Assembly: GCA_947450025.1 (NCBI GenBank)
Contig: CANFTW010000003.1
Location: 186,001 to 250,000, forward strand
DNA length: 64,000 nt
DNA from: Bacteroidota bacterium
GTDB taxonomy: Bacteria; Bacteroidota; Bacteroidia; B-17B0; Aurantibacillaceae
Direction of reading: 5' to 3'
Shown: piece by piece, positions 1 to 64,000 of the stretch
Position numbering within the stretch: position 1 is the first letter of the stretch
How the letters are laid out: every line of letters begins with the position of its first letter
The notes under the pieces: model-generated
What the model was told of the DNA's origin: nothing
Seen by the model: only the letters and a program-made list of their open reading frames with translations
The model's database searches: none
Position numbers and translations under genes: made by a program

Positions 1-790
1 TTGATTTATAACCATAGCTTATGCTTAAATTTTCTACGTTCACACCAAACATTGCACAAAAAGTTCTGTTAGTTTGATAACCACCTTGTATCCAAATAAT
101 ATCTTTATACGTTCCTTTAACAAATAGTGAACCTAAGTTTTTTGTTATAGGCATATTTTGATAGCATAACCATGGTGTAATTTTAAAGTCTTCAGTGGCT
201 TTTATATTGTAAAATATTGCAGTATTAATATAACCGTTTAAAGGCTGACTAGTAGAGATTATATGGGGCATAGAAAAACTGACATCCAAGCCTTTATAAT
301 TATATAAAACTCCCAGGCCAGCTGCAAATTGATTTGTATTATAATAAGGTTTTGTTAATGTTGGGTCTGACTGATCTAATGACTGATAGTTATCAATGCG
401 ATTAACTAATAAGCTGTTCTTTAGCAAGCCTGCTGATAATCCCAAAGTAAATTTCATGTCATCTGAAATTTTTGCTAAATAGGAATAAAATAAGTCAGCT
501 TTTAAAACCTGAAAGGCGCCTCGAGTGTCGGAAATAATTCTGGTACCTAAAGCTTGTTTTTTAGATATTTTTGAGTGCATGATAAACATATAATTTTTAT
601 TTGCAAATGCTACTCCCTTGTTTTGTGTTTGCGCACTTAAAACAATATTCAAACCGTCGTCTCGTCCCGTATAAGCAGGATTAACGTTAACCATGTTATT
701 TAGTTTAAATGAATAAAAATCATATGACAACACTTGTGATTTAACTTGCAGTGTTGTTATAATAAATAAAATATATAATATGTTTTTCAT
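1..790 (-). CDS. PorP/SprF family T9SS outer-membrane protein, 3' end outside window
   Basis: The frame opens at an ATG ending at 790 and stays open to the window edge, giving 263 codons. PorP/SprF proteins are usually a little over 300 residues, so the C-terminus is missing. The N-terminus is a signal peptide (MKNILYILFIITTLQVKS then Q). It is followed by the family hallmark of a short Tyr/Phe-rich segment and VNPAYTGRDDG at about residues 35-45, then alternating beta-barrel-like stretches such as NTNQFAAGLGVLYNYKGLDV. PorP/SprF proteins sit in the outer membrane and are needed to secrete or attach CHU_C (type B) substrates. The gene lies 24 bases downstream of a CHU_C protein on the same strand, the usual adhesin-SprF arrangement, so it probably serves that protein. 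Specificity is inferred. Confidence 0.87.
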   Translation of the reverse strand, partial: MKNILYILFIITTLQVKSQVLSYDFYSFKLNNMVNVNPAYTGRDDGLNIVLSAQTQNKGVAFANKNYMFIMHSKISKKQALGTRIISDTRGAFQVLKADLFYSYLAKISDDMKFTLGLSAGLLKNSLLVNRIDNYQSLDQSDPTLTKPYYNTNQFAAGLGVLYNYKGLDVSFSMPHIISTSQPLNGYINTAIFYNIKATEDFKITPWLCYQNMPITKNLGSLFVKGTYKDIIWIQGGYQTNRTFCAMFGVNVENLSISYGYKS

Positions 791-814
791 AATAGATTAT
801 GTTTGCTGTGTTTT

Positions 815-2098
815 TTAGTTTACAATAGTAATATTTCCTTTAAAAATTATGTTTTCTTTTTTTAAAACATAATAGTAATTACCTGTTGGCAAGGGTTTAC
901 CATTTAGTTTTCCGTCAAACTCATTATTATAATTACCTGGAGTTGTGTAAATTATATGGCCAAACTGATCGAAAATCTGTAAAGCAAAATCTTTATAAAG
1001 ATAAACGTCTTCAATTATCCAAAAATCATTTTTGTTATCGCTGTTTGGAGAAATATAGTTTGAAGATGGTAATGGAATAGCTGATGAAACTATATTTTCA
1101 ATGGAAATATTTAAAGTAAATGTGTTTTCAATAAATAAACCGCCTAAATCAATGGAACGAGCTCTAATAAAATAAACCGATTGAGTACTATAATCTAAAA
1201 TATTCATATTATACAAGGTGTCATTTTGAATATAAAAATGTGCATTATCTGCACTACCAACACCAGAAACTAAACTATAGATATGTGAATCATTTATGTC
1301 AGGATCTATCGTAGAAAACTCTCCCATAAAACTTCCTGCTGGCTGATGATCAATGATTAATGGCGAACTTAAGTTTAAGGCTATTTGAGGAAGATTCTCA
1401 TTAATAATGCTAATGGTAAATGTTTCAACATATGAGCAACCAGCATTATCATCCGCTTTTATTTCTATTACTTTTATAGAATCAGTTGCATAACTATAAT
1501 TAGCATTTACCACTAATTGATTTCCTATAATAGCAAATTGAGTGTTTTCTGACTGACCATTTGTTAACGAGTAACTAAACGTTGTGCCAGCATCTTGATC
1601 GGTAGCAGATATAGTTGCAATGGGAGTTGCTAATACGGCATGTTCTAATATTGTATCATTAGTAATACTGATGTCTGTTATAGGATGATTGGTGTAAAAA
1701 ATAATTGGATTTGTGAGGTTACCTTGCTGACTTCCTTGTGCGAAAAGTGTTGAGTCTAAAACAATTAATACGGTATTGCTTACCGCTTTATAAATTTGAA
1801 ATTTAACTGTCTCGCCACTAACTACATTACTTTTTATAGTTAATAATCCTAATTTGTTTCCCCCAACCGCCGTGCGTGTTTTAATAACTCCACGACATTG
1901 TGAGCCAACAAACGCGGCGATGTAATTATTAGTGTCAGCTAAATCAATACAAGATTCATTAGCTTTAATCGTCATTGTCATTTGATATTGATATGATGCC
2001 AGGTTTACTGTCCAAGTAGACGGAACCTGGGCAACACTATATTTAGCTATCTGCAATAAAACTAGAAGTAATACTAATTGTTTTGTTTTCTTCATCAT
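815..2098 (-). CDS. Secreted cadherin-like protein with gliding-type (CHU_C, type B) sorting domain
   Basis: This 427-residue protein starts with a signal peptide (about 1-23, ending SVAQ). Residues about 25-140 form a module with IAAFVGSQCRGV and SGETVKFQIYKA. A closely similar module occurs near the C-terminus of the giant protein encoded just upstream. Residues about 145-340 hold two cadherin/Ig-like segments (ATISATDQDAGTTFSYSL; GEFSTIDPDINDSHIYSL). The last ~85 residues are a CHU_C domain: SPNSDNKNDFWIIED, LQIFDQFGHIIY, LPTGNYYYVLKK. Type B domains are exported by T9SS and normally pair with a SprF-like protein; one follows 24 bases downstream. There is a tandem MM start; either Met is possible. 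The function of the exported part is unknown. Confidence 0.85.
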   Translation of the reverse strand: MMKKTKQLVLLLVLLQIAKYSVAQVPSTWTVNLASYQYQMTMTIKANESCIDLADTNNYIAAFVGSQCRGVIKTRTAVGGNKLGLLTIKSNVVSGETVKFQIYKAVSNTVLIVLDSTLFAQGSQQGNLTNPIIFYTNHPITDISITNDTILEHAVLATPIATISATDQDAGTTFSYSLTNGQSENTQFAIIGNQLVVNANYSYATDSIKVIEIKADDNAGCSYVETFTISIINENLPQIALNLSSPLIIDHQPAGSFMGEFSTIDPDINDSHIYSLVSGVGSADNAHFYIQNDTLYNMNILDYSTQSVYFIRARSIDLGGLFIENTFTLNISIENIVSSAIPLPSSNYISPNSDNKNDFWIIEDVYLYKDFALQIFDQFGHIIYTTPGNYNNEFDGKLNGKPLPTGNYYYVLKKENIIFKGNITIVN

Positions 2099-2163
2099 AA
2101 TATGTTGTAAATTTCATTTAAGGATGTTCTTTTAATTATAAAAGAACATCCACTCTAAAAAAA

Positions 2164-5100
2164 TTATTTTGTCTTAATTGCTTTTATTTGTTGATTAATA
2201 TCCCCTGTTATGCGAATATAATACATTCCGGCTGCCACATTTTGGTTAGCAGAAAGTGTGATAACTTGATCTTTCTTATCTTTAATTATAGATGAAAACA
2301 AAACCTTTCCTAATAAATCAACTAATTCGATTTTCACAGAAACCACTTTGTTAAAGCTTATTGTAAAATTATCACTAAATGGATTTGGGTACATACTTAC
2401 ATTGTCTGAATTATTTCCGTTAGTTAATGCTGTAGTAATATTTACAACTTTGCAAGCAACAGAATCTGCAACATTACTTATAATTGGAGCAGATGGTACT
2501 CCGACTAAAGCATTTGTTGTAAATGTTAAATTACTATTTGTACTTAATACTGACCCATCTGTTGTATTAAAGTACTTTAATTTTAATACCTCTCCATCCG
2601 TATTACTAAAGATGGTTAAATAATAATTATAGCTATTAGTTGCGGTGTTTTTGATAGGATTTGCATAACCTCTCATTGTATTCGTTGCATCAAATGCTCC
2701 TATTAAAACATTACCTTGTTCTAATGCTTCATTACAAATATTTCCGCTAATAATAACCGACATAGTATTGTCATATGCCTCAGGATTAAAAGGAAATAAG
2801 GATTGATTTGTACTAATGATTAGAGGATTTTCCATTTTCCCAATATAGGTTGATAATGGATAATTAAAAGTACTTGCGCTGGCAGATTTAAGCATATAGC
2901 CCATAGCGGGTTTCATGTATGTTAAACTTCCTGTCCATCCCATTAAGTTGTCGTAATAGGAAAATTCATACTGGCTTTTAATTAAATCACCAGTTGTTGC
3001 ATTATAATTTCCTAGGGCCTCTGCTATCCCTTTGTTTTTTGTAGAAACATATCCTATCCAATTCCAACCAGGTTGAACACTAATTGTTGCAATCGATGAA
3101 TCAGGAAAAATGCGAGTTCCGATATGCACCAGGGTATCTGTATTAGCTGATTTAATTTTATAGGATTGATTATTAAAAAATCCTGCTCCTTGCGAAATAT
3201 TTCCTAACCAACTTAATCCAGCATCATATTGATCAAAATTAGAACTGCTCAATACAATATCTCCTGAAGTTGAATTTAAGTTACTCATCAATAAATTACT
3301 GTTTGCTAATTTATTTGATTGAAGTGGTAACGAAAACCACGTCCAGCCATTATTTAATGGTATTTTAATTTCAATTTCAGTATTAGCAATAAATGTAATT
3401 GGATTTGTAACTGTTCCAACCACATCGTTCTCTACAAACATTATGTTTGGAGTAACATTTACAAAGGTTAAACCGCTTGCCGCATCATAAATATTAAACT
3501 GAATTGAATCTCCTGTAATTGAATTACTATATACATTTAAAAAAACTTCATATCTGTCGTAAGCAGGCAAGTATTGCAAATTGCCGACGCCACAAATAAC
3601 GCCATTACTAAATGCAGCAATTTTATTTTCTATGTTTGTAGATATTACATTGTCAATTTTTAGTTGACCAAAAATATTCATTGAGTATTGAAAGTTAGAG
3701 GGGTTGACGGCCCATAATGGAGTTTCTCCTTTTACTTTTAAATTAATTTGTAAAATCTCCGCATAGTTAAAGTCAGTAGTTACGCTAAGGTCTGCACTGA
3801 AATCTCCAATCGTTCCTCCCGCAGAAATTGTAAATACAATGTTTTGAATGCTGTTTGGTGCAATCATTCCGCTGGTGATATTCGCAGTCATCCAAATTGG
3901 TAAACCATTAATTGTGAATGCTTTTAATGCGCCGCCTGTATTTACAATAGGTGCTGTAAAGGTTATCACGCTGTCAACCGTTTTCTCAAAATCAAATTGA
4001 TCGTCTTCCCATTTAACTTGGTTTTTATTAACAAAGGCAATCCATGTTTTTGGAGATTGCATAATGTTTCCATGCATATCGTAAGCGTTTTTTACAGTCA
4101 CATCTAAGGTTACATTTTCTAATAAATCTGGAGATGTTGTAGGTGTTAAAATAATTTTATCGTTATTTAATAACCAGGTATAATTAACCGACTGAACAGG
4201 ACGTGGTAGTTTTATAGTTGGAGTTTGTCCTGATGTGACAACTCCATTTTGTGCAATTACAGTTAAGGTATTTACAGATTGATTATTAAATGTGGCTGTT
4301 AACGATGGTGTACCCATAACTGCTGCATAATACTCAAATGGCAGAAATGCCTGTAATCCATATTCATCCCCTAACATTCTATTTTGCTTATCACGTTTTA
4401 GTTGCTCTGCCTTTCGAGCCGTATTCCATAATCTAAACTCATCTAGTTTACCATCAAAATGATTGTCATAATTAATCGTGTTTGCATTTTCATAACCGCG
4501 AGCGCCTAAATAAATATAAGCTCCTGATAAATTATTAAACGCTAAACCTTGCACAGAGTTTTGTAAATTCCCATCAATATATGAGGATAAATTACCAGAA
4601 CGGTTCATGATTAAAGCAAAATGATGCCAAGTACCATCAAAATGATTTGTGTTGGTGGCAACAAAATCTAGCCCATTATGATAAACATGTATAATACCAC
4701 TTGCATCTTTTTGTATGTTCCATGAGTCTAAAGAATCTGCCCCTAATCCGTCACCTTTTCCATTTGCAAATAAGGTGGATACTCCACTTTGGGAAGAATT
4801 AAACCAAAACTCTAAAGTAAAATCCATTTCTTTAGTGATGGTGATATTTCCAGCAGATACTTGAATATTATCATCAATGCCATCAAACTGTGCTGAATAC
4901 CCATTTGGATTTACTTCCCATGTAGCTCCATAAATATCTGCATTCCTATTTCTGATGTCATCATTTGAAATTGTTCCATCTGCTTCGTCCATTTTCCAAT
5001 TATACATTAAACCTGATTGATTGCGGCTTAATACTTTATTCATTGTTGAAAGTATTTCTGTGATAGTTCTTGCATCATTCCACAATCTTACTTCTTGTAA

Positions 5101-8100
5101 ATTACCATGTAAATAATTAATATTAGTAGGCAATGCTTTTCCAAAAGCTAATTTACCAGAACCGGTATAGTCAACTAAAAAATTACTATTTGTACCTGCT
5201 AATGTTCCGTCAATATATAAAATAGCATCCGTATTAGCATAATCATAAACAATGGCATAATGGTGCCAGTTTGTTGGCGTTGGCACTGAAGCCGATGATG
5301 TTACTGTTTGGTTGCCTAGAGTAAAAATCAAATTATTTGAATTATCTAATCCAATCATCATTTTTTGAACCGGATCTGTTCCTTGGCTTATAACGGTTTG
5401 ATTAATGCCTACTGTGTTTAGTTTAGCCCAAAATTCCATTGTAAAGCTTCGTTTTTGTATACTCACTCCACCGGCAACCTCAACATAATCTGCAACGCCA
5501 TCAAAATTTAAACTTTCGGCATGTCGGATATTAGTTCCATTTAAAACGCCTCTTATGTCAAAATTTAAAGTTGATAAACTGCTTAAATCAATCGGCTCAT
5601 TAAATTGAATCGAGATATCATCATTAGGATCTAAAATTCCGTCACCTGGAGTTGGTGTGCCAAATGGTGCTGGGTTTACACGATCCATAACACCTGACAA
5701 TACCGGAGAATAAACCGTAGCATAACTTCCATCTTTATTATAACAATAAGATACAGCTCTTATTTCGTAATTGCCATCCGGATATGTTTGTGGAGTAACC
5801 GTCCATTGATATTGTGTATATACTTGATTTGTTGGTATAATACTTTGTGTGGCATTTGGTACTTTATAAAAATCCTTAATTTCTAACCAACTACTCGTGT
5901 TTCCAGGCTTAATTTCATAGCCTATTTTTTCGAAACCAAAATTTGGATGTAAAACATTAGTTATAGTACTTGTATTTGCAGCAACTCCATAATTGTAGTT
6001 ATAATTATCAATTACCACATTAGCAATATTATTGTTTGAGTTATTCACAATAAAATTATCAGTTGGTGTAGAGATTTCAATTTCTGTACAAGTTGGTATA
6101 AAATGTACGCTTACATACGCTGTATCAGCTATATCTTCGCTACAAGCAGAACTAAATATGACCATTATACTATCATATTTTATTTCTATTGGTCCACGCT
6201 CAATAGTTAGTGTTTTAATTACAGATCCATTACTAGGTATATTAACTATTGTATTCGCATTTTGTCCATCAATTTTTAAAACTGCTCCGTTTGGATTAGT
6301 TTGACTGGCAATACGAATCTGTAAATCAATATTATTATTAACGTTTAAAGAACTTTGATTAGTTAACACCAATTGATAAACTGCTGCTTGATTAGATGGA
6401 ATATTTAATTGATTAGATGGTGTAATAGCAATATTTGGTATCTCCCTTTGAGTTGTAGCATTAGAAATAGTTGCAAAACCAGTTGCATTAAAAGTATGTG
6501 AACCAATGTAGCCATTTGGATTTGCCGGATTGTAGTAATGACAAACCACAGCATCTTCGTATGGACACATTGTTTGGCCACCACGTGTGATAAATATATT
6601 ACCCGTTCCTTCCGGAGATTTGTACACATCAATACTCATGATGTCGCCTGGGTCTCCATCTGTTAATGTATAATCGAATGTATTACTTAAGTTCGTACTT
6701 GTGCTTGTTGAACCGCCTGATGTTTGATGAAAAGAAAGGCTTGGTTTTACAAGAACACCTGCCCCAGCAACACTTCCACCAATTTGAAATGCAATATCTT
6801 CATTGATTTGTAATTCCCAATCACTTGTTGAAGTCGTTTGATTATCAGTTTGGTATACGTTGTTTACAATGGCTGAACCTAATGTAAAATTATCAATTAA
6901 AACCCCACCAGTATAATTGACGCAGGCTAATTTTTCTCGTTCATTTTGTGCTAGGGCTTGCTTCCATAAAGCGATTTGTGTATTTAAAATCCTAACCGTG
7001 TCTTTATTTATTAAATTATTATATCCCCAAAATGTATAAGATTGTCCTAAACTATCCACGGGATCATATACCGCCGGTGTAGTAGAAGTAGCTGAGGCGC
7101 CCCACAATGGATCATCGTTATTAGAAGCAAACCTTGGATCTGTTGGTGCAAGAGTAGTTGAGTACTTACCTGGGCTATTTAATAATACGCTATTTCTAAT
7201 TGCTTCTAACTGAGGAATTACTGTGGTTTCAATTTCATCTTGCGTGTAAGAAAAACGAGTACGGACATTATCTGGTGCTACAGCATAGCCAAGTTTTAAT
7301 GCTAATTGTTTGGGAGTTCCGCCTACAACCAAAACAGCTCCAAAGCAAGTATAACAACCCGCGGTGTCTGATAACTCAATATTAGCCGTTGGACCAACTA
7401 GCCAATTACGAGATCGGCCAATAAATATATCAGCAGGCGCTCCCACATAATTAGCATCATCACGCGTTGACACAGAATTAGCAGAGGTAATGACTTCTGT
7501 AATATCCGAACCTTCGTTTGAACTAATATTAGTGCTTAACCCTAAGCTAATGGAGTTTTCAATTGCCACTTCGGTTGCAAAACCAACCCCAACTACTGCT
7601 TTACTTCCTAAAAAAATATCTGTACTAATCCCAATATCTTGCGAATCTCCATTACTTAATGAAGTTGATTTTGTAACCGTGCTTCCTGATGTCCAAGAAG
7701 AAGAGCTTCCTGAACCTGGAGGGTCACGTAAAATAAAATCTACTTTTTCGGGGCCTTGTGTTGAGATGCCTGTACCTGTAATTCGTTTACCTGATACTAA
7801 AGCATGATAAAAAGGGTTGGTTGTGGATAAAGCAATATTTGGTTTCCACATAACTGAGGCTGCGCCTTCTGGAACAACCACTACTTGAATGTTTTTTGTA
7901 TAATCTAAATTAGAAGCTGGTGTGGTTGCTGCAATATTTGGAGAACCGCAAACAAAGGAATACGTACCAACCCCATTTTCAAAGCTAAAACTAGAGTTTG
8001 GATCAATACCATCTACTAAATCGTTAGTTACTAAAATATGACCGCTTAATAAAACAGTGTCTTTATCTGGGGCTGATGAAATGTCAGCATTTGAATATAA

Positions 8101-11100
8101 CTCGCTAGCGACTATCTTTGCTGTATAGGTTTTATTTTGGGTAAACACAGGCCAGTTTAAAGGGCCCCAGCCATAAATTCCCGGATTAGTGTTTGGCTGA
8201 ATGCTTACTTTTGTAGCACCAACTTTTAACGAATCGTCTCCGATAAATTTTGAGCCGTCTAACATCGTCACATCGATATTTGGATCCGAACGATAAACCA
8301 TATCTAACCGTTTATTATATTTAATAGAGTCGATATTTAAAACGCCCCCATTACTATCAAATAAAGTGTCGATTACGGTAGTTTTTAAAAACGAATTGGT
8401 TAAATCAATTAAAGAACTAGTATTTGATAAATGGGTTTTACTAATGGTTACTGAATTAGTGATTACGTAAGCATCTGCTATATCATAAATTAAAGGCGGT
8501 ACGTTAAACTCATATTCGCCACTAATACTATCGGTAATTACAGTATCTCTGTAACAAGCTACGCCTTGTGATTTTATAATTATTTTAGCACTTCCAATGT
8601 TGTTTTTAGAACGGCCCATGCCAGGAGCTTTGTTAGCTTCAACCGTGCCGCCCACAACACGACCAACTAATTTTAATTTAGTGCTATCAATAAATTGTAC
8701 CGAATTAACTGGTGCCTGAAAATCATGCACACTGTTTGCGAGAGGAGGATAACGTCCTTCTTGCATGGTGTGGCCATATTTTTCAACCGACACAAAATGT
8801 TTACCAATTGGCACGCTTATTGAAAATGATCCGGCGGCATCTGTTAATACCTGCACACCATATTGCACCACGGCTAAACCATCTATTTTAACAGTAGCAC
8901 CTGGTACAGGGCAAGATGCTGATCCATCAGGATTTTTATAGCGTACTTCCCCTGTAAACGAAAAAGATGAATTATCTACAAAATTTTGATTATTGTAAAC
9001 ATAAGAAGCGTCACCAACATAAACCACCCTAGAGTTTGGTGTAAATGAATGCGTAGCATAAGCTGGAACAATATTAAAGTTTTCGCCTGAACCAGCATAG
9101 CGAATACCAGTAACATTATAATTTCCTAATGCATCCGTTACACCAAAGTACCCTAATTGGGCACTACTTGGAATATCAACACTTGAAACAACTGACCCTG
9201 ACATCACGGCATGATTAGCATTATAGGTGTTAACGACTTTTGATACATCATATGAATAATTTCCAACACCTTCATCGAAATGTAAATTGCATTTAAAATC
9301 AGGCTCGTTGCCATTTAAAATTCTGTTTTGTTCTACACTTATAACTGAATCAGAAGCTGCTTTACCAATCAATCGAAACTCATCCATTAAAAAGGCAGAA
9401 GAGGCGCTACCAATTACTAAATCGTTTGCATTATCATCAATGCTTCCGGTGGCAGAAATTGAGGCAGCTAGGGAATCGTTAGCAAATAATTTAAATACAG
9501 AGTTATTATACACCATAGAGACATGATTCCATTGATTTAATGGTAATAGGCTTGAAGACATACTGACGGTATTAGCAACGCCTCCGTTAAAAATAGTGGC
9601 CTGATAATTAGATCCTGAAAGAGCAAACTCGAAGGCATTTGTTTTTTTAACAATGGTTCCTGAAATACCATTCAATGGTTTATACCAAAACTCTAAACGT
9701 AACTCGCTACCTGGTTCCAATTTTGCATTATCTGTAATGGTTAAATTTGACCCTGTATTAAAATTTAATGAATTACCAGTTAATGCGCCGCTTTGTTGCA
9801 CTAGTATTTTTGCGCCACCAACGGCCACGCCACCGGTATATTCAACATGACCACTCACTAAACCGGCAGGACTTCGGAACCCAATATCAGAAGAGATATT
9901 TGTTAAAATTTCGGAACTTAAACAATTTTTTACGCCGACGATTGTATATCTATAAAACACACGAGCATCACAAGTATTATCAATATAAAAAGCACTGACA
10001 CCTGGCAAAGAAGAAATTTGCACTGAATCGCTTGCTGAATTTAACTCCTTACGGTAAATTTTAAATAAATCAACATTATTACTGTTATTATTACTCCAGC
10101 TAAGCTCTACTCTATTACCAAAATAACCCTTTGAGGCAGTTAACTTTTTAGTTGCATCAAAAGTAGTATTTAAATTAGGTGGCGGTAAAATATCTTCAGC
10201 AAAATTTGCAGAACGCAAGCCGCTTAGCACACAGTTGGAAAATACTTTTACATAATATTTATAACTGCGGCAAGATGCCACACCATTATCAATATAAGAA
10301 GTTGTGTTTGGGTTCACATCAAAAAACACGGTGTTACCCAAATCATCTTGACGTTCAACTTGAAATTTTGTTTCGTTGGTTGAATTATCGACCCATGTAA
10401 TCGTATTTGTTGCGTTTAATGTATTTTGCGTCAAAGCAACTGCGGATGGTATTGCCGGATCTGAAGGAGATAAGCCATACGTTGAGGCGATAGCAGATTC
10501 GCTATTACAATTATTGCGGGCAGTTAATTGATAATAATACGTTAAACCACGCGTTAATGACGAATGTGTAAACTGCCTTGAAGTATTAGCAATTACGGGC
10601 AGCTGAGTAAATGGACCTACGGGACTAGTACCATAACGCAATATAAAATCCTGTGGTGTTTCTGTAGATGTCCAACTCCAGTTTAAATTTATTTCTCCTG
10701 TACAATTGTCTGTTGTGGCGGCAAAGCTAATGGGTTGTGGCGGCAAAGGTTTAACATTACCAGAAGCTGCAGCCGAAAACTGACTTGGGATAAATTGGTA
10801 AGCGTTTTTATTCCAAAATATTTGTTTTATTCTATAACTATAGGTCGTTCCTAAAACAGCCGAATTATCTGTCCAAGTAGTTAAATTGTCTGCTACCTGT
10901 GCAATTGGCGTTCCGTCTCGGTAAATTAAATTAGAATATTTAAACGATGCACAGCCACTAACGTTATTTTCCCATGTTTGAGTGGGGTTTAACCAATCCA
11001 ATTTTATTTGACCACATAAATTATTGGTTGCTGTCAAATTATTAGGGCTTGATATCGTTTGTATTTCGCCAGCTGTTGAACTTGAATTAAATGTATAATC

Positions 11101-11727
11101 TGTAGTCGCTTCATAACTATTATATTTTATATATGTTCTAATTTTTACTTCCCCAGCAGCAATTACTTCAGGCGGAATGCCATAAAAATCAACACTAACA
11201 TTTTGAGTAAAATCACCATAAGGAGGATCAGTGAGTACAATTGACCCACTAATAACATCTGAGCTTGTAACATGCTTATTGTTTGTACTAATTGGAGCAA
11301 AATAATCGCCAACTTGATTATATGTGGTTGATGTATTATTACTATATGCAGCAAATGAACTTAAATTTTTTGCTACACATGTCCATGTTGCCGAATGATC
11401 ACCATTTCCCATAGAATGATTCCAACTTACATCATTTGCCGCAATTGCTGTGGTTACGCCTGAAGGGGTGTACATACCAAAATATTGAATCCAATTTCCA
11501 TTAATATCCTGATAATATAATTTGGCTGAATGTAATGTATAATAGTCATTGGCATATAGAGTAGAGTATACAAATGTAAGTGCATTCGAACTAAATCTAA
11601 TACGACCCTGACAAGGGTCATAGCTTACCGGTTGAGCAAAACTTGAAATTGAGTTTAAAATTAATAAAACAGTTATTAGTAAAAGTTTTATGTGTTTAAT
11701 GTGTAAGTGTATAATTTTATTCATCAT
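2164..11727 (-). CDS. Giant secreted LamG/fibronectin-like surface protein with T9SS type A sorting domain
   Basis: At 3187 residues this is the largest complete gene in the window. It has a signal peptide (1-32, ending SSFAQ). About 225-605 are four fibronectin-III-like segments. Three LamG/concanavalin-like domains lie near 650-825, 2070-2220 and 2275-2445, each with an LEFW-like strand and a DEFRL or QEVRLW segment. Two carboxypeptidase-regulatory-like beta sandwiches lie near 860-990 (TDALGNYNVTGIRY; TDAAGSFSISVPIGKHF). Near 2675-2775 and 3000-3100 there are copies of the module that begins the neighbouring 427-residue protein. The C-terminal ~75 residues are a type A sorting domain (MYPNPFSDNFTISF ... 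MYYIRITGD). Export through T9SS and surface attachment or release are inferred. It is probably the first gene of an operon with the two genes to its left; a LytTR-like site lies 63 bases before the start. Confidence 0.88.
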   Translation of the reverse strand: MMNKIIHLHIKHIKLLLITVLLILNSISSFAQPVSYDPCQGRIRFSSNALTFVYSTLYANDYYTLHSAKLYYQDINGNWIQYFGMYTPSGVTTAIAANDVSWNHSMGNGDHSATWTCVAKNLSSFAAYSNNTSTTYNQVGDYFAPISTNNKHVTSSDVISGSIVLTDPPYGDFTQNVSVDFYGIPPEVIAAGEVKIRTYIKYNSYEATTDYTFNSSSTAGEIQTISSPNNLTATNNLCGQIKLDWLNPTQTWENNVSGCASFKYSNLIYRDGTPIAQVADNLTTWTDNSAVLGTTYSYRIKQIFWNKNAYQFIPSQFSAAASGNVKPLPPQPISFAATTDNCTGEINLNWSWTSTETPQDFILRYGTSPVGPFTQLPVIANTSRQFTHSSLTRGLTYYYQLTARNNCNSESAIASTYGLSPSDPAIPSAVALTQNTLNATNTITWVDNSTNETKFQVERQDDLGNTVFFDVNPNTTSYIDNGVASCRSYKYYVKVFSNCVLSGLRSANFAEDILPPPNLNTTFDATKKLTASKGYFGNRVELSWSNNNSNNVDLFKIYRKELNSASDSVQISSLPGVSAFYIDNTCDARVFYRYTIVGVKNCLSSEILTNISSDIGFRSPAGLVSGHVEYTGGVAVGGAKILVQQSGALTGNSLNFNTGSNLTITDNAKLEPGSELRLEFWYKPLNGISGTIVKKTNAFEFALSGSNYQATIFNGGVANTVSMSSSLLPLNQWNHVSMVYNNSVFKLFANDSLAASISATGSIDDNANDLVIGSASSAFLMDEFRLIGKAASDSVISVEQNRILNGNEPDFKCNLHFDEGVGNYSYDVSKVVNTYNANHAVMSGSVVSSVDIPSSAQLGYFGVTDALGNYNVTGIRYAGSGENFNIVPAYATHSFTPNSRVVYVGDASYVYNNQNFVDNSSFSFTGEVRYKNPDGSASCPVPGATVKIDGLAVVQYGVQVLTDAAGSFSISVPIGKHFVSVEKYGHTMQEGRYPPLANSVHDFQAPVNSVQFIDSTKLKLVGRVVGGTVEANKAPGMGRSKNNIGSAKIIIKSQGVACYRDTVITDSISGEYEFNVPPLIYDIADAYVITNSVTISKTHLSNTSSLIDLTNSFLKTTVIDTLFDSNGGVLNIDSIKYNKRLDMVYRSDPNIDVTMLDGSKFIGDDSLKVGATKVSIQPNTNPGIYGWGPLNWPVFTQNKTYTAKIVASELYSNADISSAPDKDTVLLSGHILVTNDLVDGIDPNSSFSFENGVGTYSFVCGSPNIAATTPASNLDYTKNIQVVVVPEGAASVMWKPNIALSTTNPFYHALVSGKRITGTGISTQGPEKVDFILRDPPGSGSSSSWTSGSTVTKSTSLSNGDSQDIGISTDIFLGSKAVVGVGFATEVAIENSISLGLSTNISSNEGSDITEVITSANSVSTRDDANYVGAPADIFIGRSRNWLVGPTANIELSDTAGCYTCFGAVLVVGGTPKQLALKLGYAVAPDNVRTRFSYTQDEIETTVIPQLEAIRNSVLLNSPGKYSTTLAPTDPRFASNNDDPLWGASATSTTPAVYDPVDSLGQSYTFWGYNNLINKDTVRILNTQIALWKQALAQNEREKLACVNYTGGVLIDNFTLGSAIVNNVYQTDNQTTSTSDWELQINEDIAFQIGGSVAGAGVLVKPSLSFHQTSGGSTSTSTNLSNTFDYTLTDGDPGDIMSIDVYKSPEGTGNIFITRGGQTMCPYEDAVVCHYYNPANPNGYIGSHTFNATGFATISNATTQREIPNIAITPSNQLNIPSNQAAVYQLVLTNQSSLNVNNNIDLQIRIASQTNPNGAVLKIDGQNANTIVNIPSNGSVIKTLTIERGPIEIKYDSIMVIFSSACSEDIADTAYVSVHFIPTCTEIEISTPTDNFIVNNSNNNIANVVIDNYNYNYGVAANTSTITNVLHPNFGFEKIGYEIKPGNTSSWLEIKDFYKVPNATQSIIPTNQVYTQYQWTVTPQTYPDGNYEIRAVSYCYNKDGSYATVYSPVLSGVMDRVNPAPFGTPTPGDGILDPNDDISIQFNEPIDLSSLSTLNFDIRGVLNGTNIRHAESLNFDGVADYVEVAGGVSIQKRSFTMEFWAKLNTVGINQTVISQGTDPVQKMMIGLDNSNNLIFTLGNQTVTSSASVPTPTNWHHYAIVYDYANTDAILYIDGTLAGTNSNFLVDYTGSGKLAFGKALPTNINYLHGNLQEVRLWNDARTITEILSTMNKVLSRNQSGLMYNWKMDEADGTISNDDIRNRNADIYGATWEVNPNGYSAQFDGIDDNIQVSAGNITITKEMDFTLEFWFNSSQSGVSTLFANGKGDGLGADSLDSWNIQKDASGIIHVYHNGLDFVATNTNHFDGTWHHFALIMNRSGNLSSYIDGNLQNSVQGLAFNNLSGAYIYLGARGYENANTINYDNHFDGKLDEFRLWNTARKAEQLKRDKQNRMLGDEYGLQAFLPFEYYAAVMGTPSLTATFNNQSVNTLTVIAQNGVVTSGQTPTIKLPRPVQSVNYTWLLNNDKIILTPTTSPDLLENVTLDVTVKNAYDMHGNIMQSPKTWIAFVNKNQVKWEDDQFDFEKTVDSVITFTAPIVNTGGALKAFTINGLPIWMTANITSGMIAPNSIQNIVFTISAGGTIGDFSADLSVTTDFNYAEILQINLKVKGETPLWAVNPSNFQYSMNIFGQLKIDNVISTNIENKIAAFSNGVICGVGNLQYLPAYDRYEVFLNVYSNSITGDSIQFNIYDAASGLTFVNVTPNIMFVENDVVGTVTNPITFIANTEIEIKIPLNNGWTWFSLPLQSNKLANSNLLMSNLNSTSGDIVLSSSNFDQYDAGLSWLGNISQGAGFFNNQSYKIKSANTDTLVHIGTRIFPDSSIATISVQPGWNWIGYVSTKNKGIAEALGNYNATTGDLIKSQYEFSYYDNLMGWTGSLTYMKPAMGYMLKSASASTFNYPLSTYIGKMENPLIISTNQSLFPFNPEAYDNTMSVIISGNICNEALEQGNVLIGAFDATNTMRGYANPIKNTATNSYNYYLTIFSNTDGEVLKLKYFNTTDGSVLSTNSNLTFTTNALVGVPSAPIISNVADSVACKVVNITTALTNGNNSDNVSMYPNPFSDNFTISFNKVVSVKIELVDLLGKVLFSSIIKDKKDQVITLSANQNVAAGMYYIRITGDINQQIKAIKTK

Positions 11728-11790
11728 GGTAATTTGTCCTTAATTTTAATACACTAAGCTAAATAAAACATTGACGTCTTTTATCTTTTT

Positions 11791-11820
11791 GGGGTGAGTA
11801 ACCTAGCTTTGTATGTGAAT
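11791..11820 (-). promoter_or_regulatory. LytTR-like operator, copy 1 (before giant surface protein)
   Basis: On the plus strand the site is GGGGTGAGT, 15 bases, GTGAAT. Read in the direction of the gene it is ATTCAC-N15-ACTCACCCC, a direct repeat with a 21-bp period. Related 30-bp copies occur at 13427 and 16712, all in the same orientation to the downstream minus-strand gene. The near edge is 63 bases from the start codon of the giant LamG protein. Two LytTR regulators are encoded in the window, and LytTR domains bind direct repeats about two helical turns apart; the link to a specific regulator is inference. Confidence 0.6.
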
Positions 11821-11837
11821 GACATGAATATTAAAAC

Positions 11838-12731
11838 CTAGTAGTATTTTTTTAACTTTTTATTTACGTAAAATTTAACAGCCGTTTTAAGTGTGAAATA
11901 AAAAAAAGGGCTCAAGTTTTCATTAAGTTGATTAACAGGAAACGCATAATGAAAGGCGGGTTCTATGTACGCGTTGTTTAATAAAAGCCTAAATGGTAAA
12001 TTAGTTTCAATATCTATAAGCCTATACGTTGCCTGATTATTATAATCATGAGGATAATCGCCGTAAATAGTTAAAAAGTTTTTATTAGCAAACACGCTAC
12101 TAATTTCTGGTTTAATAAATAATACACATGTTTTGGAAAAAGTGTGAAGCCTTATTTTTTTATTAATTAAAAAATCATTTTCTAACACATTATAATTGCC
12201 AAACATATCATAAGCAATAGCAGAAAAATTAAAATGTTTAAACTCAAAAGAGCTTTGTATAGTAATGGCATTATTAAGCGCTTTGTTTACATAGTCTTCG
12301 CCATTAAAGGTTAACCATTTTTCATAACTAATGCTAGCGTAAATTCTTTTAGTAAATTCTTTTTCGTATCCAATTCCAATATCGCCAAAAGCAATAGTGT
12401 TAGGAGTAGCTTCTTTACTCCAATAATAAAATGTATTATAAATAAACACTCCTGTTTTTGAAGTGAATAATAGTGAAAAGTCAAGGCCGTTTTGTTTTAA
12501 ACCAAACGTTCGGCCCCAATAAACAACTTGTGGCTGAGCATTGATTGCAATTTCGAGTGAAGAGGAGTTTGAATGAATAGAATCTTTATTTAAACTCAAA
12601 GAATCAAATATAGCTTTATTAAACTCGTTTTTTTTATGGATACTGTTTGTGACTTTTTGAGCGAATATGTTTAACGTCAAAACACAAAAATATAATATCA
12701 AAAATATTTTAAATGCTTTTTGATTACACAT
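11838..12731 (-). CDS. Hypothetical exported protein, possibly an outer-membrane beta-barrel
   Basis: I do not recognise this 297-residue protein. It opens with a hydrophobic signal peptide (about 8-24, LTLNIFAQ). The rest is rich in alternating aromatic and polar stretches such as VFIYNTFYYWSKEATP and IYASISYEKWLTFNG. It ends in strands reading PFFYFTLKTAVKFYVNKK, which is compatible with an outer-membrane barrel. It contains a GIGYEKEF segment typical of transporter-like or structural barrels but no catalytic motif I can name. It lies 39 bases after the membrane-protein gene at 12771-13355 and probably shares its transcript. The giant surface-protein gene begins 110 bases further on but has its own putative operator. 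Confidence 0.6.
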   Translation of the reverse strand: MCNQKAFKIFLILYFCVLTLNIFAQKVTNSIHKKNEFNKAIFDSLSLNKDSIHSNSSSLEIAINAQPQVVYWGRTFGLKQNGLDFSLLFTSKTGVFIYNTFYYWSKEATPNTIAFGDIGIGYEKEFTKRIYASISYEKWLTFNGEDYVNKALNNAITIQSSFEFKHFNFSAIAYDMFGNYNVLENDFLINKKIRLHTFSKTCVLFIKPEISSVFANKNFLTIYGDYPHDYNNQATYRLIDIETNLPFRLLLNNAYIEPAFHYAFPVNQLNENLSPFFYFTLKTAVKFYVNKKLKKYY

Positions 12732-12770
12732 GATTTTTTAATGAGATAAATAAGTGCTCAGCAAAAAAAA

Positions 12771-13355
12771 CTAATCAATAACAGAATTTAAGCTTTTATT
12801 AAAAAAACTTTTTATAAAATCTTTTATAAAAGCAAATTCAATAATCGCACCAATGAGAATAAAAAACACACAGGCAGAATATAAATAATTTTCGATACCT
12901 ACTGTATTAATAAGATCGTTTGGTACTTCAATAATAACCGTAAATATTTCAATAAACAACCCGATTAATAAAAGGCCCATTCCACAATATTCAGACACAT
13001 CATTTAAGTGTTCTTGCAAGGGCGTAATTTTTGTTTTAGTCATTTTGGTAATAGTCTCTCTTGATTCCATTAGCACACCCATTGAAATTAAAACAATTCC
13101 AATACTGTTGATGGTAATGTTAACTTTATCAAGCCCATTTTTTTCAATGTGCGGTGTGTTATGCATGATTTGATGTAACATTGTGCGCAAAAAATTAGGC
13201 TTTTCTTCGTGTGCATTTTCTATATGATCGATAATTGCATACACAACATATTTTACACAATAAAAACTAAAAAAAAATGTCACAGCATTAAGGGTAATAA
13301 AAAACCATCTGCCGATTATTCCTTTCATTAAAAAAACTAAAATTTTATTATTCAT
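12771..13355 (-). CDS. Hypothetical integral membrane protein (about four helices)
   Basis: This 194-residue protein has four hydrophobic segments. They lie at about residues 17-40 (FFITLNAVTFFFSFYCVKYV), 80-98 (TINSIGIVLISMGVLM), 120-145 (YCGMGLLLIGLFIEIFTVII) and 155-175 (YLYSACVFFILIGAIIEFAF). A charged loop with HIENAHEEKPNF and several His residues follows the first helix. I do not recognise the family. It starts an apparent two-gene unit with the putative barrel protein 39 bases downstream. A LytTR-like site lies 71 bases before its start. The divergent neighbour is a membrane-anchored FMN enzyme. Function unknown; a role in the envelope is the most that can be said. Confidence 0.62.
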   Translation of the reverse strand: MNNKILVFLMKGIIGRWFFITLNAVTFFFSFYCVKYVVYAIIDHIENAHEEKPNFLRTMLHQIMHNTPHIEKNGLDKVNITINSIGIVLISMGVLMESRETITKMTKTKITPLQEHLNDVSEYCGMGLLLIGLFIEIFTVIIEVPNDLINTVGIENYLYSACVFFILIGAIIEFAFIKDFIKSFFNKSLNSVID

Positions 13356-13426
13356 ATGAGCAGGTTTTTGATTTACAATTTATATAAAATCAAATTTAAA
13401 AAAAAATTTAATCGTAGTATAAATAT

Positions 13427-13456
13427 GGGGTGAATGACGCTCGTTTGTGGGTGAGT
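13427..13456 (-). promoter_or_regulatory. LytTR-like operator, copy 2 (divergent intergenic region)
   Basis: The 30-bp site reads GGGGTGAAT, 15 bases, GTGAGT on the plus strand. It shares GGGGTGA-T-AC and the TTTGT core with the copies at 11791 and 16712. It lies in the 196-bp gap between the membrane-protein gene (start 13355) and the GltB-like gene (start 13552). Its orientation and distance (71 bases) match the other copies relative to the minus-strand gene, so that gene is the likelier target, but control of both genes is possible. Confidence 0.52.
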
Positions 13457-13551
13457 GGTAATAAAATAGCAAATCCATAATTTATTTTTTCAATTTATTT
13501 TTATGGAGAAAGATTCCATTACATTTACTTACAATTTAAAAATGAGCAAAC

Positions 13552-15150
13552 ATGAGAACAAAATTTATTTACTTATGTATTATATTAACATTATTAATAG
13601 GTGTTATTAGTATTTTTTATCCTTCTTTTTTATGGGCGTTTGTGTTCGTTGTTCCATTTATTTTTCTTGGAATCAAAGACATGATTCAAACCCAACATAG
13701 CTTAATTCATAACTTTCCGGTAGTTGGGCGCATGAGATGGTGGGCCGAATGGATGCGTCCAAAAATTTATCAGTATTTTATTGAATCAGATACAGATGGA
13801 GCGCCTTATAATAGATTAAGTAGGAATGTAATATATCAGAGATCTAAAAAGGTTGCAGACTCTACTCCGTTTGGCACACAACTAAATGTTTATGAATCAG
13901 GCTACGAATGGCTAAATCATTCTATTGCACCTTTACCCTTAGAGGATGGATTGCATAGCCCAAGAGTTACTGTTGGTGGTCCGGATTGTAAGCAGCCTTA
14001 TAGCGCCAGTATTTTTAATATATCTGCTATGAGCTTTGGTTCATTGAGTAAAAATGCAATTATGGCGCTAAATGGTGGCGCTAAACTTGGGGGTTTTGCG
14101 CACAATACAGGCGAAGGTGGTTTGAGTCCTTACCATTTATTACCTGGCGGAGATATTGTTTGGCAGATTGGAACTGGATATTTTGGTTGCAGAAACCAAG
14201 ACGGGACTTTTAATGGAGCAGCGTTTGCAGAACGAGCTATATTACCAAATGTCAAAATGATTGAAATAAAATTATCTCAAGGTGCAAAACCTGGACATGG
14301 AGGTATTTTACCTGCAGCAAAAGTTACTGATGAAATTGCTAAAATTCGCTTAGTAGAAAAAGGAAAAGATGTGCTCTCGCCTTCTTATCATAAAGCATTT
14401 GGTACGCCATTAGAACTCCTTCAATTTATAAAACAATTAAGAGAATTAAGCGGGGCAAAGCCTATAGGATTTAAATTATGTATTGGGCAAAAAAGTCAAT
14501 TTATTGCTATATGTAAAGCTATGGTAAAAACAAACATAATGCCTGATTTTATTACCGTTGATGGTGGAGAAGGTGGGACGGGCGCGGCTCCTTTAGAATT
14601 TAGCAACTCCGTAGGGATGCCATTAAGAGAAGGTTTAGCGTTTGTATATGATGCGTTAAATGGTTTTGGTTTAAAAAAACATATTACAATAATTGCTTCC
14701 GGAAAAGTACATACAGGATTTGATTTAGTGAAAAATTTTTCGCTTGGTGCAGATATATGCAGCGCTGCAAGAGCCATGATGATGTCGTTAGGTTGTGTTC
14801 AAGCATTAGAGTGTAATACAAACACTTGTCCAACTGGTGTGGCCACACAAAATCCAAATTTATATAATGGATTAGATGTTAATTTAAAAAAAGTTAGAGT
14901 CGCTAATTTTCAATATGAAACCGTGAAGGCTGCTGTAGAATTAATGTCGGCAGCAGGAATTAAACATCCCGATAATTTACACCGCTCTCATATTTACAGA
15001 CGGGTTAGTGCAAATCAAATTCAAACTTATGCCGAATTATATCCTTATTTATTAAAAGGATCTTTATTGGAGGCCCCGTATCCTAAAGGTTGGGAATTTG
15101 ATTTAATGCATAGTAGCTCAGATACATTTGAAAGCGCTATAAAATATTAG
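13552..15150 (+). CDS. FMN-binding glutamate synthase family protein (GltB central-domain homologue), membrane-anchored
   Basis: This 532-residue protein matches the FMN-binding synthase domain of glutamate synthase but lacks the N-terminal glutaminase and the C-terminal GXGXG domain. Residues about 5-40 are strongly hydrophobic (one or two helices), which suggests membrane anchoring. Recognisable motifs are SAMSFGSLSKNAI, GEGGLSPYH, KLSQGAKPGHGG, FITVDGGEGGTGAAPLEF and the Cys pattern C415-x5-C421-x4-C426, the 3Fe-4S ligand spacing of GltB. Stand-alone proteins of this type are common in bacteria, and their true substrate and electron partner are not established. No gltD lies nearby. A LytTR-like site sits in the upstream gap. 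It may act as an amidotransferase-independent synthase or another flavin oxidoreductase. Confidence 0.88.
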   Translation: MRTKFIYLCIILTLLIGVISIFYPSFLWAFVFVVPFIFLGIKDMIQTQHSLIHNFPVVGRMRWWAEWMRPKIYQYFIESDTDGAPYNRLSRNVIYQRSKKVADSTPFGTQLNVYESGYEWLNHSIAPLPLEDGLHSPRVTVGGPDCKQPYSASIFNISAMSFGSLSKNAIMALNGGAKLGGFAHNTGEGGLSPYHLLPGGDIVWQIGTGYFGCRNQDGTFNGAAFAERAILPNVKMIEIKLSQGAKPGHGGILPAAKVTDEIAKIRLVEKGKDVLSPSYHKAFGTPLELLQFIKQLRELSGAKPIGFKLCIGQKSQFIAICKAMVKTNIMPDFITVDGGEGGTGAAPLEFSNSVGMPLREGLAFVYDALNGFGLKKHITIIASGKVHTGFDLVKNFSLGADICSAARAMMMSLGCVQALECNTNTCPTGVATQNPNLYNGLDVNLKKVRVANFQYETVKAAVELMSAAGIKHPDNLHRSHIYRRVSANQIQTYAELYPYLLKGSLLEAPYPKGWEFDLMHSSSDTFESAIKY

Positions 15151-15240
15151 TAATACTTTTTTGGCCTGAGTGGAATTGTTTTCTAACGCAAATGAAAACA
15201 TTATTACCATGATGATGCTTTGAAAGTGCTATAATCTATA

Positions 15241-16653
15241 TTATTTCTTACTATAGGATGGAATCATCTTTGTTAATTTTTCTTTAGCGTTTTCATCCAA
15301 ATCAAAACACGCATCAATAACATCAAGCATTACTTTTACAGAAGTTGCTGCGCCTGGGCTAGCACCTAATAAGCAAGCTAAACTTCCATCTTTGGCAGTA
15401 ACCAATTCGGTGCCAAATTCAATAACCCCTTTTCCATTAACTCTTTTTATAACTTGCACTCTTTGTCCTGCAACAGATGTTTTCCAATCTAGTGGATTTG
15501 CGTTTGGATAATACTCTTTCAATACACTGAACCTTCCTGCTTTTGATTTAAACAACTCCGTCATTAAATATTTTGTTAAACCTAAATTACGAATCCCGGC
15601 ATCCAGCAGCACGCTAATATTATTTAATTTAATAGACTTAAAAAAATCTGTCCAATGGCCATATTTTAAAAATTTTGTTGACATGCCTGCATATGGTCCA
15701 AACAGCAAACACTTCTTTCCGTTAATTGTTCTTAAATCTAAGTGAGGAGTAGACATTGGAGGAGATCCCACGCTTGGTCTTCCATATACTTTAGAAAAAT
15801 GCTTTTCAACAACCGCTTGGTTATCACAAATTAACCATTCGCCAGAAACAGGAAACCCTGCGTATCCTTTTGCCTCAGGAATGCCTGATTTTTCTAATAA
15901 TGTAATAGCAGCCCCTCCTGCTCCAATAAAAACAAATTTAGTTTCAATCCTAGTTATTATATTACTCATTAAATCCTTTTGAATAACGTTCCACTTATTG
16001 CCCACCTTATATAAATCAATGACTTCGTGGTTTGTCCCAAAATCAATATGATGATTTTTAAGATTCTCAATAAAATATTTAGTTATCTTTCCATAATCAA
16101 TGTCATAACCATTATGAACCGTAATTGCACAAGGAGAATTCCCGTCTCTACCTTCCATCATTAATGGTATTTGTTTACACAGATCTTCTTTTTGAGCGTA
16201 GTATTCCAAATCCACAAATTCATCAGACTTTATCATTGTAGCCCATCTTCTGTGCAAGTAATCCACATTTTTACTTCCTGTAACAAAACTAATGTGTTTT
16301 GTTAATGTATATATGTCCCCTTTTATTTTTCCCTCTTTGATTAAATATTGCCAAAATTCCTTCGATTTAGAAAAAGCCTTATGTACTTTACTTGCTTTAG
16401 AAATATCAATATTCCCGTTTGCATCTTCAGGCGTATAATTTAACTCACAATAACCAGAGTGCCCAGTCCCTGCATTGTTGAGGCTTGACGAACTTTCTTG
16501 AGCTTCACCGTTTCTACGTTCACTTACCTGTATTTTAAAATCTGGAAAAAGTTCAATAAGCAATGTTGCAAGTGTGGTGCTCATGACGCCTGCACCTATT
16601 AAAAAAACATCTGTTTCCGTTTTCTTTAAATTTATATATTTCGAATTTTTCAT
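15241..16653 (-). CDS. mqo: Malate:quinone oxidoreductase
   Basis: At 470 residues the protein has the usual length of Mqo, the FAD-dependent peripheral membrane enzyme that oxidises malate to oxaloacetate and passes electrons to quinone. The N-terminus carries the dinucleotide-binding motif LIGAGVMSTTLATLL (about 18-32). It is followed by the family-typical SLNNAGTGHSGYCELNYTP and, further on, VGSPPMSTPHLDLR and LLFGPYAGMSTKFLK. The C-terminus has ACLLGASPGAATSVKVMLDV. It stands alone on the minus strand, with 173 bases to the response-regulator gene upstream. A LytTR-like site lies 58 bases before its start, so control by the adjacent two-component pair is a reasonable inference. It complements the fumarase gene (fumC) elsewhere in the window. 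Confidence 0.95.
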   Translation of the reverse strand: MKNSKYINLKKTETDVFLIGAGVMSTTLATLLIELFPDFKIQVSERRNGEAQESSSSLNNAGTGHSGYCELNYTPEDANGNIDISKASKVHKAFSKSKEFWQYLIKEGKIKGDIYTLTKHISFVTGSKNVDYLHRRWATMIKSDEFVDLEYYAQKEDLCKQIPLMMEGRDGNSPCAITVHNGYDIDYGKITKYFIENLKNHHIDFGTNHEVIDLYKVGNKWNVIQKDLMSNIITRIETKFVFIGAGGAAITLLEKSGIPEAKGYAGFPVSGEWLICDNQAVVEKHFSKVYGRPSVGSPPMSTPHLDLRTINGKKCLLFGPYAGMSTKFLKYGHWTDFFKSIKLNNISVLLDAGIRNLGLTKYLMTELFKSKAGRFSVLKEYYPNANPLDWKTSVAGQRVQVIKRVNGKGVIEFGTELVTAKDGSLACLLGASPGAATSVKVMLDVIDACFDLDENAKEKLTKMIPSYSKK

Positions 16654-16711
16654 TGTTACATTCGTTTAATTGTAACTAAATTAAATGAAATATCAATCTA
16701 AACTGTTTTTT

Positions 16712-16741
16712 GGGGTGAATAACCGAACTTTGTATGCGAAT
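16712..16741 (-). promoter_or_regulatory. LytTR-like operator, copy 3 (before mqo)
   Basis: The site reads GGGGTGAAT, 15 bases, GCGAAT on the plus strand, i.e. ATTCGC-N15-ATTCACCCC toward mqo. It shares ACTTTGTATG with little change from copy 1 and lies 58 bases before the mqo start, directly downstream of a LytTR regulator gene. The equal spacing, orientation and 21-bp period across three promoters argue for a shared regulator. Confidence 0.6.
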
Positions 16742-16826
16742 GTATAAAGCTTCAGAAATTGAAAAGCTAAAATATTTGATTTAAAGCAATAATTTATATC
16801 ACAACTTTTGGCCTCGTTATAATGAA

Positions 16827-17498
16827 TCAATCCAAATTAATATGATTTCCTCTTGAAACAGGTATTTCGACACTACCAATGAAAACACTTTTTGCTTTAG
16901 TTTTAGTAATTTTATTTATGTTTACTAAGTATGAGCGATGGGTGCGATGAAAATAATTTTTTGGAGATTGTTCTTTAAACCACTCTAATGTATTGCGAAT
17001 AGTAAACTTTGAATCAGTTGTAAAAATATGAATATAATTATCGTCGCTTTTTATAAATAAAACTTCATCAAAAAACAACTTGATGTTTTCGTAACCATTT
17101 TTAATATGCAAAAAGTTTACTTCATTAATTTTTTGTTTTACTAATTCAATGGCCGTAAACACATCTGCTTCTTTAATAGGTTTAGTAATATAACTTATAG
17201 GTTTAGTGCTAATTGCCTTAGCAATAATCTCTTTATCAGAATGTGCAGATATAAATACAAATGGGATTTTGTATGTATTATTAATTTGATGGGCTAATTC
17301 CAAGCCATCTAATTCACCTGTCATCCTAATGTCTAAGAAAACCACGTCTGGTAAAAAATTGTTAAGGCTCAACGAGGCTTGAGTTAAATTATGAGCAAGT
17401 TGAATGTCAGAATAATTAAACGACAAAAGAATATCCTTTATAAATTCTGCTATCAAAACTTCATCTTCAATAATAAGTATTTTTAACACCCTACTCAT
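16827..17498 (-). CDS. LytTR-family response regulator
   Basis: This 223-residue protein has an N-terminal receiver domain (about 5-120) with acidic residues E11/D12, phosphoacceptor D56 in VVFLDIRM, a Ser84 switch position and K106 in YITKPI. A LytTR DNA-binding domain follows (about 130-223), with VLFIKSDDNYIHIFT, FHRTHRSYLVNINKI and IPVSRGNH. LytTR proteins bind direct repeats and usually activate nearby promoters. The start codon overlaps the last 8 bases of the kinase gene, so the two are translationally coupled and form a cognate pair. The three 30-bp direct-repeat sites in this region are its most likely targets, one of them immediately downstream in front of mqo. Confidence 0.93.
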   Translation of the reverse strand: MSRVLKILIIEDEVLIAEFIKDILLSFNYSDIQLAHNLTQASLSLNNFLPDVVFLDIRMTGELDGLELAHQINNTYKIPFVFISAHSDKEIIAKAISTKPISYITKPIKEADVFTAIELVKQKINEVNFLHIKNGYENIKLFFDEVLFIKSDDNYIHIFTTDSKFTIRNTLEWFKEQSPKNYFHRTHRSYLVNINKITKTKAKSVFIGSVEIPVSRGNHINLD

Positions 17499-20400
17499 TT
17501 TTTATAAATGGAATTTTAAAAGTATACATGGTTCCTTCATTATTATTTATTTCATAGCTGCCTTCTAATTGCCTCGCAAAAATATCTAATAAGCGCATGC
17601 CTATCCCCTGCGTTTTTTGATCTTGATTTATCCCAACACCATTATCCCGAATACAATAATAAATCAATTTTTCTTCATTTAGATACTTTAATGTAATATT
17701 AATTTCAGGTGATTCAATTCCTTTAAAAGCATGTTTGATTGCATTACTGATAATTTCAGAAGTAATCATACCTAAGGCCACACAATTATTAATATTAAAG
17801 GTTAAGGGTTCAATGTCTAATTTAAATTCAACAGGGCTAGACTCTTCTATAAAAATTTCTCTGAGTTTATAAATCATGACATTGATGTAAAGGTTTACTT
17901 CTATAGATCTAATTTTACCTTTATTCAAGAGAATTTCATGAACCATAGTCATTGAATTTATTCTTCGATAGGTGTCTTTTAAAACTGACTTATTACTTTC
18001 ATTTTTAGTTGCACGGATTTGCATTTGAATAATAGCTGCTACTGACTGCAAATTATTTTTTACACGATGATGTACTTCTTGCATTAATGCTATTTGTTCA
18101 GACAAAGAAAGATTTAATTCAGCTGTCCTATTTTGGACAATATTTTCAAGTTTATAATTTTGCTTTTTTATTATACTGATTCTATATTTTATAATTAATA
18201 TGATTAAAATTAATACGGTCATACTGGCCAAAAACACAAACCACCAAGTTACATAAAACGGCTTAATAACTTTAATGGAAATGGAAATTTGGTTATTGTT
18301 CCATGATCCATCTATACTTTGGGCTTTTATTAATAACACATAATTTCCATAGGGCAAGTTGCTAATTTTTATCGGTCCCTCTTTTTGATAATTCCATTCG
18401 CTACTATATCCTTTAATTTGATAAGCATATAAGTGCTCTTCCTCTTCAAAATCTAAAAGCTTTGCTTCAACTGCAAAATTATTATTACCAGTTAAAATCA
18501 AAAATCCTGATTTATTAAAATCAGTTGTTATGTCTTCCGCATCATTTGTTTTAAAATTATACTGACTTAATTTATCAATAACAAAAGGGTAAGATTTTTG
18601 CTTGTCATCAATAATAAAATCTTTAGGATTAAAACTTGTTATTCCGTTTAATCCTCCAAAATAAAGCCACCCATCATCCGCTTTAAAGCTTGAAGATCTA
18701 TTAAACTCATTGTGAGTAATTCCATCTTTTTCAGTATACATTTTAGCTTTAAAGGTTGTTTTATTAAATTGTGCTAATCCAAAATCCGTACTAATCCAAA
18801 ATCTTCCGTAGCCGTCATCTTCTATTCTATACATAGTGTTTGAAAAGAAACCGTTTAAAAAACCATATTGCTTAAAAATATTTTTTGATTTATTCCAAGA
18901 GAAAAGTCCATCATTAGCTGAAGCTATCCAATATAAACTATCTGTATCAACAAACACATCATTAATAGCATCAAATGGTAAATTTGACTTGCCAAAGTCT
19001 AAATAGTTGTCTATAATTTCACCTTTGCTATTTATCTGAAATATGCCATTGCTTGCAATGGCTAGAAATTGATTTCTTTTAAATTTTATAAATCGATAGA
19101 CTAATTTTGGTTCAGTGAAATTATTTGACTTCACTTTGGTTACCGTGTTTGATACTATGTTATAAACAGAAAGGCCCGTTGTACACCCCAACAATAGTTG
19201 ATCTTTATTCAACTCCTCAATTGACCAAATTTCTTGATTATTTGATTCTAATTTATAATGTAAAGTTTTTGTAGATAAATTGTATTGATGGAGACGAAAA
19301 GAACCTATCCATAATTCATTATTTATTTTTTTAATCGCAAAGTTTTCTTTTATGTTTAAAGTTTCTGTCTTGCCTTTATTTTTAATTGAAAAGTAATCAA
19401 ATAAAGCGCCAACCAATAATTCATTTGAAGCAAAAATACCTCTAGTAGAACGGTTTTCAGAAGATTTTAATTGATTATTTACAAAATCTTTTTTGAAATT
19501 TATTTTTATGAAATTTATTTTTATGATTCCTTCGGTCGTGCAAAACCAATAATTATCTAACTGATCCTTAAATGCGGAAATAACCGTAGATCGCATTATT
19601 TTTTCGTCATCCGCTTCTGAATTTCCTTTCAATGTTAAAATATTTAAAACATTGCTTTGATATATTCTAAAAGCTGACTCGGAAAATAAATGATGATCGT
19701 AGATAAAACTTCCTGGATATAAAAATGGGTAGCTTTCCTTTGTCAATGAATCCAGTTTTTTAACCTCCCCATTAAAATATAATTGATAATACTGTTTTTG
19801 TCCTATCGAATCACCATGACAAATAAGGTAACTATTTGCATTCCTATAAACAAAATAAGACCAATCATATGGATTTAAAACAATAGTACTATCACTAAAT
19901 ATTAGCAAAGCTTCTTTTGTTACCTTAACTGATTGTGAATAGGGTGAGATAATTAAGTTTTGTGTTTTTCCTTCCTTTTTGAAGTTGCCTGTTTTTATAA
20001 TATGATTTTCTTTTTGTATAAATTTTAACTCTTTATTTAAAAGCCATGACTTGATGGAATGATTTTCTAAAAAAAACACTTCATAAAATCGATTAGGATA
20101 AAAATAAATTCCATCGTCATTAAAAGATTTTTTGACAGAGTTTATTTGTTCCTCTTTAAATGGAGCCTTTGGATAATAATTTGAAAAAGCTTTTACTTTT
20201 AGAGTATTAATATCCATCACATCAATATGCATTAATGTGTCTTTATTTTTTGCGTTTTTTTGGTCGTAGATAATTAATACGCCAGTTACATGGTCAAAAA
20301 ATAATTCCGTAATCTCTCTACCTCTCAATCCATGTGTCTTTTGATTAAAAACTTGGAAGTTTTTTCCATCAAATCGGCAGAGTCCATTTTTTGTTCCAAA

Positions 20401-20568
20401 CCACAAAAAACCATTTTTGTCTTGTATACAGCAGTTAACTGTTCTTGATGGCAAACCATCAGCATAAGAGTATAATCTTTTTTTTATTGTAAAAGAGCTG
20501 TTTTGTGCTTTAATTGTATTAATACAAAATACAGCCAAAATAAAATTAAGAGCTAATAGTAATTTCAT
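17491..20568 (-). CDS. Sensor histidine kinase with two-component-regulator propeller
   Basis: A signal peptide (MKLLLALNFILAVFC, cut near KAQ) begins at the ATG ending at 20568. A longer TTG-initiated form ending at 20610 would add 14 residues before it and is less likely. The periplasmic part has propeller repeats (GLPSRTVNCCIQDKNGFLWF; GTKNGLCRF; DGYGRFWISTDFGLAQF) over about 25-640, then a Y_Y_Y-type domain (LPYGNYVLLIKAQSIDGSW). One membrane helix follows (WWFVFLASMTVLILIILII, about 770-795). The cytoplasmic part has a HisKA_2 motif EVHHRVKNNLQS with His833/834 and an ATPase domain (NAIKHAF; DNGVGI; GIGMRLL). It lacks a fused receiver and overlaps its LytTR partner. Ligand unknown; carbohydrate sensing is common for propeller kinases but is not shown here. 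Confidence 0.92.
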   Translation of the reverse strand: MKLLLALNFILAVFCINTIKAQNSSFTIKKRLYSYADGLPSRTVNCCIQDKNGFLWFGTKNGLCRFDGKNFQVFNQKTHGLRGREITELFFDHVTGVLIIYDQKNAKNKDTLMHIDVMDINTLKVKAFSNYYPKAPFKEEQINSVKKSFNDDGIYFYPNRFYEVFFLENHSIKSWLLNKELKFIQKENHIIKTGNFKKEGKTQNLIISPYSQSVKVTKEALLIFSDSTIVLNPYDWSYFVYRNANSYLICHGDSIGQKQYYQLYFNGEVKKLDSLTKESYPFLYPGSFIYDHHLFSESAFRIYQSNVLNILTLKGNSEADDEKIMRSTVISAFKDQLDNYWFCTTEGIIKINFIKINFKKDFVNNQLKSSENRSTRGIFASNELLVGALFDYFSIKNKGKTETLNIKENFAIKKINNELWIGSFRLHQYNLSTKTLHYKLESNNQEIWSIEELNKDQLLLGCTTGLSVYNIVSNTVTKVKSNNFTEPKLVYRFIKFKRNQFLAIASNGIFQINSKGEIIDNYLDFGKSNLPFDAINDVFVDTDSLYWIASANDGLFSWNKSKNIFKQYGFLNGFFSNTMYRIEDDGYGRFWISTDFGLAQFNKTTFKAKMYTEKDGITHNEFNRSSSFKADDGWLYFGGLNGITSFNPKDFIIDDKQKSYPFVIDKLSQYNFKTNDAEDITTDFNKSGFLILTGNNNFAVEAKLLDFEEEEHLYAYQIKGYSSEWNYQKEGPIKISNLPYGNYVLLIKAQSIDGSWNNNQISISIKVIKPFYVTWWFVFLASMTVLILIILIIKYRISIIKKQNYKLENIVQNRTAELNLSLSEQIALMQEVHHRVKNNLQSVAAIIQMQIRATKNESNKSVLKDTYRRINSMTMVHEILLNKGKIRSIEVNLYINVMIYKLREIFIEESSPVEFKLDIEPLTFNINNCVALGMITSEIISNAIKHAFKGIESPEINITLKYLNEEKLIYYCIRDNGVGINQDQKTQGIGMRLLDIFARQLEGSYEINNNEGTMYTFKIPFIKNE

Positions 20569-20771
20569 GAATGGTGGTTTTTTCAAACAACTTATTTTAA
20601 TGTAAATCAAAGTTTACTAATTCCTTGCATTTATCCTAATGTTTGTTTTAAAGAATATGATGTGTTAAATAATAAGCTAGTGATAGTGTAAATTATTTTT
20701 TATTTTTTATTTAAAATGCATTTTATTAAATTATCTTTACCATAAGCACACTATTGAGTGCTACATGATTT

Positions 20772-22997
20772 ATGGCTAAGGGAAAAAAGAAACAACCAAA
20801 GCGCTATTTATTTGAAGAAGTATTAGCGTTTTTAAAACATAATAGCGAAAAAGCATTTAACTATAAACAACTTGGCGCTGCCATGGAAATAGAGAATGAC
20901 AGTGATCGCTTTGCATTATTAGAAACATTAGAAGAATTAAAACACCAGGGGTTTGTTGTAGAAAAAGAAATTGGTAAATATCAAGCCAAAGAATCTAGAG
21001 CTTATCAAACGGGAACCATTGATTTTACAAGTCAAGGTACAGCGTTTGTTATTGTTTCAACCGATGTTCCAGATGTATTTATTCCGTTTCGTAAAACAAG
21101 AGATGCCCTTCAAGGTGATTTAGTTAAAATAATCGTTCATCCACAAAGAGGCCGAGAAAAAGCAGAAGGTGAGGTGGTAGAAGTGATTCAGCGTAGAAAA
21201 ACAAAATTTGTTGGTAGCATCCAAATCAATCCAAAATTTGCATTTGTTGTTCCGGATTATACTAAAATACATGTTGATTTTTTTGTGCCTCTGCATGATA
21301 TCAATGGAGCACAAAACGGACAAAAAGTATTAGTTGAATTTACTGACTGGAAACGTGGCTCCGAAAATCCTAATGGTAAGGTGGTTGAAGTACTTGGGAA
21401 TTCAGGAGAACATGAAACCGAAATACATGCGATTATGGCGGAGTTTGGATTACCAATGGTGTTTGCACCTGAGGTAGAAGCTGCTGCTAAAAAATTAGCC
21501 ACCGAAATTACTCCCGAGGAGATTGCGAAACGCAGAGACTTTAGAAAAATTACCACGTTTACTATTGACCCTGTTGATGCTAAAGATTTTGATGATGCCT
21601 TATCTTTACAAAAACTAGAAAACGGCAACTGGGAAGTTGGCGTTCACATTGCCGACGTTACCCATTATTTGAAACCACATACGATTTTAGATGATGAGGC
21701 GGTAAGCCGAGCCACATCGGTGTATTTGGTAGATCGCTGTGTGCCTATGTTGCCTGAAGTGTTAAGTAATTTTGCGTGTTCATTACGTCCACATGAAGAG
21801 AAATATTGCTTCAGCGCCGTATTTGAATTAGATGAACATGCACAAATTCAAAATCAATGGTTTGGTAAAACAGTTATTTATAGCGACCATCGCTTTGCTT
21901 ACGAAGAAGTACAAACGATTATCGAAACAGGAGAAGGACCTTATAAAGAAGAGATTTTTACTTTAGATAAATTAGCAAAAATTTTACGTGCCGAGCGAAC
22001 ATCTAAAGGCTCAATCTTTTTTGATAAGGCCGAAGTAAAATTTCAATTAGATGATAAAGGTGCGCCAACAGGTGTGTATTTTAAAACACAAAAAGATGCA
22101 CATAAATTAATTGAAGATTTTATGCTATTAGCGAATCGTAAGGTTGCTGAATTTTTAGGAAAAAAGTCTAAAGACGATCATCAAAAAAGTCAAGCAAGAA
22201 AAGAGAAGAATGATAAAAATTCTGATGCCGTGGTTTATCGTATACATGATGTGCCTAAAGATGAAAAATTAATTGAGTTAAATAATTTTGTAGAACGCTT
22301 TGGGTACTCTGTTGCCGTTGGAAACAAAACCAAAACTGCACAGTCTATCAATAAACTATTGCATGATGTAAAAGATAAAAAAGAGCAAAGTATGATTGAG
22401 TTATTGGCTGTTCGCTCAATGCCCAAAGCTATTTATACGACTAAAAATGTTGGGCATTATGGTTTGGGATTTGATTACTATACCCATTTTACGTCTCCTA
22501 TCCGTCGTTATCCAGATGTCATGGTGCATCGTTTATTAGAAGCTAAGTTAAATCATGCTCACTATTTAAAAGCTGATGAGTTAGAATTATTATGTAAACA
22601 TTCTTCTGAAATGGAGAAACTAGCTGCTGAAGCGGAACGTGCCTCTGTAAAATATAAACAGGTAGAATTTTTAGAACATAAAATTGGACAGGAATTTGAG
22701 GGCGTTATTAGTGGTGTAACCGAATGGGGAATTTTTGTAGAGATTATTGAAAACAAATGCGAGGGCCGCGTAAGCATGCGAGACATGAAAGACGACCAAT
22801 ATGTGTTTGATGAAGATAACTACCGAGTAGTTGGACGACGCACAGGACGTATTTATACACTAGGCGATAAAGTAACCATCAAAGTAAGACGCGCTGACTT
22901 AGTAAAAAAACAATTAGATTTTGAATTTGTGGCTGGAGTTCCTTCCACTAAAGAAGTTGAAATTAGAAATCCAAAAAGGTATAAGAAGAGGAGATAG
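20772..22997 (+). CDS. rnr: Ribonuclease R
   Basis: This 741-residue protein has the full RNase R layout: an N-terminal winged-helix-like segment (about 10-70, FEEVLAFLKHNSEKAFNYKQL), cold-shock/OB domains (about 75-225), the RNB catalytic domain with TIDPVDAKDFDDALSL and the downstream HYGLGFDYYTHFTSPIRRYP signature, an S1 domain (about 640-720, EFEGVISGVTEWGIFVEI) and a basic tail (NPKRYKKRR). RNase R is a processive 3'-5' exoribonuclease that degrades structured RNA. The gene is monocistronic, divergent from the kinase gene, and followed within 30 bases by a strong terminator hairpin. It is the only long plus-strand gene between 15.2 and 32.1 kb. Confidence 0.96.
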   Translation: MAKGKKKQPKRYLFEEVLAFLKHNSEKAFNYKQLGAAMEIENDSDRFALLETLEELKHQGFVVEKEIGKYQAKESRAYQTGTIDFTSQGTAFVIVSTDVPDVFIPFRKTRDALQGDLVKIIVHPQRGREKAEGEVVEVIQRRKTKFVGSIQINPKFAFVVPDYTKIHVDFFVPLHDINGAQNGQKVLVEFTDWKRGSENPNGKVVEVLGNSGEHETEIHAIMAEFGLPMVFAPEVEAAAKKLATEITPEEIAKRRDFRKITTFTIDPVDAKDFDDALSLQKLENGNWEVGVHIADVTHYLKPHTILDDEAVSRATSVYLVDRCVPMLPEVLSNFACSLRPHEEKYCFSAVFELDEHAQIQNQWFGKTVIYSDHRFAYEEVQTIIETGEGPYKEEIFTLDKLAKILRAERTSKGSIFFDKAEVKFQLDDKGAPTGVYFKTQKDAHKLIEDFMLLANRKVAEFLGKKSKDDHQKSQARKEKNDKNSDAVVYRIHDVPKDEKLIELNNFVERFGYSVAVGNKTKTAQSINKLLHDVKDKKEQSMIELLAVRSMPKAIYTTKNVGHYGLGFDYYTHFTSPIRRYPDVMVHRLLEAKLNHAHYLKADELELLCKHSSEMEKLAAEAERASVKYKQVEFLEHKIGQEFEGVISGVTEWGIFVEIIENKCEGRVSMRDMKDDQYVFDEDNYRVVGRRTGRIYTLGDKVTIKVRRADLVKKQLDFEFVAGVPSTKEVEIRNPKRYKKRR

Positions 22998-23025
22998 TTG
23001 TTCTTTCAATTAAATTCATAGAATC

Positions 23026-23057
23026 AAAAAACCGCCCCAACAACAAGGCGGTTTTTT
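23026..23057 (+). terminator. Rho-independent terminator of rnr
   Basis: AAAAAACCGCC (23026-23036) pairs with GGCGGTTTTTT (23047-23057) around a 10-base loop. The right arm doubles as the U-run. It lies 29 bases after the rnr stop. Confidence 0.85.
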
Positions 23058-23082
23058 ATATTACCGATAAACCAAACATTAA

Positions 23083-23262
23083 AACTTGTTAGTCAAAACA
23101 AAACCTCTAAAGAGATTTCTGAGCTATTATTTCTATCAGAAAACGATTGAAAATGATCACTCACGAATTTGCCAAAAATTAGAACTTCCGCATCGCAACA
23201 ATAGTTTAGTAATTTGGATTAACGACAACAAAGAGTTGTTGTCTTATATCAGCGAGTTTTAA
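23083..23262 (+). pseudogene. Possible C-terminal gene remnant, no start codon
   Basis: An open frame of 59 sense codons ending in TAA follows the rnr terminator. It reads protein-like text such as LKRFLSYYFYQKTIEND, LELPHRNNSLVIWI and NDNKELLSYISEF, but has no ATG, GTG or TTG at its upstream end; the frame is closed there by a stop. I do not recognise the family. It could be the tail of a gene whose front was lost. Chance openness in AT-rich DNA is the alternative. Confidence 0.25.
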
Positions 23263-23534
23263 GTCCTTAAAAGCTTGAAGAAATCACCTATAAAGCAACT
23301 AATAGTGTTTTAGTTTACTAATTGATTTATAATATAAATCAACATGGACAAAGCAAAAACAAAACAAGATATTTTAAATACTAAAATTTGAAAATCTCTT
23401 AAATCATTCAGCACAAACAATTGATGGTTTTTTGTTTTGGAAACGAATCTACTTTTTACTATAAATTTAGATTCCTGAGGACGACTATTTTTCATTTTAC
23501 TTTTAGAATAGATGCGTGTTTTATTCGATACTAA
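23263..23534. other. Non-coding stretch with a perfect 21-bp palindrome
   Basis: No convincing gene is present. A perfect palindrome lies at 23322-23342: arms TTGATTTATA and TATAAATCAA around one A. Just after it (23344) a plus-strand ATG starts MDKAKTKQDILNTKI and then stops. Skipping one base would continue as ENLLNHSAQTIDGF and then FLFWKRIYFLL before a stop, so a frameshifted gene fragment is possible. With the frame at 23083-23262, the whole 537-bp gap after rnr looks like decayed coding DNA. Confidence 0.4.
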
Positions 23535-26500
23535 TTATTTTATGATTGAAACTCTGCCAATGTATTTATGTTTTTGTCCAAACATATCCATTAATTCAAC
23601 TTTCCAAGTATAGGTGTCAATTTGTGCGGGTTCATTGCCATTATTTGCTCTTCCATCCCAACCCACATGAACATCTTCTGTCGAGAAACACATATTGCCC
23701 CAGCGGTCGTGGATATTAAGTTTGTATTCATTTGGATCCCAGCCTGTTCCCATTGGAAAAAACACATCATTGACGCCATCGTTGTTTGGAGTAAATGTAT
23801 TTGGTGCATAAAATGTAAAAATTCCATTCACTTTAATATCATGAAGCACAATATCCTTGCATCCATTTGCACTTGTAGCCACTAAAGTGGTCGTATAAAT
23901 TCCTTCCTGCCCAAACACATGGCTTGGATTAGTTTGATTAGACGTTGTTAAATCACCAAAAATCCAATAATAGGAAACGGCATTAGTGGATAAATTATTA
24001 AATTGTATGAATGGGTCTAATACATCTGTTTCTTGAAGATTCGTTGTAAATTCTGCTACTGGAACAGCGAACACATTAATCATATTGTTTTTAATCAATG
24101 TAGTTGAACATCCATTGCTTGACTCTGCTGTTAAAGTAATGTTATAAAACCCTGGATCATCAAAACAATAGCGTGGACTTTGAATAGAAGATTGATCGCC
24201 ATTTCCAAAAGACCAATTCCAATTTGTAATAGAGCCTGTTGTTACGGTTGATAAATCAGTAAAATCAACGCATAAAGGGGCGCAACCTAAAATGACACTA
24301 GAATTGAAATTAACCATAGGCGCGTCAAAAACATTAACAGAAGCCACACTCATGTTTGTACAACTATTAATAGAACCTATCACTGTATATGTTGTTGAAA
24401 TGGTTGGACTAACTATTAAGGGATTACCTATATGTCCATTGCTCCAAACATAATTAGAAGCTCCACTTGCCGATAAGGTCGCTGTTTTTCCAGCACAAAT
24501 GGTTGCTGATGATGCAGTAACATTTGGAACAGAATTTACGACAACAGATGTTATTGCTGAAGAAGAACACCCTAAACTAGTTCCAACAAGCGTATAACTT
24601 GTTGTTGCAACTGGATTAACAGAAATTGTATTAGTTGTTGCACCTGTATTCCATAAATAAGATGTTGCTCCGCTAGCATTTAATACTGTGCTTTGTCCAT
24701 TACATATTGTTGAATTATTTACTGAAAGCACAGGTATAAGGTTAACAGTTACTGTCGTCGTTTCCATACTAGAACAGTTGTTTGTGGTACCAGTCACTGA
24801 ATAATTCGTTGTAATGTTTGGTGATACTGAAATAGAACTTGATACGGCGCCTGTATTCCAAACATAGGATGCTGCACCATTAGCAACTAAATTAATAGAT
24901 TGCCCTGCACAAATAGTAGAAGTGTTTACTGTCACAACAGGTAGAGCATTTACAACAACGGTTGCAATGACAGATCCCGAACACACACCATTGTCTCCTG
25001 AAACACTATACGATGTAGTTGTTAGAGGGGAAACTATAATATTGTTTCCGGTTGAACCATCACTCCAAGTGAACGAAGTTGCTCCCAAAGAGGTAAGCGT
25101 GGTTGTTTGACCAGCGCATATTGTAGGAGCATTAACCGATAATAGTAAACTTGGATTAACAACGATGTTTGCCGTTGCAGAATTAATACATCCTGATTGT
25201 TCACCAGTGACAGTATAATTAGTGTTGGAAGTTGGACTGTCTAATAACGAACTATTGTTTGATCCATTACTCCATGTAAACGTAGTTGCGCCACTCGCTG
25301 TTAATGTTGCGGTTTGGCCCGAGCAAATGGTTGCTGAGCTAACCGAAACTGATGGAAGCGGGGTAACTGATACAATAGAAACTGCTGTGTTTGAACATCC
25401 GCCTTGTGTTCCCGTAACTGTATAACTTGAGCTAATTAATGGCGCGTCTATTATTGTGTTTACTAAAGTGCCTGTATTCCATGAATAACTTGTTGCGCCA
25501 TTTGCAATAATTGTAGCGGTTTGCCCTGCACAAATAGTAGAAGAATTTACCGTCACAACGGGTAGAGCATTTACAACAACGGTTGCAATGACAGATCCCG
25601 AACACGCGCCATTGTCTCCTGAAACACTATACGATGTAGTTGTTAGAGGGGAAACTATAATATTGTTTCCGGTTGAACCATCACTCCAAGTGAACGAAGT
25701 TGCTCCCAAAGAAGTAAGCGTCGTTGTTTGACCGGCGCATATTGTAGGAGCATTAACCGATAATAGTAAACTTGGATTAATAACGATGTTTGCTGTTGCA
25801 GAATTAACACATCCTGATTGTTCACCAGTGACAGTATAATTAGTGTTGGAAGTTGGACTGTCTAATAACGAACTATTATTTGATCCATTACTCCATGTAA
25901 ACGTCGTTGCGCCACTCGCTGTTAATGTTGCGGTTTGGCCCGAGCAAATAGTTGCTGAGCTAACCGAAACTGATGGAAGCGGGGTAACTGATACAATAGA
26001 AACTGCTGTGTTTGTGCACCCTAATAAAGTTCCAACAACTGTATAGGTGGCTGATGTAGTTGGTAAAACTAATATCGAAGAAGTAATTGCTCCTGTGTTC
26101 CAAGCATAAGATGTTGCCCCATTTGCATAAAGTGTGCCTGTTTGACCAGCGCAGAGAGACATTGAATTAACCGTGATTATAGGTAAGGGATTAACATATA
26201 ATGAAACCGTCGTTGTGTTTGAGCATCCAAGATCGATTCCTGTTAATGTATAATTTGTAGTAATTGATGGTGATTCTGAGATAGTGGCCGATGTCGCGCC
26301 GTTACTCCAGCTATAAGTTGTAGCGCCTGTTGCAGAAAGCGTGGCGGTTTCACCAGCACATATTGTCGGTGAGTTTATTGTAATAAGTGGTAATGGATTT
26401 ACGCTAACAGAGGACACAGCTGTATTCGTGCAACCTTGCGCTGTTCCCAATACGGTATAATTTGTATTGCTTGAAGGCGAAACGGTTATAGAGGAAAATG

Positions 26501-28040
26501 TTGCTCCAGTATTCCATGTATAACTTGTCGCTCCTGCGGCAGAAAGCGTAGCAGTTTCTCCACCGCAAATAATAGGTGAATTAATTGTAATACTTGGCTG
26601 TGGAACAACAGTTATGGTGGCGACGGCGGTATTGGTGCAGCCTAATGTTGCACCAATAACTGTATAGGAGGTATTAGATAATGGCAGAGATAAAATAGAT
26701 GGTGTGATGGCGCCCGTATTCCAAGTATAAGATGTTGCTCCTGTTGCCACTAATGTAGATGTTTGACCAGCACATATAGATGATGAATTAGCTGAAACTG
26801 TAGGCAATGGGCTAACTGTTAGTGTAACCGTTTTGTTAACGACACATCCTGGTAACGAATAACTCAGTGAATACGTTGTCGAGCTCGCTGGGTTAACAGA
26901 AATAGAAGAGCTTGTTTCTCCGCCAGGCGACCACAAAAACGTTCCCCCCACCGTAGAAGGCGTTGCCGTTAAAACAGCTGTATTTCCGGCGCAGATTGTT
27001 TCTGAATTAATTGCAACAGTTGTTGATCCTGAAGAAGTGATATTGACACTGGTTGTAGCCGAACAGCCTATATGAGACGTGGCCGTTACATAATAAATAC
27101 CAGAGCATAAACCAGTTGCTGTAGCATTCGTTTGACCGATAGGATTCATACTAGCATCAAACCAAGCATATGTATATCCTCCTATTGAACCCGAGGCGCT
27201 AGCAGACGCTGATCCGGTGCATGAGCAACCCGCATTAACCGATGTTGCGGTAACGCTTGTTTGGGTAATAGGCATACAACCATTATTAAATTGAGCAATA
27301 TATGCCGCGTTTAATGCATTGTTTGGGGCTCCTGGTGTTTGGTTTCCAGGAGAAGGTGAAGCGCTTCCACTTGACCAATTAACTTGAAGGCTTGGATCAA
27401 CATCATTGAAATACCAAACTTTTTGAGCTCCAGAACCAGAAAAGTAAATTAGATTATTCAAATTGTCTGATCCCCAACACATAGAAAAAACTTCACATCC
27501 ACTTAAGTCCACTATTCTAGCACAATCTCCAACATTTGCTAATAATGTATTATTCCAATTTCCTCCTGAGGTCCACCCTGTTGCTGGATATGAACAGGCT
27601 ACTGCCCCGGGCGTCGTCACATTCGATTCAAAAAGAGCGCTATTTAGTGGAGCTATTATTGTACAGTTTCCATCTGTCATCGATAAATCATCGGGTGGAA
27701 TTGCTGGATTTCTGTCACCATTATTATAGATTAAAATAATAGTCCCTAAAGGAATACATGCCCAAATTGGATTTTGTGAAAAACGAACAGCGCCTGCTGC
27801 TACTCCACTAGCTCCATGAAATCCGCTATTATCATCAAAAATCCATCCCCTAATATCAATACATGGGGGAGTTAGATTAGTGCAAGTATAGGTTACAGCA
27901 CTACTAACAACTACAAACTCAACATATTCTTGATTTCCAGCAGGGCCATTAGACACCTCATTCATAATAAGGGTTTGTGATTTTGCAGAATGCAAAACAA
28001 AGGTCAACAACAATATGATTATAAATCTAAAATTAGACAT
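23535..28040 (-). CDS. Giant secreted protein: lamin-tail-like domain, 13 Ig-like repeats, PKD domains, CHU_C sorting domain
   Basis: This 1501-residue protein has a signal peptide (1-21). Residues about 22-215 resemble a lamin-tail domain (LIMNEVSNGPAGNQEYVEFV; DIRGWIFDDN). One SprB-like repeat lies at about 255-340 (YYVTATSHIGCSATTSV). Thirteen tandem Ig-like repeats of about 69 residues span 342-1240, each with the pattern ICaGQtatLtA.GAtsYtWntG. Two PKD domains follow (FTDLSTVTTGSITNWNWSFG; YYWIFGDLTTSNQTNPSHVF). The last 90 residues are a CHU_C type B sorting domain (TFTPNNDGVNDVF, LNIHDRWGNMCF, TYTWKVELMD). It is expected to be exported by T9SS and displayed on the surface. No SprF partner is adjacent. 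Three repeats are a recent duplication. Confidence 0.9.
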   Translation of the reverse strand: MSNFRFIIILLLTFVLHSAKSQTLIMNEVSNGPAGNQEYVEFVVVSSAVTYTCTNLTPPCIDIRGWIFDDNSGFHGASGVAAGAVRFSQNPIWACIPLGTIILIYNNGDRNPAIPPDDLSMTDGNCTIIAPLNSALFESNVTTPGAVACSYPATGWTSGGNWNNTLLANVGDCARIVDLSGCEVFSMCWGSDNLNNLIYFSGSGAQKVWYFNDVDPSLQVNWSSGSASPSPGNQTPGAPNNALNAAYIAQFNNGCMPITQTSVTATSVNAGCSCTGSASASASGSIGGYTYAWFDASMNPIGQTNATATGLCSGIYYVTATSHIGCSATTSVNITSSGSTTVAINSETICAGNTAVLTATPSTVGGTFLWSPGGETSSSISVNPASSTTYSLSYSLPGCVVNKTVTLTVSPLPTVSANSSSICAGQTSTLVATGATSYTWNTGAITPSILSLPLSNTSYTVIGATLGCTNTAVATITVVPQPSITINSPIICGGETATLSAAGATSYTWNTGATFSSITVSPSSNTNYTVLGTAQGCTNTAVSSVSVNPLPLITINSPTICAGETATLSATGATTYSWSNGATSATISESPSITTNYTLTGIDLGCSNTTTVSLYVNPLPIITVNSMSLCAGQTGTLYANGATSYAWNTGAITSSILVLPTTSATYTVVGTLLGCTNTAVSIVSVTPLPSVSVSSATICSGQTATLTASGATTFTWSNGSNNSSLLDSPTSNTNYTVTGEQSGCVNSATANIVINPSLLLSVNAPTICAGQTTTLTSLGATSFTWSDGSTGNNIIVSPLTTTSYSVSGDNGACSGSVIATVVVNALPVVTVNSSTICAGQTATIIANGATSYSWNTGTLVNTIIDAPLISSSYTVTGTQGGCSNTAVSIVSVTPLPSVSVSSATICSGQTATLTASGATTFTWSNGSNNSSLLDSPTSNTNYTVTGEQSGCINSATANIVVNPSLLLSVNAPTICAGQTTTLTSLGATSFTWSDGSTGNNIIVSPLTTTSYSVSGDNGVCSGSVIATVVVNALPVVTVNTSTICAGQSINLVANGAASYVWNTGAVSSSISVSPNITTNYSVTGTTNNCSSMETTTVTVNLIPVLSVNNSTICNGQSTVLNASGATSYLWNTGATTNTISVNPVATTSYTLVGTSLGCSSSAITSVVVNSVPNVTASSATICAGKTATLSASGASNYVWSNGHIGNPLIVSPTISTTYTVIGSINSCTNMSVASVNVFDAPMVNFNSSVILGCAPLCVDFTDLSTVTTGSITNWNWSFGNGDQSSIQSPRYCFDDPGFYNITLTAESSNGCSTTLIKNNMINVFAVPVAEFTTNLQETDVLDPFIQFNNLSTNAVSYYWIFGDLTTSNQTNPSHVFGQEGIYTTTLVATSANGCKDIVLHDIKVNGIFTFYAPNTFTPNNDGVNDVFFPMGTGWDPNEYKLNIHDRWGNMCFSTEDVHVGWDGRANNGNEPAQIDTYTWKVELMDMFGQKHKYIGRVSIIK
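24901..25393. repeat. Intragenic duplication, copy A
   Basis: This ~493-bp stretch matches 25522-26014 with only scattered differences at a constant offset of 621 bp, which is three 207-bp Ig-like repeat units. It lies in the CHU_C protein gene at 23535-28040. The matching text runs from TGCCCTGCACAAATAG to AACTGCTGTGTTTG. Confidence 0.85.
25522..26014. repeat. Intragenic duplication, copy B
   Basis: This is the partner of 24901-25393 at a 621-bp offset. In protein terms Ig-like repeats 6-7 and the start of 8 are nearly identical to repeats 9-10 and the start of 11, whereas other repeats are much more diverged. This points to a recent in-frame triplet duplication. Confidence 0.85.
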
Positions 28041-28158
28041 GACGCTTAATAATTCAAATTATCTTAGAAAGCGGTTAAGGAGTCTTATTAAAAAATAATT
28101 CCTTTAGGATGTTCACTTTATTATTAGTTACACAAAATTACATCAATTTGTTTTATTT

Positions 28159-28175
28159 AACCTTATGTTAAGGTT
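28159..28175. promoter_or_regulatory. Small palindrome upstream of the Ig-repeat protein gene
   Basis: AACCTTA-TGT-TAAGGTT, perfect 7-bp arms, lies 118 bases before the start at 28040. It could be an operator or a small hairpin; no function can be assigned from the sequence. Confidence 0.25.
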
Positions 28176-28199
28176 ATAAAAAAGCTAAGTTTATACCTC

Positions 28200-28220
28200 A
28201 AAAGACCTATTTTGTCTTTT
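28200..28220 (-). terminator. Secondary terminator-like hairpin after the PiT genes
   Basis: AAAAGAC (28200-28206) pairs with GTCTTTT (28214-28220). It lies just beyond the stronger hairpin at 28229-28258 for transcripts coming from the phosphate-transporter genes. Confidence 0.4.
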
Positions 28221-28228
28221 TTATAACA

Positions 28229-28258
28229 AAAAAGTCGCTAGAGACCTAACGACTTTTT
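28229..28258 (-). terminator. Rho-independent terminator of the downstream PiT gene
   Basis: AAAAAGTCG (28229-28237) pairs with CGACTTTTT (28250-28258). It lies 19 bases past the stop of the transporter gene (28278), and on the minus strand the distal arm gives the U-run. Confidence 0.8.
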
Positions 28259-28277
28259 ATTATCATCTTTTTAATAG

Positions 28278-29672
28278 TTACAATATCGCTCTAAATAATA
28301 AAAACAATCCTCCTGATAAAACGATTGTAACAGGTAAGGTTAACACCCATGCTAAAGCAATATTAATAATTGTTCCTTTTTGTAAATTTTTTAATCCTTT
28401 TTTTGCAACCATTGAACCTGCTATGCCTGATGATAGCATGTGTGTTGTGCTTACCGGTAAACCAAAAGCCGAAGCTAAGCCAATGCCTCCAGCAGCAACC
28501 AACTCGGCACTAGCGCCCTGAGCATAACTCATATGCTGTTTCCCGATTTTTTCACCAACCGTTTTTACGATACGTTTCCAACCGACCATCGTGCCTAAAC
28601 CTAAGGAAACCGACACCATAATAATTACCCAATAAGGCGCATACTCGATTAAAACTTTCGCTTCTTTTAATTCGCGCTTTAGGGACACAATTTCTTTTTG
28701 ACTTAGAGAAAGATTTCCGCTATTAATCAATTTTTCACTAGCTGATTTTATTTTTACAATATCTGTTCTTAATCTAAATTTACTTGTTAGAGCTAATTCA
28801 CTAGATTTAAATTTTCCTTTTGTTTCTTCATTAAAATGACTTCCGCAATCAAATATCGTTTTATATAAATTTTGTTGATTATCCGATAAAATACTTGTGT
28901 CGGCTTTTGACATCAATTGTTCGATGTGGTTTATGTTAGCACTTACGCTTTGAATATTAACTTTTTCATCAACGGCAAAATATCCCGGCATAATGGCAAT
29001 TAAAATAATCATTATTAAACCAACACCTTTTTGTCCATCGTTTTGTCCATGAAAAAAACTAACTAACCCACATGTCGCCCATAATAACATACGTATCCAA
29101 ATAGGAGGCACTTTACCCGGAATAGGTTCTTTATATATAATGTCATTTTTAATTGTTCTTTTAAATAAAAACATCATTAAAATAGCTGCAGAAAATCCTA
29201 AAAGAGGAGATATTAATAATGCTAGTCCGGTGTCTTTAACCTTGTCCCAATTAATTAAACCGTTACCGCCAGTATCCGGTAAAAAGTAAAACGAAATTCC
29301 TATACCTAATATAGAGCCTATTAACGCGTGTGAACTAGAAGCGGGAATCCCCATCCACCATGTTCCTAAATTCCAAATAATCGCCGATAATAATAAAGCT
29401 ACAATCATAGCCGCGCCGTGATAAACACTACTATCTACCAAAACCTCCATGGGCAGCAAATTAATGATTCCCATTGCTACAGCAATTCCACCTGTCATTA
29501 CGCCTGTAAAATTTAATAAACCGCTGTAAACAACAGCCACGGTTGGTTTTAAGGAGTTAGTGTAAATTACAGTTGCAACAGCGTTTGCAGTATCATGAAA
29601 TCCATTTACAAATTCAAATGCACACGCTAATAATAAACAGATAATTAAAAGGATAAATAGTCCGGTTGTCAT
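28278..29672 (-). CDS. PiT-family inorganic phosphate transporter, second copy
   Basis: This 464-residue integral membrane protein has the two PiT signatures: FEFVNGFHDTANAVATVI near the N-terminus and SFFHGQNDGQKGVGLIMI in the middle. It also has IPASSSHALIGSILGIG and VSTTHMLSSGIAGSMVAKKG, the inverted half-repeats of the family. A hydrophilic loop of about 100 residues (roughly 235-335) separates the two halves. PiT proteins move metal-phosphate with protons or sodium. It is a close paralogue of the gene 120 bases upstream, of identical length, diverging mainly in the central loop. It ends in a strong terminator. No PhoU-like gene lies adjacent, although such pairing is common. Confidence 0.93.
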   Translation of the reverse strand: MTTGLFILLIICLLLACAFEFVNGFHDTANAVATVIYTNSLKPTVAVVYSGLLNFTGVMTGGIAVAMGIINLLPMEVLVDSSVYHGAAMIVALLLSAIIWNLGTWWMGIPASSSHALIGSILGIGISFYFLPDTGGNGLINWDKVKDTGLALLISPLLGFSAAILMMFLFKRTIKNDIIYKEPIPGKVPPIWIRMLLWATCGLVSFFHGQNDGQKGVGLIMIILIAIMPGYFAVDEKVNIQSVSANINHIEQLMSKADTSILSDNQQNLYKTIFDCGSHFNEETKGKFKSSELALTSKFRLRTDIVKIKSASEKLINSGNLSLSQKEIVSLKRELKEAKVLIEYAPYWVIIMVSVSLGLGTMVGWKRIVKTVGEKIGKQHMSYAQGASAELVAAGGIGLASAFGLPVSTTHMLSSGIAGSMVAKKGLKNLQKGTIINIALAWVLTLPVTIVLSGGLFLLFRAIL

Positions 29673-29792
29673 TTTATATATTTAGAGATTAAAAGTATAT
29701 GATTTAAAAACCATCCGTGTTATGATAGCATTATGTATTATAAATATCACATAATATTAACTATACTTTACAAAAAAACAAATAATTGTTTT

Positions 29793-31187
29793 TTATAAAA
29801 TGGCCCTAAACAGCAAAAATAATGAACCAGATAAAATCATGGTAACCGGCAGGGTTAATATCCAAGCCAAAAATATACTAGTAATTGTTTTTCGTTGTAG
29901 ATTCTTTAATCCTTTTTTAGCAACCATACTTCCCATGATACCTGAGCTTAACATGTGAGTTGTACTCACGGGAACTCCATAAGCAGAGGCAACCCCAATG
30001 CCCATAGCCGCTACTATTTCGGCAGATGCGCCTTGGGCATAACTCATATGTTGTTTTCCAATCTTTTCTCCTATCGTTTTTACGATTCGTTTCCATCCTA
30101 TCATGGTTCCTAAACCTAATGAAACGGATATCATAATAATAACCCATGATGGAGCGTATTCAACTAATTTTTTAGCTAATTTGATTTCAGCTTTTAAAAC
30201 TTTTTCATTGTTTTTTGAAATAGCAACGTTTGAACTATTTAATAATTTTTCGGCACTCTTTGTAATTTTTACTATATCTTTTCTTAATTCAAAGCGTTTT
30301 GTTAAATCAACAGACTCTACTGTTAATTTACCAGCAGTTGCTTCAGAAAAATGAAGAGCGTGCGCTTTAACGTTGTTAAAATATTTTATTTCTTCTTTAC
30401 CAAACTGTGTTGTGTCTGTGGTAGAAATTATATTACTTATTAGAGTAATGTTTGCGTTTGTACTTTGTAAATTAACTTCTGAGTCTAAAGAAAAGCTAGC
30501 TGGCAAAATGGCAATTAAAATCATCATCACTAAACCAACACCTTTTTGTCCATCGTTTTGTCCATGAAAAAAACTAACTAACCCACACGTAGCCCATAAT
30601 AACATGCGTATCCAAATGGGAGGCATTTTACCCGGAATAGGTTCTTTATAAATAATTTCATTTTTTATTAGACGTTTAAAAATAAACATCATTAATATTG
30701 CTGCGGTAAATCCTGCTAATGGCGATATTAATAATGCTAATCCAGTATCTTTTGCTTTGTCCCAGTTAACTGCGCTTCCTCCTACGTTATCTGGTAAAAA
30801 ATAAAAAGCTAGTCCAATTCCTATAATAGATCCAATTAACGTGTGAGAACTTGATGCGGGTAAACCAAACCACCAAGTACCTAAATTCCATATAATAGCT
30901 GATAATAATAATGCTAGAATCATAGCTATACCGTGATATACATTACTGTCTACTAAAACCTCCACAGGCAATAAATTAACAATGCCCATAGCGACAGCAA
31001 TACCACCTGTCATTACTCCAATAAAATTCAATATGCCGCTATAAACAACAGCAACAGTAGGTTTCATAGAGTTAGTGTAAATTACTGTTGCTACGGCATT
31101 AGCGGTATCGTGGAACCCGTTTACAAATTCAAATGCACACGCTAACACTAGACAGATTACTAAAAAAACGATTAAAATTGTTGTCAT
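29793..31187 (-). CDS. PiT-family inorganic phosphate transporter, first copy
   Basis: Also 464 residues, with NGFHDTANAVATVIYTNSMK, LPASSSHTLIGSIIGIG, FFHGQNDGQKGVGLVMM and VSTTHMLSSGIMGSMVAKKG, so all PiT landmarks are present and it should be an active phosphate permease of the inner membrane. The helical parts are nearly identical to the copy at 28278-29672. The central hydrophilic loop (about 230-335) differs clearly, suggesting old duplication with different interaction or gating of the loop. The 120-base gap between the copies has no clear terminator, so they may be cotranscribed. rpiB lies 90 bases upstream on the same strand. Confidence 0.93.
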   Translation of the reverse strand: MTTILIVFLVICLVLACAFEFVNGFHDTANAVATVIYTNSMKPTVAVVYSGILNFIGVMTGGIAVAMGIVNLLPVEVLVDSNVYHGIAMILALLLSAIIWNLGTWWFGLPASSSHTLIGSIIGIGLAFYFLPDNVGGSAVNWDKAKDTGLALLISPLAGFTAAILMMFIFKRLIKNEIIYKEPIPGKMPPIWIRMLLWATCGLVSFFHGQNDGQKGVGLVMMILIAILPASFSLDSEVNLQSTNANITLISNIISTTDTTQFGKEEIKYFNNVKAHALHFSEATAGKLTVESVDLTKRFELRKDIVKITKSAEKLLNSSNVAISKNNEKVLKAEIKLAKKLVEYAPSWVIIMISVSLGLGTMIGWKRIVKTIGEKIGKQHMSYAQGASAEIVAAMGIGVASAYGVPVSTTHMLSSGIMGSMVAKKGLKNLQRKTITSIFLAWILTLPVTMILSGSLFLLFRAIL

Positions 31188-31277
31188 ATATATTTAATAG
31201 CGGTCAAAAGTAACGGCTATTGTATTTGTTTGTGTTAAGTTAATGTTAATTAAGTTCAATAATCATTGTTTGTTATT

Positions 31278-31709
31278 TTAACAATCTATTTTCTTTATTC
31301 TATCGGCATGTCTGCCTCCTTCAAATTGTTCGTTTAAAAAAGCATCAACACTCTTTTTTGCTTCTTCTATACTTATATAACGAGCTGGTAAGGTTAAAAT
31401 ATTTGCATCATTATGCTGGCGCGCTAGCGCCGAAATTTCAGAATTCCAGCATAAGGCAGCTCTAATACCCATATGCTTATTGGCACTCATATTAATGCCA
31501 TTACCACTGCCGCACATTAATATACCAAAAGAAACTTCTTTATTAGTAACAGCTATAGCAACCGCATGAGCCGCTTCTGGATAATCTGCTCTTTCTAAAC
31601 TATAGCATCCTTTATCAACAACCTCTACATGTTTAGTTTTTAAATACGATATTAGAACTTCTTTTAGTTCAAATCCAGCATGGTCGCTTCCTATAGCAAT
31701 TTTTGTCAT
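31278..31709 (-). CDS. rpiB: Ribose-5-phosphate isomerase B
   Basis: At 143 residues this has the normal RpiB/LacAB length. It has IAIGSDHAGFELKE at the N-terminus (Asp-His of the substrate site), FGILMCGSGNGINMSANKH with the catalytic Cys in MCGSGNG, and IRAALCWNSEISALARQHNDANI with the conserved HNDAN. The enzyme interconverts ribose-5-phosphate and ribulose-5-phosphate in the pentose phosphate pathway. It is the first minus-strand gene left of the long repeat-rich gap that may be the origin of replication. Confidence 0.95.
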   Translation of the reverse strand: MTKIAIGSDHAGFELKEVLISYLKTKHVEVVDKGCYSLERADYPEAAHAVAIAVTNKEVSFGILMCGSGNGINMSANKHMGIRAALCWNSEISALARQHNDANILTLPARYISIEEAKKSVDAFLNEQFEGGRHADRIKKIDC

Positions 31710-32190
31710 TTCAAAGTTTTGTTAATAGTTTGTAATCAACGTTAATTAACACTCATAACTACATGTGCTGAAAATGAGTGATTTATATACGCTGCTAATT
31801 AACAAAATTACTGTGTATAATTAAATTTATCGTTAATAAGTTTCCGTAATTAATTAGTGTTTTGTTAATAGATAATTTACTTAGTGAAATTTTTCGTCTT
31901 ACAAAATTTACTTTCAAAAATTATTTAGTGTTTTGTACAGTTTTACACACATAAAATGAAGCTTACTCAGTAATTTGTTATTAACCATTTTCACTATTAA
32001 CCGCTTTGTTCATTACTAAGCATATTTCTAAAAATCAACTCTTTATATATAACAATATCGTTTAATATTTGTTAATAGAGTGTAGATTACCTTAAAAACA
32101 AGTAAACAAAAGCTTATTTTTACACAGTATTAACACCCTATATACTATAACCATAATTTAAATATTTAAAATTCTTTTATAATATATTAT
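31710..32190. other. Candidate chromosomal replication origin (repeat-rich AT-rich gap)
   Basis: This 481-bp gap between divergent rpiB and nadA has no gene. It is very AT-rich and carries eight GTTAATA/TATTAAC elements: 31721, 31741 (palindrome GTTAATTAAC), 31832, 31864, 31978, 31994, 32071 and 32128. Three of them are TTTGTTAATAG. Reversed, CTATTAACA resembles a DnaA box (TTATCCACA) at six of nine positions. TTTTACACA occurs twice (near 31940 and 32119). Genes point mostly left on its left and mostly right on its right, as expected at an origin, and three parS-like sites lie 10 kb away. dnaA is not in the window. Promoters for rpiB and nadA must also lie here. Confidence 0.5.
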
Positions 32191-33168
32191 ATGAATTTAG
32201 AAAAAGGTTTTCTCGAAAAAAAAATTGATCCATCGCTTGATTTGTTCAAAGAGATTTCGCATCTTAAGAAAACGAAGAATGCCATCATCCTTGCTCACTA
32301 CTATCAAGATGCTGATATTCAGGATATTGCAGACTATATTGGAGACAGTTTAGGGCTTGCTCAACAAGCCGAAAAAACACAAGCCGACATCATTTTATTT
32401 GCCGGTGTACATTTTATGGCCGAAACAGCAAAAATTTTGAATCCAAAAACAAAAGTATTGATTCCAGATTTGAAAGCAGGTTGTTCTTTAGCCGATTCTT
32501 GCCCACCAAATGAATTTAACGCATTTAAAGCCACTCACCCTGATCATATTGTATTAACTTATATAAACTGTACCGCAGATATTAAAGCGCTCTCAGATGT
32601 CATTGTAACGTCTACAAATGCTGTTCAAATTGTAGAATCATTCCCTAAAGATCAAAAAATCATATTTACGCCTGATAAAAATTTAGGAGCTTATATCAAT
32701 AAAGTGACTGGCCGTAATATGGTGTTATGGAATGGGAGCTGTATGGTACATGAAATTTTTAGTCTAGAAAAACTGATTAAATTAAAAGCTCAACATCCAA
32801 AAGCCCTAATACTAGCTCATCCTGAATGTGAAGCTGCTATTTTAGAATATGCAGATTTTATTGGAAGTACAACAGCTATTTTAAATTATAGTAAAAAATC
32901 AGAAGCTCAAGAATTTATTGTATTAACTGAAACTGGTATTATACATCAAATGCAAAAAGCTAGTCCATCTAAAACATTTATTCCAGCACCCCCAAATAAT
33001 AGTTGTGCTTGTAACGATTGTCCGCATATGAAATTAAATACGTTAGAGAAAATTTATATTGCTTTAAAATATGAACAACCCGAATTATTAATGAGTGATG
33101 AATTGATTGAAAAATCAAAAAAACCAATTAATAAAATGCTTGAATTATCAGCTAAATTTGGACTATAA
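32191..33168 (+). CDS. nadA: Quinolinate synthase
   Basis: At 325 residues this is NadA, which condenses iminoaspartate with dihydroxyacetone phosphate to quinolinate in NAD synthesis, using a 4Fe-4S cluster. The motif [20 protein letters not shown] near residues 30-50 is diagnostic. Candidate cluster ligands are C98 ([11 protein letters not shown]), C184 (NGSCMVHE) and one of C272/C274/C277 in [12 protein letters not shown]. It is the first plus-strand gene right of the presumed origin. nadB and nadC are not in the window. The MORN-repeat gene starts 50 bases downstream with no terminator visible between them. Confidence 0.95.
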
Positions 33169-33218
33169 ACTAAATTTTAATGTTTGAATTATAAATTTTA
33201 AATTAGAAGATTAATACA

Positions 33219-34931
33219 TTGTCATCTGTGAACCTTACTATAAAATATTTTATTCTTTTTTCTATACTTTTTGTTTTTAAACAAACATTATTTAGTCAGG
33301 TAACTAATCCTAATGGTTATAATATTTTTTATTATGATAATGGTGCTAAATCATCAGAAGGAACAATGCGTGAAGGTAAAGCAGACGGTTATTGGAAAAA
33401 TTATTATAAAAATGGTCAAGTAAAAATTGAAGGTAATCGTAAAAACTTTCAATTAGATAGTATTTGGAAGTTTTATAGTGAGAAAGGAAAAATAACTAAG
33501 TCGGTTAATTATTTAGTAGGTAAAAAAAGTGGTTATACTTGTAATTACGATACAAATCAGCATATTTTAAGCAAAGAAGCTTATGTGAATGATATTAAAC
33601 AAGGTAATTCATTAGTTTATTATCCATCAGGTAAAACTAAATTACTAACACCTTATGTTAAAGGTAAACCAGATGGAATAGCTTATGAATATTCTGAAGA
33701 TTCTGTCATTATTTCTATTATGAAATACCAAGGAGGAATTTTATCATCTGTTGAACGTTTAAATAGAAAAGATGAAAATGGTTTAAAACAAGGCACCTGG
33801 AAAGAATTTTATGAAGATGGAAAATTAAAGGAAGAAAAAAAGTTTAAAGATGATGTGATTGATGGTTATGTTAAAGGTTATGATAAAAAAGGAAATTTAA
33901 CAAATACTGAAAAGTTTAATAATGGGAAGCAAGTTAAAAATGCTCCCGAATTAGCTAAACTAGATGTTTATAAAGATTATTACGAGGATGGAACGATGAA
34001 GTACGAAGGTGGTTATATAAACGGAATGCCTGTAGGTACTCATTATCATTATCGCCAAAAATATATGTGTGATTCATTACCAGTTGCTAGAGATGATAGC
34101 AGTGATGTGATGATTAAAAAATATGTGTGCCGAAATAGAGCGGTGCCTGATTCAGCTATTATTTATGAAGAAGGAATTAAAGTTTTGTATGGTGCTGTAG
34201 ATAGTTTAAGAAACAAAATTGGCATATGGAAAGAATATCATAATTCTGGTGAATTTAAAGCTAAAGGTTTATATGCAAATGATAAACGTATTGGTGATTG
34301 GATATTTTATTATCCTAATAGTCAAATAGAACAAAAAGGAAAATACGATAAAAAAGGTCGTGCCCAAGGAGAATGGAATTGGTATTATGAAAATGGTGCA
34401 TTAATGCGTCAAGAATTTTATTTAGATAATTTACGTGATGGTTTAATGACTGAGTATACTGAAGATGGTAAAATCATTACAAAAGGTGAATTTATAGAAG
34501 ATATGCAGGAAGGATTATGGTTTTATGAAACTCCTGAATATAAAGAAATTGGCAAATTTGTGAATGATAAACCAGATAGTTTATGGAAACGTTTTTATAT
34601 GCCTAAAGAAAAATTACGTTATGAAGGTCGATTTATAAACGGAGAAGAGGATGGTATTCATACTTGGTATTATGAAAATGGCCGTAAAATGACACAAGGT
34701 TTATATACAGGTGGGATGAAAGAAAAAGATTGGAAATTTTATGATGAAGCAGGATTTAATTATTTAACGATTTATTATGAAAATGATATAGAAGTTAAAT
34801 TCCAGGGTATAAAAGTTGAGCCTACGTATGAAGAAAGTCTACGAGATTATTCTTCTATTTACAATAAAAAACCAGATAAAACTATTCTGGAAAAGAAAAC
34901 CATAACTGATGATAAAAAAGACGGAGAATAA
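33219..34931 (+). CDS. Secreted MORN-repeat-variant protein (YwqK-like)
   Basis: This 570-residue protein probably starts at TTG 33219, eight bases after AGAAGA; GTG at 33228 is the alternative. A signal peptide follows (FILFSILFVFKQTLFSQ). The rest is a dozen or so MORN-variant repeats of about 22-24 residues, with the pattern YYxNGxxKxEGxxxxxxxxGxWxxY, for example YYKNGQVKIEGNRKNFQLDS and YYENGALMRQEFYLDNLRDG. MORN variants form extended beta ribbons; the label antitoxin for YwqK homologues is not informative. Its last 23 bases overlap the start of the PAS kinase gene, so the two are translationally coupled. A sensory or envelope role alongside the kinase is inferred only from this coupling. 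Confidence 0.85.
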   Translation: MSSVNLTIKYFILFSILFVFKQTLFSQVTNPNGYNIFYYDNGAKSSEGTMREGKADGYWKNYYKNGQVKIEGNRKNFQLDSIWKFYSEKGKITKSVNYLVGKKSGYTCNYDTNQHILSKEAYVNDIKQGNSLVYYPSGKTKLLTPYVKGKPDGIAYEYSEDSVIISIMKYQGGILSSVERLNRKDENGLKQGTWKEFYEDGKLKEEKKFKDDVIDGYVKGYDKKGNLTNTEKFNNGKQVKNAPELAKLDVYKDYYEDGTMKYEGGYINGMPVGTHYHYRQKYMCDSLPVARDDSSDVMIKKYVCRNRAVPDSAIIYEEGIKVLYGAVDSLRNKIGIWKEYHNSGEFKAKGLYANDKRIGDWIFYYPNSQIEQKGKYDKKGRAQGEWNWYYENGALMRQEFYLDNLRDGLMTEYTEDGKIITKGEFIEDMQEGLWFYETPEYKEIGKFVNDKPDSLWKRFYMPKEKLRYEGRFINGEEDGIHTWYYENGRKMTQGLYTGGMKEKDWKFYDEAGFNYLTIYYENDIEVKFQGIKVEPTYEESLRDYSSIYNKKPDKTILEKKTITDDKKDGE

Positions 34932-37900
34932 AAAAACTTCTTCTAAATCCCCTGTAATTACAAAAAAAAGTAATTCAGATAATCATGCGTTAATTTCAGT
35001 CTTAGAAAGTTTACCAATTGGGGTGGTTATTTTTTCTCTTAAAAAAATAGTATACTTAAACAAAGCGGCTAATAAGATATTTAAAGGAAATAGAGAATTT
35101 AAAAACAACATTAATCAGTATTCTATTTTTGATTTTTTATTGCCAGAATACCATAAACGAATAAAAGAAAATTCCTTAAAAGTTTTTCAAGGTCAAGAAT
35201 TTGTTCCATTTGAATTAAAAATTAAAAATGCTAAAAATGAAATCATTGATTTAGAGGTAAAATCTACAGTGGTTGTATTTAACGGAGATAAAGCAATTCA
35301 AACTATTTTTACTGATATTTCTGAGCAAGTTAAGCATCGAAACGAATTATCAGAAGCAAAACAAAATTTAGAGCTAATAACTCAAAACGCAAACGATTTA
35401 ATTTATTTTTATACATACCATCCAAAGCCTAGATATATTTACATAAGCCCTTCTATAAAAAAAATATTAGGATATTCTCCACAAGAATTTTATAAAAATG
35501 GAAATTTTGGCACTTCTATCGTAATTGATCATAAGGGATATAAAAAATTCGAATCAATTATTAGTGCAAAACAAAAAAATAATACTTTAAAACATACTAC
35601 CGCTTCTTTTCAATATAAAACTAAATCTGGAAAATTAATTTGGCTTGAAGATAATTATTCGCCAATATTTGATGATAAAGGAAAAATCAAATTTATATTA
35701 GGAATCAGTAGAGATATTACCAAAGAAAAAACGGTTCAACTAGATTTAGAGCAAAAATGGAATAATTATAAAAATCTACTAGACTCATCTCCGATTGGTA
35801 TTTTTATTCATGAAGGTTTTTGCCTGTATGCTAATAAAACAGCCTCAAATATTTTAGAAATAAATGATCCAAAAAAACTTATTGGTAAATATTTGATTGA
35901 TTATGTTGTTCCAGAACAAAGACAAAAAGGAATTGAAAGAATCCGGTTAGCTACCAGTGGAAAAGAATTATCGGATTTAACGTATACAATAAAAACAGAT
36001 AAAGGAAAAACAATAGATGTTGAGCTAAAAACTGTTCCTTTTATTTACAACGGCAGACAAGTCGTTCAAACAACAATAACCAATATCTCTGCCGAAAAAA
36101 AGCTGGCAAAGGAAATCCTTAGAGCAGAAATTGCCGAAGAATCAAATAAAAAATTAACACAAGAAGTTGAATATCGTCAAAAAATACAAAATGAACTCGT
36201 TACGCAAACAACTAAATACGAAGCTATTTTTAATAATACGTCACATTTAATTTGGACAATTAATAGAGATTTAAAGATAACATCATTTAATAAAAATTAT
36301 TTTGATTATGTGAAATCAATCTTCAATCATGATTTAAAAGTTGGACAGTTTATTGGGGAAATAAGTCGAAGTAAAAAAGAGGATGCTACAGTTAAATTCT
36401 GGATAGAGAAATACAAACATTTTTTTAATCATAAAAAAGATAATAAAGTAGAATTTTTCGAGGTCAAAAATACTAGCCCAAAGGAAAAAACATATTATAG
36501 AGAAATTTGCTTACATCCCATTCGAACAAGCGATGGAAAAATTTCAGAAATAGCCATTATTGGTCAAGATACTACGGACCGACGCCTGTCGGAACAAAAA
36601 ATCATCGAACAGTCTGCTAAACTAGAAGCTATTTTTGAAAGCGGTAAACAATTAATGTGGACAGTGGACAGAAACTACCACTTTACTTCATTTAATAAAA
36701 ATTTTTCAAACACCATGTTTCATCTTTACAAGGTTTACCCTACCCTTGACAAGAAAGTGTATAATCCACACAAAACAAAAAATGGAAAAATTTATCACAA
36801 TTGGTGGATAGATAAATATAATGAAGTGTTTAAAACGAGTAATAGCATTGAGTTTACTACAGAACAAATAGACGGAAATAAAAAGAAACATTACCGCCAA
36901 ATTATTTTAAATCCTATTTTTAAAAACGATAAAGTAGAAGAGATTTCTTGTATTTCTAATGATATTACAGAGTTAAAATATTTACAAAACGAATCTATTC
37001 ATCAAGCCGCAAAACTCAAATCTATTTTTGAAAGCTCTTCACATTTAATTTGGACGGTAGATTATCAGTTTAAAACAACGGCTTTTAATACTAATTTTAG
37101 TAAACAATTTTTACAAAACAATGGCACTAAACCAGAACTAAACGTTCAATTACACACCTTGCTTCCTAAGAAAAAGCAATCTGCATATAAGTTATATTGG
37201 TATACAATTTACAAAAAGGTTTTAGAAGGAAACACCATTAAATTAGAAAAACAACAAATAGATTCGTCTGGTAAAATTGTTTATAATGAAGTGTTTTTAA
37301 ATCCTGTTAAAAACGCTAACAACGAAGTGATTGAAATAGCAGGATTAGCTCACGATATAACCGAAAACAAACGATTTGAAAAACAAATTTTAGATCAGTC
37401 GGCTAAACTAAAGGCTATTTTTGAAAGTGGAGATCATTTAATTTGGACGGTTAACATAAAACTTGAATTAACTTCATATAATAAAAACTATTTTAATCTT
37501 ATTAAAAATAGTGTCATTAAAAATAAGCTTTTAGAAAACAAAATAGTTTCAGTTTTAGACACGATTCAAAATACAGAAAAAAAGCTTTTTTGGAAAGAAA
37601 AATATAAAATTGTCTTACAAGGCCAGCCTAATGTGTTTGTTCATAAAAGCAATATAAATGGAAAAGATATTTTTAGAGAAATTTATTTATACCCAATTTT
37701 ATTAAACAATCAGGTTGTAGAGGTTTCTGTTATTGCTCAAAACATAACAGAGAGAATCGAAAATGAAAATAAAATACTTGAACAATCGGCAAAACTAAAA
37801 GCAATTTTTGAAAGTGGAAATCAGTTGATGTGGACAATTAATAAAGAGTTAAAAATAACGTCCTTTAATCAAAACTATGCAAATTCTATTTACGACTTTT

Positions 37901-38772
37901 ATGGATATTATCCTGAAATTGGCAAGAGTATGCGAAGCGGCAAAACCTTAAACCATCATTCTTTATGGGATGAAAAATACGCATCCGCTTTTCAAGGAAA
38001 ACAGGTTGAATTTATTTCTGAAAGAGTACGAAAAAACGGATCTAAAATCATAAGACAAATTATATTGTATCCAATAAAGGATTCAAAAAACATTGTCATT
38101 GAAATTTCTGGAATTGGATTTGATATCACAGAAAACAAATTAAATGAGGAAAAAATTACACAGTCTTTAAAAGAAAAAGATATTTTATTAAAAGAAGTTC
38201 ATCATCGTGTAAAAAACAACATGCAAGTGATTTCAAGCATATTGAACCTTCAGTCCTCGTATGTTAAAGATACTTATGCTTTAAACTTATTAAAAGAATG
38301 TCAAAATAGAATAAAGTCAATGGCCTTTATTCACGAAAGTTTATATCAAGCTAAAAATTTTGAATCAGTTAATTTTTCTGAATATATTACCACATTAACA
38401 AAAAACTTAGTACACACCTATTCTATCAATACAAAAAAAGTAAAATTGATATTAACCCTAGAGAATATGTTTTTAAGCATAGATGCATCTATACCTTGTG
38501 GACTTATTGTTAATGAAATTGTATCAAATTCGTTAAAATATGCGTTTCCAAACAATAGAGATGGAATAATCTTTGTAAATTTGAAGGTTGTTAAAAATAA
38601 AGTTAATATAGAAGTTGGCGACAATGGTATTGGAATTCCCGAAAGCGTTGATGTTAAAAACACTCAAACTCTTGGGCTACAATTAGTAGATACATTAGTA
38701 GAACAAATAAACGGAACATTAATTTTAAATAGAAATAAGGGAACAGTTTTTAGCATTGAATTTAATACATAA
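34909..38772 (+). CDS. Soluble histidine kinase with eight PAS domains (HisKA_2 type)
   Basis: This 1287-residue protein has no signal peptide or membrane helix. Three diverse PAS domains come first (VLESLPIGVVIFS, about 30; LITQNANDLIYFY, about 160; NLLDSSPIGIFIHEG, about 290). Five tandem PAS copies of about 130 residues follow, starting near 437, 570, 702, 832 and 962, each opening with KLxAIFESGxxLxWT and xTSFNxNY. Next come EVHHRVKNNMQVISSILNLQ with His1098/1099 and an ATPase domain (NEIVSNSLKYAFP; DNGIGIPE; TLGLQLV). It overlaps the MORN gene upstream and is followed after 3 bases by a LytTR regulator, its evident partner. The repeated PAS block suggests multi-site small-molecule, redox or partner sensing in the cytoplasm; no ligand can be named. 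Confidence 0.93.
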   Translation: MIKKTENKKTSSKSPVITKKSNSDNHALISVLESLPIGVVIFSLKKIVYLNKAANKIFKGNREFKNNINQYSIFDFLLPEYHKRIKENSLKVFQGQEFVPFELKIKNAKNEIIDLEVKSTVVVFNGDKAIQTIFTDISEQVKHRNELSEAKQNLELITQNANDLIYFYTYHPKPRYIYISPSIKKILGYSPQEFYKNGNFGTSIVIDHKGYKKFESIISAKQKNNTLKHTTASFQYKTKSGKLIWLEDNYSPIFDDKGKIKFILGISRDITKEKTVQLDLEQKWNNYKNLLDSSPIGIFIHEGFCLYANKTASNILEINDPKKLIGKYLIDYVVPEQRQKGIERIRLATSGKELSDLTYTIKTDKGKTIDVELKTVPFIYNGRQVVQTTITNISAEKKLAKEILRAEIAEESNKKLTQEVEYRQKIQNELVTQTTKYEAIFNNTSHLIWTINRDLKITSFNKNYFDYVKSIFNHDLKVGQFIGEISRSKKEDATVKFWIEKYKHFFNHKKDNKVEFFEVKNTSPKEKTYYREICLHPIRTSDGKISEIAIIGQDTTDRRLSEQKIIEQSAKLEAIFESGKQLMWTVDRNYHFTSFNKNFSNTMFHLYKVYPTLDKKVYNPHKTKNGKIYHNWWIDKYNEVFKTSNSIEFTTEQIDGNKKKHYRQIILNPIFKNDKVEEISCISNDITELKYLQNESIHQAAKLKSIFESSSHLIWTVDYQFKTTAFNTNFSKQFLQNNGTKPELNVQLHTLLPKKKQSAYKLYWYTIYKKVLEGNTIKLEKQQIDSSGKIVYNEVFLNPVKNANNEVIEIAGLAHDITENKRFEKQILDQSAKLKAIFESGDHLIWTVNIKLELTSYNKNYFNLIKNSVIKNKLLENKIVSVLDTIQNTEKKLFWKEKYKIVLQGQPNVFVHKSNINGKDIFREIYLYPILLNNQVVEVSVIAQNITERIENENKILEQSAKLKAIFESGNQLMWTINKELKITSFNQNYANSIYDFYGYYPEIGKSMRSGKTLNHHSLWDEKYASAFQGKQVEFISERVRKNGSKIIRQIILYPIKDSKNIVIEISGIGFDITENKLNEEKITQSLKEKDILLKEVHHRVKNNMQVISSILNLQSSYVKDTYALNLLKECQNRIKSMAFIHESLYQAKNFESVNFSEYITTLTKNLVHTYSINTKKVKLILTLENMFLSIDASIPCGLIVNEIVSNSLKYAFPNNRDGIIFVNLKVVKNKVNIEVGDNGIGIPESVDVKNTQTLGLQLVDTLVEQINGTLILNRNKGTVFSIEFNT

Positions 38773-38775
38773 ACC

Positions 38776-39540
38776 ATGGAAAATAATAACATTAACGTAT
38801 ACATTGTAGAGGACGAAAGCATTGTTGCAAAAGACATACAAAATAGCTTAAAAAAATTAGGATATAATGTGTTAGGAATTAGCAATAACGGAGCAGATGC
38901 CATTAAAAATATAGTGGATTTAGAACCAAGTATTGTTTTAATGGACATCATGATCAAAGGGAATATGACAGGAATCGATGTTGCTGAAACATTAAAAAAA
39001 GACTATAATATTCCAGTTATTTTCTTAACGGCTTATGCAGACGAAAGCACCTTGTCAAAAGCGAAAATTACAGAGCCCTATGGGTATATCTTAAAACCTT
39101 TCAAAGAAATTGATTTGCACTCAACAATTGAAATGGCTCTATATAAACATAAAAAAGACACTGAAATACAAAAAGAAAGAGATTTTTTATATTCACTAGT
39201 TGAGAATAAAGATGAGGCGGCAAAAGACATATTATTCGTAAAATCAAATAGCCGACTAGTAAAGGTCAACTTAAAAGATATTTTCTACGTAGAGGCCCTA
39301 AAAGATTATGTTGTTCTAAATACACAATACACACGTTATACGATTCATTCTACAATGAAAGACATAGAGAAAAAATTAGACAACGGTGACTTTATTCGAG
39401 TTCATCGCTCATTCATTGCGCGCATTGATAAAATACAAACAATTGAAAATCAAACAGTTGTGTTAGAAGAGAATAAAAAAGTAATTCCAATTGGCGGTTC
39501 TTACCGCGATGAATTATTAGCTAAATTAAACATGATTTAA
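38776..39540 (+). CDS. LytTR-family response regulator, partner of the PAS kinase
   Basis: At 254 residues it has a receiver domain (about 6-125) with E12/D13, phosphoacceptor D57 in IVLMDIMIKG, the switch Thr in FLTAYADE and the Lys of ILKPFKEID. A linker helix follows, then a LytTR domain (about 150-254: DILFVKSNSRLVKVNLKDIF, VEALKDYVVLNT, FIRVHRSFIARIDKI). The receiver is close to the type found with HisKA_2 kinases. It starts 3 bases after the kinase stop and ends 30 bases before mnmG. It is a second candidate for binding the 30-bp direct-repeat sites on the left side of the window, though distance favours the other LytTR protein. Confidence 0.93.
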   Translation: MENNNINVYIVEDESIVAKDIQNSLKKLGYNVLGISNNGADAIKNIVDLEPSIVLMDIMIKGNMTGIDVAETLKKDYNIPVIFLTAYADESTLSKAKITEPYGYILKPFKEIDLHSTIEMALYKHKKDTEIQKERDFLYSLVENKDEAAKDILFVKSNSRLVKVNLKDIFYVEALKDYVVLNTQYTRYTIHSTMKDIEKKLDNGDFIRVHRSFIARIDKIQTIENQTVVLEENKKVIPIGGSYRDELLAKLNMI

Positions 39541-39570
39541 GAAAATCAAGTATTTTAGTTCGCAAAATCA

Positions 39571-41466
39571 ATGTCTTCTCAATATGATATTATAGTAGTT
39601 GGTGCTGGTCACGCAGGTTGCGAGGCTGCTGCTGCTGCTGCTAATATGGGTTCTAAAGTTTTATTATTGACTATGAACATGCAAACTATTGCCCAAATGA
39701 GCTGTAATCCAGCCATGGGTGGTATTGCAAAAGGTCAAATAGTTCGCGAAATAGATGCCTTAGGTGGCTATAGCGGAATTGTTTCTGATAAATCTGCTAT
39801 CCAATTCAGAATGTTGAATCGCTCTAAAGGACCTGCGATGTGGAGTCCTCGTACTCAAAACGATCGCATGTTATTTGCGGCTACCTGGAGAGAAATGTTA
39901 GAGCAAACGTCTAATGTTGATTTCTGGCAAGATATGTGTCGTGAATTAATTGTTTCTAAAGACGGGAAAAGAGTGGAAGGTGTTGTTACTGGAATGGGCT
40001 TAGAATTTAAAGCTAAGGCCGTTGTATTAACAAATGGAACATTCCTAAACGGATTAATTCACTTAGGAGAAAAACAAATTGGTGGTGGTCGTAGTGGAGA
40101 ATCTGCCTCTTACGGAATCACCGAACAATTAGTCAATTTAGGTTTCGAAAATGGTAGAATGAAAACAGGAACGCCACCTCGTATTGATGGACGTTCTTTG
40201 GATTATTCTAAAATGGAAGAACAAGAAGGAGATGTGGCGATTGACAAATTCTCTTATTTAGATAATACATCTCCATTTATTTCTAACGACGGACGTCCAG
40301 TAAAAAAACAAGTTCCTTGTCACATTACTTATACGAACCAAGACGTTCACGATATTTTAAGAACGGGTTTCGAAAAGTCACCGATGTATTCCGGACGTAT
40401 TCAAGGTTTAGGCCCAAGATACTGCCCGAGTATTGAAGATAAGATTACACGTTTCTCTGAGCGGGATAGACATCAATTATTTGTAGAACCAGAAGGTTGG
40501 GATACGGTTGAAATTTATGTGAATGGATTCTCAACATCACTTCCGGTTGATGTTCAACAAAAAGCTTTAAAGTTAATTCCTGGTTTTGAGAACGCTAAAA
40601 TGTTCCGTCCAGGTTACGCAATCGAATACGATTATTTTCCACCCACTCAATTACAGTTGACGCTTGAAACAAAGTTAGTGGAAGGTTTATATTTTGCTGG
40701 ACAAATTAATGGAACCACTGGTTATGAAGAAGCAGCTTGCCAAGGACAAATGGCGGGGATTAATGCGCACTTAAAAATCAACGAAAAAGACCCATTAATC
40801 TTAAAACGTCACGAAGCGTATATTGGAGTTTTAATAGATGATTTAGTTACTAAGGGAACTGATGAACCATATCGTATGTTTACTTCTCGTTCAGAGTATC
40901 GTTTATTGTTACGTCAAGATAATGCTGATGTTCGTTTAACACCTCTGTCCCACTCTATTGGTTTAGCTAGTGATGAAAGGATGAATCGTGTTTCGGACAA
41001 GATTAAGAATTACGAAAACCTAATTAAGTACTTTAAGAATACAAGTGCTGAACCAGACGAAACAAATGCTTATTTAGAAAGCATCAACTCTGCACCATTA
41101 ACACAAAAAATTAGATATTTTAATGTGTTGTCTCGTCCTGATGTTTCTATTATTGATTTAGCGAAACATTGCATCGATTTAAAAAGTACAGTGGCTAATA
41201 TGGATGTAGATACGATGATGCAAGCAGAAATTTTAATGAAGTACGAAGGCTATATTGAAAGAGAAAAAGAGAATGCGGAGAAAGTAGCTAAATTAGACAA
41301 TTATAAAATTAAACCAGATTTCGATTTTAAAGCCGTTCAAAGTTTGTCTTTAGAAGCTAGAGATAAATGGACCAAGTTACGTCCAACAACTATTGGTCAA
41401 GCAAGTCGCATTTCAGGAATCAATCCAGCAGATATTTCTGTATTATTAGTACATTTAGGAAGATAA
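39571..41466 (+). CDS. mnmG: tRNA uridine-5-carboxymethylaminomethyl(34) synthesis enzyme MnmG (GidA)
   Basis: At 631 residues it has the FAD-binding GxGxxG at G11-G16 ([12 protein letters not shown]), the family motif [41 protein letters not shown], the [17 protein letters not shown] stretch, [16 protein letters not shown] and the C-terminal [16 protein letters not shown]. With MnmE it modifies U34 of several tRNAs in the cytoplasm. gidA is a classic origin-linked gene, in line with the parS-like sites immediately downstream. The first of those sites lies 9 bases after the stop codon. Confidence 0.97.
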
Positions 41467-41474
41467 ATATTAAA

Positions 41475-41490
41475 AGTTCCACGTGGAACA
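41475..41490. other. parS-like centromere site 1
   Basis: AGTTCCACGTGGAACA is a 14-bp perfect palindrome (GTTCCACGTGGAAC) matching the ParB box TGTTTCACGTGAAACA except at three positions. It sits between mnmG and the methyltransferase gene. Confidence 0.75.
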
Positions 41491-41502
41491 AATAGAATAA
41501 AT

Positions 41503-42387
41503 ATGTTAACTATAGAAAAATGTTTAGTGTGTGGCTCAAATCAGTTTGAGCCTTTTTTAGTTTGCAAAGATCACACAGTAAGTAAGGATAATTTTGATAT
41601 TGTTTCTTGTGAGATGTGTGGATTTAAATTTACAAATCCACGTCCCACAGATTTAGTTTTGGGAGACTATTACAAAGCTGAAGAATACGTGTCTCACACC
41701 AACACTAAAAAAGGATTAATCAATAAGCTTTATCATGTTGTTAGAAACTACACTCTTAAAAAGAAGATTCAAATTGTTTCTTCTTATGTTTCACGTGGAA
41801 CTATTTTAGATTATGGTTGCGGAACAGGAATGTTTTTGTCGGCTTGTAAAGAAGCAGGATGGGATACTGTTGGAATGGAGCCATACGATTCTGCTAGAAA
41901 GATTGCTAGCGATCAAGATTTAAGTGTGTATTCGAACAAGGAGAATGTTAACGCTTTTATTAAAGAGAAACAAGTTGATGCAATCACTCTTTGGCATGTA
42001 TTAGAACATGTAACGGATATGCCTGAGACTTTATCTTTCTTTAAAGCTAAGCTTAAAAAGGAGGGCGTATTAATCATTGCAGTTCCTAATCATGTTTCGT
42101 ATGATGCAGAGTATTATAAAGAATATTGGGCAGCTTATGATGTTCCTCGTCACCTTCACCATTTTGAATTAAAATCTATTAAGGCTTTATTAGAGAATAA
42201 TGGTTTTAAATTAGCAGAAACTAAGCCTATGAAGTTTGATAGCTTCTATGTTTCTATGCTTAGTGAGAAATGTAAAACTGGCTCAATAAATTTAATTAAA
42301 GCATTCTGGATTGGATTATTATCTAACTTAAAAGCAAAAGATTCTAGCTCCTACTCTAGTACTATTTATATATTTAAACATCTTTAA
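41503..42387 (+). CDS. Class I SAM-dependent methyltransferase with N-terminal zinc-ribbon
   Basis: This 294-residue protein begins with a CLVCGS...CEMCGF pattern (two CxxC pairs within the first ~40 residues, a zinc-ribbon). The Rossmann methyltransferase domain follows, with motif I ILDYGCGTGMFLSACKEAGW (about 98-117), VGMEPY, then DAITLWHVLEHVTDMPETL and a C-terminal region with DVPRHLHHFELKSIKALLEN. This layout is common among methyltransferases near sugar or cell-envelope pathways; the substrate is unknown. A parS-like site lies inside its coding sequence (41787) and another overlaps its stop codon, so part of its sequence is under constraint unrelated to the protein. A terminator follows at 42404. 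Confidence 0.85.
   Translation: MLTIEKCLVCGSNQFEPFLVCKDHTVSKDNFDIVSCEMCGFKFTNPRPTDLVLGDYYKAEEYVSHTNTKKGLINKLYHVVRNYTLKKKIQIVSSYVSRGTILDYGCGTGMFLSACKEAGWDTVGMEPYDSARKIASDQDLSVYSNKENVNAFIKEKQVDAITLWHVLEHVTDMPETLSFFKAKLKKEGVLIIAVPNHVSYDAEYYKEYWAAYDVPRHLHHFELKSIKALLENNGFKLAETKPMKFDSFYVSMLSEKCKTGSINLIKAFWIGLLSNLKAKDSSSYSSTIYIFKHL
41787..41802. other. parS-like centromere site 2 (within methyltransferase gene)
   Basis: TGTTTCACGTGGAACT matches the ParB box TGTTTCACGTGAAACA at 14 of 16 bases. It encodes residues near YVSRGT in the methyltransferase. It lies 312 bp right of site 1. Confidence 0.78.
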
Positions 42388-42402
42388 GTTCCACGTGAAA
42401 CA
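42387..42402. other. parS-like centromere site 3
   Basis: AGTTCCACGTGAAACA matches the ParB box at 14 of 16 bases. It overlaps the last base of the methyltransferase stop codon and precedes the terminator. It lies 600 bp right of site 2. Confidence 0.78.
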
Positions 42403-42403
42403 T

Positions 42404-42439
42404 AAAGCCCCAGTAGATATTTCTGCTGGGGCTTTTTTA
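42404..42439 (+). terminator. Rho-independent terminator after the methyltransferase gene
   Basis: AAAGCCCCAG (42404-42413) pairs with CTGGGGCTTT (42426-42435), followed by T residues. It lies between the methyltransferase and the convergent desaturase fragment and may serve both. Confidence 0.85.
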
Positions 42440-42456
42440 TTCCTGTTAGTTTTTTA

Positions 42457-42798
42457 TTAGTTAAACTCTTCTGGGTCTATTCTTATGGTTATTGTTCTAT
42501 GTGAAATATATTCCTTGTGCACATCTTTAAACCGGAGTATGTCTTTTAGTCTAAGCTCTTTTTCGGTATCAAAACCACAGGTGCTGTTAAGCTTTTTTGG
42601 GTTTTCGTATGTGCCAAACAACATGTCCCACCAAACAACATCTCCATAATTATTAGTGTACTTTTCGTATTCATGATGTATATGATGCATTTCTGGTCGC
42701 TGAAAAATGTACCCAACCCACTGCGGTATTTTTAAATTGGTATGGTAAAAGAATTCTCCCACGGCTGTGCATAGAGTATAAATTGCCCCAGCTTCCAT
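42457..42798 (-). pseudogene. C-terminal fragment of a sterol desaturase/fatty-acid hydroxylase family protein
   Basis: The 113-residue frame carries the last His motif of the family (EMHHIHHEYEKYTNNYG) and the usual DMLFGTYENP that follows it, plus the preceding segment FFYHTNLKIPQWVGYIF. Complete members are about 250-350 residues, with several membrane helices and two earlier His clusters. Those are absent, and a TAG lies four codons upstream of the ATG, so there is no room for them. The most likely reading is a 5'-truncated remnant. A separately folded short protein is possible, but the diiron site could not be completed. A 91-base element with nested inverted repeats lies directly upstream. 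Confidence 0.7.
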
Positions 42799-42805
42799 GT
42801 TTAAA

Positions 42806-42896
42806 CCCTAGAAGGTACAAATGAGTAAATTTCCCATAATAGAATTGATGGTCATTTATAAATATTGTTTATAGAAGGAAATAGTTACTTCTAGGG
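42806..42896. other. Nested inverted repeats, possible structured RNA or element scar
   Basis: CCCTAGAAG (42806-42814) pairs with CTTCTAGGG (42888-42896). Inside it ATTTCC (42829-42834) pairs with GGAAAT (42877-42882). Near the apex ATAAA and TTTAT flank a short loop. The nesting gives one long imperfect hairpin of 91 bases. It lies at the point where the desaturase fragment is cut off. It could be a leader RNA, a small RNA or the footprint of a rearrangement. Confidence 0.35.
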
Positions 42897-42963
42897 TATT
42901 TAGACTATTATATATTTAGCCCCACATGAAACTCTTTTGGGGCATACATAATTGTTTTAAAAC

Positions 42964-42994
42964 AAAAAGCCCCTCCAATTTGGAGAGACTTTTT
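42964..42994 (-). terminator. Rho-independent terminator of the SDR gene
   Basis: The stem combines AAAAAG/CTTTTT outside and CTCCA/TGGAG inside with a small internal mismatch. It lies 20 bases past the SDR stop at 43015; on the minus strand it ends in a U-run. Confidence 0.7.
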
Positions 42995-43014
42995 AAGATT
43001 GATGTAATCTATCT

Positions 43015-43833
43015 TTATTTCAACTGACTTAAGAACAGTTTATCAAATAGTTTATCTGATAAAATACGACGCATAAATAATAAAAGCTTTGCTCCTCCCC
43101 CAACAGCATATCTTGTTTTTGGATTGTTGGAGTTAATTGCTTTGGCAATTGTTTTAGCAATCACTATTGGTTCCGATCCAACACGCTTATATGTTTCGTC
43201 AATTAACGCAGCGTGTTTTTTAGCTAGGTTTTTATAGGCTGTATTTCCTGATACTTTTAGAAGGTTTTCTTTAGCTATTCCTCCCCACTCAGATTTGATG
43301 GCTCCTGGTTCAATTATTACGACGTCAATATTAAATTGCTTTAATTCCATTCTTAAACTATCGCTTAATCCTTCAACAGCAAATTTGGTAGCATGATACC
43401 AAGCTCCGTGAGGTTCACCAAATTTTCCTCCCATAGATGAAATGTTCACGATTTTACCAGACATTTGTTTTCGCATATAAGGAAGTACTAATTGAGTTAA
43501 TCTTGCCAACCCAAAAATGTTGACATCAAACTGGTATTTTGCTTCCGAAACAGGAACATCTTCCAAGGCACCAAAAGAACCATAGCCAGCATTGTTTACT
43601 AAAATATCAATACGTTTTTCTGTTTCAATAATTTTTTGAATTCCTCTAACCATTGATTCATCATTGGTAACATCCATTTCTAAAAGTTTTACTCCTAGCT
43701 CTTTTAAATCATTCATTTTATCTATTCTACGCGCGGCACCGTAAACAATATAACCGCGCCTAACTAATAGATTGGCTGTTTCTTTTCCAATTCCAGAAGA
43801 AGCTCCGGTTATTAACACTACTTTATTTTCCAT
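43015..43833 (-). CDS. Short-chain dehydrogenase/reductase (classical SDR)
   Basis: This 272-residue protein has the NAD(P)-binding motif TGASSGIGKETA near residues 8-19, the NNAGYGSFG motif at about 85, the conserved Ser in VNISSMGGKFG and the catalytic YHATK at about 148-152. The region after TGASSGIG carries AARRIDKM, whose basic residues suggest NADPH use. The length is that of a classical SDR. The substrate cannot be told. The gene is 70 bases downstream of a TetR-family regulator on the same strand. A copy of the presumed TetR operator sits between the two genes, so it is very probably controlled by that regulator. Confidence 0.92.
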   Translation of the reverse strand: MENKVVLITGASSGIGKETANLLVRRGYIVYGAARRIDKMNDLKELGVKLLEMDVTNDESMVRGIQKIIETEKRIDILVNNAGYGSFGALEDVPVSEAKYQFDVNIFGLARLTQLVLPYMRKQMSGKIVNISSMGGKFGEPHGAWYHATKFAVEGLSDSLRMELKQFNIDVVIIEPGAIKSEWGGIAKENLLKVSGNTAYKNLAKKHAALIDETYKRVGSEPIVIAKTIAKAINSNNPKTRYAVGGGAKLLLFMRRILSDKLFDKLFLSQLK

Positions 43834-43869
43834 AATTTTAATTTTTATTGATTTTTTAATTTATAAGTT

Positions 43870-43885
43870 GATTGACTAATCACTC
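43870..43885 (-). promoter_or_regulatory. Presumed TetR operator, copy before the SDR gene
   Basis: GATTGACTAATCACTC is identical to the site at 44470 except for one base. It lies 36 bases before the SDR start. The core GACTAATC(A)GTC/CTC type half-sites GACT...AGTC are typical of TetR-family operators. Confidence 0.65.
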
Positions 43886-43903
43886 TATTGACGAGTAAAT
43901 TTT

Positions 43904-44464
43904 TTAGGTGATCATATCCCATAAAAGCAGGAACGATTCATTGATAATTTTCTTTTGCTTAGTTGTTGAAAACTCTTCTGACGACAAGTACTGATTGATG
44001 CCAGCAATGTGACTGTTAATAAGTGTATAAAGCATCTCAACAGGCAATGGTTTTAATACAACCGCTTTAATGCCTGCTTGCAAGAAATCTAAATGTGGTT
44101 TGGCCTGCTTGGTAATTTCTTCAGGAGAAATTAAGCTATAAAATGGTGAGGTAGAAAACTGTTGAATGAAATAAAATTCCGCCTTATTTTCCTGGGCCCA
44201 CTCTATCGTGTTTGTGTATATAGATTTGAACACTAATTCCAAAGATTCATCTTTACTGGCTTTAGCATACATATATTCCGTTAAATGAGATTTAGTATGC
44301 GCATAAAGCGCTAAAATTAACTCGTCCTTTGTTTTGTAATAATGAAACAAAGTACCATTGGCAATGCCCGCTTCCTTCGCTATTTTACTAGTTGGCGTGG
44401 CGTGAAACCCAAATTCTACAAATAATTGGAGGGCTGTTTTTAATATTTCTTCTTTTTTATCCAA
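43904..44464 (-). CDS. TetR/AcrR-family transcriptional repressor
   Basis: This 186-residue protein starts with the TetR helix-turn-helix: ILKTALQLFVEFGFHATPTS, then IAKEAGIANGTLFHYYKTKDELI (about 6-52). The C-terminal two thirds are the helical ligand and dimerisation domain. The frame begins at TTG (44464); no in-frame ATG precedes it, and the helix-turn-helix begins almost at once, so this start is plausible. A near-palindromic site lies 5 bases before the start and again before the downstream SDR gene, so autorepression and control of the SDR gene are likely. The inducer is unknown; members next to SDR genes often sense small hydrophobic compounds. Confidence 0.9.
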   Translation of the reverse strand: MDKKEEILKTALQLFVEFGFHATPTSKIAKEAGIANGTLFHYYKTKDELILALYAHTKSHLTEYMYAKASKDESLELVFKSIYTNTIEWAQENKAEFYFIQQFSTSPFYSLISPEEITKQAKPHLDFLQAGIKAVVLKPLPVEMLYTLINSHIAGINQYLSSEEFSTTKQKKIINESFLLLWDMIT

Positions 44465-44469
44465 AAAAT

Positions 44470-44485
44470 GATTGACTAATCAGTC
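44470..44485 (-). promoter_or_regulatory. Presumed TetR operator, copy before the tetR-type gene
   Basis: GATTGACTAATCAGTC contains the palindrome GACT-AATC-AGTC and lies 5 bases before the regulator's start codon, so it probably covers the start site of transcription. The same sequence is found at 43870. Confidence 0.7.
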
Positions 44486-44606
44486 TATAAATATAAATAC
44501 TATTTTTAATACTGCAAAATTTATTTTTCTGATAAAAATCTGCCTATTAATATATACGTAAAGCCATTACATTTTAGTAAATTCGCCCATCTAAAAAAAC
44601 ACTACT

Positions 44607-46004
44607 ATGGAATTTCGTATTGAAACAGACACAATGGGCGAGGTAAAAGTACCGGCGCACGTTTATTGGGGAGCACAAACAGAACGTTCTCGTAACAACT
44701 TTAAAATTGGTCCTGAGGCTAGTATGCCAAAGGAAATCATATATGCTTTTGGTTACCTTAAAAAAGCAGCAGCTTTGGCTAACTGCGAATTAGGAGTTTT
44801 ATCTAAAGAAAAATGCGATTTAATTGCTAAAGCTTGCGATGAAATTTTAGCTCATAAATTAGATGATCAGTTTCCATTAGTTATTTGGCAAACAGGTTCT
44901 GGTACGCAAAGTAACATGAACGCGAATGAAGTTATTGCTTACCGCGCACATGTCATGCAAGGGGGTAATTTAACAGACGAACCAAAAGTATTACACCCAA
45001 ATGATGATGTGAACAAATCTCAATCGTCAAACGATACTTATCCAACAGCGATGCATATTGCGGCATACAAGCAAGTGGTAGAAATCACGATCCCAGGAAT
45101 GGAAAAATTACGTGATTCTTTAGCTAAAAAAGTAAAAGAGTTTGATGGTATTATTAAAACTGGTCGTACTCACTTTATGGATGCTACGCCATTGTCTTTA
45201 GGGCAAGAGTTTAGCGGATATGTGCAACAAATTAACATGAGCATACGCGCTTTAAAAAATGCGTTAGAAGCTGTTAAAGAATTAGCATTAGGTGGTACAG
45301 CGGTTGGAACTGGCTTAAACACACCAAAAGGATATGATGTGTTAGTGGCTAAAAAAATTGCTGAATTAACAGGTTTACCTTTTGTAACGGCTACAAACAA
45401 ATTTGAAGCATTAGCGGCACACGATGCCATGATTGAATTAAGCGGCGCTTTAAAACGCAGTGCAGTGGCTTTATTTAAAATAGCAAATGATATTCGTATG
45501 TTGTCTTCTGGCCCACGTTGTGGAATAGGGGAGATTGTGATTCCAGATAACGAACCAGGATCTTCTATTATGCCAGGAAAAGTGAATCCAACACAACCAG
45601 AAGCGTTAACTATGGTTTGCGCTCAGGTAATTGGTAACGATGTAGCAGCTACTGTTGGTGGCTTAAATGGCCATTTTGAATTAAACGTGTTTAAACCATT
45701 AATCGCAGCTAACGTTTTGCAATCTGCTCGTTTAATTGGCGATGCTTGTGTATCATTTACGGAGAAATGTAGCGATGGTATTACAGCTAACTTACCAGAA
45801 ATTAAAAAACATTTAGAGAATTCATTAATGTTGGTGACAGCATTAAACACTCATATTGGTTACGAGAAAGCAGCTAAAATTGCTAAAACAGCACACAAAG
45901 GAAATAAAACTTTACGTGAAGCGGCAATAGAGTTAGGCTATGTAACTAATGAGCAATTTGATCTATGGGTTCGTCCTGAAGATATGATTGGAAGTTTGAA
46001 GTAA
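44607..46004 (+). CDS. fumC: Class II fumarate hydratase
   Basis: At 465 residues this is the oxygen-stable, iron-free class II fumarase, which interconverts fumarate and malate in the TCA cycle. Clear motifs are [18 protein letters not shown] at the N-terminus, [16 protein letters not shown] (about 100-115), [35 protein letters not shown] and the fumarate-lyase signature [11 protein letters not shown] (about 318-328). Aspartases and argininosuccinate lyases share the last motif, but the overall text is that of FumC. It stands alone and ends in a symmetric terminator. With mqo in the same window it provides consecutive TCA steps. Confidence 0.96.
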
Positions 46005-46029
46005 TTGTTCTTAAATTATAATTGAATAT

Positions 46030-46059
46030 AAAAAGCCCGAAGTTTTCTTCGGGCTTTTT
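46030..46059. terminator. Bidirectional terminator between fumC and the SGNH-hydrolase gene
   Basis: AAAAAGCCCGAA (46030-46041) pairs with TTCGGGCTTTTT (46048-46059). It lies between convergent stops at 46004 and 46074 and has a U-run in both directions. Confidence 0.88.
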
Positions 46060-46073
46060 ACTTAATAGAATAT

Positions 46074-47108
46074 TTACTCTTTCACAAACCGTATTTTCTT
46101 AGATGAACTCGAAAAAATTAACTCTATAAAATAAACCCCACTTTTTAAAGTTTCAATATTGATGGCGTTGCTTTTACTGCCTGATAAACAAAGGTTTCCA
46201 AGCACATCATAAATCTTGTAAGTTGAACTTGTATTTGAGTATAACACATTTTGTGCAGGATTTGGATATAAGGTGATGTTTTTATTTGAAGAAACTGGAC
46301 TCAAACCCGTTATACTACAAGGATTATATTTTCCAATATTCCAAGTCAACAAACTATCATTCACCACGTCGTGTGCTATTTGTTGTAAGAAGTTCACATT
46401 GGTTGAAGAGACACCAGCGGTAAACGTATTACTTAATACACTTTTATGAAATAAAGTTTCGTAAAACACACAAGCCGTTAAATAAGAGCCTTCTAGTGAA
46501 GGATGGCTTTGATCAGAACTATACAACTCTAACGTTGGATTTTGGGCTATGGATTTTCTCCAAGCTTCCCCGGCAGGAGCCAAGACTGATTTTGTTGTAT
46601 CCGCAAACAATTTATACGAAGCTCTTAATCTATCTTGCATGCCTAAATAAGTGCAAATAGGAGGATATGAGCCACAATTAGATGCGTCGCCATACTTTCT
46701 GCCCCAGGTTTCATAAAACACCGTCTCAGAGCATGGATTATTGTTTTTAATTAAGCTATCTAATTTAATAGCATAGGGTAAGGTTTGGGCGGCTACTTGT
46801 CCTGGTGAAAAGGAGGGTTCTTGGCTTTGTGCTTGTAAAATCACGCAATTCCATTTTGCGGCATTAATTTTAGAAAGACTTGTGGCGTCTGACGAATGTC
46901 CTAGAAATGTATAACCACCAGGACAGTTACTATCAAACACTAAAGTATCACCATTTGCTAAAGCAATGTCGTGTATCAATTGTGGTAGATTATTAACGTA
47001 GGTATAACTATTACCTAAAAACAAAACTTTTAAGGTTTTGTGTTGTTGTGCAAAAGAGTGACTAATGAACAGGAAGATAAAGAGGACAAAAGAAAGCGAA
47101 CGAATCAT
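46074..47108 (-). CDS. Secreted SGNH/GDSL-type hydrolase with T9SS type A sorting domain
   Basis: This 344-residue protein has a signal peptide (about 1-20, SHSFAQ). Next is the block LKVLFLGNSYTYVNNLP, with the nucleophile Ser in GNSYT. Further blocks are VILQAQSQEP, YETWGRKYGD and the catalytic Asp-His pair in DQSHPSLEGSYL. These are the block I, III and V positions of SGNH hydrolases, which cleave esters on lipids or polysaccharides. The last ~75 residues are a T9SS type A sorting domain (ITLYPNPAQNVLY, KIYDVLGNLCLSG, LKSGVYFIELIF). It is expected to be exported through T9SS and released or anchored on the surface. The substrate is unknown; deacetylation or acyl ester cleavage of extracellular polymer would fit. 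Confidence 0.88.
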   Translation of the reverse strand: MIRSLSFVLFIFLFISHSFAQQHKTLKVLFLGNSYTYVNNLPQLIHDIALANGDTLVFDSNCPGGYTFLGHSSDATSLSKINAAKWNCVILQAQSQEPSFSPGQVAAQTLPYAIKLDSLIKNNNPCSETVFYETWGRKYGDASNCGSYPPICTYLGMQDRLRASYKLFADTTKSVLAPAGEAWRKSIAQNPTLELYSSDQSHPSLEGSYLTACVFYETLFHKSVLSNTFTAGVSSTNVNFLQQIAHDVVNDSLLTWNIGKYNPCSITGLSPVSSNKNITLYPNPAQNVLYSNTSSTYKIYDVLGNLCLSGSKSNAINIETLKSGVYFIELIFSSSSKKIRFVKE

Positions 47109-47339
47109 AACATTATTTTTTTACAAACTTCCTAAAAAAACAAACACGCATTGTATAGATTAAAATGAATTATAGGATTTCTAAATAGTGGCGTTAATGT
47201 AAAACACTAATAAAATCAACACTTAACGCAAAAAGTCGTTGATTTACTAAAAAACACAAATGTATAAAGAGCATGATTCAACGAGTTAATTTTGTTTTTG
47301 AAAGAGTAAACAATTCTTTCATTCCGAAAAATAGTTTCT

Positions 47340-47347
47340 TACTTTTG
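47340..47347 (+). promoter_or_regulatory. Bacteroidota-type -7 box before mfd
   Basis: TACTTTTG fits the TAnnTTTG box of Bacteroidota and ends 7 bases before the mfd ATG. No clear -33 TTTG is visible at the expected distance. Confidence 0.45.
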
Positions 47348-47354
47348 TAACGCA

Positions 47355-50300
47355 ATGTGGTGGAACGGAAAGTTTTGGGGAGAATTAAAACAAAAGCAAG
47401 CAAACCTTCATACAAACGTATTTATTTCGGGTTTGCGCGGGAGTTCTTTTGCCTTTTTGGTAAATGATTTATTTCAAAATACTTCTTCAAACTTCTTTAT
47501 TGTATGCAACGACAAGGAAAAAGCCGCTTACGTCTTAAATGATTTACAAGCATTACTTCCCGAAAAACACATTCATTATTTTCCAGAGAGTTATAAAGTT
47601 CCTTATAAAGAAGAAAAAACAAGTAACGCCTCTGTTCAGGAAAGAGCCGAAACATTAAGCCAATTAAGTAAAGAAAATTACTCAGGCATAGTAGTGACTT
47701 ATGCAGCTGCATTGGCAGAGAAAGTGGCTTCTAAAACAAGCTTAAATAAAAACACACTAGTCATAAAAAAAGGAGATAAACTCAGTATTGATTTCATTCA
47801 AGAGTTTTTATTGAGCTATGATTTTGAATTATGTGATTTCGTTTCGGAGCCTGGGCAGTATGCTATTCGAGGTGGCATTGTGGATGTATACTCCTTTGCA
47901 CACGAATTACCATATCGTATAGAATTATTTGGCAACGATGTAGATGCTATTAAAACCTTTGATCCAGCGTCTCAGTTATCTAATCATAATTATGATTTTG
48001 TAACGATTATCCCGGATATACAATCTAATCAAGTGATTGAAATTCGTCAATCTATTTTTGATTATATCACCGAAGATACGTTTTTGTGTTTTGATGATGT
48101 ATTGTTTTCAAAAGATACCATTGATAAACTATATGAGAAAACCGAAAAAGCTTTTTCTAATTTATCAGGAACTATTGAGCATTTGCCTCCGCACGAATTA
48201 TATATCAAAGGCGATGAGTTTTTATCATTCATCAAGCCTTTTAAATTAATTGAATACGGCGTTAAAAAACATATTGCTTCGCAAGAAGTAGCGTTCAATC
48301 AAAGCATACAACCTACTTTTAGTAAAAACTTTGAAATGTTGATTAACGACCTCAAAGCCAATAAAGCCAAAGGATATAAGAATTACTTAACAACCGATAA
48401 TACCAAACAAGCGGAGCGATTACATACGATTTTTAATGATTTATTATCAAAAGAGCATCGTACAGCTGATAGTTTAATTGAACATGTGAATATTAATATT
48501 CACGAAGGGTTTATAGACCACGATTTAAAAATTGCCTGTTATACCGATCATCAAATTTTTGAACGGTACCATCGTTTTCATTTAAAGGAAACGCGCTATA
48601 AAACAGCCGAATCTTTAACCTTAAAAGAAATTTTATCACTTAATCCAGGAGATTTTGTCACTCACATCGACCATGGTATTGGGCGTTTTGGTGGCTTAGT
48701 AAAAATTAATGCCAACGGCAAAGAACAAGAAGCCGTAAAGTTGGTGTATAAAGATAACGACTTTTTGTATGTGAGTATTCATAGCTTACATCGCATTAGT
48801 AAGTATACTGGTAAAGAAGGAAACGTACCACGTATTGATAAAATTGGTTCAACGACGTGGAGTACTTTAAAACAAAAAACAAAGAAAAACGTTAAGGAAG
48901 TAGCTTACGATTTAATTAAACTTTATGCGAAACGTAAAGCGCAACCCGGACACCGTTACCCATTAGATAATTATTTACAGCACGAATTAGAGGCATCATT
49001 CATTTATGAAGATACGCCCGATCAAATCAAAGTAACGGCAGATGTTAAACGTGATATGGAAAAACCACATCCTATGGATAGATTGGTGTGTGGAGATGTT
49101 GGTTTTGGTAAAACAGAAATTGCCATTCGTGCTGCATTTAAAGCGGTGTGTGATAATAAGCAAGTAGCGATATTAGTTCCAACTACTATTTTAGCCTATC
49201 AACACTATAAAACATTTAAAGAGCGGTTAAAAGATTTACCTTGCAATATTAGTTACATCAATCGTTTTCGAAGCGCTAAAGAAGTGAAAGAAGTGATTTC
49301 GAGTATTGGCGATGGCAAGATTGATATTTTAATTGGTACCCATAAAATTGTTGGCAAGGATGTGAAGTTTAAAGATTTGGGTTTATTGATTATTGACGAA
49401 GAACAAAAGTTTGGAGTCGGTATTAAAGACAAATTAAAAACATTTAAAACCACTGTTGATACATTGACGTTGACAGCAACACCAATTCCTAGAACATTAC
49501 AATTTAGTTTAATGGGTGCTCGTGATTTGTCAGTTATTTCAACACCTCCAGCCAATCGTTATCCCGTGCAAACCGAATTAATTTCGTTTAGCGAAGAAGC
49601 GATTCGGGATGCCGTTTCATATGAATTAAGTCGTGGAGGACAAGTGTATTTCGTTCATAATAAAGTTCAAAATATACAAGAAGTAGCGGGGATCATTCAA
49701 CGTTTAGTGCCTGAAGCGAGAGTGGCTGTTGGTCATGGACAAATGGATGGCGATAAGTTGGAAGATGTGATGTTGAGTTTTATTGAAGGAGAGTATGATA
49801 TTTTAGTAGCGACGACAATCATTGAATCCGGCTTAGATATTAGTAACGCTAATACAATCATTATTAACGATTCTCAAAATTTCGGATTAAGTGATTTGCA
49901 CCAAATGCGCGGCAGAGTAGGGCGTAGCAATAAAAAAGCGTTTTGTTATTTATTAACACCACCATTTGTAAGTTTAACCACAGAAGCGAGAAAACGATTA
50001 ACGGCTATTGTTGAGTTTAGTGATTTAGGTAGTGGTTTTCAAATTGCGATGCGTGACTTAGATATTCGTGGAGCTGGTAATTTATTAGGTGGCGAACAAA
50101 GTGGTTTTATAAATGATATGGGTTTTGATACTTATATGAAAATTTTAAATGAAGCCATTGAAGAATTAAAACAGGAAGATTGGTACAAAGAAGTGGTGGA
50201 TGATGGAGAAGGAGCCAATGCTAATAAATCTGTATTTTCTCGTCAGTTTGTGAAAGATACGGTAGTTGATACGGATTTACAATTATTAATTCCTGATTCG

Positions 50301-50729
50301 TATGTCAGCAATCTTACTGAGCGTTTGTTACTATATCGTGAATTAGATAATATTACCAAAGAAGAAGAGTTAACTAAATACCAAGAACATTTAAGAGATC
50401 GCTTTGGACCATTACCAATTGAAGTATCCGAATTAATTAATGTGGTACGTATGCGTTGGGCCGCTATGGCTTTAGGTTTTGAAAAAATTACGTTGAAGAA
50501 TAATAAGATGCTTTCGTACTTCTTAAGTAAGCAGGATAGTGATTATTACAATTCACCCATGTTTAAAGCCGTATTATCATATGCTCAAAAAACGCCCAAA
50601 CAAACCGTTTTAAAAGAACAAAATAATAAATTGTGGCTAACCATCGAAAATATAAAAAGCGTGGATGAGGCTATTATTGTGTTAGAAAAAATCACTAGTA
50701 TGGTTGTAAAACCTATTGAAGTAGAGTAA
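47355..50729 (+). CDS. mfd: Transcription-repair coupling factor
   Basis: At 1124 residues it has the Mfd layout: UvrB-like N-terminal region with EPGQYAIRGGIVDVYSF, the RNA-polymerase-interacting domain beginning LNPGDFVTHIDHGIGRFGGL (about 435-455), and helicase motifs CGDVGFGKTEIAIRAAF (Walker A, about 577-593), IIDEEQKFGV, TLTATPIPRTLQF and QMRGRVGRSNKKAFCYLL. A C-terminal TRCF domain follows (PDSYVSNLTERLLLYRELD). Mfd removes stalled RNA polymerase and recruits UvrA. The gene is single, with a short promoter-to-start distance, and ends at a terminator shared with the convergent neighbour. Confidence 0.97.
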   Translation: MWWNGKFWGELKQKQANLHTNVFISGLRGSSFAFLVNDLFQNTSSNFFIVCNDKEKAAYVLNDLQALLPEKHIHYFPESYKVPYKEEKTSNASVQERAETLSQLSKENYSGIVVTYAAALAEKVASKTSLNKNTLVIKKGDKLSIDFIQEFLLSYDFELCDFVSEPGQYAIRGGIVDVYSFAHELPYRIELFGNDVDAIKTFDPASQLSNHNYDFVTIIPDIQSNQVIEIRQSIFDYITEDTFLCFDDVLFSKDTIDKLYEKTEKAFSNLSGTIEHLPPHELYIKGDEFLSFIKPFKLIEYGVKKHIASQEVAFNQSIQPTFSKNFEMLINDLKANKAKGYKNYLTTDNTKQAERLHTIFNDLLSKEHRTADSLIEHVNINIHEGFIDHDLKIACYTDHQIFERYHRFHLKETRYKTAESLTLKEILSLNPGDFVTHIDHGIGRFGGLVKINANGKEQEAVKLVYKDNDFLYVSIHSLHRISKYTGKEGNVPRIDKIGSTTWSTLKQKTKKNVKEVAYDLIKLYAKRKAQPGHRYPLDNYLQHELEASFIYEDTPDQIKVTADVKRDMEKPHPMDRLVCGDVGFGKTEIAIRAAFKAVCDNKQVAILVPTTILAYQHYKTFKERLKDLPCNISYINRFRSAKEVKEVISSIGDGKIDILIGTHKIVGKDVKFKDLGLLIIDEEQKFGVGIKDKLKTFKTTVDTLTLTATPIPRTLQFSLMGARDLSVISTPPANRYPVQTELISFSEEAIRDAVSYELSRGGQVYFVHNKVQNIQEVAGIIQRLVPEARVAVGHGQMDGDKLEDVMLSFIEGEYDILVATTIIESGLDISNANTIIINDSQNFGLSDLHQMRGRVGRSNKKAFCYLLTPPFVSLTTEARKRLTAIVEFSDLGSGFQIAMRDLDIRGAGNLLGGEQSGFINDMGFDTYMKILNEAIEELKQEDWYKEVVDDGEGANANKSVFSRQFVKDTVVDTDLQLLIPDSYVSNLTERLLLYRELDNITKEEELTKYQEHLRDRFGPLPIEVSELINVVRMRWAAMALGFEKITLKNNKMLSYFLSKQDSDYYNSPMFKAVLSYAQKTPKQTVLKEQNNKLWLTIENIKSVDEAIIVLEKITSMVVKPIEVE

Positions 50730-50761
50730 ACTTGTAAAATCACATTTGGTAAAATAGCATA

Positions 50762-50795
50762 AAAAAACCCGCTTTAATTAAGAAGCGGGTTTTTT
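50762..50795. terminator. Bidirectional terminator between mfd and a T9SS substrate gene
   Basis: AAAAAACCCGCTT pairs with AAGCGGGTTTTTT around an 8-base loop. It lies between the convergent stops at 50729 and 50817. Confidence 0.88.
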
Positions 50796-50816
50796 GTTTT
50801 TATATGCTATAGAAGA

Positions 50817-52175
50817 TTATTCTACAATCATTTTCTTAGTAGTTACGTTACCATCTACATTTAAAGAGTAGTAGTAAACACCAGCTGCAAAAGCACCTAA
50901 TTTAACAGAGTGAGTACCTGTAGTTGTTCCAACTTTTTCAGAAGAAACAATACGACCCATTACGTCAGTTACAGTAAATACTGCAGAATTAACGTCTTTA
51001 GTTAAGTTGTAGTTTACAACAGATTCTTTAGTATATGGATTTGGCATATTTTGAGTTAAACCAAATGTGTTTTGAGATAAGTTTTGGATTCCTTGAGGAG
51101 TATTGCTTACTAAATGGAAAGAAATTAAATGATGTTCATAACCATAACCTATAGTATAAGCATATGAAGGAATAAAACGAGAATTCCATGATGCAGCTAT
51201 ATTGTAACGAACATCTTGAGGTAAGATATATGAAGTACTATAGTCACATGCAGTAGAACCAAAATTACAATCTAAATAACTTGGGAATGTTCCTGTACTA
51301 CTTGCGCCAGCGCCTTTTTCTTCTAATGAAGTGAATAAAAACGTATTAGCAGTTGCGTCTACATTCTGCGCTAAAGTATAAGTATACCCTGGTCTGAATT
51401 GAACACTTCCAATCACTAATTTGCTTCCCATAGAAGAAAATGCAGATGGAAGAGCAAATGCTTTTTCTCTGAATGCCGCAACAGCAGTATCGTTTATAGT
51501 TAATAATACTTTAAATACATATTTTCCAACCGGAGCAACTTGAGCAGCTGTTGTTGCAGTAGGCGCTGCAATAAAATTACCAGGTTGATTATAACCTATT
51601 CTTTTAAAACTTACTGTATCTGTTAAGTAGTTAGCAGCAGTTGCTCCAATAAATCCGCTAGTTGATAAATTAGCAGCTGTTGAATTATCGTATACCGTTA
51701 CTACTAAAGTATCTACGATAGCTGTATTTGGGTGATTTCTTGTATAAGCATATACAACAGACATTGAATCCACACTAAAAGCAGTTGTTGGAGTTACCCA
51801 GCTAGTTGAAGGATCAGCACCGAATACGTAAGATTTAAAATCAACCATTTCAGCTAAATGATGAATCCAAATTGCGCCTGGAGTTCCACCAAAATCACCA
51901 TAACCCATTGAATCTGGGAATAAGTAGTTGGCATTTAAATCACTTGTTGCGCTAGTTAGGGCTTCAATAGCAGTACCGTAATTAAACCAACCAGAGTTAG
52001 TTGCTGCTGTTTTGTTAGCAGAAGCAGCGTTTTTTGCTTTTAATGAACCGTGGTTAATGGTAGCGGTAGTGGTTACTTTTTTAGCAGGAAAACTCAATGA
52101 TCCAGAAGCTGGAGCTTGAGCAAATGTAGCAGTTGTAGCTAATACAGCTGCTACCAAAGAGTAAATTTTTTTCAT
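50817..52175 (-). CDS. Secreted protein with T9SS type A sorting domain, paralogue A
   Basis: This 452-residue protein has a signal peptide (MKKIYSLVAAVLATTATFAQ). The central ~330 residues are unrecognised beta-rich sequence with DSMSVVYAYTRN, KLVIGSVQFRPGYTYTL and AYTIGYGYEHHLISFHL. The last ~75 residues are a type A sorting domain (LTQNMPNPYTKESVVNYNL, ITDVMGR-type strand VTDVMGRIVSSEKV, GVYYYSLNVDG). The neighbour at 52295-53596 is a paralogue with the same order of segments and a very similar C-terminus. No enzymatic motif is visible. Export by T9SS is well supported by the C-terminal domain; the role is unknown. Confidence 0.86.
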   Translation of the reverse strand: MKKIYSLVAAVLATTATFAQAPASGSLSFPAKKVTTTATINHGSLKAKNAASANKTAATNSGWFNYGTAIEALTSATSDLNANYLFPDSMGYGDFGGTPGAIWIHHLAEMVDFKSYVFGADPSTSWVTPTTAFSVDSMSVVYAYTRNHPNTAIVDTLVVTVYDNSTAANLSTSGFIGATAANYLTDTVSFKRIGYNQPGNFIAAPTATTAAQVAPVGKYVFKVLLTINDTAVAAFREKAFALPSAFSSMGSKLVIGSVQFRPGYTYTLAQNVDATANTFLFTSLEEKGAGASSTGTFPSYLDCNFGSTACDYSTSYILPQDVRYNIAASWNSRFIPSYAYTIGYGYEHHLISFHLVSNTPQGIQNLSQNTFGLTQNMPNPYTKESVVNYNLTKDVNSAVFTVTDVMGRIVSSEKVGTTTGTHSVKLGAFAAGVYYYSLNVDGNVTTKKMIVE

Positions 52176-52237
52176 GTTATGTTTTTTAGTAAATTATTGT
52201 TCACACAAATATAGCGAACAGTTAACATATACACAAA

Positions 52238-52266
52238 AAAACCGGCCTAACATTTAGGCCGGTTTT
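52238..52266 (-). terminator. Perfect 13-bp terminator hairpin after paralogue B
   Basis: AAAACCGGCCTAA (52238-52250) pairs perfectly with TTAGGCCGGTTTT (52254-52266) around a 3-base loop. It lies 28 bases past the stop at 52295 and separates the two paralogous genes. Confidence 0.88.
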
Positions 52267-52294
52267 AAAATTTAACATATAAAAAAGCAATAGC

Positions 52295-53596
52295 TTATTC
52301 TACAATCATTTTTTTAGTGATTGATTTACCATCAATATTTAATGAATAGTAATATAACCCTCCAGCATATGCTCCTAATTTAATAGAATGCGTGCCCTGG
52401 TTAGCATTTACTTTTTCAGAAGAAATTACTCTTCCCATTACATCTGTAATTGTAAATACAGCAGATGAAGCATCTTTAACTAACTGATAATTTACAACTG
52501 ATTCTTTTGTGAAAGGATTTGGTTGATTTTGATTTAAAGCAAAACCATTGTTTTCTAATTCAGATACACCAGCTGTTGTTACGCTTAATTTGTAACCAAT
52601 ATCATGGTGCTCGTAAGAATATGGAGTTGTGTATGCAAATGTAGGTAAGAAATAACCATTCCAACCATTAGTGTTAATGTTATATCTTACAGTTTGATCT
52701 AAAACATAAGACATGTTCATATCAGTTGTATAATCAGTTGGAGTTCCGTAAATAGTTGGATCTGTTCCAGCTCCACCGCCATCTCCGTTTTCTTCAGAGC
52801 TTAATACAAAAAACACGTTTTTAGTTGCTGGGTTTGAACCGCCATCACCAATTAACACGTCTGTTAATGAATAAGAATATCCTGGTTTAAACGAAACAAC
52901 TGCTCCAATTTTTTTAGAGTTTGTTTGAGGAGCAATACCTGAAGTTGCTACTAAAATTTGTTTGTAAACACCACCAGCGCAAGTATCTGTTGAGTTTAAA
53001 GGAATTCTAATTCTTTTTAAAACCGTCATGCTTGATTTTAAACCTAAAGTCGCAAAATTATACTCAATATCTTGGTAAGGGAAATTTCCACCTAAGGTAT
53101 AATCCAATGCGTGGTTTTCTGCAATAATCTCAATGATTAATGAATCAGGTGTATTATTACCAGTATTTCTTTCGTAAATATAACCAATGGATAATGAATC
53201 CATGGTATAAGTTGCAAACTTATCAGTAATGATATTTTGTTGAGCCATAAAACTTGGATCCATGTAGTTTGCTGCTTTGTGAATATATGGATATACCGCT
53301 CCACTAGTTGAGCTATATCCTAAGATAATTGCAGAATCTGGAAACAAGTGCATAGCACTGAATACTTGCACGCCAGGGTTTAAATTTTCAATAAAATCAA
53401 TTTTATTAAACCAAGCCGAACCGTTTTGAGTAGCCGTTTTGTTAGTGGTGTGTAATTTTGATTTTTTGTAACCAGCAACGTTTGATTTTTTAAATAAGTT
53501 AGCTGGCTCTTGGTGAGTGTTTTCAATTAATGTTTTGTTTTGAGCATTTGCTAAAACAGAAAACACTAACAATGACGATAGTAAAATTTTTTTCAT
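52295..53596 (-). CDS. Secreted protein with T9SS type A sorting domain, paralogue B
   Basis: This 433-residue protein starts with a signal peptide (MKKILLSSLLVFSVLANAQ). The middle follows the same plan as its neighbour: SAWFNKIDFIENLNPG, then a DSLSIGYIYERN segment, VVSFKPGYSYSLTDV, and AYTTPYSYEHHDIGYKL. The C-terminus (NQPNPFTKESVVNYQL, VFTITDVMGRVISSEKV, GLYYYSLNIDG) is a type A sorting domain. The two genes are separated by 119 bases with a perfect terminator, so they are separately transcribed duplicates. The aligned ends are much closer than the centres. The family is unknown to me. Confidence 0.86.
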   Translation of the reverse strand: MKKILLSSLLVFSVLANAQNKTLIENTHQEPANLFKKSNVAGYKKSKLHTTNKTATQNGSAWFNKIDFIENLNPGVQVFSAMHLFPDSAIILGYSSTSGAVYPYIHKAANYMDPSFMAQQNIITDKFATYTMDSLSIGYIYERNTGNNTPDSLIIEIIAENHALDYTLGGNFPYQDIEYNFATLGLKSSMTVLKRIRIPLNSTDTCAGGVYKQILVATSGIAPQTNSKKIGAVVSFKPGYSYSLTDVLIGDGGSNPATKNVFFVLSSEENGDGGGAGTDPTIYGTPTDYTTDMNMSYVLDQTVRYNINTNGWNGYFLPTFAYTTPYSYEHHDIGYKLSVTTAGVSELENNGFALNQNQPNPFTKESVVNYQLVKDASSAVFTITDVMGRVISSEKVNANQGTHSIKLGAYAGGLYYYSLNIDGKSITKKMIVE

Positions 53597-53715
53597 GTTT
53601 TTATTATTTTAGTTTATAAAAGGACTAGTTCAAATTTAAAGAATTCATTTAATAAAAAAAAGTAAAATCGTCAAAAACATTTTTTAAAGAACACTGTTTA
53701 GTTTGAAGATCCTCT

Positions 53716-53723
53716 TATCTTTG
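53716..53723 (+). promoter_or_regulatory. Bacteroidota-type -7 box before the thioesterase gene
   Basis: TATCTTTG fits TAnnTTTG and ends 4 bases before the ATG at 53728, so the transcript may be nearly leaderless. No good -33 element is seen. Confidence 0.45.
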
Positions 53724-53727
53724 AGTT

Positions 53728-54144
53728 ATGTTAAAAAACACAGTTCACTCTCCAATAAAATTTAGCGAAGTCGATTCTTTAAGAGTTGTTTGGCACGGCA
53801 ATTATGTAAGGTATTTTGAAGATGGTAGAGAAGCGTTTGGCAAAGAATTTCAGTTAGGGTATTTAGATATTTATGAGCATGGATTGGCAGTGCCTTTAAT
53901 AGATTTGCAAGTTAACTTTAAACGTGTTTTAGAATATGGAGACACAGCAGTGATAGAAACAACCTTTATTAATTCGCCTGCTGCCAAAATCATTTTTGAG
54001 TATAAAATAACGAGCGCCAAGCATGGCTACATTGCTTGCATAGGCCGAACAACGCAGGTTTTCATGAATCCTGTTAATAAAGAATTATTAATAACGATGC
54101 CTCCATTTATGGAGCTATGGAAACAAAAATGGAACCTCGCTTAA
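53728..54144 (+). CDS. YbgC/FadM-like acyl-CoA thioesterase (hot-dog fold)
   Basis: This 138-residue single hot-dog domain carries the 4HBT-I signature: SEVDSLRVVWHGNYVRYFED, with the catalytic-type Asp at residue 16 and the following HGNYVRYFEDGR helix. It hydrolyses acyl-CoA or acyl-ACP thioesters in the cytoplasm; the substrate cannot be told. The gene opens a run of same-strand genes (LolA-like, lipoprotein, FabZ-like) that recalls the accessory genes of aryl-polyene/flexirubin loci, in which a thioesterase of this type occurs. This context is the reason to suspect a role in lipid-like pigment or envelope acyl metabolism rather than in general housekeeping. Confidence 0.88.
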   Translation: MLKNTVHSPIKFSEVDSLRVVWHGNYVRYFEDGREAFGKEFQLGYLDIYEHGLAVPLIDLQVNFKRVLEYGDTAVIETTFINSPAAKIIFEYKITSAKHGYIACIGRTTQVFMNPVNKELLITMPPFMELWKQKWNLA

Positions 54145-54200
54145 GGTTTCTTAACAAGGCTTGTGTTTTTTGAAAATTAAAAAAATGCTACCTTCGAACC

Positions 54201-54821
54201 ATGTATAAAATTATCTTTTTATTATTATTTCCATTTATTGGAATTTCTCAAAACTTTAAAGTTTTAAAAGACACGACTAGCCTAAAACAAAAAATAGAAT
54301 TGATGAGTAAATCAACAATTTCTATTGAGTCAGATTTTGTGCAAGAAAAAAACTTAAGCATGCTGTCTGAAAAAATTATTAGCAAAGGGCATTTTGTTTT
54401 TAAGAAAGAAAATTTGTTGCGTTGGGAATATGTTAGTCCTTCAAAGTATTTAATCATTATCAATAAGGATAAAGTTATGATTAAAGACGAAAAAAAAACG
54501 ACTAAGTATGACATGAATAGCAATAAAGTGTTTAAAGAAATTAATGATATTATGTTGTCTTGTGTACAAGGAACAATTTTTAAATCTAATAAATTTAAAA
54601 CCAGTTATTTTGAAAATGAAAAGGGATATAAGCTCGAATTAATTCCTTTATCAAAAAACATGAAAGAAACTTTCAAAAAAATTAATTTGTATTTTGATAA
54701 AAATGTAACTTCGGTCTCTAAAATGGAAATGGTTGAAACAAGCGAAGACGTCACAACACTTGATTTCATAAATAAAAAAATTAATGCGCCAGTTTCTGAA
54801 GCCATATTTATTGTTAAGTAG
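54201..54821 (+). CDS. LolA-like outer-membrane lipoprotein carrier protein
   Basis: This 206-residue protein begins with a signal peptide (MYKIIFLLLFPFIGISQ). The body follows the LolA/LolB fold: SIESDFVQEKNLSML, KGHFVFKKENLLRWEYVSP, LIIINKDKVMIKDEKKTT and a C-terminal KINLYFDKNVTSVSKMEMV. LolA carries lipoproteins or other amphiphiles across the periplasm. A second LolA-type gene is a regular member of aryl-polyene clusters and this one sits among similar partners. It is 56 bases after the thioesterase gene. Its 3' end overlaps the next gene by 38 bases. A TACCTTCG sequence (a weak TAnnTTTG match) lies 5 bases before its ATG. Confidence 0.85.
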   Translation: MYKIIFLLLFPFIGISQNFKVLKDTTSLKQKIELMSKSTISIESDFVQEKNLSMLSEKIISKGHFVFKKENLLRWEYVSPSKYLIIINKDKVMIKDEKKTTKYDMNSNKVFKEINDIMLSCVQGTIFKSNKFKTSYFENEKGYKLELIPLSKNMKETFKKINLYFDKNVTSVSKMEMVETSEDVTTLDFINKKINAPVSEAIFIVK

Positions 54822-55431
54822 CAGTTTAATTTGTCTGCTTTTTGTTTCTTGTCGTATCTCAAAATTCAAGCATCCTCTTCAGAGTAATCAGTGTATAATT
54901 ACTCAAAATCAAATTCAACCGATATTTGACGAAAATAAAGCAGCAAAATTTAAAGCCACTGTTGATGTCTTAAAAAATCATTTGAGTGGAATTATTATTG
55001 TAAAAAAAACAGATTCACTAACCACACACATAATTTTTGTCACCGAGATTGGTATGAAAATGTTTGACTTTGAATGGATAAATGGAAACATGAGAACGGC
55101 CTATGTGTTTGAGCCATTAAATAAAGTAGCATTACTAAAAATTTTGCAAGAAAACTTTAAACAAATGTTCTTATTAGATGTTTTTAATGCTCATGCAACT
55201 TGGCATACCAATAAATCAATAAAATCATATTATGAATTAGATGAATTTAAGCATCGATATATGATTGCAGATTCACTTAAAACGATAGAAGCACAATATA
55301 TATTTCATAAACATAAAAAATCATGTTTAATAAATTATATTTTTGTGCCAGAAACTAAAACATACCAGCAAATAAAAAGCACTCAATTTGGATTCATTAA
55401 AATTCGAATGGAGCTTAATAGAATAGATTAA
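54784..55431 (+). CDS. Predicted lipoprotein of unknown family (aryl-polyene-type context)
   Basis: This 215-residue protein starts inside the end of the LolA-like gene (38-base overlap). With this start it gains a lipoprotein signal peptide ending LLFVSC, Cys near residue 23, which supports the choice. Later segments are SGIIIVKKTDSLTTHIIFVT, IGMKMFDFEWINGNMRTAYV and KIRMELNRID. In aryl-polyene clusters a short lipoprotein of about 190 residues (DUF3261) sits next to LolA. Size, location and the beta-rich LolB-like text fit, but I cannot establish membership. It is coupled to the LolA-like gene and followed after 3 bases by the FabZ-like gene. Confidence 0.75.
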   Translation: MRQFLKPYLLLSSSLICLLFVSCRISKFKHPLQSNQCIITQNQIQPIFDENKAAKFKATVDVLKNHLSGIIIVKKTDSLTTHIIFVTEIGMKMFDFEWINGNMRTAYVFEPLNKVALLKILQENFKQMFLLDVFNAHATWHTNKSIKSYYELDEFKHRYMIADSLKTIEAQYIFHKHKKSCLINYIFVPETKTYQQIKSTQFGFIKIRMELNRID

Positions 55432-55434
55432 TTT

Positions 55435-55812
55435 ATGCCAACATTTTTACTAAACGACTTTTATCATATCGAATCTTTTGAAAAACCGACTGATTTGTCA
55501 ATCCAAGCGTCGATCATCTTAAACAGTAATCATGCTATATTTAAAGGGCATTTCGAGCAAATGCCTGTTGTTCCAGGAGTTTGTCAAACACAAATGATTA
55601 AAGAATTATTACAACAGGATATTCATAAATCTCTAACCTTAAGCAAAGGAGACAATATAAAATTTACAGGAATGATTATTCCAACTCAAAACCCAAAAAT
55701 ACAAGTTGAATTAAGTTATAAGCAAGAGGACAATACATATAACGTTGAGGCTAAACTATTTTTTGAAAACACTATTTTTACAAAATTTAAAGGAACATTT
55801 ATAAATAATTAA
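55435..55812 (+). CDS. FabZ/ApeI-like 3-hydroxyacyl-ACP dehydratase-type hot-dog protein
   Basis: This 125-residue hot-dog protein has the FabZ active-site stretch GHFEQMPVVPGVCQTQMIKE, with catalytic-type His39. At the position of the FabZ catalytic Glu (14 residues further) it has Gln53. FabZ enzymes dehydrate 3-hydroxyacyl-ACP; with Gln the activity may be altered or specialised. Similar short dehydratases occur in aryl-polyene/flexirubin loci. The gene is 3 bases after the lipoprotein gene and 4 bases before the DUF420 gene, so it lies within one transcript. No ketosynthase, acyl carrier protein or ketoreductase for such a pathway is found in the window. Confidence 0.82.
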   Translation: MPTFLLNDFYHIESFEKPTDLSIQASIILNSNHAIFKGHFEQMPVVPGVCQTQMIKELLQQDIHKSLTLSKGDNIKFTGMIIPTQNPKIQVELSYKQEDNTYNVEAKLFFENTIFTKFKGTFINN

Positions 55813-55816
55813 ACAC

Positions 55817-56416
55817 ATGGGAACTCAAGAATTATTATCGAAACAAAACGATAAAACAGTATTTAAAATAGTTTTAGGCGTAAGTGCATTAATTTGTGTT
55901 GTGGTTGTTGTTTTAAATCAAAAATTAATTCCAGTGCCCGATACATTCCCAATGTTTATTTATAAATTACCCTTATTGAACGCCATTTTAAATGGCTCTT
56001 GCAGTGTATTATTAATAGCATCTTTATGGGCTATCAAAAACAAAAATATTCAACTACATAAAAAATTAAACCTAACAGCATTCTTATTATCAAGTTTGTT
56101 TTTAATTTCATACGTTACTGCGCATTATTTTATTCCAGATACTAAATTCGGAGATATAGATCATAGTGGAATACTTGAAGACATTGAATTAACTGGTGTT
56201 TCAGGAATACGTTCAGTTTATTTAACGATTTTATTAAGTCATATCTTTTTAGCGGTTATTGTTTTACCAATGATCTTATTATCTTTTTATTATGCATTAA
56301 AAGATGATAGAGTAAAACATAAAAAAATAACTCGTTTCAGTTACCCTATTTGGTTATATGTAACCATTACCGGTGTTGTCGTGTATCTTATGATCTCGCC
56401 ATATTATAATTACTAA
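55817..56416 (+). CDS. DUF420 family membrane protein
   Basis: This 199-residue protein has five predicted membrane helices, including VLGVSALICVVVVVLNQ, LLNAILNGSCSVLLIASLWA, LTAFLLSSLFLISYVTAHYF, ILLSHIFLAVIVLPMILLSF and YPIWLYVTITGVVVYLMISP. The conserved DUF420 features are LNGSCSVLL, HKKLNLTAF, SYVTAHYF and LLSHIFLA, with His residues in helices that suggest metal or heme binding. Family members (YozB-like) are often found near cytochrome-oxidase assembly genes; here the neighbours are a FabZ-like gene (4 bases upstream) and rpoN. The transcript ends at the hairpin at 56431. Confidence 0.88.
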   Translation: MGTQELLSKQNDKTVFKIVLGVSALICVVVVVLNQKLIPVPDTFPMFIYKLPLLNAILNGSCSVLLIASLWAIKNKNIQLHKKLNLTAFLLSSLFLISYVTAHYFIPDTKFGDIDHSGILEDIELTGVSGIRSVYLTILLSHIFLAVIVLPMILLSFYYALKDDRVKHKKITRFSYPIWLYVTITGVVVYLMISPYYNY

Positions 56417-56430
56417 TCAATATTGATTTT

Positions 56431-56455
56431 AGAGCGTCTTTATGACGCTCTTTTC
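56431..56455 (+). terminator. Terminator between the DUF420 gene and rpoN
   Basis: AGAGCGTC (56431-56438) pairs with GACGCTCT (56444-56451) around TTTAT, then TTTT. It spans 56442, where a longer rpoN frame could begin, which argues against that upstream start. Confidence 0.75.
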
Positions 56456-56456
56456 G

Positions 56457-56464
56457 TATATTTG
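56457..56464 (+). promoter_or_regulatory. Bacteroidota-type -7 box before rpoN
   Basis: TATATTTG fits TAnnTTTG and ends 10 bases before the preferred rpoN ATG at 56475, just after the upstream terminator. Confidence 0.45.
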
Positions 56465-56474
56465 CTATATAGTT

Positions 56475-57968
56475 ATGGCTCTTAAGCAAACACAACATTT
56501 AAAGTTATTACAAAAACTATCTCCTCAACAAATTCAGTTAATGAAGTTGTTGCAGTTGCCCACGGTTGCCCTAGAGCAGCGGATTAAGGAAGAGCTTGAA
56601 TTAAACCCTGCCTTAGAAGAAGACAGCACAGAGTCAGATAACGAAGAGTTAGATAACGAGTATGATGAAGTTGATAATTCAGACAATGACGATCCCAGTG
56701 ATTTTGATGAGAAAGAAAATGAAGTTGATAAAATAGATGATGGGTATGAATTGGAAGATTATATGGATGCAGGAGATTTAGATGCCTATAAATATGAAAT
56801 TTCAAATCGAAGTGCTGACGATGAGGTGTTTCAATCGGTAGTTGTTGAAGGACCAGATTTTCATTCGCAATTAGAAGAGCAATTAGGATTAAGAGATTTA
56901 ACCGAAAAACAGTACTCGATAGGATTGTATTTAATAGGATGCATTGATGAAGATGGTTATGTTCGTCGTGATTTAGAGTTAATCGTAGATGATTTAGCGT
57001 TTTCTCAAAACTTGCAAGCAACCAAAGAAGAGTTACAAGAGGTTTTAAAAACAATTCAAGAATTTGATCCAGCAGGAGTTGGAGCAAGAACCCTTCAAGA
57101 ATGTTTGTTGATTCAGCTCGAAAGAAAAACAGAGAAAGCGAAAGAAACCCATTTAGCCATTGAGGTTGTAAAAACCATGATGGATGAATTTTCAAAAAAA
57201 CATTACGATAAAATTATTCGAAAATTAAATATTGAGGATGAGGATTTAAAAGATATCATTGCTGAAATTACGCACTTAAACCCAAGACCCGGAAATTCAG
57301 AAGGAGATAATAAAGGACAGATGTCGGAAGTGGTTCCTGATTTTAATATTTCAGTAAATGATGGCGTTCCTGAATTGAGCATTAATCAAAGAAACCTACC
57401 TGAGTTAAAGATTAGTAGCGATTATATTGAAATGCTTAAAGAATATTCTCGAGCTAAAGAAAAAGCAATTAAAGAGGCGAGTTCTTTTGTAAAAGGTAAA
57501 ATCGAATCAGCACAATGGTTTATTGAAGCTCTTCAACAACGTCATCAAACCATGCTAGTTTCTATGCATGCGATTATGGAATATCAATCTGATTATTTTT
57601 CAAGCGGTGATGAGTCTAAGTTAAAGCCGATGATTTTGAAAGATATTGCCGATAAGGTTGGCTTAGATATTTCAACAGTTTCAAGGGTAGCCAACAGTAA
57701 ATATGTGCAAACGCCATACGGTACATTTTTATTAAAAACATTTTTTTCAGAATCTCTTAGTACCGATGGTGGAGAAGAAGTTAGCACCCGCGAGGTTAAA
57801 AAGATACTTCAAGAATGCATTGCTAATGAGGATAAAAAGAAACCATTAACAGATGACGCGCTCTGCGAAATCTTGAAAGAAAAAAAATATAATATAGCCC
57901 GCCGCACGGTTGCAAAATACAGAGAGCAATTAGATATCCCTGTTGCCCGAATGCGAAAAGAAATTTAA
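56475..57968 (+). CDS. rpoN: RNA polymerase sigma-54 factor
   Basis: With the start at 56475 the protein has 497 residues and begins MALKQTQHLKLLQKLSPQQI, the normal region I. A frame from 56442 would add MTLFSYICYIV, placed inside a terminator hairpin and upstream of a -7 box, so it is rejected. An acidic region II (about 40-100) follows, then the core-binding domain (LEEQLGLRDL; FDPAGVGARTLQECLLIQL), the DNA-binding helix-turn-helix (LKDIADKVGLDISTVSRVAN) and the RpoN box ARRTVAKYRE near the C-terminus. Sigma-54 needs AAA+ activators; none is in the window. In Bacteroidota this gene is a general housekeeping element; it precedes the SprB-like gene by 635 bases. Confidence 0.95.
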   Translation: MALKQTQHLKLLQKLSPQQIQLMKLLQLPTVALEQRIKEELELNPALEEDSTESDNEELDNEYDEVDNSDNDDPSDFDEKENEVDKIDDGYELEDYMDAGDLDAYKYEISNRSADDEVFQSVVVEGPDFHSQLEEQLGLRDLTEKQYSIGLYLIGCIDEDGYVRRDLELIVDDLAFSQNLQATKEELQEVLKTIQEFDPAGVGARTLQECLLIQLERKTEKAKETHLAIEVVKTMMDEFSKKHYDKIIRKLNIEDEDLKDIIAEITHLNPRPGNSEGDNKGQMSEVVPDFNISVNDGVPELSINQRNLPELKISSDYIEMLKEYSRAKEKAIKEASSFVKGKIESAQWFIEALQQRHQTMLVSMHAIMEYQSDYFSSGDESKLKPMILKDIADKVGLDISTVSRVANSKYVQTPYGTFLLKTFFSESLSTDGGEEVSTREVKKILQECIANEDKKKPLTDDALCEILKEKKYNIARRTVAKYREQLDIPVARMRKEI

Positions 57969-58157
57969 AACAATTTCAATTTTTTCATCAGATGTACTAT
58001 TTTCTTGATGATTTGTTCAATAAAAAACAAAATTATAAAACGATTTAGTTTCCTAAACTGAGTAAAACTATTGTTTCAGTTATTAAAATTATGTTAATTT
58101 TTTTTTAATTATTATACATTTAGTATACCTAAATAATAATTTAAAATATTAGTTTTT

Positions 58158-58556
58158 ATGAAATACTGTTATTTTTTTCTTTTAATGTTGTTTTTAAACA
58201 TTAGTTTTTTACACAGCCAAGATATTAATCCTAAAATTGTTGAAGTTTATGGTGAAAAGCTACAAGAAATTTTAAAAAACGATCCAGAGAGAATAAAGAT
58301 ATTTAACGATCTTTTAGAAAACAGAATAAAAATTGTTAAATCACCGATTGTTGGTGAAGATAAATATGTTAAATTATCTTCGATACCCTTATCAAATAAA
58401 TACAATCCTAATTTAAAAAGGGATGTTGTGTTTGATCCAAATAATTTTAATCCATTAAAATATAACATGGATTTTTTTACTTCAATTGTTCAAGCGTATC
58501 GGGTTGATAACACTGATTATATTATTGTAATTGAAAAACAATCTATTCAGAAATAG
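58158..58556 (+). CDS. Small hypothetical exported protein upstream of the SprB-like adhesin
   Basis: This 132-residue protein has a signal peptide (about 1-20, MKYCYFFLLMLFLNISFLHS). The mature part (EVYGEKLQEILKNDPERIKI, FNDLLENRIKI, FDPNNFNPLKYNMDFF, YRVDNTDYIIVIEK) looks helical then extended and has no motif I recognise. It lies 47 bases before the giant SprB-like gene on the same strand, so cotranscription is likely and an accessory role in export or folding of the adhesin is a possibility. The 189 bases before it hold no gene but several A+T-rich short inverted stretches, including TATACATTTAGTATAC. Confidence 0.7.
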   Translation: MKYCYFFLLMLFLNISFLHSQDINPKIVEVYGEKLQEILKNDPERIKIFNDLLENRIKIVKSPIVGEDKYVKLSSIPLSNKYNPNLKRDVVFDPNNFNPLKYNMDFFTSIVQAYRVDNTDYIIVIEKQSIQK

Positions 58557-58603
58557 CATCAATAATGCCATTTAATTATTAATATTATTAATTCTAATAT
58601 CTA

Positions 58604-61600
58604 ATGAAGTATATTTTTACAAGCCTATTAATTTTCATTTCATTAAGTTTTTTCTCACAAAACTATTTACTTAATGGAACAACAAATAATACCACAATTT
58701 CAACCTGTACAGGAAACTTTAATGATTCTGGTGGAGCTGGAGGAAGTTATGGTAATAGTCAAGACTATACCATAACATTTTGTCCAACAACACCTGGGAA
58801 TAAAATAAATTTATTATTTACGGCGTTTGCAACAGAGAACGGCTATGATTTCATGTATATTTATGATGGCCCAAATACCGGGTCCCCTTCTTTAGGAGTT
58901 TATTCAGGAACAGCTGTTACACCAATAGGAAATGTGCAGGCAACTGCAAGTAATACCTCAGGTTGTATTACAATTCGTTTTCATTCAGATGGATCTGTAA
59001 CTGCCGCAGGTTGGGCAGCGGTTATATCTTGCATAACCCCTTGTCAAACAATCAATTCAGTATTTAACAGTTCTAGTCCAGCCCCTGTAGGCGGCATAAT
59101 AAAGATTTGTCAAGGCCAGTCAGTGACATTTAATGGTAGCGGAACATTTAGCAGTAGCGGTGCGGGAGCTGCATACACTTGGGATTTTGATAATGGACAA
59201 ACGGGTTCAGGAACAACCGCAACAACTACTTATACTGCACCAGGGGTTTATGTGGTTAATTTAAATATTAATAAATCGGGTTGTATTAATTACAATAAAA
59301 TTAACCAAATTGTTCAAGTATCTACTACACCTTCTTTCTCTGCCACAACAACTAGTACCAATTCAATATGCATAGGCCAATCAGCTACTTTAATTGGATC
59401 TGTGACGCCCACACCTTTTATTGTTAATTGTTCGCCACCCACGGCTGGTACTACTTTTTTACCAGATGGCTCAGGAGTTTCTTATCAAAGTTGCCTTACG
59501 GTTGATTGCTATGGTTCTTCACAAACTGTAACATCAATGGCTGATATTGGTAATATATGTATTAACATTGAACATTCATTTCTGGATGATTTAGACATGA
59601 TTATACAATGTCCAAATGGTCAACAAGTATCATTAAAAGATGATGTTGGTGGAGGAGGCACTTATTTAGGTAACCCAATAGATGATGTAACTAGTGGGCC
59701 AGGAACAGGATTTACTTATTGCTTTGATATGTCAGGAACAGCGCTGTTAATAAATGGACCTACAGTTACCTCTGGTTCTCCAGCTGGACCATCTATTGCT
59801 GCCGGCACATATTCACCCGCAGCAAGTTTTGCAGGATTAATAGGATGTCCATTAAACGGAGGCTGGTGTCTTAAAATTACAGATCATGCAGCAATAGATG
59901 ATGGATACATTTTTAATTGGGACATTAATTTTAATGCAACGGTTCCGGCATCACAATCATTTACACCAACCATTGTTTCTCAAACATGGAGTGGGCCTAA
60001 TATTACTTCAACCTCAGGGAATAATGCTATTATTACGCCAACAGCAACAGGATCATATTGTTACACCTTAACAGCAGTAGATAATTTTGGATGTAGTTAC
60101 ACAACAGTAAGATGTGTAACTGTGACACCTGGACCTAATGCAGGTGTTAGCAATACTTTAGCTGTATGTAATTCTGCTGCTGCATCTAATTTATTTTCTC
60201 TTTTAGGAATAGGAGCCTTAACAACAGGTTCTTGGACGGGCCCAACACCATCTTTAACGGGTGGTTATCTTGGAACCTTTAATCCGGCAGGTTTAGCTTC
60301 AGGCGCTTATAATTACACATACACTGTTCCAGGTAGTGGAGCCTGTCCTCCAGCTACTGCGGTTGTATCAGTCACTATAAGACCAAACCCATTGGCGACA
60401 TTAACCGCAACAAACCCATCATGTGGAAGCACGAATGGACAGGTGTTTATTAATAACTCCTCTTGTTGCGCTCAAACCATTACTAGTTTTGCTAGTTCGT
60501 TGGGTGCTGTTTCTGGACAAACAGTAACTGGTTTAGGAGCAGGAACACCTATCATTACACTAACTAACAGCTTTGGATGTACTTATACCGTTTCTACAAC
60601 GTTATCATCTGCAACAGGGCCTTCAAGTATTACAATAACACCAACCAATGCAAATTGCGGAAACAATAATGGTAGTTTTACATTTGGTTCACCAATAGGA
60701 GGAACATCACCTTATGTCTATTCCATAAACGGTGGTGCTTTTTCTGCAACATCCCCAACAACTGGTTTAGCACCAGGGACTTATTCAGTAACCGTTAAGG
60801 ATGCTGGCGGATGCACCTACACATCAACGACAACGATTTCGAACATAGCGGGTCCTACTGCTATTGCAGGAACATCAAGTCCGGCATCGTGTGCTGGCGC
60901 AACTGGGTCATACACGGTAACAGGTGTAACAGGAGGATCTGCGGCATATACTTATAGTGTTGACGGTGGGGCTTTTTCTGGCGCAACAACATTTTCAGGT
61001 TTAGCATCAGGTACACACACCATTACCGTAAAAGATGCTAACGGATGTTTTTATACAACAACCTTTAGCGTTGGTATAGCCGCAGGCATTAACTCAGCTC
61101 TTGTAAATGCATCAACGGCAAGTTGTGGTCAGTCTAATGCCACAGCTACAGTATCAGCAGTAACAGGCGGGGTTCCAACTTATAGTTATTCTTATGATGG
61201 AGGAGCTTATACAAGTAGTTCAACAACAACTGGGTTACCCGCAGGAAATCATACTGTTGTAATTATGGATGCAAATACTTGTACCTTGTCGGTATTATAT
61301 ACCGTTGTTAGTTTAGGTAGTCCAACAACTTCTATCACAAGTTTTTCAAATGTCACTTGTTTTGGTTTAGCAAATGGATCATGCACAGTAGCAATTCCAA
61401 CAGGAGGAGCAGGAGCGCCATTTACCTATTCATTAACAGCGCCTTTACAAACCAATGGTAACGGTCAGTTTTCAGGACTACCTCCTGGAACATATAACAT
61501 CTCTGTTCAAGACGTAGCTGGGTGTGTGGCAACTACAAGCGTTGTGATTACACAACCAACCCAATTATCTTTAAATCCAAGTTCTTTTCCAGTTAATTGT

Positions 61601-64000
61601 TTTGGGTCAGCAACAGGTACAATTAATTTATCTGGCTCAGGTGGAACACCAGCTTATACCTATAATTTAAATGGCGGAACATATCAAGGATCGACCATAT
61701 TTGCTAATCAATCGGCAGGATCTTATTTAATGGGAATCAAGGATGCGAATGGATGTGTGTCAACTCAGACTATTGCAGTTACCCAACCGCCAGCATTAGC
61801 AATTACAGTTGCAAGTCAAAATGCAAATTGTACAACAGCAAATGGTGTTGGGTCAGCAACAGTTACAGGAGGAACTGGTTTTATTACCTATACATGGAAT
61901 CCTTCAGGTGGCGCTGCAGCAACATCAAATAGCGTGGCTACTGGAAATTATACAGTAACAGCTACTGATGCTAATGGTTGTGTTATTTCTAGTCCAGTTT
62001 CGATTGGTGTTACTTTAGGAGGCACCGCTTCTATTACAGCATCTACAAATATTACATGTAATGGATTGTGTAACGGCAGTATGACGGCAGGAATGATAGG
62101 TGGAACAGCGCCTTTTACATACTCTTGGACTCCAGGAGGTCAAACAACAGCTGTTGCATCAAATTTATGTTCCGGTACCTATTCATGTACTATTACTGAT
62201 TTTTATGGTTGTAAATCAACCGCATTTGGTACAATTACTCAACCATCTGCATTAACTCCCATCATGAATTCTCAAAACGTAAAATGTTATAATACACCAA
62301 CAGGAACAGTTTCTGTAGCTGGGTCTGGAGGTCAATCACCATACTCTTATTCATGGCCAACATTAGCAAGTACTTTAACAACAGTATCAAATGTTGCCTC
62401 AGGAAATTATGATTGTATTACAACAGATGCTAACGGTTGTTCCATTACCACAAGTATCACCGTTACTCAACCAACGTCTATTACATTAACATCATCTGTA
62501 ACAGCTGCAAACTGTAACCAACCAAATGGGTCAGCAACCATTATTGTGTCGGGAGGTATTCCTGCATATACTCAAACATGGAGCGCGTCAGGTTCTCCTA
62601 CAACAGCTGCAATATCAGGTCAATTAGCAGGTACTTATTCAGTTCAAATTAAAGACGCCAACAATTGTTTACAAGCCTTAACGGTTACTATTCCTAACTT
62701 ATCTGGACCATCCATAAGTATTACTAGTCAAACTAATGTGAGTTGTTATAATGGTAATAATGGAGTGGCAACAACATCTGTTACAGGAGGTGTGGCACCT
62801 TATATTTATACCTGGAGTAATGGATTGGTTACACCAAACGGAACAAATTTAACCGCCCAATTATATACGGTTTCAGCAACCGATCAAGCAGGATGTATTG
62901 CCTCAACAAGCGTAAATATTTTACAACCCACCGCATTAACTGTGACAATATCTCCAACACAACCAACATGTTTTGGGGCAACCAACGGTTTAGGAACTGC
63001 TGCTGCATTTGGAGGAACACCTAATTATACGTATGCATGGACTGTTGGCGGCAATGGGTCTATTACAACACCATTAGGTGCAGGAAACTATGGATTAACT
63101 GTTACTGATGGAAATGGATGTATCATAACATCTAGTATGGTGTTGACTAATCCACCTGCCATGGCAGCAAGTATTACATCTACAAACGTAACATGTTTTA
63201 ATGCATGTAATGGATTAGCCGTTGCAACAACAACTAATGGCATTGGCGTCGTAAGTTATGTGTGGACAGGAGGTGCGACCCCTGTGTCTTCTCAAACATT
63301 AACGGGAGCTTGCGCAGGATCATTTACGGTGTTAGCAACCGATCAAAATTTTTGTACAGCTAACGCGGTTGTTAATATTACAGAACCTGCTCAAATAACC
63401 GCAAATATCTCATCCACAGGAAGCGTGACGTGTTATGGGGGAAATAATGGGTTTGCAGTTGTAACTCCTGCAGGAGGAAACGGAGCGTATACATATACAT
63501 GGTCACCAAGTGGCGGAAACTCCGCAACAGCAAGCTCATTAACAGCAGGTTCTTATATTGCAACAATAACGGATGCAACGGGATGTTCAGCTTCTGCCAC
63601 AGCAACTATCATTCAGTCATCAGCATTTACAACAACGTTAACCACTACTAATGTTAATTGTAATGCAGCTTGTGATGGAACGGGAAATATAGCATTTAGT
63701 GGCGGTGTTGGTATTCCTACGTTTTTATGGGAACCAGGATTACAATCAGGCAACTCGGTCAATAATTTATGTGCAGGAAATCAAACGGTGACAATAACTT
63801 CAAACGGTGCTTGTACATCAGTGTTAACTTTTACGTTAACTGAGCCAACGGCGTTAACAGCTATAATTAGTACTACAAATTCAAATTGTGGTCAGGCTAA
63901 TGGGAGTGCTTGTGTGGTTGTAGGTGGAGGAACTTCGCCTTATGGTAGTTTATGGACTAATGGAATTACCACAATGTGTAATAATAACATTATAGCAGGC
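58604..64000 (+). CDS. SprB-like giant cell-surface adhesin, C-terminus outside window
   Basis: The frame opens at ATG 58604 (MKYIFTSLLIFISLSFFSQ, signal peptide) and is open for all 1799 codons to the window end. Domains in order: CUB-like (about 33-142: GGAGGSYGNSQDYTITFCP, YDFMYIYDGP); PKD (about 168-227: YTWDFDNGQTGSG, YTAPGVYVVNLNI); a proprotein-convertase-P-like sandwich (about 293-446: SFLDDLDMIIQCPNGQQVSL, LNGGWCLKITDHAAIDDGYI); then SprB repeats of about 76 residues from residue ~590 on, each with xxxNVTCxGxxNG and GxYxVTVTDANGC. SprB is the T9SS-exported adhesin moved along the cell by the gliding machinery. The C-terminal sorting domain and any SprF partner lie outside the window. 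Cotranscription with the 132-residue gene upstream is likely. Confidence 0.9.
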   Translation, partial: MKYIFTSLLIFISLSFFSQNYLLNGTTNNTTISTCTGNFNDSGGAGGSYGNSQDYTITFCPTTPGNKINLLFTAFATENGYDFMYIYDGPNTGSPSLGVYSGTAVTPIGNVQATASNTSGCITIRFHSDGSVTAAGWAAVISCITPCQTINSVFNSSSPAPVGGIIKICQGQSVTFNGSGTFSSSGAGAAYTWDFDNGQTGSGTTATTTYTAPGVYVVNLNINKSGCINYNKINQIVQVSTTPSFSATTTSTNSICIGQSATLIGSVTPTPFIVNCSPPTAGTTFLPDGSGVSYQSCLTVDCYGSSQTVTSMADIGNICINIEHSFLDDLDMIIQCPNGQQVSLKDDVGGGGTYLGNPIDDVTSGPGTGFTYCFDMSGTALLINGPTVTSGSPAGPSIAAGTYSPAASFAGLIGCPLNGGWCLKITDHAAIDDGYIFNWDINFNATVPASQSFTPTIVSQTWSGPNITSTSGNNAIITPTATGSYCYTLTAVDNFGCSYTTVRCVTVTPGPNAGVSNTLAVCNSAAASNLFSLLGIGALTTGSWTGPTPSLTGGYLGTFNPAGLASGAYNYTYTVPGSGACPPATAVVSVTIRPNPLATLTATNPSCGSTNGQVFINNSSCCAQTITSFASSLGAVSGQTVTGLGAGTPIITLTNSFGCTYTVSTTLSSATGPSSITITPTNANCGNNNGSFTFGSPIGGTSPYVYSINGGAFSATSPTTGLAPGTYSVTVKDAGGCTYTSTTTISNIAGPTAIAGTSSPASCAGATGSYTVTGVTGGSAAYTYSVDGGAFSGATTFSGLASGTHTITVKDANGCFYTTTFSVGIAAGINSALVNASTASCGQSNATATVSAVTGGVPTYSYSYDGGAYTSSSTTTGLPAGNHTVVIMDANTCTLSVLYTVVSLGSPTTSITSFSNVTCFGLANGSCTVAIPTGGAGAPFTYSLTAPLQTNGNGQFSGLPPGTYNISVQDVAGCVATTSVVITQPTQLSLNPSSFPVNCFGSATGTINLSGSGGTPAYTYNLNGGTYQGSTIFANQSAGSYLMGIKDANGCVSTQTIAVTQPPALAITVASQNANCTTANGVGSATVTGGTGFITYTWNPSGGAAATSNSVATGNYTVTATDANGCVISSPVSIGVTLGGTASITASTNITCNGLCNGSMTAGMIGGTAPFTYSWTPGGQTTAVASNLCSGTYSCTITDFYGCKSTAFGTITQPSALTPIMNSQNVKCYNTPTGTVSVAGSGGQSPYSYSWPTLASTLTTVSNVASGNYDCITTDANGCSITTSITVTQPTSITLTSSVTAANCNQPNGSATIIVSGGIPAYTQTWSASGSPTTAAISGQLAGTYSVQIKDANNCLQALTVTIPNLSGPSISITSQTNVSCYNGNNGVATTSVTGGVAPYIYTWSNGLVTPNGTNLTAQLYTVSATDQAGCIASTSVNILQPTALTVTISPTQPTCFGATNGLGTAAAFGGTPNYTYAWTVGGNGSITTPLGAGNYGLTVTDGNGCIITSSMVLTNPPAMAASITSTNVTCFNACNGLAVATTTNGIGVVSYVWTGGATPVSSQTLTGACAGSFTVLATDQNFCTANAVVNITEPAQITANISSTGSVTCYGGNNGFAVVTPAGGNGAYTYTWSPSGGNSATASSLTAGSYIATITDATGCSASATATIIQSSAFTTTLTTTNVNCNAACDGTGNIAFSGGVGIPTFLWEPGLQSGNSVNNLCAGNQTVTITSNGACTSVLTFTLTEPTALTAIISTTNSNCGQANGSACVVVGGGTSPYGSLWTNGITTMCNNNIIAG
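60370..64000 (+). repeat. Tandem array of SprB repeats, about 230 bp each
   Basis: At least 15 complete repeats and part of a sixteenth start near 60400, 60635, 60860, 61095, 61325, 61566, 61795, 62025, 62255, 62480, 62710, 62935, 63165, 63395, 63625 and 63855. They are diverged at the DNA level but share the phase NCxGxxNGxxxxxxxGGxxPYxYxW and xxxPSGTYxVxVTDxNGC. The array continues past the window end. Confidence 0.88.

Follow-up and report, generated by a model that had tools for sequence, protein, structure and literature searches.

Putative LytTR operators with a 21-bp period upstream of a giant LamG/T9SS surface protein gene, a membrane protein operon and mqo in a Bacteroidota genome

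In Bacteroides hybrid two-component systems, a kinase, a receiver and an AraC-type DNA-binding domain are fused in one chain, and the sensor region consists of a propeller (Reg_prop) and Y_Y_Y. LytTR regulators are described as binding operators of two 9–11 nt repeats with a gap of 11–13 nt (PMC4847170). YpdB of Escherichia coli is one of the LytTR regulators already studied; its binding site is a direct repeat of GGCATTTCAT (PMC4847170). AgrA of Staphylococcus aureus binds as a dimer to a direct repeat that lies immediately before the agr promoters P2 and P3, centred at about −60, and FhRhHRS is given as the conserved motif of the LytTR DNA-binding domain (PMC4227749). In the literature covered, which included few subscription journals, we found no description of a LytTR operator in Bacteroidota and no paper that mentions both LytTR and any of laminin G, malate quinone oxidoreductase and two component regulator propeller. 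Two papers containing both LytTR and 'direct repeat' (PMC5395568 and PMC10197871) are about other subjects, and the terms LytTR, LytR, AgrA and direct repeat are all absent from the main text of PMC9723704.

The window analysed here is a stretch of 64,000 nucleotides from a Bacteroidota bacterium. On its forward strand, three copies of a site were found at 11791 (GGGGTGAGTAACCTAGCTTTGTATGTGAATGAC), 13427 (GGGGTGAATGACGCTCGTTTGTGGGTGAGTGG) and 16712 (GGGGTGAATAACCGAACTTTGTATGCGAATG), exactly where a preliminary description had placed them. Read towards the genes, all three have the form A[TC]TC[AG]C-N15-A[TC]TCACCCC, a direct repeat of period 21, and they are separated by 63, 71 and 58 bases from the minus-strand starts at 11727, 13355 and 16653; the 21-bp period and the distance of 58–71 bases given in that description were both correct. 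The half-sites of 9 nt lie 12 nt apart, which is the layout of LytTR operators.

Operator 1 (11791..11823, minus strand; ATTCAC-N15-ACTCACCCC, period 21) is upstream of the gene for P0008 (2164..11727, minus strand), a giant surface protein of 3187 aa with three Laminin_G_3 stretches and a T9SS Por_Secre_tail. A T9SS type B sorting domain protein, P0007 (815..2098, minus strand), is encoded 65 bases past the giant gene and presumably shares its transcript. Operator 2 (13427..13458, minus strand; ACTCAC-N15-ATTCACCCC) precedes the gene for P0004 (12771..13355, minus strand), a membrane protein, judged hydrophobic by eye. P0005 (11838..12731, minus strand), encoded downstream, is probably exported, also judged by eye, and its structure prediction reached a pLDDT of 30.5 (two sequences). 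Neither protein had a Pfam or NCBIfam match. Operator 2 sits between this operon and a divergent gene for a glutamate-synthase-domain protein (P0009, 13552..15150, plus strand), which is a conserved neighbour in three genomes (G014, G015 and G004) and at most a regulon candidate. Operator 3 (16712..16742, minus strand; ATTCGC-N15-ATTCACCCC) is upstream of mqo (15241..16653, minus strand), whose product, malate:quinone oxidoreductase, scored above the cut-off of TIGR01320.

Operator 3 begins 84 bases past the 3′ end of the gene for P0001 (16827..17498, minus strand), a response regulator and the likely cognate regulator of the sites. P0001 has a receiver (PF00072, residues 7–117, 72.2 bits) followed by a LytTR domain (PF04397, residues 139–217, 67.2 bits, cut-off 22.6), the order found in LytTR response regulators of the AgrA and YpdB kind. 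Its FHRTHRS at residues 183–189 was counted as FhRhHRS, although at least one of its second and fourth letters is not hydrophobic; across 12 aligned sequences, F183, R188 and S189 do not vary. The gene overlaps by 8 bases that of P0002 (17491..20610, minus strand), a sensor kinase with Reg_prop, Y_Y_Y, HisKA_2 and HATPase_c and, by eye, a transmembrane stretch. P0002 is the likely partner of P0001.

A 25-base pattern written from the three window sites matched, in the 3.2-Mb genome, these three sites and one doubtful sequence with 2 mismatches, while the reversed pattern gave 0 matches. A model, R1, was also built from 19 sites near regulators, with the promoter −7 box included; in the same genome it found the three sites, and the next match had E=0.026. 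The genome search that the preliminary description had proposed thus left the three sites essentially alone, all upstream of gene starts. The 19 sites were hand-chosen: two low scorers (L049:2830 and L051:4281) were retained because of their repeat and position, and five others at 14–15/20 letters were dropped (three in the window and two in L047). The three sites score 20/20 letters, a score that is partly circular because the consensus came from them; the best score in mono-shuffled sequence (0.73 Mb) was 15/20. GGGGTGANTNAC alone, with 2 mismatches allowed, was not enriched in the window (18 found vs 24.65 expected), and therefore the case rests on the full site.

Each operator is followed by a −7 box on the minus strand: TAGCTTAG at 11754..11761, 29 nt from operator 1, TAAATTTG at 13391..13398, 28 nt from operator 2, and TAATTTAG at 16676..16683, 28 nt from operator 3. 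At 14 of the 19 sites, including 3/3 in the window, TAnnTT[TA]G starts 28–29 nt past the site and at no other position within 120 nt, which places these operators just upstream of a promoter; the box is absent at the other 5. The register was also counted over 20 of the 26 R1 matches in 69 of the 80 named loci, the remaining 11 being from genomes already examined. Because R1 includes the box, this count is partly circular, and therefore an operator-only matrix, blind to the box, was added. In 69 held-out loci it found 23 sites, spread over 19 of the loci, compared with 0 in one shuffle; the box lay at 29 nt (10 sites), 30 nt (1), 31 nt (1) or elsewhere (5). No −33 element was recognised by eye at these promoters. 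We also considered whether the TTTGT core could be a −7 box directed away from the gene (TAGCTTTG in site 1). This reading was rejected because the other two copies mismatch TAnnTTTG by eye and because, in many genomes, the box on the gene side holds its spacing.

The spacing of 28–29 nt between operator and box fits an activator-like geometry, which is absent from the preliminary description. With TAnnTTTG placed at −12 to −5, the proximal half-site would end at about −41 and the pair would be centred near −56. The adjacent regulator might instead bind the sites and block the promoters: the sign of regulation cannot be read from sequence, and AgrA is reported to keep bsaA repressed by way of a site immediately past the promoter (PMC4227749). 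Here, however, the sites precede the −7 box, with a fixed spacing in most cases, and their placement resembles that of AgrA at P2 and P3 (PMC4227749). Repression is thus unlikely. We conclude that the three sites are very probably operators of the LytTR regulator encoded at 16827–17498, which would activate the giant LamG/T9SS gene, P0004–P0005 and mqo.

Within the genus, 20 genomes were compared. The window-only pattern, with 0–1 mismatch, matched in 7 of the 11 genomes that encode a close relative of the regulator and in none of the 9 that do not (Fisher p=0.004), so the conservation in related genomes, proposed earlier as a check, was found. For 14 of the 15 matches the regulator gene is no more than 6 kb away, the exception being G004:C45. 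At E<1e-5, R1 gave 21 matches, namely its own 19 building sites and two others, and the next had E=0.001; its scores near regulators are circular because it was built from sites seen there, and since 150 candidates per genome were scored, weaker sites can be missing. Sites are found upstream of related giant genes in five genomes (G014, G010, G015, G004 and G016). Operator 2 has a counterpart in G004, and operator 3 has counterparts in G014, G015 and G004. In G016, G018, G013 and G007 a site precedes the kinase gene, as it probably does in G019. Autoregulation of the window kinase was rejected, as neither consensus scoring nor R1 gave a match upstream of its gene. There are two exceptions to the association with the regulator: G003 encodes a relative (E=8e-51) yet has no site, and G009 has an R1 match (E=8e-7), followed by a LytTR-type operon, without such a regulator.

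The three copies lie within 5 kb, and G004 carries a pair, 1.6 kb from each other, that share 36 identical bases; the site may thus well have spread through the copying of promoter segments. They might even represent a small mobile or duplicated element that has no dedicated binding protein. However, mean column identity falls from 85% in the operator to 58% beyond it and returns to 75% at the −7 box, the sites maintain their orientation and their distance to the gene, and they recur beside regulators of 43–76% identity. Neither a wider conserved element nor many off-promoter copies were seen in the 20 genus genomes. We consider a mere element extremely improbable.

The preliminary description had named two LytTR proteins as possible regulators. 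The adjacent P0001 tracks the sites, while the second, P0003 (38776–39540), is encoded in 19/20 genus genomes, with and without sites; this near-universal presence makes it an unlikely partner, and it was rejected as such. The sites could still belong to P0003 or another regulator, with their nearness to P0001 being accidental, since the genome has ten LytTR matches and LytTR sites have a common general layout (PMC4847170). Against this, P0003 also occurs in site-free genomes, R1 found no site in the 1.5-kb flanks of the nine other LytTR loci, and the half-site class tracks the tree of P0001-type regulators in its labelled rows. A regulator other than P0001 is therefore very unlikely.

This tree contains 60 of the 80 loci and the window. 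Half-site classes A and B require one change on it among the labelled rows; 17 of the 61 rows have no assigned site, and when these are treated as a third state the labels require 10 changes. The labels were set by hand, with L150 (R1 E=0.37) and L146 (period scan) as weak members; class A loci include those of Flavobacterium urocaniciphilum (L138) and Epilithonimonas xixisoli (L148). L124 (E=0.041, 22 positions), L131 and L133 were left unassigned; the operator-only matrix later found a site in the latter two. Agreement of half-sites within single sites exceeds permutation weakly (p=0.024) and was not relied on.

The 21-bp period also appears in wider Bacteroidota. A 12-base repeat (at least 9 matching) with period 21 was present in 17 of 61 stretches of 200 bp after related regulators, compared with 0–7 for any other period in the range 13–33 and with 3.0 in 200 shuffles (max 9). 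These held-out, non-redundant stretches came from a list of 67, of which 6 were redundant, and the list leaves out ten loci of the genomes used for the model and three partial matches. Secreted LamG proteins are encoded by 16 of the 60 genes after the regulator vs 11 of the 752 others, counted in 77 of the 80 loci (three partial regulator matches left out), with a profile made from 11 domains; 9 of these belong to genes after the regulator, which favours finding such genes. In 19 more regulator loci from the family (1.5-kb flanks), R1 matched with E<0.01 in only 4. In another genus (G035), the window pattern matched before a LamG-like gene on a contig other than that of the regulator. Typical targets in Bacteroidota thus appear to be secreted LamG/T9SS surface proteins and the kinase gene.

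The other two targets in the window are less widespread, although the earlier reading of LytTR-type operators before an adhesin gene, an envelope operon and mqo is largely supported, both by the genome search and by conservation. The mqo site occurs in 4/20 genus genomes, and among the loci read two have a site before P0004. These four are all the genomes that have this mqo, each at this locus. Five other genus genomes encode an mqo that is 48–52% identical, and R1 found no site in the 1.5-kb flanks of these genes. The genome of the window also encodes an NAD malate dehydrogenase. The operators might thus be real and mqo a passenger, its promoter captured as a by-product with little effect on malate oxidation. 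We regard this as somewhat unlikely, since all four genomes retain an intact operator and −7 box upstream of mqo.

In the preferred mechanism, in which the sites are activating operators of P0001, the propeller/Y_Y_Y kinase would respond to its signal by phosphorylating P0001. Two LytTR domains would then bind A[TC]TC[AG]C and A[TC]TCACCCC, which, being 21 bp apart, would lie on one face of the DNA. The regulator would act as an activator next to RNA polymerase, at promoters that have a −7 box but no recognisable −33 element, and its targets would be the giant LamG/T9SS protein and the T9SS protein encoded beside it, the P0004–P0005 operon and mqo. More tentatively, the HisKA_2 kinase and LytTR regulator may form a widespread Bacteroidota adhesin switch with a clade-specific operator of 21-bp period before T9SS LamG genes and often the kinase gene; in the lineage of the window, mqo may have acquired this operator and been taken over by the switch, which would place attachment and quinone-linked malate oxidation under one sensor. 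This broader proposal is quite possible, at slightly less than an even chance. If it is true, operator, promoter and targets could be read from sequence for many Bacteroidota regulators beside large T9SS proteins, and the window would be an example, open to testing, of a surface regulon that has recruited a metabolic gene.

The locus resembles YpdA/YpdB–yhjX of E. coli as described in PMC4847170, with a direct repeat, a LytTR response regulator and very few targets. In G013 the half-site GCATTTCAC, which occurs twice at period 21, is nearly the same as the GGCATTTCAT of YpdB (PMC4847170). The target of YpdB is a transporter, while T9SS surface proteins and mqo are the apparent targets here, and YpdA/YpdB is a LytS/LytTR pair with a pyruvate-responsive kinase (PMC4847170), unlike the Reg_prop, Y_Y_Y and HisKA_2 kinase of this locus. 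P0001 has the conserved FhRhHRS motif of LytTR domains (PMC4227749), where AgrA itself has FFRCHNS. Half-site sequence, kinase and targets differ from those of AgrA, and the promoter is of the Bacteroidota −7 type. The TAnnTTTG-kind box is like that before genes with Bacteroidota sigma-A promoters (PMC9723704, PMC2483708), whereas a LytTR-like operator 28–29 nt before the box sets these promoters apart from plain ones. The sensor region of P0002 is similar to that of the Bacteroides hybrid systems. Unlike these, P0002 had no match to a receiver or HTH family, and the regulator, which is of LytTR type, is encoded separately. P0002 lacks the LytS/AgrC kinase type, having HisKA_2, HATPase_c, Reg_prop and Y_Y_Y, and thus the pair is not placed with LytS/AgrC systems, though its regulator side is LytTR-like.

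The three candidate operators lie where the preliminary description had placed them, at 11791, 13427 and 16712, and re-reading of the sequence confirmed the proposed direct repeat in each copy, with two half-sites 21 bp apart. Read toward the gene, the copies are CATTCACATACAAAGCTAGGTTACTCACCCC, CACTCACCCACAAACGAGCGTCATTCACCCC and CATTCGCATACAAAGTTCGGTTATTCACCCC, and the minus-strand genes start 63, 71 and 58 bases further on, in agreement with the claimed 58-71 bases. The first gene encodes a 3187-aa protein in which a domain scan detected three laminin G (LamG) stretches and a type IX secretion system (T9SS) tail. Behind the second copy, the sequence encodes a hydrophobic protein and then a probably exported protein, and neither had a match in the Pfam/NCBIfam scan. 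The third gene was assigned by the same scan to malate:quinone oxidoreductase (mqo). It adjoins the gene of the receiver-LytTR regulator P0001 (16827-17498), beside which lies the sensor kinase P0002 (17491-20610; Reg_prop, Y_Y_Y, HisKA_2 and HATPase_c domains). A divergent glutamate-synthase-like gene starts at 13552, by operator 2, which it may share. Elsewhere in the window, adjacent genes (28278-29672 and 29793-31187) encode paralogous 464-aa proteins that may be phosphate-transporter-like; both have their match, at 77 and 82%, in a single protein of locus L046.

Genome-wide, the sites are rare. In the own genome (3.2 Mb, 28 contigs), the proposed search with a pattern from the three sites returned these places and one more with two mismatches, while the reversed pattern gave zero matches. 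The fourth place scored E=0.9 with R1, a model of operator and -7 box built from 19 sites; this genome search scored 150 candidates per genome, and weaker sites may be missing. With at most one mismatch, the pattern was present in 10 of 60 genomes (own included), and the reversed control matched once. Conservation in related genomes was borne out, as seven of these ten are among the 20 genus genomes. The seven all belong to the 11 that encode a close relative of P0001 at E<=1e-40, versus none of the nine that do not (Fisher p=0.004), and the regulator gene is no more than 6 kb away from 14 of the 15 genus matches (exception, G004:C45). Beyond the genus there were three one-mismatch matches, in G035, G037 and G052, which is about what chance might give. 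The G035 match has an R1 E of 1.6e-6 and is on a different contig from the P0001 relative of that genome; the gene behind it encodes a protein whose N-terminus looks by eye like a signal peptide and whose LamG match falls slightly below the cut-off (26.6 versus 27.6 bits). At the G035 loci L117 and L190, the gene behind the P0001 relative looks fructose-1,6-bisphosphatase-like and is perhaps another metabolic neighbour; R1 had no match there.

In ten genus genomes the regulator locus was read, and 16 sites were added to the window's three; two low scorers were retained for their repeat and place, and five others were discarded. The next gene encodes a giant/LamG protein at 8 of the 19 sites, mqo at 4, the kinase at 4, the membrane protein P0004 at 2 and a small exported protein at 1. 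An mqo of the window's kind (84-100% identical) occurs in 4 of the 20 genus genomes, each time at the regulator locus with a site. Five others carry an mqo of 48-52% identity, where R1 found zero sites. Thus, mqo looks like a gene recruited after the surface protein and the kinase, the apparently older targets. Since the own genome also encodes an NAD malate dehydrogenase, control of mqo may be of little consequence. Two G004 operators (L045:12250-12322 and L045:13896-13968) at a distance of 1.6 kb share an identical stretch of 36 bases, so that copying of promoter segments may be one way in which the site spreads.

Named genomes were scanned for loci with a P0001 relative, and the best 80 of 227 were taken, among which the closest named relatives of the own genome are uncultured Bacteroidota. 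Sixty-nine loci were new to R1, which gave 18 matches in 16 of them (E<0.01). Ten are directly past the regulator gene, 4 precede a kinase gene, 2 precede the gene of a surface protein and 2 precede genes without an assigned name. Two of the post-regulator matches (L139, L142) have no clear gene close downstream. Of 19 additional regulator loci from the family, taken with short flanks, only 4 had an R1 match (E<0.01). A model-free scan of 61 non-redundant post-regulator stretches found repeats at period 21 in 17, versus 0-7 at every one of the other periods between 13 and 33, and a mean of 3.0 (maximum 9) in 200 shuffles. LamG genes made up 16 of 60 genes directly past the regulator versus 11 of 752 other ORFs (77 loci; Fisher 7e-13, overstated given the relatedness of the loci and a profile made mostly from post-regulator genes).

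Two LytTR proteins had been considered as the partner. The adjacent P0001 fits as the predicted cognate regulator, and the second (38776-39540) was rejected, since 19 of the 20 genus genomes have it, whether they carry sites or not. R1 found no site in the flanks of nine other LytTR genes of the own genome. Two genomes are misfits to strict pairing: G003, with no site found at its regulator locus, and G009, with an R1 match (L090:1500-1570, G009:C23:16964-17033; E=8e-7) and no close P0001 relative. The G009 match precedes an operon that by eye pairs a LytS-like kinase with a LytTR-type regulator, perhaps the same layout in a different LytTR family. Another R1 match, a weak one (L091:1500-1570, G012:C109; E=1e-3), separates a LytTR-type gene from the divergent gene of a surface protein whose repeats look RCC1-like by eye.

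Two classes of repeat can be told apart, class A resembling ATTTCAC and class B resembling TTTCAGAACA. Class B occurs in Flavobacterium, Epilithonimonas, Saprospiraceae and unnamed Bacteroidota, with TTTCAGAACA repeats at period 21 directly past the regulator gene in L167, L172, L178, L180, L188, L189 and others. Five genes behind class B sites were domain-scanned (T9SS tail in two, PI-PLC-like in two, HisKA_2 kinase in one). Class B operators accompany regulators of a separate clade, and a quick regulator tree separated the classes by one change, with hand-set labels and 17 of 61 rows unassigned; with these as a third state there were 10 changes versus a shuffled mean of 26.1. Recognition of the neighbouring repeat by each regulator would lead one to expect such agreement.

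Most of the sites also keep a fixed register to a putative promoter. Mean column identity is 85% in the operator, 58% in the spacer and 75% in the ten columns with TAnnTT[TA]G. This motif is a variant of the sigma-A -7 box, for which PMC9723704 gives TAnnTTTG in Flavobacterium psychrophilum, spanning -12 to -5. The box starts 28 or 29 nt past 14 of the 19 sites, with no other copies within 120 nt. An operator-only matrix, to which the box is invisible, found 23 sites in 19 of the 69 held-out loci and 0 in one mono-shuffle; boxes within 120 nt started at 29 (ten), 30 (one), 31 (one) and elsewhere (five). In the numbering set by the -7 box, the repeat has its centre near -56 and its proximal half-site reaches to about -41. 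For AgrA at P2/P3, PMC4227749 gives a similar centre, -60. This geometry favours activation as the predicted sign of control.

Direct-repeat control by LytTR is already known. What seems new here, from sequence, is the type of kinase, together with T9SS/LamG proteins as targets and the putative operator before mqo; no earlier report of this variant was found in the literature searched, which excludes most subscription journals. In P0001, the FhRhHRS motif described in PMC4227749 takes the form FHRTHRS. LytTR operators consist of two 9-11 nt repeats with 11-13 nt between them (PMC4847170), and the G013 half-site GCATTTCAC nearly equals that of YpdB, GGCATTTCAT.
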